IMG/VR virus record: IMGVR_UViG_3300044691_000264 | Coordinates: 1-27,457 of that record | DNA: 27,457 nucleotides | DNA from: a virus | Reading direction: 5' to 3' (one strand) | Shown: positions 1-27,457 of the stretch, piece by piece | Layout of the letters: every line of letters starts with the position of its first letter | Position numbering within the stretch: position 1 is the first letter of the stretch | Position numbers and translations under genes: made by a program | The notes under the pieces: model-generated | Databases searched by the model: none | What the model was told of the DNA's origin: nothing | Seen by the model: the letters and a program-made list of their open reading frames with translations, nothing else

Positions 1-2
1 AA

Positions 3-206
3 GGTGCGGACGGTGACCACCAGGAGCGGGCGAGGTGTGTAGCAATAGACACCCTTGGAGCTATCCACAGGGCGCGGGAAGCCGTTGCACGGGCCGTCAT
101 GGTAGCGCTCGCGTGTGCAGGTGCCGGCCTCGCGACGGCCCGTGCTGGTGCATGGCTTGCTGTTATCTGGGCACTCGCAACCGCCAACGTTATGGGGGCG
201 GGGTAG
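3..206 (+). CDS. C-terminal part of a membrane protein (5' end outside window)
   Basis: The frame is open from the window edge to a TAG at 204-206, giving 67 residues with no start needed inside the window. The readable part begins with a charged stretch (GADGDHQERAR) and continues into a long Ala/Val/Leu-rich hydrophobic segment (VMVALACAGAGLATARAGAWLAV and onward) that would span a membrane once or twice. No family is recognised. A Shine-Dalgarno-like GGAGGGGG directly after the stop serves the next small gene in the same frame. It could be a lysis or membrane accessory protein at the end of a late operon, but that is inference from hydrophobicity and position only. Confidence 0.5.
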   Translation, partial: GADGDHQERARCVAIDTLGAIHRAREAVARAVMVALACAGAGLATARAGAWLAVIWALATANVMGAG

Positions 207-215
207 GAGGGGGCC

Positions 216-323
216 GTGTTCAGCCTTGAGCGCATCCAAGCGCTTGCCGAGTGTGCGTCCGAAGTGGTTAGCGCTCACTTGCTCACCGTCGCAATCTCAT
301 ACACACGAGTGGGCCAGAGCTGA
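216..323 (+). CDS. Small hypothetical protein, GTG start (35 aa)
   Basis: GTG at 216 is preceded at close range by a purine-rich ribosome site (GGAGGGGG at 207-213) and runs to TGA at 321-323. The product begins MFSLERIQALAECASEVVSA and is mildly amphipathic. It lies in the same reading frame as the upstream gene, separated only by the TAG at 204-206 and three codons. It may therefore be a separate small gene or the tail of a gene broken by that stop. The good ribosome site favours a separate gene. No family is recognised. Confidence 0.4.
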   Translation: MFSLERIQALAECASEVVSAHLLTVAISYTRVGQS

Positions 324-499
324 CGGAAAGCGGCGAGGTAGAACTTCGCACGCATCGGGGTGAACACTACGGGGGAAACGGGACGGCGGCAGGAATCCAC
401 AACTTGATAACTCATGTAAGGAGTGTGCCATATTGCGCGAGTGGTGACAATAATAAAGCGTGGTTCGTTATTACCGTAGTGCCCGGCGTTACGCTGGCT

Positions 500-516
500 C
501 AGGGCACCATGCCAAG
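500..516 (+). repeat. Direct repeat copy 1 (CAGGGCACCATGCCAAG)
   Basis: The 17 bases are identical to those at 656-672. The core CACCATGCCA also occurs as its reverse complement TGGCATGGTG at 611-620. A CAGTAATTAC motif follows at 532-541, as it does after the second copy (708-717). Confidence 0.85.
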
Positions 517-655
517 CCCCAGAAAGCCAGTCAGTAATTACTATAATTTTATGTAATTTACTCAGAGTGCCAGAAATCCTCAGAAAGCCACCATTCCGTA
601 TTAGTTTTTGTGGCATGGTGGGGTATATATGGCATTGTGTGTAGGGTCAGGATGA

Positions 656-672
656 CAGGGCACCATGCCAAG
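656..672 (+). repeat. Direct repeat copy 2 (CAGGGCACCATGCCAAG)
   Basis: Exact second copy of the repeat at 500-516. With the inverted core at 611-620 it can form a 10-bp stem (611-620 pairing with 661-670) around a 40-base loop. It lies about 100 bases upstream of the gene at 770. Confidence 0.85.
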
Positions 673-769
673 TCATTTCTGAAGGGAGGGAGGCTCTCTG
701 AGGTGCTCAGTAATTACAGAGTCTCGGCGCTAATTTGATATTTGTGGAATCTACGGGTAACTTCGGGAT

Positions 770-1315
770 ATGGCCCCCAAGTGCTCAGTCTGCGAATCGA
801 AACACCTCAAGGCAATCGATAAAGCCTGTGTGGATAACGAATCAATTCGCATAATCGCGGCACGTTTCGATATGTCTGGGTCTGCAATTCAGCGTCACAA
901 AACGAACCATCTCCCGGTACTTCTAATGAAAGCAAAGGCAATTGAAGAGGTGGCCGATGCTGACAGTCTGCTCGACCAGACCCAAAACCTGCTCGCCACA
1001 GCCAAGCGCTTGATGAAACGGGCGGAAGATGAGGGCGCAATCGATACAGCTCTTAGAGGCGTATCGCAGTACCGCGCTGTCTTGGAGTTGCTCGGGGAAG
1101 TTCGCGGCGAGCTGAACGGTAAGGGGACGACGCTAAACGTTGCGGTCGCACTGACTGCCGGCGGCCTCGGAAAACCGTTGAGCCTCTACACGGACGATGA
1201 ACTAGATGTAGAGTGGGCGAAAATACAGAGAGAGAAATCCGCCTCAAAGGGGGTACTTGAGGGGGTATTCTTGGAACTCCCCGAGTCAACTGATGATTCT
1301 AAAGGCGATAAGTAG
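770..1315 (+). CDS. Zinc/HTH DNA-binding protein, possible terminase small subunit
   Basis: 181 aa. The N-terminus carries a CxxC pair (C5, C8) followed by a helix-turn-helix-like stretch around residues 25-48 (SIRIIAARFDMSGSAIQRHK, then TNHL). This is a layout often seen in phage proteins annotated as small terminase or homeodomain-like. The middle (about 60-115) is helical and charged, and the C-terminus is acidic with a DDSKGDK tail. A small terminase binds the packaging site and recruits the large subunit. The repeat-rich region just upstream would fit a packaging site. Against this, the large subunit lies 11 kb away, so a transcriptional regulator is a fair alternative. It ends 20 bases before the convergent gene at 1336-1707. 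Confidence 0.5.
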   Translation: MAPKCSVCESKHLKAIDKACVDNESIRIIAARFDMSGSAIQRHKTNHLPVLLMKAKAIEEVADADSLLDQTQNLLATAKRLMKRAEDEGAIDTALRGVSQYRAVLELLGEVRGELNGKGTTLNVAVALTAGGLGKPLSLYTDDELDVEWAKIQREKSASKGVLEGVFLELPESTDDSKGDK

Positions 1316-1335
1316 CGCTTCGAGTCCCTCAGTAC

Positions 1336-1707
1336 CTATCGCTCGCAGGGAGGGTTGACTCCAGAGCCGCCACATTTGAAACAAACACCGTTGCGAACCT
1401 GACCCCAGTTACCCGAGCCCACACCACCGCAACGCGTGCAAGGGTTGCGCTCGGCGGCAGTCGATTTACGCTTAGGAGCAACCGCTTTCAGGCCCAACAC
1501 CATGCGATCAGTAACGTCTAGTTTCTCGGGGCTACGGGCGGCCCTTACGGCGGCGCGGGCAACCTGCAGGGAGTAGACATCAGGGGCAACGTTGAAGCGA
1601 GGGCACGGCGCGGCGTTCGCACAGAACTCATAGAACTTATCGAGCTGCTCGCCCGTCAATCCTGAGTAGATCCCCATACCAAGGTTGCGCTCGTTTACGA
1701 CGCTCAT
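1336..1707 (-). CDS. Small protein with C-terminal DnaJ-like zinc ribbon
   Basis: 123 aa. The C-terminus has two CxxCGG knuckles (CTRCGGVGSG and CFKCGGSG) about 16 residues apart, as in DnaJ-type zinc centres, which bind one zinc and often nucleic acid or protein. The N-terminal part (GIYSGLTGEQLDKFYEFC) is unrecognised. The frame is open further upstream, but the ATG at 1705-1707 is preferred. It has a good ribosome site (GAGGGAACAGCG), and the longer frame would run through the promoter/operator at 1730-1758. Its own copy of the shared early promoter drives it. Likely an early regulatory or host-takeover protein; function not assignable. Confidence 0.75.
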   Translation of the reverse strand: MSVVNERNLGMGIYSGLTGEQLDKFYEFCANAAPCPRFNVAPDVYSLQVARAAVRAARSPEKLDVTDRMVLGLKAVAPKRKSTAAERNPCTRCGGVGSGNWGQVRNGVCFKCGGSGVNPPCER

Positions 1708-1729
1708 CGCTGTTCCCTCACTGAAGACA

Positions 1730-1758
1730 ATCCTACCCCATTGCGCGCAATCTGTCAC
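1730..1758 (-). promoter_or_regulatory. Leftward early promoter with palindromic operator (copy 1)
   Basis: Reading leftward: -35-like GTGACA (1753-1758), palindrome ATTGCGCGCAAT (1740-1751), -10-like TAGGAT (1730-1735), 17-base spacing. The same arrangement recurs at 2707-2735 and 3221-3250. A perfect dyad placed between -35 and -10 is where a repressor would block polymerase. Confidence 0.65.
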
Positions 1759-1782
1759 TACAACTTTTAGGGGATCTGAACA

Positions 1783-1881
1783 CTACGGCATAGGAACGGT
1801 CGGATCGAACGGCAGCAACCAGGTGTTACAGAGCATGTACCCCAGGGCCGCGATCACGGCGAGCAACACCAGCCACCTCAT
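1783..1881 (-). CDS. Small single-span membrane protein (32 aa)
   Basis: The ATG at 1879-1881 overlaps the stop of the upstream gene as ATGA, a translational coupling arrangement. The product is MRWLVLLAVIAALGYMLCNT followed by a short Pro-rich tail. That is one hydrophobic helix with Arg-Trp at the cytoplasmic end and LPFDPTVPMP outside. It is too short for family recognition. The overlap and the clean hydrophobic segment argue that it is real. Confidence 0.6.
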   Translation of the reverse strand: MRWLVLLAVIAALGYMLCNTWLLPFDPTVPMP

Positions 1882-2114
1882 GCGCGCTTCCTGTTCGGGG
1901 TCATTATCCGGTAATCGAAGGCCGTCACGCGCCTGCTATGTGGATGCTTCATGATCGTACGGTGTTTCCATCGGTTGACGTAAGAGCACTCTTCCCCTGG
2001 GTTTGCATGACACACCGGACATGTGATGCCTTCGGTTACGCGTACATCTCTGAGCGACCGCATATAACCACGGTAACGCCAAATAGCGACATTAAGCGGA
2101 ATTAATGTGCACAC
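1878..2114 (-). CDS. Small zinc-binding protein (CPxCxxxPGxxC type)
   Basis: Up to 78 aa. The core is CPVCHANPGEEC near the middle, followed by basic residues and HPHSRR. This pattern matches the phage and actinobacterial zinc-finger family with CPxCxAxPGxxC and a downstream H..R. The GTG at 2112-2114 has only a weak ribosome site (GGGTAGAAC). The internal ATG (MRSLRDVRVTEG) is an alternative start, giving 61 aa. The gene is divergent from the ribbon-helix-helix gene at 2183 with 68 bases between, so a shared control region is likely. Probably an early regulatory protein. Confidence 0.65.
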   Translation of the reverse strand: MCTLIPLNVAIWRYRGYMRSLRDVRVTEGITCPVCHANPGEECSYVNRWKHRTIMKHPHSRRVTAFDYRIMTPNRKRA

Positions 2115-2182
2115 GTTCTACCCATAGCATGCGCACGTTGTATGTATTTGAAACTCAAGGCTTTATGCATACCATGTAGCCC

Positions 2183-2347
2183 ATGGCACGTAAAAAGCGG
2201 GTAAATCTGGAAATTGGGCCTCGACACACGAAAGAGCTGATCTGGCTCATGGACAGGTGGGGCCTCAATATGGCCAATACCCTACGTCTCATCATCTCCA
2301 ACGCCGTCCGAGATGAGAAGTTGAAAGACGAGAGGCCGCCTAGCTGA
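2183..2347 (+). CDS. Ribbon-helix-helix (Arc/MetJ/CopG-like) DNA-binding protein
   Basis: 54 aa. The basic N-terminus MARKKR is followed by a beta-strand (VNLEIG), helix 1 (PRHTKELIWLMDRWG) and helix 2 (NMANTLRLIISNAVRDE). This is the order and size of a ribbon-helix-helix monomer, which dimerises and inserts the paired strands into the DNA major groove at palindromic or repeated sites. It is the only rightward gene inside the leftward early block. Its ribosome site is poor. As the clearest small repressor candidate in the block, it may act on the ATTGC(GC/AT)GCAAT palindromes or on its own divergent promoter region (2115-2182). That pairing is inference. Confidence 0.7.
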   Translation: MARKKRVNLEIGPRHTKELIWLMDRWGLNMANTLRLIISNAVRDEKLKDERPPS

Positions 2348-2362
2348 GCGCGGCCCTGATGG

Positions 2363-2470
2363 TTAGCGGATGGTCGCGGCGAGTACGTTAACTGCGGCCT
2401 GTACCGGCTCTTGCATGAAGGTGAACATTACAACGGCGAACGTCAGGCAGATACCAAGGCGAATCATCAT
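2363..2470 (-). CDS. Small membrane or exported protein (35 aa)
   Basis: ATG at 2468-2470 has an upstream AGAGGA ribosome site. The product starts MMIRLGICLTFAVVMFTFMQ, one hydrophobic helix, then EPVQAAVNVLAATIR. It is the second gene of the unit started by the promoter at 2707-2735, after the 57-aa zinc protein. It converges on the ribbon-helix-helix gene with a 15-base gap. Function unknown; it could also be a short signal-peptide-like secreted peptide. Confidence 0.5.
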   Translation of the reverse strand: MMIRLGICLTFAVVMFTFMQEPVQAAVNVLAATIR

Positions 2471-2511
2471 TTGAGTAATCCTCTGCCCCGTGGGGCGGTT
2501 AGTGGTGCGTG

Positions 2512-2685
2512 TCAGTCGACCTTTACAGCACACTCCAAAGAGCAGGTGTTGCTGCGCTTAGTAGCTTTCTTACCGCAAACGATGCACTTAGGGGCGGCTT
2601 TCTTAGTGATCCCGTGAGCCGACTTCATGAACCCTTGTCTCATCAGATCGTTGAAGCGCTCCATCTCGATTCGGTGTGCATTCAT
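2512..2685 (-). CDS. Small treble-clef-like zinc protein (57 aa)
   Basis: ATG at 2683-2685 has a strong ribosome site (GTGAGGGCGAGACG). The basic N-terminal half contains MNAHRIEMERFNDLMRQGFM. The C-terminal half holds four cysteines as CIVCGKK and, 14 residues on, CSLEC, a zinc-binding CxxC..CxxxC arrangement. It is the first gene after early promoter copy 2. Such tiny zinc proteins are common in phage early regions, where they bind host factors or nucleic acid. No specific role can be assigned. Confidence 0.65.
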   Translation of the reverse strand: MNAHRIEMERFNDLMRQGFMKSAHGITKKAAPKCIVCGKKATKRSNTCSLECAVKVD

Positions 2686-2706
2686 CGTCTCGCCCTCACT
2701 TAAATA

Positions 2707-2735
2707 AGATTACCCTATTGCATGCAATCTGACAA
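2707..2735 (-). promoter_or_regulatory. Leftward early promoter with palindromic operator (copy 2)
   Basis: Reading leftward: -35 TTGTCA (2730-2735), palindrome ATTGCATGCAAT (2717-2728), -10 TAATCT (2707-2712), 17-base spacing. The ribosome-site region downstream (AGTGAGGG) also matches copy 1. The central dinucleotide differs from copies 1 and 3 (AT for CG) while the dyad stays perfect, which points to selection on the symmetry. Confidence 0.7.
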
Positions 2736-2759
2736 GAGATCGCAAAAAATAAACGCACC

Positions 2760-3119
2760 TTAGTAACTACCAGGGCGTACGCGGTGAACGTAGATCGGCA
2801 TAACCTGCTCGCGCTCGGCTATCTTGATCATGCTCTTAGTCCCGGCGCTATGACCATCCCACACGGCGATCAGGGCCTCAGCGTAGCGAGCCATCTCCCA
2901 GTTGCGCTCATGACCGGCCCGCTTCCCTAAGCGCGTCCAGTCTGCAGGAAACTTAGCGACCGGCACGCCATTGAGAGCGGCCCAACGCTCCCCCAGGAGA
3001 TCAACGCCGCGGGCGGTACCGCTGACCACTTCCGTTACCTCGAAGCCGCTCAGGGCGACGGCAAGCGCTACGATGCCGTACTCAGTGATCCCGCGGCTGC
3101 CGGCAATGATGACTTTCAT
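2760..3119 (-). CDS. SLOG-family (YspA/DUF2493-like) nucleotide-binding protein
   Basis: 119 aa. Family marks: GSRG at residues 7-10, VSGTARGVD at 32-40, FPADW at 57-61, GHERN at 69-73 and GTKS at 93-96. These are typical of the compact Rossmann-like SLOG proteins related to YspA and DprA, thought to bind nucleotides or nucleotide-derived ligands. Many phages carry one. Their role is unproven, though SLOG domains also occur in bacterial immunity and nucleotide-signalling systems. The ATG overlaps the TGA of a tiny upstream frame (ATGA). It probably lies in the unit from promoter copy 3. Confidence 0.85.
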   Translation of the reverse strand: MKVIIAGSRGITEYGIVALAVALSGFEVTEVVSGTARGVDLLGERWAALNGVPVAKFPADWTRLGKRAGHERNWEMARYAEALIAVWDGHSAGTKSMIKIAEREQVMPIYVHRVRPGSY

Positions 3120-3149
3120 AGGTTGCCCATCACGCGATCATAGACCCGG

Positions 3150-3197
3150 TTAGTCATCGACTTCATCAAGCGACCGTTTAACCGCTGAGCTGACCAT
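3150..3197 (-). CDS. Possible leader peptide of the SLOG gene (15 aa)
   Basis: ATG at 3195-3197 follows a strong ribosome site (GAGGGGGAAACAC) and encodes MVSSAVKRSLDEVDD before TAA. The stop overlaps an ATG in another frame (MTNRVYDRVMGNL), whose TGA overlaps the start of the SLOG gene as ATGA. The chain could couple translation from the strong upstream site into the SLOG gene. It may equally be the remains of a decayed small gene. Confidence 0.3.
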   Translation of the reverse strand: MVSSAVKRSLDEVDD

Positions 3198-3220
3198 GTG
3201 TTTCCCCCTCGACTGTTTAT

Positions 3221-3250
3221 AAGATACCCCAATTGCGCGCAATCTGGCAA
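3221..3250 (-). promoter_or_regulatory. Leftward early promoter with palindromic operator (copy 3)
   Basis: Reading leftward: -35 TTGCCA (3245-3250), palindrome ATTGCGCGCAAT (3232-3243), -10 TATCTT (3221-3226), 18-base spacing. It heads the SLOG unit. The palindrome is identical to copy 1. Confidence 0.7.
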
Positions 3251-3288
3251 GAGCGAGCATAATTTATTTCTGACCAAAGTAACGAGTG

Positions 3289-3399
3289 TTATTTGTTACG
3301 GAGCCGGCGCATCACTTCAGGATCTTTGAACAACAGAAGCCACAGACCGAGCCGAAAGGCCACGCCGCCGATCACCACGATAGCTAGAATATGCTTCAC
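3289..3399 (-). CDS. Small single-span membrane protein (36 aa)
   Basis: The GTG at 3397-3399 overlaps the stop of the preceding small gene (GTGA). The product is MKHILAIVVIGGVAFRLGLW followed by LLLFKDPEVMRRLRNK, one hydrophobic helix with a basic tail. It is the last gene of the leftward integrase transcript. The two adjacent membrane peptides resemble small overlapping pairs near phage lysis or superinfection genes, but no family match is claimed. Confidence 0.5.
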   Translation of the reverse strand: MKHILAIVVIGGVAFRLGLWLLLFKDPEVMRRLRNK

Positions 3400-3485
3400 T
3401 GCCTCACCAACTGGTTAGCGTACAGCCATTCTATGAACTGGAGCGTCAGGTAGACGACCAGAGCGCCCCCGAGAATGCGAACCAT
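3396..3485 (-). CDS. Small membrane protein (29 aa)
   Basis: ATG at 3483-3485 lies five bases after the integrase stop codon. The product is MVRILGGALVVYLTLQFIEW followed by LYANQLVRQ, a single hydrophobic helix. Its stop overlaps the GTG of the next small gene. The tight spacing on both sides is the main support that it is translated. Confidence 0.5.
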   Translation of the reverse strand: MVRILGGALVVYLTLQFIEWLYANQLVRQ

Positions 3486-3490
3486 CCACT

Positions 3491-4672
3491 TCACGAGCGC
3501 CCTCTCAACTTCCCTTCCAGGTAGTCTCCCCAAGCCTGCATCATGGCTCGCCGCGGCTCCAGGTACAGCGCATGATTATAGGCCGCGCTCACAGCATTAC
3601 GGGGTGCATGGGCGAGCTGCAACTCTATGTGATCGTGCGGCCATCCCTGCTCATGCAAGAGTGTGGAAGCCAACCCCCGGAACCCGTGGCCCGTCATGAC
3701 TCCCCCGTACCCCATGCGACGTAGGGCAAATAGGATCGTGTTATTGCTCATGGTGGGACGACCCCCCTCACCTGGGAAGAGATAGCCCTGTAAGCGGTTA
3801 TATTCGGTCGCAATCCAGAGCAACTCCAGCACTTCAACAGCCTGCGAGCTGAGCGGTACGATATGGGGCGCTTTCATCTTCATGCGCTCCTTCGGGATAT
3901 TCCACCGGCCCGCTGGGAGATCGAACTCCTCCCACCGCGCCCCGATCAGCTCTGAGGTACGGACGAACGTAAGCGCCATGAGCTTAACGGCGAGCCTGGT
4001 CAGCACGGACCCCCGGTACACTTCGATCGCTCTGAGCAACGCCGGCAGCTCGCCCTCAGTGACCCTCGCGAGGTTCGTTGTCACGGTGGGGCGCAGGACA
4101 TCCGCCGGTTTAATCTCCGCGCACGGGTTGCGCTTACAGTACCCATGTGCTATGCCGTGCCTGAATATCTGCCCGCACGTCTCCAGGGCGCGCTTAGCCA
4201 AGTCCCCTACCCCGCGGCCTTCGATCGCCCTGACCATGGCTACCAGCTCGGGAGGCTCGATTTCGGCGATAGGCCGAGCGCCCAGCTCCGGGTACACGTT
4301 CGCGATCAGACGCCGCCGTGTGGAGTCGACATGCTGTTGTGATTTGTCCACTTTCCAATGGTCCAGCCACAACCCAGCAACCCCCTGAAAGCTCCGGGAG
4401 GCCGTACCGCGAGCGACCGCCCGCTCCGCCATCGGGTCAACCCCGTCGGCGAGCAGCCGGCGTGCTGACGCGTGGAGTTCCCTAGCGCGCACCAGGGGCA
4501 CGTCTGGGTACGGCCCGAACGACATGAGTTTCTCGCGGCCCTCGAAGCGGTATTTGTAGCGCCAGAGGCGACCGCCCGCCGGCGTCACGAGCAAGTAGAG
4601 CCCCCGAGCGTCTTTCAGCCGGTAGGCCACGGGTCGAGGTTTAGCGCGTTGCACGTCTCGATCAATCAGCAT
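3491..4672 (-). CDS. int: P4-type tyrosine integrase
   Basis: 393 aa, the usual length for P4-type integrases. The N-terminal DUF4102-like domain (about 1-90) includes RLKDARGLYLLVTPAGGRLW, then YRFEGREK and FGPYPDVPL. A core-binding domain follows (about 95-190), then the catalytic domain. The visible active-site residues are R238 (in FVRTSEL), H329 and R332 (HGFRG), H355 (LAHAPR) and Y365 (AAYNHA); K265 or K267 is the likely lysine. It catalyses site-specific integration and excision, typically at tRNA 3' ends, which matches the tRNA-like attP at 6120-6142. The start overlaps the preceding 45-aa gene by seven bases and has a poor ribosome site, so it is probably translationally coupled. Intact. 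Confidence 0.95.
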   Translation of the reverse strand: MLIDRDVQRAKPRPVAYRLKDARGLYLLVTPAGGRLWRYKYRFEGREKLMSFGPYPDVPLVRARELHASARRLLADGVDPMAERAVARGTASRSFQGVAGLWLDHWKVDKSQQHVDSTRRRLIANVYPELGARPIAEIEPPELVAMVRAIEGRGVGDLAKRALETCGQIFRHGIAHGYCKRNPCAEIKPADVLRPTVTTNLARVTEGELPALLRAIEVYRGSVLTRLAVKLMALTFVRTSELIGARWEEFDLPAGRWNIPKERMKMKAPHIVPLSSQAVEVLELLWIATEYNRLQGYLFPGEGGRPTMSNNTILFALRRMGYGGVMTGHGFRGLASTLLHEQGWPHDHIELQLAHAPRNAVSAAYNHALYLEPRRAMMQAWGDYLEGKLRGRS

Positions 4673-4803
4673 TGGGCCGCCCGCGCTGCCACGCGCTTAG
4701 AGAATTCCTCTTGACTGAGCACCCCTGCCGCATAGATCGTTTGGGCTTCCTCAAGCGTCTCGCAAGGGGATTTATATACTTGACTCCCCGACTTCTTTAT
4801 CAT
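4666..4803 (-). CDS. Small SHOCT-like protein (45 aa)
   Basis: The ATG overlaps the stop of the PP-loop gene (ATGA) and the end overlaps the integrase start (ATGCTGA). The C-terminal part, LEEAQTIYAAGVLSQEEFSK, has the two-short-helix pattern of SHOCT domains (L..L...G.ls.eEF..k), which normally occur at protein ends and help oligomerise. Here it is nearly the whole protein. It may adjust translation of the integrase through the overlap. The SHOCT match is judged by eye. Confidence 0.6.
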   Translation of the reverse strand: MIKKSGSQVYKSPCETLEEAQTIYAAGVLSQEEFSKRVAARAAQC

Positions 4804-5603
4804 GCGGCACACTCACACGGTTTCACCGCTTCATCTTCAACGACTTGGACCTTGAGTATCTTTTTCACATTGGCCCAGAAAGTAGCAGCCTGAATATGCT
4901 CAGTCGGCTCTATTCCGATAGATCGCATCCGCTCGAACAGGGGTTCCAGTTCTTCAAGGCTGGTGTCTTTGATGATGGTGTAGCCGATCTCCTCCTCGGC
5001 AAACTTGGCCTTCTCCCAGCGGTCAGGGCGAGTGCAAAAGACGATGTACCAATGCTGGCGGCCAGCCTTCAGGCAACCAACACAATTGCCGTGCTTGAAG
5101 AGTTCGTAGGTATTGGGCCGTGCTATGCCTATCTCTTCAGTTGCCCAGATGGTGCGGTCACCCCACAGGGCGAGAGGGTAATCAGTTCTATATCCCAATT
5201 TCCCAAGGTGGCTGCTACGCCTCTGGATGCGAGAGGTTTCCTTCAAGTCGAAGCCGTAGTAGATCATATCTCCTGGTCCAGCATTCAACTTCAGCCAGTC
5301 CTCAAAGGGGCGAGTCTTCATGCGGTTCGTACAGAGGGCTGTCCCGTTTCCGACCTTGAACGCGCCTGCCTCAATCACTACATCAAATTGGTCTTTGGTA
5401 TCCCAGTTTGGAGCATTGCAATAGGTAATGGAAACCCCAAGGTAAGCCGCTACTTCGTCCTTGAACCGCTTGATGTCAACACCTTCAGAGATGGCGGCAA
5501 TATCGTGATTCAGCAACACTACATTCTCTTTTCCATACCGACGTACAACCTCAATCGCAACCAGTGCAGAGGAATGGCCCCCCGAATAACAGCAGATGTG
5601 CAT
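4800..5603 (-). CDS. PP-loop ATPase, phosphoadenosine-phosphosulfate-reductase family
   Basis: 267 aa. The N-terminal PP-loop SGGHSSALVA (residues 7-16) is the pyrophosphate-binding signature of N-type ATP pyrophosphatases and PAPS reductases. Cysteines at 91 (CTNRMKTRPF), 174 and 177 (CVGC) and 190 could hold an iron-sulfur cluster or zinc. A C-terminal CEC at 263-265 recalls the catalytic ECG end of CysH without matching it. Possible reactions are sulfate activation/reduction or adenylate-dependent sulfur transfer to nucleic acid (DndC is a relative). Which one cannot be told. Start: ATG with AAGGAG ribosome site. It lies upstream of the integrase in one overlapping leftward unit, so it is probably expressed early or in the lysogen. 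Confidence 0.8.
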   Translation of the reverse strand: MHICCYSGGHSSALVAIEVVRRYGKENVVLLNHDIAAISEGVDIKRFKDEVAAYLGVSITYCNAPNWDTKDQFDVVIEAGAFKVGNGTALCTNRMKTRPFEDWLKLNAGPGDMIYYGFDLKETSRIQRRSSHLGKLGYRTDYPLALWGDRTIWATEEIGIARPNTYELFKHGNCVGCLKAGRQHWYIVFCTRPDRWEKAKFAEEEIGYTIIKDTSLEELEPLFERMRSIGIEPTEHIQAATFWANVKKILKVQVVEDEAVKPCECAA

Positions 5604-5604
5604 A

Positions 5605-5718
5605 TCACTTCTCCTTTAGCTTCTTCGCCTTGCGTGTCCGTTTCTTCGCTGCCTTTGTCTTCGGTTTCGGCCTGTATGCCAGTACCACATCGGTTATCTT
5701 GTCCAGCGGTTCGATTTC
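5605..5718 (-). pseudogene. In-frame continuation past a TGA stop: Lys-rich tail
   Basis: Directly after the TGA (5719-5721) of the 48-aa gene the same frame continues for 37 codons: EIEPLDKITDVVLAYRPKPK followed by a very Lys/Arg-rich tail (TKAAKKRTRKAKKLKEK) to TGA at 5605-5607. The composition looks like a real protein and no good start with a ribosome site is seen (a GTG in DVV is possible). The simplest readings are a recent nonsense mutation or sequencing error in an 86-residue gene, or stop-codon readthrough. Confidence 0.45.
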
Positions 5719-5865
5719 TCAATTAGCATCGCGAGGCTCCCAACCCGGCCAGATAACCGAGTGGTTCTCCGGCATCGAGTTGTGGTGCCAAGTCCGATGG
5801 GGAGCGCGTTGCATACAGCGCAACCCCTTGCGAACAGCCGTGCATTGATCCGGCCATAGGCTCAC
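5719..5865 (-). CDS. Small His/Trp-rich protein (48 aa), possibly the front of a split gene
   Basis: The GTG at 5863-5865 overlaps the stop of the upstream gene (GTGA). The product starts MSLWPDQCTAVRKGLRCMQR and continues APHRTWHHNSMPENHSVIWPGW. Two Cys and several His residues (C8, C17, HRTWHH) could bind a metal. The frame continues after its TGA into the Lys-rich stretch 5605-5718, so the original product was probably longer (about 86 aa). No family recognised. Confidence 0.55.
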   Translation of the reverse strand: MSLWPDQCTAVRKGLRCMQRAPHRTWHHNSMPENHSVIWPGWEPRDAN

Positions 5866-5951
5866 GAGCGTTTAGCGTCGTAGCTGATAAAGTGGCGTTT
5901 CGTCCGTATGCAAAACGAGCCGTTGAGTTCTTCTTTTACTTGAATTTCCAT
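5862..5951 (-). CDS. Small hypothetical protein (29 aa), first gene of leftward unit
   Basis: ATG at 5949-5951 with a GGTGGGGG ribosome site gives MEIQVKEELNGSFCIRTKRH followed by FISYDAKRS. The frame is open to 6053, but the upstream part crosses the likely promoter (5974-6004) and is less convincing. The stop overlaps the next gene start (GTGA). Unrecognised. Confidence 0.5.
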   Translation of the reverse strand: MEIQVKEELNGSFCIRTKRHFISYDAKRS

Positions 5952-5973
5952 AGATACCCCCACCTTCCAAAAC

Positions 5974-6004
5974 ACTATACCCCCACGGATATCCCTTTTG
6001 CCAG
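5974..6004 (-). promoter_or_regulatory. Probable leftward promoter of the PP-loop/integrase unit
   Basis: Reading leftward: -35-like CTGGCA (5999-6004), -10-like TATAGT (5974-5979), long 19-base spacing. A palindrome GGATATCC (5987-5994) sits in the spacer, as the ATTGC dyads do in the other three leftward promoters, and the GGGGTAT around the -10 is shared with copy 3. A different palindrome could mean a different regulator. Confidence 0.4.
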
Positions 6005-6060
6005 TCCCGAGAGTGTGTTGATTATAAAGCTGTATTGCTGACGGAGGCGTCAATAATCGG

Positions 6061-6098
6061 AAAATAACGCGTTACTTTGGGGTAAGAATCGTTATTTT
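6061..6098. other. Nine-base-pair hairpin (AAAATAACG / CGTTATTTT)
   Basis: AAAATAACG (6061-6069) and CGTTATTTT (6090-6098) are perfect reverse complements around a 20-base loop that itself can pair TTAC with GTAA. The palindrome AACGCGTT lies within it. GGGGTTTTT follows at 6102-6110. It may be a terminator between the leftward and rightward units or an operator or integrase/excisionase site; it is close to attP. Confidence 0.5.
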
Positions 6099-6113
6099 AC
6101 TGGGGTTTTTAGA

Positions 6114-6200
6114 GGTACCTGGTGGGCAGCGAGGGACTCGAAGTTCGTCTGTAAGTCGTTGGTACCAAGGTGTTTACTGTAACTCCTCATTTCCGGTACC
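6114..6200. repeat. Three GGTACC palindromes around attP
   Basis: GGTACC occurs at 6114-6119, 6161-6166 (within the longer TTGGTACCAA) and 6195-6200. Three hexamers in 87 bases directly over the attP core suggest integrase arm or accessory-protein binding sites. Confidence 0.4.
6120..6142 (-). other. Probable attP core (tRNA 3'-end identity block)
   Basis: Read on the minus strand, the 23 bases form a tRNA 3' end: T-loop TTCGAGT, 3' T-stem CCCTC, acceptor strand GCTGCCC, discriminator A and CCA. The 5' T-stem is missing (CGAAC and no GAGGG), as is everything further upstream, so this is not a whole tRNA. P4-type integrases recombine in such tRNA 3' ends, and one is encoded 1.5 kb away. The host tRNA should begin with GGGCAGC. 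I could not assign its amino acid. Confidence 0.75.
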
Positions 6201-6322
6201 ACCAGTAATACCCCCTAACGCAACCTATTGCAATTAAAGCTTTTACTCTCCTACGGCCACTCTACAGCGCCGTTTGTGGGATTACCGCTGTCCCGCTAAA
6301 CTCGGAAGCGGAGAATAACCCT

Positions 6323-9300
6323 ATGATCCGCTCTGTACTTCTCGCCCTTGCGTTACTGGGCGCTCCCCTGAGTTACGCCGCGCCCCTCGCAAGTCCTTTC
6401 AGCAACTCGATTTACCCGGCTCAGACCTTCACAGCAAGTAACCAAACCGGCTCTGCCATTCAATTGAACGGCCTTACGGTCCCCTCGCAAGTCGGCAGCT
6501 CTTTTGCTTCCGGGACCATCACGGTCACTGGAACTAGCCTCACCACGGCAACCTTTTCGGTCTGGGGAAGTAGCGACGGCGGCGCGACCTATTTCGTTCT
6601 GCCGATCATCAACCCCCTCGCGGCCCCCAGCTCAAGCGCGCCGGCCACGGCTGTAACGGTGACTGCGAACGGTACCTACATGGTCTCCCTCGCAGGTATC
6701 ACGCATGTTGAGCTAGTCACGAGTGGCACCTTCACTGCTACCGCGCTGAGCCTGACCCTGACGGCCTCCCCGAACGGTCAGGTATCGCGTAACAGAGGGG
6801 GCGGCAGTTTTACCCCGCCGAGCGGCTCCGGCAACCAGGCTTATATGACTCCCGATGGCAGCTCAGGCCCCGCGACCCTGCGATTTATAGCGCCCTCGGA
6901 TCTGCCAGCAGCTACCAGCTCCACTCAGGGAACCGTAAAGCCTGACGGAACGACTTGCACTGTCACTGCTGGAGTATTGACTTGCACGGGCGGTACCGGG
7001 GGCGGCGGAAGCGTTGGGACCGGCCCTAACGGCGCGGTTGCCGGCTATGTGAACGCCGGCACGGGTAACGGAGTCCTGCCGCTTCCCAAGCTCTATTACA
7101 TCAATCAAACGATGACGCTCACACAAATCAACGCGGTCTTTGCTGCCGCTGATGTCAACTCACTTGTGATCATCGGAAACAAAGTCCCGCAGTACGCTTG
7201 GAATAACGTCCATGACGCCCAGGTGCAGGATAACCGTATTAACGCGATGGATTGGTCCGATTGGTTCGCTCGCAAAGGGGTTGTCTGCGATTACATTTAC
7301 AACCTTCATGGCGGCGGCGGTTACACGCTTACCCAAGGTGTCGACCAACTTAGTATAGGCTCCGATCCCTTCTCGGTCGGCTCACGGATGATTTTCTCCC
7401 AGGTGCTTAACCCTGGTACTTCGGCAGTTATTCAAAACGTTTGGATGCCTCACATTGTTACTCCTACTGGTAGCTTCCCTTTTGTTACCCTGAGTGGCCC
7501 TGCGCCCTTCAACTACTCCGGCGGCGCGGCCAACGGTACGGACAATGCAGTAGCGCTCCAAGCGATTCTTGATGAGGCCGGAGCAACCTTCCCGGTGAGG
7601 ATTCCCGATGGTTGCTCGGCGTTTACATCTCTGCCTCTTAATTGGAAAGGTACTTCTATATTCGGCACACGTAGCGGATCACTCGGGAGTGCTCCCGGAC
7701 AAGACTTACTGCAGGCGGTCAACGGTAATGCGACTCACGCCGGCGTTGAGGTTCACGGCCTCAACGTCCTGATGAACAACGATATCGACCCTACGTTGGG
7801 CTACAGGCTATGGTCCGATGACGGCTCGACCTATACCAGTGTTCCGCCGATGTTCCGCCCTACACTGAACAATACAGCGGACGCTAATTTTCCCCTTAAC
7901 AGCAGATGGCTCACGGGCGGGAATAATGGCGGCGGGACTAATGGCGTAGCGAATACTACCGCAGGTTCCGCGGTTATCTGCGTGCCTACCGCGCTCGGCA
8001 GGACGCCGGCAAACGGTAATAAGGCCGTCTTCCCCTATCTCGTCACTAACGCTGTGTTTAATGGCACCGTGCTTAACCAGACAGGTGCGGGGTGTGGCGG
8101 GGGGTTCGTAGGAGTCACGCTCGATACTCCCGTCCCCACGGGTGGTACGGCAACCCAGGCGTACTACGAGAGCGCTGCAGCGTTCGATATGGGCCTTACG
8201 GGCATTGGGACAACTGTAACTTATCCGGTTACGATTACTGACAGTCTCCCTAAGGGGCCTGATCCGACCGGCTTTTCTGCGCCGTTCGGTCGCGTCATCA
8301 TAGGAAACAATTCGGTACGTATGGAATCTGACTATCTCGGAAACAACTGGGTCAACACTCCCGGCTCAGGCCAGATCATTTTACGTAAGGGGCCGGCGAC
8401 CATCACGAGTGCGCTCACATCGGGGAGCTATTTCATCATCCCATCAAACCCCTGTATGGCGATGTTCGAGACACCTCCTCCAGTCTTCCCTAACATCAAC
8501 GGTAGTGGAAGCGAGACGCCGGCTAACGCGGTTGACATTTCAGGCGGTTGCGTTGGCAATGCTGCAATATCCTTCCCTGAACCTGACGGCAGGACACCCA
8601 GCACGGGCCTGGTGTCCTCGTTCATTGGCCCAGTCACAGTGAATACTACAAACGTCAACGGGCCAGTGTATAACGTCGCCGGCGGTTGGTTTCAGGGTAA
8701 CGCCGCACCTTACAGTGTGAGTTTCCCCGATTGGAAGATTGAGAACTTTACCTATGGATTCGCTGAGGGACCGGCCTCCCTCCACAACTGGGGAGTTTTG
8801 GCGATCGGTCCAACGGCAGCCGGCAACAGCTTCACCAATTGCCAAATACACGCCGCTTTCCCAATGATCTTTACGGATCTCCAGCAAACCACAATTAACC
8901 GTTGTGACACTTACAGCGCTTGGGTTAGTCCGTACGACAACACATTGATCGGCCCCGCTACAGCTTTTGCCACGTCATTCACCACTAGTGAACAGACCGG
9001 CGGTACTGTAACCATCACTGGTCAGCTCGATATGACTGAATGGAATGACGAGCCAAATACTCACGGTTCTCTAGCGGCAATTCCGCCTTTCGCTCATATC
9101 GAGTCCAGCAATTCTCGATACTCCTCTGACAACTTCGAGGGGGCTTTATCGATCATCGGCGGATCTAACAACGTGATCCGTGACAGTCAACTTTCTCTAC
9201 CGATCATTGATAAGGGACTCCAGAATAAATTTGAGAATAATACCGGCACCTTTACGTCATTTTGGATGACTAACAACTGGGCGGATAACTCTCAACAGTG

Positions 9301-10057
9301 GTTCCACTGGGGGTTTCTGAGCAGTTGCTCGCAGCAACAAGCCTTGACCTCTTTCGGTGGGCCTAAGGGAAATTGCGCTGCCGGTTATAGTGAAGATTGG
9401 ACCGGTCACTCTGCCGCAGGTTCTTTCTTCGGAAACGGCGCGAGTTACGAGAATGAGTACGGAGGGCAGATCCGGCCTGGGGAGCTTACTAATCAAGCTT
9501 TCTTTGGGCCAGTTATCGATACCACTGAGCCCTATTGGGGGAGCTATGTTGGTTGCTCCCGCGGCCCTGGTAACTTCTGCATAGTAGCGGGCGGTGGCTT
9601 TGATGGCTCAAGTTCGATCTATATTGGTCAACATAACCGCATTGCTCCTACCAAATACAACTTCGAGATGACAGTTAAGTCGACCTCAGCAACTAGCAGC
9701 TTCACGATACAATTCGGCGCTTTCGACGATGGTCGGGGTACATGCGCGAGTACTGGTCAGTTTGGTGGTGGGACAGTTCCGACCACTTCAACGTGGACCA
9801 CGCGAACAGTAGCAGTGGATTTCACTGGGCGTCAAGGTTGCGTCCTTCAGTTTCAAGTGTTGGGAGCAACCCCTGACATATTTTTCGGTGAGCTGAACTT
9901 TATACCTCAGGGCACGGCGATTACGCTCACGCCCCCCTCAGACAGCATTTACAACACCTCATGCCCTGTGAACGGTCAGGAGTTTGGAGTTAGCTCGACT
10001 GGCTACAAATATGCATGTGTCGCTGGCACAGTTAAGCGTTTCGGTCCAGCAAGTTAA
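6323..10057 (+). CDS. Large beta-helix tailspike-like protein with signal peptide
   Basis: 1244 aa. ATG has a GGAG ribosome site. Residues 1-20 (MIRSVLLALALLGAPLSYAA) are a textbook Sec signal peptide with cleavage after SYA. Residues about 21-155 form a beta-rich module (SPFSNSIYPAQTFTA, TGTSLTTATFSVWGSSDGG) shared with the next gene. A Gly/Pro-rich linker follows, then a pectate-lyase-type start (GTDNAVALQAILDEAG ... VRIPDG) around residue 400 and a long Asn/Thr/Gly-rich beta-helix region. The late part (about 1110-1200) looks like a carbohydrate-binding sandwich. Likely role: binding or cutting surface polysaccharide. The signal peptide is unusual for a tail protein. No catalytic residues could be pinned down. 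Confidence 0.75.
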   Translation: MIRSVLLALALLGAPLSYAAPLASPFSNSIYPAQTFTASNQTGSAIQLNGLTVPSQVGSSFASGTITVTGTSLTTATFSVWGSSDGGATYFVLPIINPLAAPSSSAPATAVTVTANGTYMVSLAGITHVELVTSGTFTATALSLTLTASPNGQVSRNRGGGSFTPPSGSGNQAYMTPDGSSGPATLRFIAPSDLPAATSSTQGTVKPDGTTCTVTAGVLTCTGGTGGGGSVGTGPNGAVAGYVNAGTGNGVLPLPKLYYINQTMTLTQINAVFAAADVNSLVIIGNKVPQYAWNNVHDAQVQDNRINAMDWSDWFARKGVVCDYIYNLHGGGGYTLTQGVDQLSIGSDPFSVGSRMIFSQVLNPGTSAVIQNVWMPHIVTPTGSFPFVTLSGPAPFNYSGGAANGTDNAVALQAILDEAGATFPVRIPDGCSAFTSLPLNWKGTSIFGTRSGSLGSAPGQDLLQAVNGNATHAGVEVHGLNVLMNNDIDPTLGYRLWSDDGSTYTSVPPMFRPTLNNTADANFPLNSRWLTGGNNGGGTNGVANTTAGSAVICVPTALGRTPANGNKAVFPYLVTNAVFNGTVLNQTGAGCGGGFVGVTLDTPVPTGGTATQAYYESAAAFDMGLTGIGTTVTYPVTITDSLPKGPDPTGFSAPFGRVIIGNNSVRMESDYLGNNWVNTPGSGQIILRKGPATITSALTSGSYFIIPSNPCMAMFETPPPVFPNINGSGSETPANAVDISGGCVGNAAISFPEPDGRTPSTGLVSSFIGPVTVNTTNVNGPVYNVAGGWFQGNAAPYSVSFPDWKIENFTYGFAEGPASLHNWGVLAIGPTAAGNSFTNCQIHAAFPMIFTDLQQTTINRCDTYSAWVSPYDNTLIGPATAFATSFTTSEQTGGTVTITGQLDMTEWNDEPNTHGSLAAIPPFAHIESSNSRYSSDNFEGALSIIGGSNNVIRDSQLSLPIIDKGLQNKFENNTGTFTSFWMTNNWADNSQQWFHWGFLSSCSQQQALTSFGGPKGNCAAGYSEDWTGHSAAGSFFGNGASYENEYGGQIRPGELTNQAFFGPVIDTTEPYWGSYVGCSRGPGNFCIVAGGGFDGSSSIYIGQHNRIAPTKYNFEMTVKSTSATSSFTIQFGAFDDGRGTCASTGQFGGGTVPTTSTWTTRTVAVDFTGRQGCVLQFQVLGATPDIFFGELNFIPQGTAITLTPPSDSIYNTSCPVNGQEFGVSSTGYKYACVAGTVKRFGPAS

Positions 10058-10064
10058 GGAGAGT

Positions 10065-12236
10065 ATGAAGAAACTAATCGCACTGCTGCTATTTCCTCTG
10101 GGTTGCTTAGCTCAATCGGGCAGCCCATTCTCTAACAACGTCTTCCCCGCTCAGTCCTTCACTGCGACCGCTCAGACCGGCGCTATGATTCAGCTCAACG
10201 GGCAACAGCTATCATACGGGGCCGGTACTATCTCCCTTACGGGTACGTCGCTGACCACTGCGACTATTGCGGTCATGGGAAGCAGCGACAACGGTCTGAC
10301 ATACTACGCGCTGCCTATCAGTGTGGTAGCGACCCCCGGAGTTACTGCTACAACCACGGTTACAGCGACCGCGAGCGGCCTCTATCAAGTCAGCCTGGTG
10401 GGGATCACACACGTCAAGTTTGCGACCTCGGGGACGTTCACGGCTACGAGTGTAAGCCTGGTGCTGACGGCAACGCCTAACGCTACTATCTCGCGTAACG
10501 GCAATGGGGGAGGCGCAAGCTTCCCTCCCGCTACCCAGCCTGGACAGTTACTTGCTGCCACGGCTGCCGGCAACACTTACGCCGCTCAAACTAAGCCCGC
10601 ACTCGACCCACGGGACTTCGGCGCTGACTTCAACGGGCAGACCGTTGCAAACGCATCAACCACCAGCGGATCAAACGTAATTACTTGCGGTAGTGCGAAT
10701 TGCAACTTTCCCAGCAACATAGCAAGCGCAAGTTACATTATATATGCGTCGTTAGGCACCGGCTCCTCTTGTCAAGACAACAGCATAATCACCTTTGGCG
10801 GATTTAATGAAACCACCGTCAGCGGCTTAACTAACGCCAACTCAATCACGGTAGTTGGTAATGCAAACACTACAGCCACCGGGACTGTCTGCTTAGCATG
10901 GTTCCCGAAAGACTCCACAGCGGCGCTCACCGCTTGGTGGGCGGCGGGCGGTTGTACTGGCTCCTATCAGATGCCTCAGGGTAAGACTCTATTCTCCTCT
11001 CCAATTATGCAGAACCTCGCAGGATGCCTAGGGGCCTTTAACGCCGGATATGCTTACCCAGGCCAAACGGTCAAGGGTGCCGGAACGGGCTCCACTTTCT
11101 TGATGCCAGTTCCCGATTTCTTATATACAGGACTTAGCGGCAACCAGAATCTTCAATGCGCGGTTGGCAATCACAACATCGAACATTACGAAAACTTCGC
11201 GGTTTGGGGTTTGGGCATTCATATTTCAGGCGCTCAGCCGAACACCTGCTTGTTTCTTGTAGGTGACGCAACTAGCGCCTTTCGCGTTGACCTTGTAGGT
11301 TGGAACGCTCGTGGTGGCGGTACTACTCTTGATGGAGTTCGAGTCATTGGATCAACCGATACGTTTCTTGTTGGCGGATCGAACTTTTTCGGAAGCATCG
11401 AAATGCATTTTGCCGCGGGGCAATACATCTTATGGCAGAACAATTTCACCTCTGGAAATTCTTCGCTGGTCAATGGACTTTGCGGCGTCCAGATTGAAAG
11501 CGGCGTCATTGTCAGCGCAATCGACAATGGCACCGGCATGTGCATCGAAGTTAACGGCGGCCAGCTAAATAGCCAGAATAGCCAGATGGCTGGTGGTGGT
11601 GATCCTTCCGGTGTCTATATTGGCAATGGCGGCAGGGCGAATTTTCTTGGGGGCGATAGCATATTTTCGCAGGCGGGCGGAGCGGCTGTCACGTTTTTCG
11701 CAGGTACCGGTAGTGTCGTGACCCTACTTAACTCAAGCCTGACGGGTTCCGGCGCGGGAAACTTCACCGTGGTCGGACTTGCCGGAAACTACGTCTACGA
11801 TCAGGGTGCTAATGTCATTCAAGGCACTGGCGGAGCGACCGTCTTTAACGGGCTGGGCTTTTGGCCGCTGAATAACTCCCAAGCGGGTTGGTTACCGATT
11901 GCGGCTAACTTCGCGCTTGGCGCGGGCTTCGGTACTAGCCCGTCGATCACCATACCGGCAGCAAATGCCGACATGCGCCATTTCACGGGCACCCTAACGG
12001 TTGGATCAGGTGCGCAGACGCAAGCCACTTCCACGGTTACGTATACGTTTCCACATGCATTCGTTGTGGCTCCGGGTAATTGCGTTGCTACGCAAGTCGG
12101 CGGTACTCAAGGTGGTGGAACTGCACCGTTAACATTTCTTGCCTCGACGCCGCCGACAACCACTTCGGTAGCGTTCACGCCTACAACGGCAGCGACCGCA
12201 GGGCTCACCATCATCCTATCTATCGACTGCCAATGA
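10065..12236 (+). CDS. Second beta-helix tailspike-like protein with signal peptide
   Basis: 723 aa. ATG at 10065 with AAGGAGAG ribosome site, seven bases after the first spike gene stops. Residues 1-17 (MKKLIALLLFPLGCLAQ) are a signal peptide; the Cys gives only an imperfect lipobox. The module at about 20-145 (SPFSNNVFPAQSFTATAQTG, TGTSLTTATIAVMGSSDNG) repeats that of the upstream protein. A classic pectate-lyase start follows at DPRDFGADFNG, with KDSTAALTAWWAAGG and MPQGKTL, then a beta-helix. The C-terminus (TVTYTFPHAF..PGNC) resembles phage fibre tip domains. It overlaps the terminase gene as ATGA. The frame extends further upstream, but the ribosome site fixes this start. Confidence 0.8.
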   Translation: MKKLIALLLFPLGCLAQSGSPFSNNVFPAQSFTATAQTGAMIQLNGQQLSYGAGTISLTGTSLTTATIAVMGSSDNGLTYYALPISVVATPGVTATTTVTATASGLYQVSLVGITHVKFATSGTFTATSVSLVLTATPNATISRNGNGGGASFPPATQPGQLLAATAAGNTYAAQTKPALDPRDFGADFNGQTVANASTTSGSNVITCGSANCNFPSNIASASYIIYASLGTGSSCQDNSIITFGGFNETTVSGLTNANSITVVGNANTTATGTVCLAWFPKDSTAALTAWWAAGGCTGSYQMPQGKTLFSSPIMQNLAGCLGAFNAGYAYPGQTVKGAGTGSTFLMPVPDFLYTGLSGNQNLQCAVGNHNIEHYENFAVWGLGIHISGAQPNTCLFLVGDATSAFRVDLVGWNARGGGTTLDGVRVIGSTDTFLVGGSNFFGSIEMHFAAGQYILWQNNFTSGNSSLVNGLCGVQIESGVIVSAIDNGTGMCIEVNGGQLNSQNSQMAGGGDPSGVYIGNGGRANFLGGDSIFSQAGGAAVTFFAGTGSVVTLLNSSLTGSGAGNFTVVGLAGNYVYDQGANVIQGTGGATVFNGLGFWPLNNSQAGWLPIAANFALGAGFGTSPSITIPAANADMRHFTGTLTVGSGAQTQATSTVTYTFPHAFVVAPGNCVATQVGGTQGGGTAPLTFLASTPPTTTSVAFTPTTAATAGLTIILSIDCQ

Positions 12237-13693
12237 GCATTACAAACGATGAAATCGTGGAGTTAACCCGTGCTCGCCGCAGAGCAAGGACGCAACTCCA
12301 CGCGTACATCACGTACACGAGCCCGCGCTATAAATGCTCGGACTTCTCGCGAGCAGTATGCGCGGCGCTCGATAAGTTCACCCAAGACGTTCTAGACCGC
12401 AAGCGCCCAATCCTGATCCTCCAGGCCCCACCACAACACGGTAAGTCTGAGATCGTCTCGCGTAAGCTGCCAGCATATCTGCTCGGACGCTTCCCCGATT
12501 GGCGCATCGGCACGGCGAGCTATTCGAGCGATCTTGCTAATGAAATGGGCCAGTGGGTTCGCCGCTACCTTGATCAAGATGAGCACAAGGTATTGTTCCC
12601 GTCCTCCGCGGCAGCTCTGGGGAAATACGATCTCAACCGCATCGGTCAATTCAACGCCGCGGGCGGCTCCGGCGGTTACATCAGCGTAGGTATCGGGCAG
12701 GGCCTCACGGGTAAGTCCGTGGATATCGGGATCATCGACGATCCTACGAAAAATCAGGAAGAGGCGCTCAGTCCCGTCACCAAAGAGTCTCACTGGAATT
12801 GGTACCAGTCTGTTTTCACAACCCGTCTCAGTGAGTATTCGGGTCAGATCATCATGGCGACGGCCTGGGCCGAGGACGATCTTCCTGGGCGCATCGCTGA
12901 GCACTTCAAGGGCGATGAGCGCCTAACGCATCTTCGCTTTCCGGCTATCAATGAAGAGGGCGAGGTTGGCTATGACCCCGAGCTGCCGCTCGGCGCGCTC
13001 GTCCCCGAGCTGCACTCCCTTGAGAAGCTGATCGAGACTAAAGGCATACTCGGCGATACCTGGTGGTGCGCCATGTATCAGCAGAGCCCAAAGTCCCTGG
13101 GCGGTAACATCTTCAAGGATTTCTGGGTTCAGTATTACGAGCTTGCCGGCCCCCGAGCCCTCCCCAAGAAATTCGACCGTGTTCTATCCTCATGGGATTG
13201 CACTTTCAAAGACACGGACGGTACGGACTTTGTTGTGGGCGGAGTGTGGGGTAAGACGGGCGCGAGAGCTTACTTGCTCGATCTGGTGCGTGCCCGTATG
13301 AGCTTTACCACCACAGCGGCAGCGATCAAGGCTCTAAATAAGAAATGGCCTCAGAGCCGAGAGATCCTCATCGAAGATAAGGCCAACGGGCCGGCGGTAA
13401 TTGACTTTCTGAAAAAGAGTGTGCCGGGACTGATCCCGATCGAACCGGACGGCTCCAAGGAAGCTCGCGCTCACGCTGTTTCGCCGTACTGGGAGGCCCT
13501 CAACGTATTCATACCTCACCAGGATCTATTCCCCTGGGTTCGCCCGTTTGTAAGTGAGATCACGATATTCCCCGCGGGCCGTAATGATGATCAGGTGGAT
13601 ATGATGACCCAAGCGCTACGGCGTTTGTATCCCGCGAAGGGCCGTCTTAAAATAGGCAGAGCTGCAATTAACAGGGCGCTCGGGGTAGCATAA
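12233..13693 (+). CDS. terL: Terminase large subunit
   Basis: 486 aa. The packaging motor ATPase and nuclease. Visible motifs: Walker A QAPPQHGKS at 64-72, Walker B IGIIDD at 165-170, coupling motif ATAW at 209-212. The nuclease residues are D322 (SSWDCTFKD), E381 (ILIEDKANGP) and D452/D453/D456 (RNDDQVDMM), in the RNase H-fold order. The ATG overlaps the preceding stop (ATGA), so packaging is coupled to spike translation. The longer in-frame extension upstream reads through the spike gene and is rejected. It is followed two bases later by the portal gene. Intact and of normal length. Confidence 0.95.
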   Translation: MSITNDEIVELTRARRRARTQLHAYITYTSPRYKCSDFSRAVCAALDKFTQDVLDRKRPILILQAPPQHGKSEIVSRKLPAYLLGRFPDWRIGTASYSSDLANEMGQWVRRYLDQDEHKVLFPSSAAALGKYDLNRIGQFNAAGGSGGYISVGIGQGLTGKSVDIGIIDDPTKNQEEALSPVTKESHWNWYQSVFTTRLSEYSGQIIMATAWAEDDLPGRIAEHFKGDERLTHLRFPAINEEGEVGYDPELPLGALVPELHSLEKLIETKGILGDTWWCAMYQQSPKSLGGNIFKDFWVQYYELAGPRALPKKFDRVLSSWDCTFKDTDGTDFVVGGVWGKTGARAYLLDLVRARMSFTTTAAAIKALNKKWPQSREILIEDKANGPAVIDFLKKSVPGLIPIEPDGSKEARAHAVSPYWEALNVFIPHQDLFPWVRPFVSEITIFPAGRNDDQVDMMTQALRRLYPAKGRLKIGRAAINRALGVA

Positions 13694-13695
13694 TA

Positions 13696-15201
13696 ATGAA
13701 CTGGCGTATATGGCGCAAAGAACCCGCGGCTCCTCCGGTTGCCTCTCGTAAGCCCTGGTTATCTAACCTGAGGGTTGCGCTATTCAAGGCGAACCAGAAG
13801 CCCGAAGCCCATCGCTATCCAGTACAGGCCCCCGTACACGCGCGGGGCGTCACGCCGATCAACCTGAAAGCGCCCGTTACGCTAGCGATGGACTCGTTTA
13901 GCGCGAACTTCCCGGCGTTCAATCAGTTTTTCAACCCGCAAGTTGCCGGCTTCCCTGGTTACCCGTACCTCGCGATGCTGGCAACCCGCGCCGAATATCG
14001 AGCGATGGCTAGTACGCTCGCGACCGAGCTAACCCGCGAGTGGATCACCATTACCAGCACGGAGACGGCGGGTGAGGGAACTAAAAAGAAATGCACGGAG
14101 TTGATGAAAGCTCTGGACGATCTCGGCCTACAGCAAGTGATACGGCAGGCCGCCGAGCATGACGCGTATTATGGGCGCGCCCAGATATTCATTGACTTGA
14201 TCGGTCAAGATCGCTCGAAGCCGCTCATCATCTCGGATAAGACGATCCCTATGGTCGGAGTTGATAAGGTCGCGACTAAGATCCGCGTCAGGGCCGTTGA
14301 GGCGATGTGGACAACCCCGTCAGGTTATAACGCCATCGATCCCGGCGCGCCTGACTTTTACAAGCCCTCCAAGTGGTTCATGCTCGGCAAGGAAGTAAGC
14401 GCCGATCGACTGAGGACGGTCATTACCAGGCCGCTGCCGGATATGCTCAAGGCAGCCTTCGATTTTGGCGGGATATCGCTGAGTCAGCTCGCGGAGCCCT
14501 ACGTTGAGAATTGGCTCCGTACGCGTCAGGCTGTTGCTGATCTCATTGACAACTTCTCGACTACCGCGCTCAAGACGAATATGGGCGCGTCCCTGCAAAC
14601 AGACGATGATGACGGTGGAGACATCATCAACCGCGCCGAACTATTCACGGCCACGCGTAGCAATAAAGGGCTCATGGTCCTCGACATGGACACCGAGGAC
14701 TTGGTACAGGTTAATACCCCCCTGGGCGGCCTCCACGAGCTACAGGCTCAGGCGCTTGAGTTGTTGTGTGTGGTCAGTCGGCAACCCTCCATCATCCTTA
14801 CGGGTATCGAACCGAGTGGCCTCAACGCTTCGAGCGAGGGTTCGATACGCGTCTTCTACGATTGGATCGCCGCGGTACAAGAGGCTTTCTGGTGGGCACC
14901 AATCGATACGGTTATCAAGATTTTGCAACTGCTCATGTATGGCGCGATCGATCCCGATATTACCTGGTCATTCGTGAGCCTATTCCAGATGACGCCGGCA
15001 GAGCTTGCGGACATCAGGGCGAAGGATGCGGCCTCCGCCTCGGCCTACGTGGCCGCCGGCGCGATTGACGGCGAGGACATCCGGGAAAAGATTGCTCGTG
15101 ATCCTGATAGTGGCTGGCAGGGTCTTGAGCTTGACAAAGAGATAGCTCCGCTCCCAGGCGCGGATGATGACGAGGCCGACGATGATAAGCAAGACAAGTA
15201 A
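13696..15201 (+). CDS. Portal protein (DUF1073 type)
   Basis: 501 aa. Forms the dodecameric ring through which DNA enters the head and to which the neck attaches. The N-terminal half contains FNPQVAGFPGYPYLAMLATR and a stretch typical of DUF1073 portals (EYRAMASTLATELTREWITI, YYGRAQIFIDL). The C-terminal half has LMVLDMDTEDLVQVNTPLGG and GIEPSGLNASSEGSIRVFYD, the conserved portal core. The tail is highly acidic (DDDEADDDKQDK). The Pfam family has also been named after anti-CBASS Acb1, but no Acb1-type HxT catalytic pair is visible. It starts two bases after terL, and its end overlaps the next gene by 20 bases. Confidence 0.9.
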   Translation: MNWRIWRKEPAAPPVASRKPWLSNLRVALFKANQKPEAHRYPVQAPVHARGVTPINLKAPVTLAMDSFSANFPAFNQFFNPQVAGFPGYPYLAMLATRAEYRAMASTLATELTREWITITSTETAGEGTKKKCTELMKALDDLGLQQVIRQAAEHDAYYGRAQIFIDLIGQDRSKPLIISDKTIPMVGVDKVATKIRVRAVEAMWTTPSGYNAIDPGAPDFYKPSKWFMLGKEVSADRLRTVITRPLPDMLKAAFDFGGISLSQLAEPYVENWLRTRQAVADLIDNFSTTALKTNMGASLQTDDDDGGDIINRAELFTATRSNKGLMVLDMDTEDLVQVNTPLGGLHELQAQALELLCVVSRQPSIILTGIEPSGLNASSEGSIRVFYDWIAAVQEAFWWAPIDTVIKILQLLMYGAIDPDITWSFVSLFQMTPAELADIRAKDAASASAYVAAGAIDGEDIREKIARDPDSGWQGLELDKEIAPLPGADDDEADDDKQDK

Positions 15202-15970
15202 GTTAGGTTTCTGGGCCGGAGTGGTGCTGATAGTCGCCGGTCTAACTCTCTCCGTTCCCCCCGCTGTAATCGCTCAGGTGCCCGTCATTGGCTCGCTCGT
15301 TCAGGGCATCAACGCCCATTTCGGGAATTTAGTAGCGGGCGCGAACGGTCTCGGTTTGACCCCCTGGAGTAACGAGGGGTTTACGCAAGGCTCCTGGTTG
15401 TCTTTCAATAACAACGGGGGGAGCAACGGCGAGACGGACTTTATCAACTATCACCCCTCTTTGACCGGCGGCTTTGCTTGGTTTACTCCCAACACAAGCT
15501 CACTGGGGTCTCCGGTGATGAGCCTGAGCCCATCAGGGACGCTCACAGTTGCCCAGGTAGCCGGCAACGCTGCCACATCTACCACAGCAGCGACGGCAAG
15601 TGCGCTTACGGCTGCAGGAACCAACTGCGGTTCCACAAGCGGCGTAGCGGCCTACGGTGTGGACGCAAGCGGCAACGCCCTGTGCAAACCTACAAAAACT
15701 CTCTGGACCAGCACTACCTCCGTTTGCACAACGGGGGGAACTGGTAACCTGCAATGCACCTTCACTCTCACATGGCCCGCGCCGCAGTTTACGACCACCA
15801 CTTACCTTACGGTCTGTCAGGGTTACAATCCCTCGGGGCCTTTTCCGGTAGGTTGGGCAATCGTGGGGCAAAGTACCAGTACGGTAACGGTTCAGATCAG
15901 CAACGGCGTTTCCGCGCAAGGCGGGGCCGTATCGTATGGTTCTTTCGCGTGTCAAGGCAATGGCTCGTAA
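15182..15970 (+). CDS. Signal-peptide-bearing fibre-like protein of unknown role
   Basis: 262 aa. ATG at 15182 lies inside the end of the portal gene after GAGGCCGACG. Residues 1-32 (TSKLGFWAGVVLIVAGLTLS then VPPAVIAQ) form a signal peptide or anchor. The middle (about 60-130) is Gly/Asn/Ser/Thr-rich (GSWLSFNNNGGSNGETDF). Two Ala/Thr-rich repeats follow, then a C-terminal beta domain with Cys pairs (SVCTTGGTGNLQC, YLTVCQGY, SFACQGNGS), similar in style to fibre C-terminal domains. Four or more cysteines would suit an oxidising periplasm. A fibre-like exported protein sitting between portal and gpF-like genes is odd. Confidence 0.6.
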   Translation: MISKTSKLGFWAGVVLIVAGLTLSVPPAVIAQVPVIGSLVQGINAHFGNLVAGANGLGLTPWSNEGFTQGSWLSFNNNGGSNGETDFINYHPSLTGGFAWFTPNTSSLGSPVMSLSPSGTLTVAQVAGNAATSTTAATASALTAAGTNCGSTSGVAAYGVDASGNALCKPTKTLWTSTTSVCTTGGTGNLQCTFTLTWPAPQFTTTTYLTVCQGYNPSGPFPVGWAIVGQSTSTVTVQISNGVSAQGGAVSYGSFACQGNGS

Positions 15971-16748
15971 CGTCGCGAGATCGGTACCTGCCAACCAGGG
16001 CGTTAGGTTCCGGTATCAACGGAGAATGCTCGCGCTGATTCGGGCGATGGTCGCTGATGTTGAGCGATCGATACGGGCAGCTTATCAGGCCGCTCCGCCG
16101 GCGATGGCTCTGGACGCCCCTCCCGTTCGCGTGATGCAGCAACAGATGCGGGAGATCGGGGCAAAGTGGATCAAGCGCTTTGACGATGCGGCCCCTCTGA
16201 TCGCGAAGGCTTATGTTAAGGGCAGCTTCAAGGCGACCGATGGCGCGTTTCGTCAGGCCCTCAAAGATGCCGGATGGGCCGTCAAATTTGAAATGACTCC
16301 GGCAATGAGTGAGGCTTTCGCCGCATCTCTCGCGGAGAATGTAGGGCTGATCAAGTCAATTCCTCAAGAGTATTTGCAAAAGGTTGAGGGAGCAGTAATG
16401 CGCTCCTACACTCGCGGGCGCGACCTCCAGAGCCTGGTTAAGGATCTCAAAGCGATCTATCCCCGAGCTGCCAATCGCGCAGTGCTGATAGCGAGGGACC
16501 AGTCAAATAAAGCAAACGCTGTCGTAACTCAAGCCCGTCAAATTGAGTTGGGGGTGAGTGATGCAGTATGGATGCATTCCCATGCCGGGAAGACTCCCAG
16601 GCCCAGCCATGTAAAAATGAACGGTAAGACTTACAAAGTATCTGAGGGGATGTGGGACTCGGACGAAAAGCGATTTGTCTTTCCAGGCGAACTCATAAAT
16701 TGCCGTTGCACGGGGAGGAGCGTTTTACCCTTCAGCGTGGCGGAGTAG
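15936..16748 (+). CDS. Mu gpF-like head morphogenesis protein
   Basis: 270 aa. The C-terminal domain is typical: IARDQSNKANAVVTQARQ (about 183-200), VWMHSHAGKTPRPSHVKMNG (about 209-228) and the end LINCRCTGRSVLPF. The conserved His and Cys residues recall the MuF family, minor capsid proteins needed for head maturation. The N-terminal half is helical. Start choice: ATG 15936 has a GGCGGGG site about ten bases upstream, while ATG 15960 (MARNVARS) is an alternative with a short AAGG site. Both overlap the previous gene. The last 24 bases overlap the antisense HNH gene. Confidence 0.85.
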   Translation: MVLSRVKAMARNVARSVPANQGVRFRYQRRMLALIRAMVADVERSIRAAYQAAPPAMALDAPPVRVMQQQMREIGAKWIKRFDDAAPLIAKAYVKGSFKATDGAFRQALKDAGWAVKFEMTPAMSEAFAASLAENVGLIKSIPQEYLQKVEGAVMRSYTRGRDLQSLVKDLKAIYPRAANRAVLIARDQSNKANAVVTQARQIELGVSDAVWMHSHAGKTPRPSHVKMNGKTYKVSEGMWDSDEKRFVFPGELINCRCTGRSVLPFSVAE

Positions 16749-16976
16749 ATAACCTTTGGCTCGATCCAATAAAATCACCTCGTCTTTAAAGTGCCCTAGT
16801 CCGATGTTACAGTTTTGACAAAGGATTCCCCTCACGCGATCACTAGAGTGACAGTGATCTGTGTGCCAGTGTTTACCCCTAGGTTCAGGACTCAAACAAA
16901 TAGCGCATTTTGAACCCTGATCGCTGAACATCGTTTCCCATTCGCCGGGTTTCAGATCGTACTCCCGCTGAGGCAC
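16725..16976 (-). CDS. HNH endonuclease (recombination endonuclease VII-like), antisense in head operon
   Basis: 83 aa. CAIC (about 24-27), WHTDHCHSSDRVRGILCQNC (37-56) and LGHFKDE form the His-Me/treble-clef endonuclease VII fold: four zinc Cys plus the DHCH catalytic histidines. Start is GTG at 16974-16976 with a weak ribosome site. A TGA two codons upstream rules out a longer N-terminus, so it lacks the basic helical region that the second copy (25591-25959) has. The opposite orientation inside the late operon suggests an inserted homing-type endonuclease with its own expression, or a DNA-packaging nuclease. It overlaps the gpF-like gene end by 24 bases. Confidence 0.85.
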   Translation of the reverse strand: MPQREYDLKPGEWETMFSDQGSKCAICLSPEPRGKHWHTDHCHSSDRVRGILCQNCNIGLGHFKDEVILLDRAKGYLLRHAEG

Positions 16977-17022
16977 ATTTCAATTCGACAGCATATTACC
17001 TTTGTGAAATTATGGTGGTACT

Positions 17023-18207
17023 ATGCCCGATATGGGGGATCTGAAGTTAGCGTTTGACGCCACTGTCCGCAGTATGGACAAGGATGGTCGGATGCACATC
17101 TCCAAGACCCACATTTCAAAAAGCACTGTCAACGGGTATTACGGGAGCGAGATTCCCAACTCTCAGGCTTTGGGCCTTGATCAATTCAAGGTCTATTACA
17201 TGTTCCGCGATCCCCTTGAGTTGGCTCGTGCGGCCTCTACTTTCGCTCGCCTTCCCATCCTCTCGAAGCATATCCCGATCAGCGCGGATGCTCACCCCGC
17301 AGAGTTAGTGGTTGGTGCCATCGGGAGCGATGTCGAATTTAACGAGCCCTACTTAGACGCGGATGTCTGTATCTGGGAGAACGGCGCTATCGCCGGGATC
17401 GAAACAGACACCGTTCGCGAGTTCTCTTGTGCCTACAGATACACCCCAGTGATGACGGCGGGGGAGTACCACGGGCAACGCTACGACGGCGTAATGACAG
17501 AGATTGCCGGTAACCACCTTGCGCTTGTAGAGACGGGGCGGGCCGGGAGTGACGTACTAGCAGCAGATGAGGACACAATGAAAATGACCAAACTGGGCAA
17601 GGCCCTGTTCGTAACTCTCGGAGCACTTTCCCCGAAGCTAGCGCAGGATTCCGCGCTTCCCGCTTTGGTCGGCAAGGCATCCGGGAAAACCACCAAAGTG
17701 GAAGAGTTGAGCGTTGCCCTCGTGGCGATGGACGCTGAGCTTGACCCCAAACTGATCAAGGGCACGGTTGATGCTCTGATCGCCCTGGACAGAAGTGTCA
17801 GCGGCGATCCGGCTACTTCCATGGACTCGGACGATGACGATGACGATAAAACAGCCGAGGACGAGGAAGAGGACGAGGAAGAGAAAAAGAAGGACAAAAA
17901 GGCGATGGACGCGGCTATCTCTGACGGCGTTGCAAAGGTTCGCGTTGAGATGCGCGAAGCTGATGAGGCTCGGCGTGCAGTCAGTGCAGTTGTGGGCGAT
18001 GTGATTACCCAGGACTCCGCTTCTGATATCTACATTTTCGCCCTGGACGAAATGAAGGTAGAGCACAAGGATGTAACCGGCGTGCCGGCTCTCCGTGCCC
18101 TCTTCAACCTCGCTCGCACTACGCAGACCACCGCGCCCGTTGTGGCGATGGATTCCGCAGGGCTCGCAGCCCAGTTTCCCGAGGCGTCCCGCTTTCGGCA
18201 GATGTAA
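17023..18207 (+). CDS. DUF2213-type prohead protease/scaffold protein
   Basis: 394 aa. The N-terminal protease-like domain (about 1-175) includes STVNGYYGSEIPN, LPILSKHIPISADAH and the closing EIAGNHLALVETGRAGSDV, a pattern shared with phage head maturation proteases. The H and S residues there are plausible catalytic residues. The C-terminal part is scaffold-like: a run of Asp (DSDDDDDDKTAEDEEEDEEE), then Lys-rich and helical coiled-coil sequence (AAISDGVAKVRVEMREADE). It would cleave itself and the capsid shell after assembly. The ribosome site (GGTGG) is modest; the second Met (17032) is an alternative start. Next gene follows after nine bases. Confidence 0.85.
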   Translation: MPDMGDLKLAFDATVRSMDKDGRMHISKTHISKSTVNGYYGSEIPNSQALGLDQFKVYYMFRDPLELARAASTFARLPILSKHIPISADAHPAELVVGAIGSDVEFNEPYLDADVCIWENGAIAGIETDTVREFSCAYRYTPVMTAGEYHGQRYDGVMTEIAGNHLALVETGRAGSDVLAADEDTMKMTKLGKALFVTLGALSPKLAQDSALPALVGKASGKTTKVEELSVALVAMDAELDPKLIKGTVDALIALDRSVSGDPATSMDSDDDDDDKTAEDEEEDEEEKKKDKKAMDAAISDGVAKVRVEMREADEARRAVSAVVGDVITQDSASDIYIFALDEMKVEHKDVTGVPALRALFNLARTTQTTAPVVAMDSAGLAAQFPEASRFRQM

Positions 18208-18216
18208 GGAGAACAC

Positions 18217-19125
18217 ATGCCTTTTCAGAACAGAGTAAACACGTTCCCCCCGCTCGCAGTAGCCGGAGACTTCGCATCTGCGAACCCCCGCGCTGTTGCC
18301 CTAGCTGGGGACTCGGCGTTAATCGCCGGTCCCGGCGGCGTCACGGTTGGACAGTTCGCCTGGGTTTCCTCAGTCGACGGTAAGACCGTTAACAACTTTC
18401 CTCACACCAGTACCGATGTCCTCGGCTTTGTACATCGCGAGCAGCAAGCGCTGATCTCGATTTACCTCGCGGAATCATCGCTCCTGATCCCCGCCGGATT
18501 CCCTGTAACTCTTCAGGTGGCCGGCGATTTCTTTGATCTGGTACAGGGCGCAACTGCCGCAACGATCGGCGCAGCGTGCTACGCGGCGTACAACGGCGGC
18601 GGGCTATTCATCGGAGCCCTTCCGGCAGGCATCACTGGTACCGCCTCCATCGGTGCAACCTTCACTGCGACCGCTGCCGGCAACCAGCTCACCACGAGCG
18701 CGGTCACCGGGCTGATTTCGGTTGGCGACACGATCGCCGGAGCCGGCGTACCCGCCGGAACCACGATCCTCAACCAAGTGAGCGGAACCACGGGCGGCGC
18801 GGGTGTCTACACGACCAGCGTTGTCACCACCGCCACAGCGGTTACCGTTACCAGCTTCGGTACCGTCCTCAACGTTGGTTCTACTACCGGCGTTCTGACG
18901 GTTGGAGATTCCTTCACTGGTACCGGCGTACCTGCCGGCGCGTTCATCACGTCGCAGGTTAGCGGCCCAATCGGCGGGATCGGGGTTTACACGATCAACG
19001 TACCGGCGGCTGCTTACGCGGCTTTGACCGCTATCACCGTCGTAACCGGCGTGCTGACCAAGTGGGTTGCAAAATCCATTTGTGCAGTAGGCGAGCTTGC
19101 AAAAATCTCAACGTGGGGTAACTAA
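18217..19125 (+). CDS. Structural/decoration-type protein with internal repeats
   Basis: 302 aa. ATG has a GGAG ribosome site. The N-terminal part (about 1-130) resembles DUF2190-like head decoration proteins found next to the capsid gene (VGQFAWVSS, STDVLGFVHREQQAL, SLLIPAGFPVTLQVAGDF). The C-terminal half holds two copies of a roughly 40-residue module, SVGDTIAGAGVPAGTTILNQ and TVGDSFTGTGVPAGAFITSQ, each followed by VSG..GG.GVYT. These look like an inserted beta-rich surface module. Probably a capsid cement or head fibre. The repeat insert makes it longer than simple decoration proteins. Confidence 0.7.
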   Translation: MPFQNRVNTFPPLAVAGDFASANPRAVALAGDSALIAGPGGVTVGQFAWVSSVDGKTVNNFPHTSTDVLGFVHREQQALISIYLAESSLLIPAGFPVTLQVAGDFFDLVQGATAATIGAACYAAYNGGGLFIGALPAGITGTASIGATFTATAAGNQLTTSAVTGLISVGDTIAGAGVPAGTTILNQVSGTTGGAGVYTTSVVTTATAVTVTSFGTVLNVGSTTGVLTVGDSFTGTGVPAGAFITSQVSGPIGGIGVYTINVPAAAYAALTAITVVTGVLTKWVAKSICAVGELAKISTWGN

Positions 19126-19132
19126 GCATCCA

Positions 19133-20140
19133 ATGGACCCGATTCTCTTAGGACTTCAAAACCGCGCCGGCATTCACTTTATGGGAGTGGATGCCCGTCT
19201 TCAGGCTCCAGGCTTTGCGATGGATGCTCAACCCGTTCTGGTTACCACGAGCAATGCTGGTATCCCGAGCTTTCTCTCAACGTACATTGACCCCGCCATA
19301 ATCAAGGTTCTGCTCTCTCCAATGAAGGCAGCCGAGATTGTTGGCGATGAAGTCAAAAAGGGCGACTGGACAACCAAAACCGCAATGTTCCTAGTTGTGG
19401 AATCGACCGGCGAGGTTTCCTCGTACGGCGACTACAGCGAGAACGGCGTAGCGAACGCAAACACCAACTTCCCCGAGCGTCAGAGCTATCACTATCAAGT
19501 GATTACTCAGTGGGGCGAGATGGAGCTTGCGAACGCCGGCCTAGCTCGTGTTGATTGGGCGAACCAACTGAATTTGGCCTCTGTTCTGGTACTGAACAAG
19601 TTTCAGAACAAGAGCTATTTCCTTGGTGTTTCCGGTCTTCAGAATTACGGTCTGTTGAATGATCCGAGCCTGATCGCCCCGATTGCCCCCGTGAACGTGG
19701 GCGGCAACATCACTTGGCCAACTAAGGATGCACTGGGGGTCTACGGAGACATCCAGGCTCTTTATACACAGCTACAGTCGCAGTCTAACGGCCTGGTTGA
19801 CCTCGAAACTCCTATGACGTTGGCAATGTCGCCGATTTCTCAGGTAGGGTTGACGAAAACCACGTCATTCAATGTCAACGTTGAGGATCTCTTGAAAAAG
19901 AACTTCCCCAACATGACAGTGAAGACGGCTCCCGAGTACGCCACTTCCTCCGGTCAACTCTTGCAGCTCATCGTAAACGAGCTGGAAGGGCAGCGGACGG
20001 CCTCTTGCGCGTTCACCGAAAAGCTACGTGCTCACCCGATCGTTATCGGCAGCAGCAGCTTTAAGCAGAAAAAGAGCCAAGGCACCTGGGGTACCATTAT
20101 CTTCCGCGAGTTTCTTATCGCCCAGATGATCGGCGTCTAG
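19133..20140 (+). CDS. Major capsid protein (DUF2184 type)
   Basis: 335 aa. Begins MDPILLGLQNRAGIHFMGVD; the stop of the previous gene at 19125 fixes this start, although the ribosome site (GGGGTAAC) is modest. Recognisable HK97-fold stretches are STYIDPAIIKVLLSPMKAAE (about 55-75), WTTKTAMFLVVESTGEVSSY and the C-terminal SSFKQKKSQGTWGTIIFREF. The N-terminus up to about FAMDAQP is a plausible cleaved delta region for the DUF2213 protease. A strong intrinsic terminator follows, so the transcript may be specially dosed for capsid. Confidence 0.9.
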   Translation: MDPILLGLQNRAGIHFMGVDARLQAPGFAMDAQPVLVTTSNAGIPSFLSTYIDPAIIKVLLSPMKAAEIVGDEVKKGDWTTKTAMFLVVESTGEVSSYGDYSENGVANANTNFPERQSYHYQVITQWGEMELANAGLARVDWANQLNLASVLVLNKFQNKSYFLGVSGLQNYGLLNDPSLIAPIAPVNVGGNITWPTKDALGVYGDIQALYTQLQSQSNGLVDLETPMTLAMSPISQVGLTKTTSFNVNVEDLLKKNFPNMTVKTAPEYATSSGQLLQLIVNELEGQRTASCAFTEKLRAHPIVIGSSSFKQKKSQGTWGTIIFREFLIAQMIGV

Positions 20141-20199
20141 GTGGTTTGCTCAAACAGCAGACTGAGTAATATTCTGTAACTGCGATTCCAAGGCAGATA

Positions 20200-20231
20200 G
20201 AGGGCTACCCTAAGGGCGGCCCTCACTTTTT
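20200..20231 (+). terminator. Intrinsic terminator after the capsid gene
   Basis: GAGGGC (20200-20205) pairs with GCCCTC (20219-20224), with an inner CCC/GGG pairing, followed by AC and five T (20227-20231). Located 60 bases after the capsid stop codon and before the next ribosome site. Confidence 0.75.
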
Positions 20232-20248
20232 ATCTCGGAGAAATTAAT

Positions 20249-20596
20249 ATGCCAACAGTCATTATCGGTTGCAGGCTTCCCCACGGTTTGACCATCAAAC
20301 ACCCGAATCCAGATGTAAAGGTTTCGGTAACTCTGGCGGGTATCCATAAGACCGTGCTCGTTAAGCGTGACGGAACTCCTGCGGCTGACTTTGCTCTTAC
20401 CACCGTCGATCTGGAGTTATGGGAATCCTGGAAAAAGGCTTACAGTGATTTCACACCTTTGAAGACTGGAGCTATCTTCGAGGCTAAGAACTCTCAGGAC
20501 GCGAAGCTCAAAGCTGATGAGTTGAAGTCTGAAAAGACCGGCTTCGAGCCCGTTGACCCGAAGGCATTCGGAGTCAAGCCCGCTGATAAGGAGTAA
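20249..20596 (+). CDS. Small head-region protein (115 aa)
   Basis: ATG has a strong CGGAGAAATTAAT site. The start PTVIIGCRLPHGLTIKH and the stretch TTVDLELWESWKKAYSDFTP, with GAIFEAKN, follow a pattern seen in small phage proteins coded right after the capsid gene. The C-terminus is Lys/Asp-rich and likely disordered. Function is unknown; a head-completion or decoration role fits its position. Confidence 0.65.
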   Translation: MPTVIIGCRLPHGLTIKHPNPDVKVSVTLAGIHKTVLVKRDGTPAADFALTTVDLELWESWKKAYSDFTPLKTGAIFEAKNSQDAKLKADELKSEKTGFEPVDPKAFGVKPADKE

Positions 20597-20598
20597 CG

Positions 20599-21033
20599 AT
20601 GGCCGTCGCGGTATTCAATTACGCCCAGTTCATCGCTCGATATCCGCAGTTTGCCTCTGTCAGCTCAACCCAGCTCGGAGCGTACTTTGTGGAAGCGGGG
20701 CTATATCTGAGTAACTCGGATTGTAGCCCCGTGCAGAACGTGACCAAGCGCGGACTACTGCTCAACATGCTGACTGCACATATCTCCGAGCTAAACGGGG
20801 ATCTGAGCGCTGACGGTCAGTTTAAGCCCGTGGGACGAGTCTCCCAGGCCGCGGAGGGCAGTGTATCGGCAGCTCTGGATTACAACCCTCAGACCCCCGG
20901 TACCGGCCCGTGGTTCCAACAAACTCAAGCCGGCGCGTCCTTTTGGGCGGCTACCGCGAACTTGCGGACGATGCGGTATTCCCCGCGCCCAACGTATTAC
21001 GGGCAGCGGAGGGGTTATGGCTTTTGGCGATAA
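20599..21033 (+). CDS. Head-tail connector (DUF4054 type)
   Basis: 144 aa, ATG with AAGGAG site. FIARYPQFASVSSTQLGAYF, with NVTKRGLLLNMLTAHISEL and AAEGSVSAALDY, are the helical connector features of DUF4054 proteins, comparable in position to HK97 gp6-like adaptors, which bind below the portal ring. The C-terminus is Tyr/Arg-rich (SPRPTYYGQRRGYGFWR). It overlaps the next gene by 17 bases. Confidence 0.85.
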   Translation: MAVAVFNYAQFIARYPQFASVSSTQLGAYFVEAGLYLSNSDCSPVQNVTKRGLLLNMLTAHISELNGDLSADGQFKPVGRVSQAAEGSVSAALDYNPQTPGTGPWFQQTQAGASFWAATANLRTMRYSPRPTYYGQRRGYGFWR

Positions 21034-21439
21034 GCTAAACGCGCATCTGAAGCAACTAGCCACAAAGATGAGCGGCTCTGTCGAAGTTGGCTTTCTTGAG
21101 GATGCCAAATACCCGGACGGCACTTATGTGGCCGCCGTCGCCGAGGCGAATGAGTACGGCGCGAGCGGGCCGCCTCGGCCGTTTTTTCGGACGATGATTG
21201 CTCAGGAGTCCCCTACCTGGGGGCCTAAGCTCGCCGGCGCGTTGAAACATACGAATGGGGACGGTAAGAAAGCGCTTGCCATCGTTGGGGACAACATTCA
21301 AGGCGCGCTGATCCAAAGCATCAATGATTTTACGAGCCCCGCGCTCGCGCCCAGCACTATAAAGCGCAAGGGCTTCGATAAGCCGCTGATCGATTCGAGT
21401 CACATGGTCAACTCAACCGGCTCGCGAGTGGTCGACTGA
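21017..21439 (+). CDS. Neck/tail-completion protein (HK97 gp10-like)
   Basis: 140 aa. ATG at 21017 follows GGAGGGGTT inside the end of the connector gene; the longer in-frame extension upstream is a shadow of that gene. VEVGFLEDAKYPDGTYVAAV, the GPPRPFFRTMI stretch and the closing IKRKGFDKPLIDSSHMVNST are typical of minor tail/tail-completion proteins that cap the head-tail joint. The stop overlaps the next ATG (TGATG). Confidence 0.7.
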   Translation: MAFGDKLNAHLKQLATKMSGSVEVGFLEDAKYPDGTYVAAVAEANEYGASGPPRPFFRTMIAQESPTWGPKLAGALKHTNGDGKKALAIVGDNIQGALIQSINDFTSPALAPSTIKRKGFDKPLIDSSHMVNSTGSRVVD

Positions 21440-21831
21440 TGGATCTCCGCACACTCGCAAACTCGGTAAGCAACACCGTCAACGCGAACATGATCGTATC
21501 GGTCAAGGCGTCGACCGGCTACACGATAGGTGCGGGACTGAAGCAAGTCCCCGCTTACGCCGCTCCCGTAGATGGCCCCGCGCAACTCCAGGCCCTTGAC
21601 GGTTACGAGCTTAAACAGCTCGATAACCTCAACCTGCAAGGAGTTCTCCGCGCCATCTACCTACGCGGCGCGCTCGCCGGCATCATCCGGCCCAACAGTA
21701 AGGGCGGTGACCTGGTGACGATAGCCGCGCCCGCGCCCGTCCAGTTCCGCGGTATATGGCTCGTGGTCAAGGTATTCGAGACGTGGTCAACCTGGACCAA
21801 ATGCGCGATCTGCCTCCAGGAGCCCGCCTGA
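21439..21831 (+). CDS. Head-tail joining region protein, unrecognised (130 aa)
   Basis: The start overlaps the upstream stop and the end overlaps the downstream start (both TGATG), so it is translationally coupled on both sides. Contains DGPAQLQALDGYELKQLDNL and a beta-rich end GIWLVVKVFETWSTWTKCAI. Position between tail completion and neck terminator suggests a stopper or minor neck component. Family not securely recognised. Confidence 0.6.
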   Translation: MDLRTLANSVSNTVNANMIVSVKASTGYTIGAGLKQVPAYAAPVDGPAQLQALDGYELKQLDNLNLQGVLRAIYLRGALAGIIRPNSKGGDLVTIAAPAPVQFRGIWLVVKVFETWSTWTKCAICLQEPA

Positions 21832-22346
21832 TGCCTGCTCCCACACCTTTCGTTGTCGACATATCCGTTGAGGCCGTAATCGAAGCCCTGGGCGCGTTCA
21901 TACAGCCATTTGTGGGAGCCGCTCAGATCGTTCGCGGTCAGGTGAACCGTACGGCTATGCCCGCTGACGGTTGGGTGTTGCTGACGGAAGTCCTCAAGCT
22001 CGACTTAGAGACGGCGACCGTCACCGGCAATAAACCCAACGCTCAGGCGCAGATCATGAGCCCGAAGCGAATTGATGTACAGGTTGATTTCTTCGGGCCG
22101 TCTGCTGGTGATCAGATCGCGGCAGTCAAGGCGGTTTACAGGACGTCCTACAGCGTCTCCCAGTTCCCCGCCGGCATCGCGCCACTGTATTGCACGGACG
22201 AGCGACAGACCTCTTTAACGAACGATCAGCAACAATATGAGAGCCGTTGGACCCTTACGGCGTCTCTCCAGTACAACCCCAACGTTTATGTTCCCAAGCA
22301 ATTCGCGGCGGCTTTGAAGCTGAACATCTTTGCGGATATAATCTAA
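21831..22346 (+). CDS. Neck terminator protein (gp12-like / LIC_12616 family)
   Basis: 171 aa. ATG at 21831 overlaps the previous stop; the in-frame extension to 21756 lacks support. Features resembling the LIC_12616/gp12-like neck proteins are VIEALGAFIQPFVG, IVRGQVNRTAMPADGWVLLT, RIDVQVDFFGPSAGDQIAAV and the end YNPNVYVPKQFAAALKLNIF. These proteins connect the neck to the tail tube and sheath in contractile phages. The sheath gene follows. Confidence 0.7.
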   Translation: MPAPTPFVVDISVEAVIEALGAFIQPFVGAAQIVRGQVNRTAMPADGWVLLTEVLKLDLETATVTGNKPNAQAQIMSPKRIDVQVDFFGPSAGDQIAAVKAVYRTSYSVSQFPAGIAPLYCTDERQTSLTNDQQQYESRWTLTASLQYNPNVYVPKQFAAALKLNIFADII

Positions 22347-22379
22347 ATTTGACTGGCGTATTTCTGTGAGGAGATTACT

Positions 22380-23903
22380 TTGACTATCCCAGCGTCCTAT
22401 ATAGTTTCAGCACAACCCGGCGTTCTGATTGCTGGTGGTAACTCCCTCAACCTCAGCGGCCTGTTTTTCACTCAGAATCTCCAGATGCCGACCGGTACGG
22501 TTCTGAAGTTTACGACCTCTGCCGCGGTTGGCGCTTTCTTCGGTCTCGGCTCCGCGGAGTATGCAGCCTCGATAATCTACTTCGCCGGCTTCACTAACTC
22601 GACCGTCAAGCCTGGTTGTATGCTTTTCGCTCCCTTCAATCTTGCAGCCCGCGCCGGTTTCCTCCAGGGCGGCTCGCTCGCGGCGTTGAGTCTTACTGCT
22701 CTGAAGGCGCTCACTGGTGTGCTCACCCTGACGGTTGGCGGTACCCCGATTACTTCCGCCACGATCAACCTTACCTCCGCTACCAGTTTCAGCAACGCCG
22801 CCACGATCATCCTCGCCGGCTTCACGTCACCAACGTTTACCGTGACTTACAGCGCAACCTTAAGTGCCTTTGTGTTCACGAACACGGCGACGGGCGCGTC
22901 TTCCACCATTACGTTCGCGACCGGAACCCTCTCTGCCGGCCTCGCGCTTACACAAGCGACCGGAGCTTCTCTGTCGCAGGGCGCGGTACTCGATACGCCC
23001 GCCTCAGCGTTGGCTAACGCCGTCGCCGTCTCGCAGAACTGGTCAACCCTCGTAACTCTCTTTGAGCCATCCCTCGCGGATAAGCAAAACTTCGCGGTCG
23101 CAGTGAACGCGCTGAACGATCAGTATCTTTACTCGGCCTGGGATTCGGACGTTAACGCGAGTGTGCAGGGTAATACAACCTGCTTTGGGTACCTCGCGAT
23201 TCAGGGTCAATACCCCAGTGTGACCGTGGTATCGGGTGATCCGGCGCTTGCGGCGGCTACCGGTACGACCGTTGCGGCCCTTGCGCTCAACGCTGCAATC
23301 TTTGTCGCCGGCGCGATCGCCTCGGTCAACTTCCAGCAGACCAGCGGGCGGCGCTCTATCGCCTTCATGTCCTCCAGCCAGATCACCCCAACTTGCGCGA
23401 ACCAGACGATCGCAACGAATCTGACGGCCAACGGTTACAACTTCTACGGCTCGTTCGCCACTGCCAACCAGGGATTCATATTCCTGTACAACGGGCAGAT
23501 GGCCGGTTCGCCGTTCGTGAGCATCGTTCGCTACATCAATCAGATATGGCTGAACAGTGCATTTCAGCTCGCGCTGATGACTCTCTTGACATCGACGGGT
23601 ATCGGCTACGAGCCTGAAGATTACAACGCGATCAGGTTGACGCTGCAAGATCCGATCTCTGCCGCTCTGAACTTCGGAGCGATCAAGACGAACGTCGTTC
23701 TGTCTCAAGCTCAGATCGCCCAGCTCAACGCCGCCGCCGGCGTCAACGCCGCGAGCTTTGTACAGACTACCGGTTACTTTCTGCAGATCCTTGACCCAGG
23801 AGCGACGGCCCGTCAGAACGGTCTTACCCCGATCATCAATTTCTGGTACACCGATGGCGGCGATATTTTGACGATCCACCTGAGCAGCATCGACATTTTG
23901 TAG
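22380..23903 (+). CDS. Tail sheath protein (DUF3383 type)
   Basis: 507 aa. Start is TTG at 22380 with a strong GAGGAG site seven bases upstream; no better ATG is near. NLSGLFFTQNLQMPTGTVLK and SAEYAASIIYFAGFTNSTVK at the N-terminus, and GYEPEDYNAIRLTLQDPISA with WYTDGGDILTIHLSSIDIL at the C-terminus, mark DUF3383 sheath-like proteins. A Thr/Ser-rich insert at about 95-190 (TSATSFSNAATIILAGFTSP) looks like an outer decoration domain. The sheath contracts to drive the tube, which makes this a contractile-tail phage. Confidence 0.85.
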   Translation: MTIPASYIVSAQPGVLIAGGNSLNLSGLFFTQNLQMPTGTVLKFTTSAAVGAFFGLGSAEYAASIIYFAGFTNSTVKPGCMLFAPFNLAARAGFLQGGSLAALSLTALKALTGVLTLTVGGTPITSATINLTSATSFSNAATIILAGFTSPTFTVTYSATLSAFVFTNTATGASSTITFATGTLSAGLALTQATGASLSQGAVLDTPASALANAVAVSQNWSTLVTLFEPSLADKQNFAVAVNALNDQYLYSAWDSDVNASVQGNTTCFGYLAIQGQYPSVTVVSGDPALAAATGTTVAALALNAAIFVAGAIASVNFQQTSGRRSIAFMSSSQITPTCANQTIATNLTANGYNFYGSFATANQGFIFLYNGQMAGSPFVSIVRYINQIWLNSAFQLALMTLLTSTGIGYEPEDYNAIRLTLQDPISAALNFGAIKTNVVLSQAQIAQLNAAAGVNAASFVQTTGYFLQILDPGATARQNGLTPIINFWYTDGGDILTIHLSSIDIL

Positions 23904-23919
23904 CACTGAGAGGGACTAA

Positions 23920-24351
23920 ATGAGCAGCATCACTTCCGCGAACAGCGTCTTCACGATCACCGTTGCCGGCTTATTCCCCACCCCCGTTAAGTTGCAGGGT
24001 TACGCGGCTGATCGCGCTTGGGAGACTAGCAACGTCACTTACACTGAGAGCGTTATGAGCGTCGACGGAATCAAGAGTTCCGGTTACGTCTTTAACCTAG
24101 TTGAGCAGACCATCACGCTACAGGCTGACTCTGCGAGCAAGACGATCTTCAATGCAATTGTGAATGCCATGAAGGCCGCCCGCGAGATCCTCATCATCTC
24201 GGGAAACATCGTTCTACCAGCGACCGGGGAATCTTTCGTGTGCCGGCGCGGAACTTTGAAGGACGCAAAGCCTCTCCCAAGCTCCGGTAAGCTCCTGGAG
24301 CCTCAGACGTACGTCATTGAATGGCAATCGATCGACGCGACGATTTCGTAA
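23920..24351 (+). CDS. Tail tube protein
   Basis: 143 aa. ATG with GAGAGGGA site, 16 bases after the sheath gene. SVFTITVAGLFPTPVKLQGY, then VTYTESVMSVDGIKSSGYVF, FNAIVNAMKAAREILIISG and the end TYVIEWQSIDATIS fit the short beta-barrel plus helix of phage tube subunits next to DUF3383 sheaths. The product stacks as rings inside the sheath. Confidence 0.75.
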   Translation: MSSITSANSVFTITVAGLFPTPVKLQGYAADRAWETSNVTYTESVMSVDGIKSSGYVFNLVEQTITLQADSASKTIFNAIVNAMKAAREILIISGNIVLPATGESFVCRRGTLKDAKPLPSSGKLLEPQTYVIEWQSIDATIS

Positions 24352-24365
24352 CTTCAAGAGTGTCA

Positions 24366-24417
24366 GCGTAGCGGTAACGTTCGGAGGGTAAGGGCTAGAC
24401 TGGCCCTTAATGCTACG
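24366..24417 (+). other. Nested RNA hairpin between tube and lysozyme genes
   Basis: The outer stem CGTAGC (24367-24372) pairs with GCTACG (24412-24417). The inner stem AAGGGC (24390-24395) pairs with GCCCTT (24403-24408) around a seven-base loop. No T-run follows, so it is not a classic terminator. The remaining 24418-24596 has no supported gene; another CGTAGC lies at about 24458-24463. It may stabilise or process the transcript, or control lysozyme expression. Confidence 0.5.
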
Positions 24418-24596
24418 TATACCCCCGAAGACCATAAAGTTTGCAGCGGTAAAACGACGTAGCTGGTTAGGGGCAGGTTCACTGTCCACTTGAATTGACA
24501 AGTAACGACGCGACTGTGCGGGGGTCAACGTGAACCTCTTCCCGTTTAGTCACAGGACAAGACCGGAACGCTGCAATTCAACTCGGAGGTAACCCA

Positions 24597-25019
24597 GTGA
24601 ACACCAGTCCCAAAGGTATCGCCTTCATCAAAGGGGAAGAGGGGTACACTCCTATTCCCAAGGATGACAACGGCCATTTGATGTGGGGTCACGGCCACGA
24701 TCGTGTAGGCTTCGAGCCCGTTCCTGATCACATCACGCCGCTCGACGCTGACTCTCTTCTGATTCATGATGTCTATACGCGCTTCGATCCGCACACGAGC
24801 GCCCTCGCTCCCTGGGCTAATCAGAACGAATTCGATTCGCTGAGCGACTTCGCGTATAACGAGGGCCTCGCGGCGCTCGCAACCATGTTGCATCACGGGC
24901 GCGAGCAAGTTCCAACTCAGATGGCGGCCTGGTGCTACGAACACGTTGACGGTAAGCTCCATAAGTCCGAAGGGCTCGCCGCTCGGCGCGCAAGGGAGAT
25001 CGCTCTGTATGTCTCGTAA
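24597..25019 (+). CDS. T4-type lysozyme (GH24) with altered catalytic triad
   Basis: 140 aa, GTG start with GGAGG site eight bases upstream. Cell-wall muramidase fold: FIKGEEGYTPIPKDDNGHLM then WGHGHD is the GH24 active-site region, and DSLSDFAYNEGLAALATM the helical core. Aligned by eye to E-D-T of T4-type enzymes, E15 and D23 are kept but the threonine position is M29. C-terminal HKSEGLAARRAREIALY matches the family end. No signal peptide and no adjacent holin. Position between tube and chaperone genes suggests a tail-associated lysozyme or an endolysin moved into the tail operon. The end overlaps the next gene by 11 bases. Confidence 0.8.
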   Translation: MNTSPKGIAFIKGEEGYTPIPKDDNGHLMWGHGHDRVGFEPVPDHITPLDADSLLIHDVYTRFDPHTSALAPWANQNEFDSLSDFAYNEGLAALATMLHHGREQVPTQMAAWCYEHVDGKLHKSEGLAARRAREIALYVS

Positions 25020-25479
25020 GACAGCAATGTACAAGGTTCAAGACGAGGGCCGGGATCACGGCAAGGTGTTCTTTATTACCGAGATGAGCGCAGCTCGCGC
25101 CGAGTCATGGGCGATGCGCGTGCTGCTCGCGCTGATGGCGAACAACTCTAGTATCCCCGAAGGTATGGAAGAATTAGGGATGGCTGGACTTGCAGAAGTT
25201 GGCCTCAAGGCTTTGGGCGGCCTCAGGTGGGAAGTAGCCGAGCCACTGCTCGCCGAGATGTTGGCTTGCCTGCAGATAATCCCCGATCCCTCCAAGACTC
25301 ATGTGCAGCGGGAGTTGATCGATGAGGACATCGAAGAGGTTTCCACTCGGCTTAAGCTCCGCATGGAAGTATTCAAGATCCATACTGATTTTTTTCAAAG
25401 CGCCGTCCCCTCAATATTCCCAGTAGGCAAAAAGGCGACGGCAGGCAGCGTGCGTCATACCGCAACATCACGAAAGTAA
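25009..25479 (+). CDS. Tail assembly chaperone, short form (lambda gpG-like)
   Basis: 156 aa, starting MSRKTAMYKVQDEGRDHGKV, ATG with AGGGAGA site overlapping the lysozyme end. The body (FFITEMSAARAESWAMRVLL, MEELGMAGLAEVGLKALGGL) is typical of gpG-like chaperones that coat the tape measure protein during tail assembly. It contains a slippery run near its end; most ribosomes would stay in frame and stop at 25477-25479. The longer in-frame extension to 24946 is inside the lysozyme gene and is rejected. Confidence 0.8.
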   Translation: MSRKTAMYKVQDEGRDHGKVFFITEMSAARAESWAMRVLLALMANNSSIPEGMEELGMAGLAEVGLKALGGLRWEVAEPLLAEMLACLQIIPDPSKTHVQRELIDEDIEEVSTRLKLRMEVFKIHTDFFQSAVPSIFPVGKKATAGSVRHTATSRK

Positions 25480-25598
25480 TAGGAACGTTGGTTTCTCGTA
25501 AGCTCGCGACGTTGCACGAGCTTGAAAATTACTACGGGATAGAAGACGCTTACGACATGCTTGAAATCATTATTGTGGATGACGCGAACAATGGCTAA
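25009..25598 (+). CDS. Tail assembly chaperone, frameshifted long form (gpGT-like)
   Basis: Joins 25009-25395 to 25395-25598 by a -1 shift, giving about 196 aa: 129 from the first frame and 67 from the second. The second-frame part (ASYRNITKVIGTLVSRKLAT, LHELENYYGIEDAYDMLEII, IVDDANNG) is a typical T-domain of this family and has no start or ribosome site of its own. The -1 frame has a TGA at 25386-25388, so the shift must occur at or after 25389. The T domain recruits tail tube protein to the tape measure. The stop overlaps the start of the following HNH gene. Confidence 0.75.
25389..25395 (+). promoter_or_regulatory. -1 ribosomal frameshift site (T TTT TTT)
   Basis: Seven T in the register T TTT TTT relative to the first frame, allowing both tRNAs to re-pair after slipping. 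A possible stimulatory stem GCCGTC (25402-25407) with GACGGC (25437-25442) begins six bases downstream, the usual spacing. A second, weaker candidate C AAA AAG is at 25428-25434. Confidence 0.7.
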
Positions 25599-25959
25599 AG
25601 ATTTGCGTTTTGCCAAGATGACCCCGGAGCAGAGGCGTGCGAAGTTAGAACGCGAGCGCAAATGGAGATTGAAAAATCCAGAAAAGAAAAACGTCATTCA
25701 GCGCCGCGCAAATCTTAAATACTCCTACGGCATCACGCTCGAAGAATACCACGCAATCTTTCAGTCTCAAGGCGAATCGTGCGCTATTTGTAGAGCAAAG
25801 CAATCAATAAAGTGGTGTCTCGACCATTGCCATTCTACAAACAGTGTCAGAGGAGTACTTTGCCATCACTGTAATACCCTACTTGGACACGCTAAGGATA
25901 ATGAACAAGTCCTCATAGATGCGATATTCTATCTACTTAAGCATCGCGAGCCCCAATGA
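25591..25959 (+). CDS. HNH endonuclease (recombination endonuclease VII-like)
   Basis: 122 aa from ATG at 25591 (MAKDLRFAKMTPEQRRAK); this ATG overlaps the end of the GT frame (AATGGCTAA). A basic helical N-terminus (ERERKWRLKNPEKKNV) is followed by YGITLEEYHAIFQSQGESCA, then CAIC, DHCHSTNSVRGVLCHHC and LGHAKD: the zinc Cys pairs and catalytic DHCH of endonuclease VII relatives. It is paralogous to the antisense gene at 16725-16976. Its insertion between chaperone and tape measure genes, which are normally adjacent, suggests a homing-type invader. Its end overlaps the tape measure start (ATGA). Confidence 0.85.
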   Translation: MAKDLRFAKMTPEQRRAKLERERKWRLKNPEKKNVIQRRANLKYSYGITLEEYHAIFQSQGESCAICRAKQSIKWCLDHCHSTNSVRGVLCHHCNTLLGHAKDNEQVLIDAIFYLLKHREPQ

Positions 25960-27457
25960 GCACCGTAATCGATGAGCTAATCGTAAGGCTCGGCCTAGAC
26001 TCCAAGTCCCTTGTGAGCCGTGGCGGCTCTGCGGATAAGACACTCAAGGGTCTGGAGAAATCCGGTAAGGCAACTACTGCAAGTGTAGAGGGCGTTAGCG
26101 CGGCATTCACAAAGATGCTCGCCGTAATCGGCGGCGCATACGCCATCAAGGCGTTCGTTGAGAATACGATCGCGAGCAGCGCGGCGCTCGACCGTTTGAG
26201 CAAGAATCTCGGTATCAGCGTTCGCGAGCTATCCGCATGGTCCAATGCCGTCGAAGAGGTTGGCGGTAGCGCTAAGGGTCTCCAGGGAACGATGAGTATG
26301 CTCAGCGCGGCGCAAACAGAGCTGAGGCTCACGGGGCAGTCTGGGCTCATTCCGTACTTCAACGCTCTGGGGGTTGCGTTCGCCGGCGTCGACGGTAAGG
26401 CGCGCCCCGTAAATGACATCCTCTTAGACCTTGCCGATCGCTTCAGTCACCTGGACCGCCCCACAGCTAACAATCTCGGGAAGATGATGGGGATAGATCA
26501 GGACACACTTAACCTCTTGCTGCAGGGACGGCGCGAAGTTGAGCTGATGATCAAGCGGCAGAAGGAGTTTAACGCGGTCAGCAAAGCCCAGGCTGAGGAG
26601 TCCGTTAAGCTGCAGAAGTCCCTAGTGAACCTGAGGCAGAGCTTCACCGCTCTGGGCCGCGATCTGTTGCAGTCAGCCTCCCCCGCGCTTGAGAAGTTTC
26701 TCGGCGTGCTCACCGGGCTCGCCAACTGGGCTCAGGCCAACAAAGAGTTCCTCAAGGATCTCGCCGTTATCCTCGGGACAGTGGCCGCCGGCCTCTCGCT
26801 GATCGCCGTAGCATCTTCACCGATCACGCTCACAATTGCCGCGGTCATTGCACTCGCTGTCGGCATCGCTCTGCTCTGGCAGGACTACCAGGTGTGGAAG
26901 CGCGGGGGACAATCCCTCATCGATTGGGAGAAATGGAAGCCTGGTATTGATGCGGCGATAGCGGGAGTTAAGGATCTAGGTAAAGCTCTGGAGGTAGTTG
27001 CTTCCGCGATAAGTATTGTCAAAAAGGGACTTAGCGGAGATACAAGCGGCGCTAACGCGGCATCACTCAAGCTACACGATAAGATTATGGGATGGCTAGG
27101 GGTTAAGCCTGACGCTTCCGCGAGCGAGGTATTACACGCGGCTCTCGGAGGATTGACTAGCGACGGCAAATACACCCCCGGCGCGCTGGCTACCGGAATT
27201 GCTCGGGCGGAAGGATTCAACGCGAAAGGTAAAACCCCGAATCGTCCACAGCGTAACCACAACCCCGGAGATATGGAGTACGGTGACTTCGCAAAGGCTC
27301 ACGGCGCAACCGGGAGTGATGGGCGCTTCGCAATCTTTCCTGACGATGAAACTGGTTTTAAGGCTATGGAAGCCCGATTAGTGAGCGGACAATACGCCGG
27401 CAAAACCGATGCTGAGAAACTGAAAATATGGGCTCCTGCATCTGAGAATGACACTGT
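25956..27457 (+). CDS. Tail tape measure protein, 5' part (continues past window)
   Basis: At least 500 aa, open at the window end. Starts MSTVIDELIVRLGLDSKSLV, the usual tape measure N-terminus (IDELIVRLGLD). Ser/Ala/Gln-rich helical stretches (SKNLGISVRELSAWSNAVEE, SAAQTELRLTGQSG, QKEFNAVSKAQAEESVKLQK) are typical. A hydrophobic segment at about 265-312 (LAVILGTVAAGLSLIAVASS, then PITLTIAAVIALAVGIALLW) would cross a membrane. Residues about 405-480 (GIARAEGFNAKG, NRPQRNHNPGDMEYGDF, GRFAIFPDDETGFKAMEARL) resemble a peptidoglycan-hydrolase/transglycosylase-like domain found in phage structural proteins. It sets tail length and may open the cell wall on DNA entry. Confidence 0.85.
   Translation, partial: MSTVIDELIVRLGLDSKSLVSRGGSADKTLKGLEKSGKATTASVEGVSAAFTKMLAVIGGAYAIKAFVENTIASSAALDRLSKNLGISVRELSAWSNAVEEVGGSAKGLQGTMSMLSAAQTELRLTGQSGLIPYFNALGVAFAGVDGKARPVNDILLDLADRFSHLDRPTANNLGKMMGIDQDTLNLLLQGRREVELMIKRQKEFNAVSKAQAEESVKLQKSLVNLRQSFTALGRDLLQSASPALEKFLGVLTGLANWAQANKEFLKDLAVILGTVAAGLSLIAVASSPITLTIAAVIALAVGIALLWQDYQVWKRGGQSLIDWEKWKPGIDAAIAGVKDLGKALEVVASAISIVKKGLSGDTSGANAASLKLHDKIMGWLGVKPDASASEVLHAALGGLTSDGKYTPGALATGIARAEGFNAKGKTPNRPQRNHNPGDMEYGDFAKAHGATGSDGRFAIFPDDETGFKAMEARLVSGQYAGKTDAEKLKIWAPASENDT

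Follow-up and report, generated by a model that had tools for sequence, protein, structure and literature searches.

A probable -1 programmed frameshift at a poly-T slippery site in the tail chaperone gene of a poorly annotated family of contractile-tailed phages

The window analyzed here (the whole 27,457-nucleotide stretch) holds part of a tail operon in which a tail assembly chaperone gene, referred to as G, overlaps a second coding region, T, in the -1 frame. The G/T pair sits between the tail tube-like and tape measure genes, as expected for a lambda-type G/GT chaperone, and a DUF3383 tail sheath gene also lies upstream of G. The features of the locus are as follows.

23920..24351, + strand: tail tube-like protein (E217_Gp32; Pfam PF22764, E=4.1e-21; PHROG 1964)
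25009..25479, + strand: G, tail assembly chaperone ORF of 156 aa in frame 0, from the ATG at 25009 to the TAA ending at 25479
25386..25388, + strand: TGA stop in the -1 frame, read from the sequence; it abuts the heptamer and is the upstream bound of the shift
25389..25395, + strand: putative slippery heptamer T_TTT_TTT, with P- and A-site Phe codons at 25390-25395 (conservation and frame change)
25389..25598, + strand: T region in the -1 frame, open to the TAA at 25596-25598 (PHROG matches and related loci)
25402..25407, + strand: 5' arm of the predicted hairpin, GCCGUC, beginning 6 nt after the heptamer (fold peak and arm-swap test)
25409-25411 with 25433-25435, + strand: predicted inner CCU/AGG helix of three pairs (fold)
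25428..25434, + strand: C_AAA_AAG, a second candidate site 39 nt past the heptamer, probably incidental (AAA AAR is rare among the loci)
25437..25442, + strand: 3' arm of the predicted hairpin, GACGGC (fold, family fold peak and arm-swap test)
25956..27457, + strand: tape measure protein, running off the window (PHROG 2276 'tail length tape measure protein', E=1.2e-67)

Two other genes are interspersed in this region. A phage lysozyme gene (24597-25019; Pfam E=5.5e-11) follows the tube-like gene and shares 11 bases with the start of the chaperone gene G, and an endonuclease VII-like HNH gene (25591-25959; Pfam E=6.9e-22) is placed after T and ahead of the tape measure gene, with its ATG overlapping the end of T.

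The frame-0 codons at the site are GAT TTT TTT CAA, which puts T_TTT_TTT in register for a -1 shift. Residues 1-129 of G form the part upstream of the slip, the 129th being at the slippery site, and the predicted G-T fusion therefore has 129 + 67 = 196 residues. The window's -1 frame contains no ATG, GTG or TTG ahead of the T domain. An earlier note, made from the letters alone, had described the in-register run, the TGA directly before it, a T domain lacking its own start, a 196-aa fusion and a 6-bp stem (GCCGTC/GACGGC) six bases past the run, and each of these was recovered. A run of seven Ts occurs once in the whole window and is by itself unremarkable, because about 0.7 would be expected from base composition; the chance of such a run falling in register within the 91-nt overlap is about 7e-4.

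Residues 1-129 of G match PHROG 1932 ('tail assembly chaperone') with E=1.8e-44 over 129 of 134 profile positions, and G also matches a BFVD tail assembly chaperone (E=1.4e-8). The T product matches PHROG 3976 (E=1.5e-13), PHROG 4774 (E=5.1e-8) and, weakly, PHROG 20369 (E=0.0028), another 'tail assembly chaperone' with a profile of sufficient length to span the G and T parts together. The AlphaFold models of G and T each have a pLDDT of 85.5, that of T comprising three C-terminal helices. No solved structure was matched by the G and T sequence profiles, and a Foldseek search against the PDB gave nothing significant. With VIA-align, the G model paired best with 5IR0, of unknown function (Z 6.7), with the HK97 chaperone 2OB9 (Z 6.0, rmsd 3.5, 83 residues) and with YqbN 3KLU (Z 5.2), all under the Z of 8 from which fold matches are usually safe; the next unrelated row stood at Z 2.7. 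The predicted fold of G may resemble that of the HK97 tail chaperone.

To place the site in a family context, about 200 loci were gathered by tblastn in phage records and by pattern scans of viral and genome contigs, and the G and T profiles were run on their three-frame translations. Both profiles were found in 166 distinct loci. In every one of these, T is in the -1 frame relative to G, and T TTT is present near the end of G in 163, which is the fair figure for its conservation, since the 125-locus set used below was anchored on T TTT and has TTT in 125/125 by construction. The alignment of relatives called for in the earlier note therefore singles out the T run, AAA AAR being found in 8/125, and the pattern that would have spoken against a frameshift, homologues with their own T start and neither heptamer conserved, is not the one seen in this family. 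After removal of near-identical sites, 157 loci divide into T TTT TTN (104), T TTT TCN (44) and other T TTT NNN (9); the three further loci carry TTC, two of them as G GGT TTC (L093) and A AAT TTC (L123). Many T TTT TCN loci have G GGT TTT one codon upstream, and the 125 non-redundant loci have at that position G GGT TTT in 49, A AAT TTT in two and C CCT TTT in one. Neither a canonical earlier heptamer nor T TTT TTN is present in 19/125, where the U_UUU tetramer is kept. Phe codons elsewhere in these genes are TTT 187 times and TTC 334 times.

The change of frame is visible in the conservation of the family. Mean BLOSUM62 scores per codon, anchored on the slip codon, were computed in frames 0 and -1 for the 125 non-redundant loci. 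Conservation in frame 0 is high through the slip codon and drops afterwards, and in frame -1 it is low ahead of the slip codon and climbs there, with F in 93% of loci at codon +1 and R in 94% and 70% at codons +4 and +5. Upstream, stops interrupt the -1 frame at codon -8 in 12 loci, at codon -5 in 11 and at codon -1 in 8, and none of the 125 loci has one in the eight codons past the site; frame 0 has 28 stops in the same eight codons, one at +6 and 27 at +7. In three loci (L019, L020 and L065), the shift is confined to the 22 nt of TGA/TTTTTTN...TAG, which leaves TTTTTTN as the sole candidate.

The evidence for the downstream hairpin is comparative, as the window's own fold (25396-25445, -14.1 kcal/mol) is only modestly better than chance, with a z that reaches -2.2 at best and varies with the stretch folded, and with 6/200 shuffles equally good. 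When 48-nt windows of the 125 loci were scanned against dinucleotide shuffles, the one directly past the heptamer had a mean z of -1.52 (SEM 0.13), with half of the loci below -1.5, and the other 38 windows between -300 and +156 had means from +0.40 to -0.54, averaging near -0.1. Because the loops are of unequal length, no consensus came out of RNAalifold when run on an ungapped MAFFT alignment of 36 sites, and an arm-swap test was used instead. The loci's own arms paired at -17.4 kcal/mol, compared with -14.3 kcal/mol for arms swapped between loci (z -12.7, 0/5000 permutations); the corresponding difference in control regions was only 0.3-0.8 kcal/mol, and shared base composition therefore accounts for a small part of the effect. 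The window's own arm pair is unexceptional in this test, with 23 and 44 swapped partners equal or better, because GCCGYC arms are common to many relatives. The heptamer, the 6-nt spacer and the conserved structure together correspond to a hairpin-stimulated -1 signal, for which spacers are 5-9 nt. An upstream Shine-Dalgarno-like stimulator, an optional element of the dnaX type, was not enriched (4% of loci versus 0-9% in controls).

Taken together, these comparative data support the reading of the earlier note, a -1 frameshift cassette with a slippery run and stem in the tail chaperone gene, and we put at roughly 95% the probability that programmed slippage at the T heptamer, with the downstream hairpin, yields two chaperone forms. 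Both forms would start at the single start codon. Most ribosomes would continue in frame 0 as far as the stop at 25479 and make the 156-aa protein, and a minority, on reaching UUU UUU at 25390-25395, would be held up by the GCCGUC/GACGGC hairpin that begins six nucleotides further on. There, the P- and A-site Phe-tRNAs may re-pair one base back, from U_UUU_UUU to UUU_UUU, and the shifted ribosomes would read the -1 frame to 25598, producing the 196-aa G-T fusion. By analogy with lambda, excess G and scarce G-T would bind the tape measure protein, and T would recruit the tail tube subunit. We infer from the sequences that slippage occurs, and likewise its rate and the roles of the two products.

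Lambda uses GGGAAAG as its slippery sequence, and the all-T heptamer does differ from it, as the earlier note had pointed out. Such a heptamer is not unusual, as U_UUU_UUU and U_UUU_UUC are among the high-efficiency -1 motifs, and U_UUY among the best -1 tetramers, in Escherichia coli, which may not be the host of this phage (PMC4066793). Early synthetic tests in E. coli, with the same reservation about the host, found U_UUU_UUU less shifty than A_AAA_AAG (PMC5009743). The slip motif might have drifted from U_UUU_UUN to G_GGU_UUU and A_AAU_UUY and finally to a bare U_UUU, with hairpin strength holding the G:GT ratio constant, but we regard this scheme as doubtful. On average, hairpins are indeed more stable where the motif is weaker, although this is a trend only, not significant after GC correction or in matched pairs (22/35, p=0.21).

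A homopolymer of seven Ts could also cause RNA polymerase to slip and add a base, so that the G-T fusion would arise from heterogeneous mRNA and not from ribosome slippage. UUUUUUU is underrepresented in all frames of E. coli genes, for which transcriptional slippage is one possible reason (PMC4066793). However, most relatives have just four to six Ts with the same -1 arrangement, L093 and L123 have only three, and the conserved hairpin directly past the site fits ribosomal -1 slippage, which makes a transcriptional origin very improbable. Even less probable is independent translation of T, through reinitiation or a weak start, with no fusion being made. An ATG, GTG or TTG does precede the T core in 24 of the 115 testable relatives, and the public record of NC_019527 has T as a gene of its own (gp68); nevertheless, 91 of the 115 loci, the window included, have no such codon between the slip site and the T core, an upstream start codon with a Shine-Dalgarno-like sequence was found in only 6/115, and -1-frame conservation starts at the slip codons, upstream of the annotated T starts. 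In a few relatives, T could be initiated independently. Finally, a shift at C AAA AAG, whose position 39 bases on was given correctly in the earlier note and which offers an in-register Lys AAA AAG pair within the overlap, is scarcely credible, because the site is unconserved (in-phase AAA AAR past the slip site in only 8/125 loci), has no room in the loci with the 22-nt window, lies beyond the end of frame 0 in many others and 39 nt past the point where -1-frame conservation begins, and does not fit an X XXY YYZ heptamer. Slippage of the ribosome at the T heptamer thus remains the preferred reading.

Domains related to T also occur elsewhere. In Myosmarvirus, Pbunavirus, Wifcevirus and similar phages (358 records), a T-like domain is encoded in frame as the C-terminal part of a PHROG 4774 protein of about 172 aa, located between the baseplate hub and spike genes; examples are L207:1228-1746 (MyoSmar gp059), L208:1228-1746, L211:1228-1749 and L215:8601-9134 (PB1 gp41). 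The T run is not present in the three of these genes whose sequences were read (L207, L208 and L211), and the protein may be a baseplate paralogue of the tail chaperone. The idea that Myosmarvirus gp059 represents G and GT split into two genes was dropped in view of Burkholderia phage Maja, a phage of the same kind, in which the annotated frameshifted tape-measure chaperone lies elsewhere. Chaperones of other PHROGs with a -1-frame T were found in Stenotrophomonas phage B2 (L209:1193-1737) and Vibrio phage PGA (L210:1106-1698), whose T products begin FF at the matching place, and the arrangement is therefore wider than PHROG 1932.

The public records examined miss the frameshift and either list T as a hypothetical protein in its own right or omit it, and our search of the open literature found no paper reporting this frameshift in the Bcep781, BcepNY3 or Obolenskvirus relatives. 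The short ORF after the chaperone is very probably the C-terminal part of a frameshift fusion and not a gene of its own, and many phages and prophages should be reannotated accordingly. The comparative sequence evidence supports a frameshift throughout a large family of contractile-tailed phages whose annotation is poor. With over 100 natural variants of slippery site plus hairpin, this family would also help to connect motif and structure with the rate of frameshifting.

It is well known that tailed phages use -1 frameshifting to make a longer form of the tail chaperone, and the locus described here is very probably a well-supported, previously unrecorded member of the lambda G/GT class. In lambda, a -1 shift near the end of G lets a single start yield a short and a long product (PMC5009743); the place in the tail operon, the position of the shift and the shared start are alike here. 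The locus departs from lambda in its U_UUU_UUU site and conserved hairpin, in the size of its T region (about 67 residues) and in belonging to a phage with a contractile tail. The HK97 chaperone 2OB9 and YqbN 3KLU share about 10% identity or less with G. A 2025 study put forward a poly-T slip site for the tail chaperones of Pakpunavirus, and one in Vandenendeviridae and Andersonviridae was argued on the same lines (PMC12846349). As described there, the TAC-N/TAC-NC systems of these phages are like ours in their contractile tails, in a -1 frame open across a 'hypothetical' downstream gene and in an invariant poly-T site, GTTTTT; they belong to other families than that of the window phage, and the text consulted mentions no hairpin. 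The direct homologues of G are those of the PHROG 1932 phages, namely Obolenskvirus AB2 and AB1, Popoffvirus 56, Gofduovirus and Pantoea PA-1, which, Obolenskvirus AB2 being outside the T comparison, have the same poly-T site and -1-frame T, annotated in their records as a separate 'hypothetical protein' or omitted.
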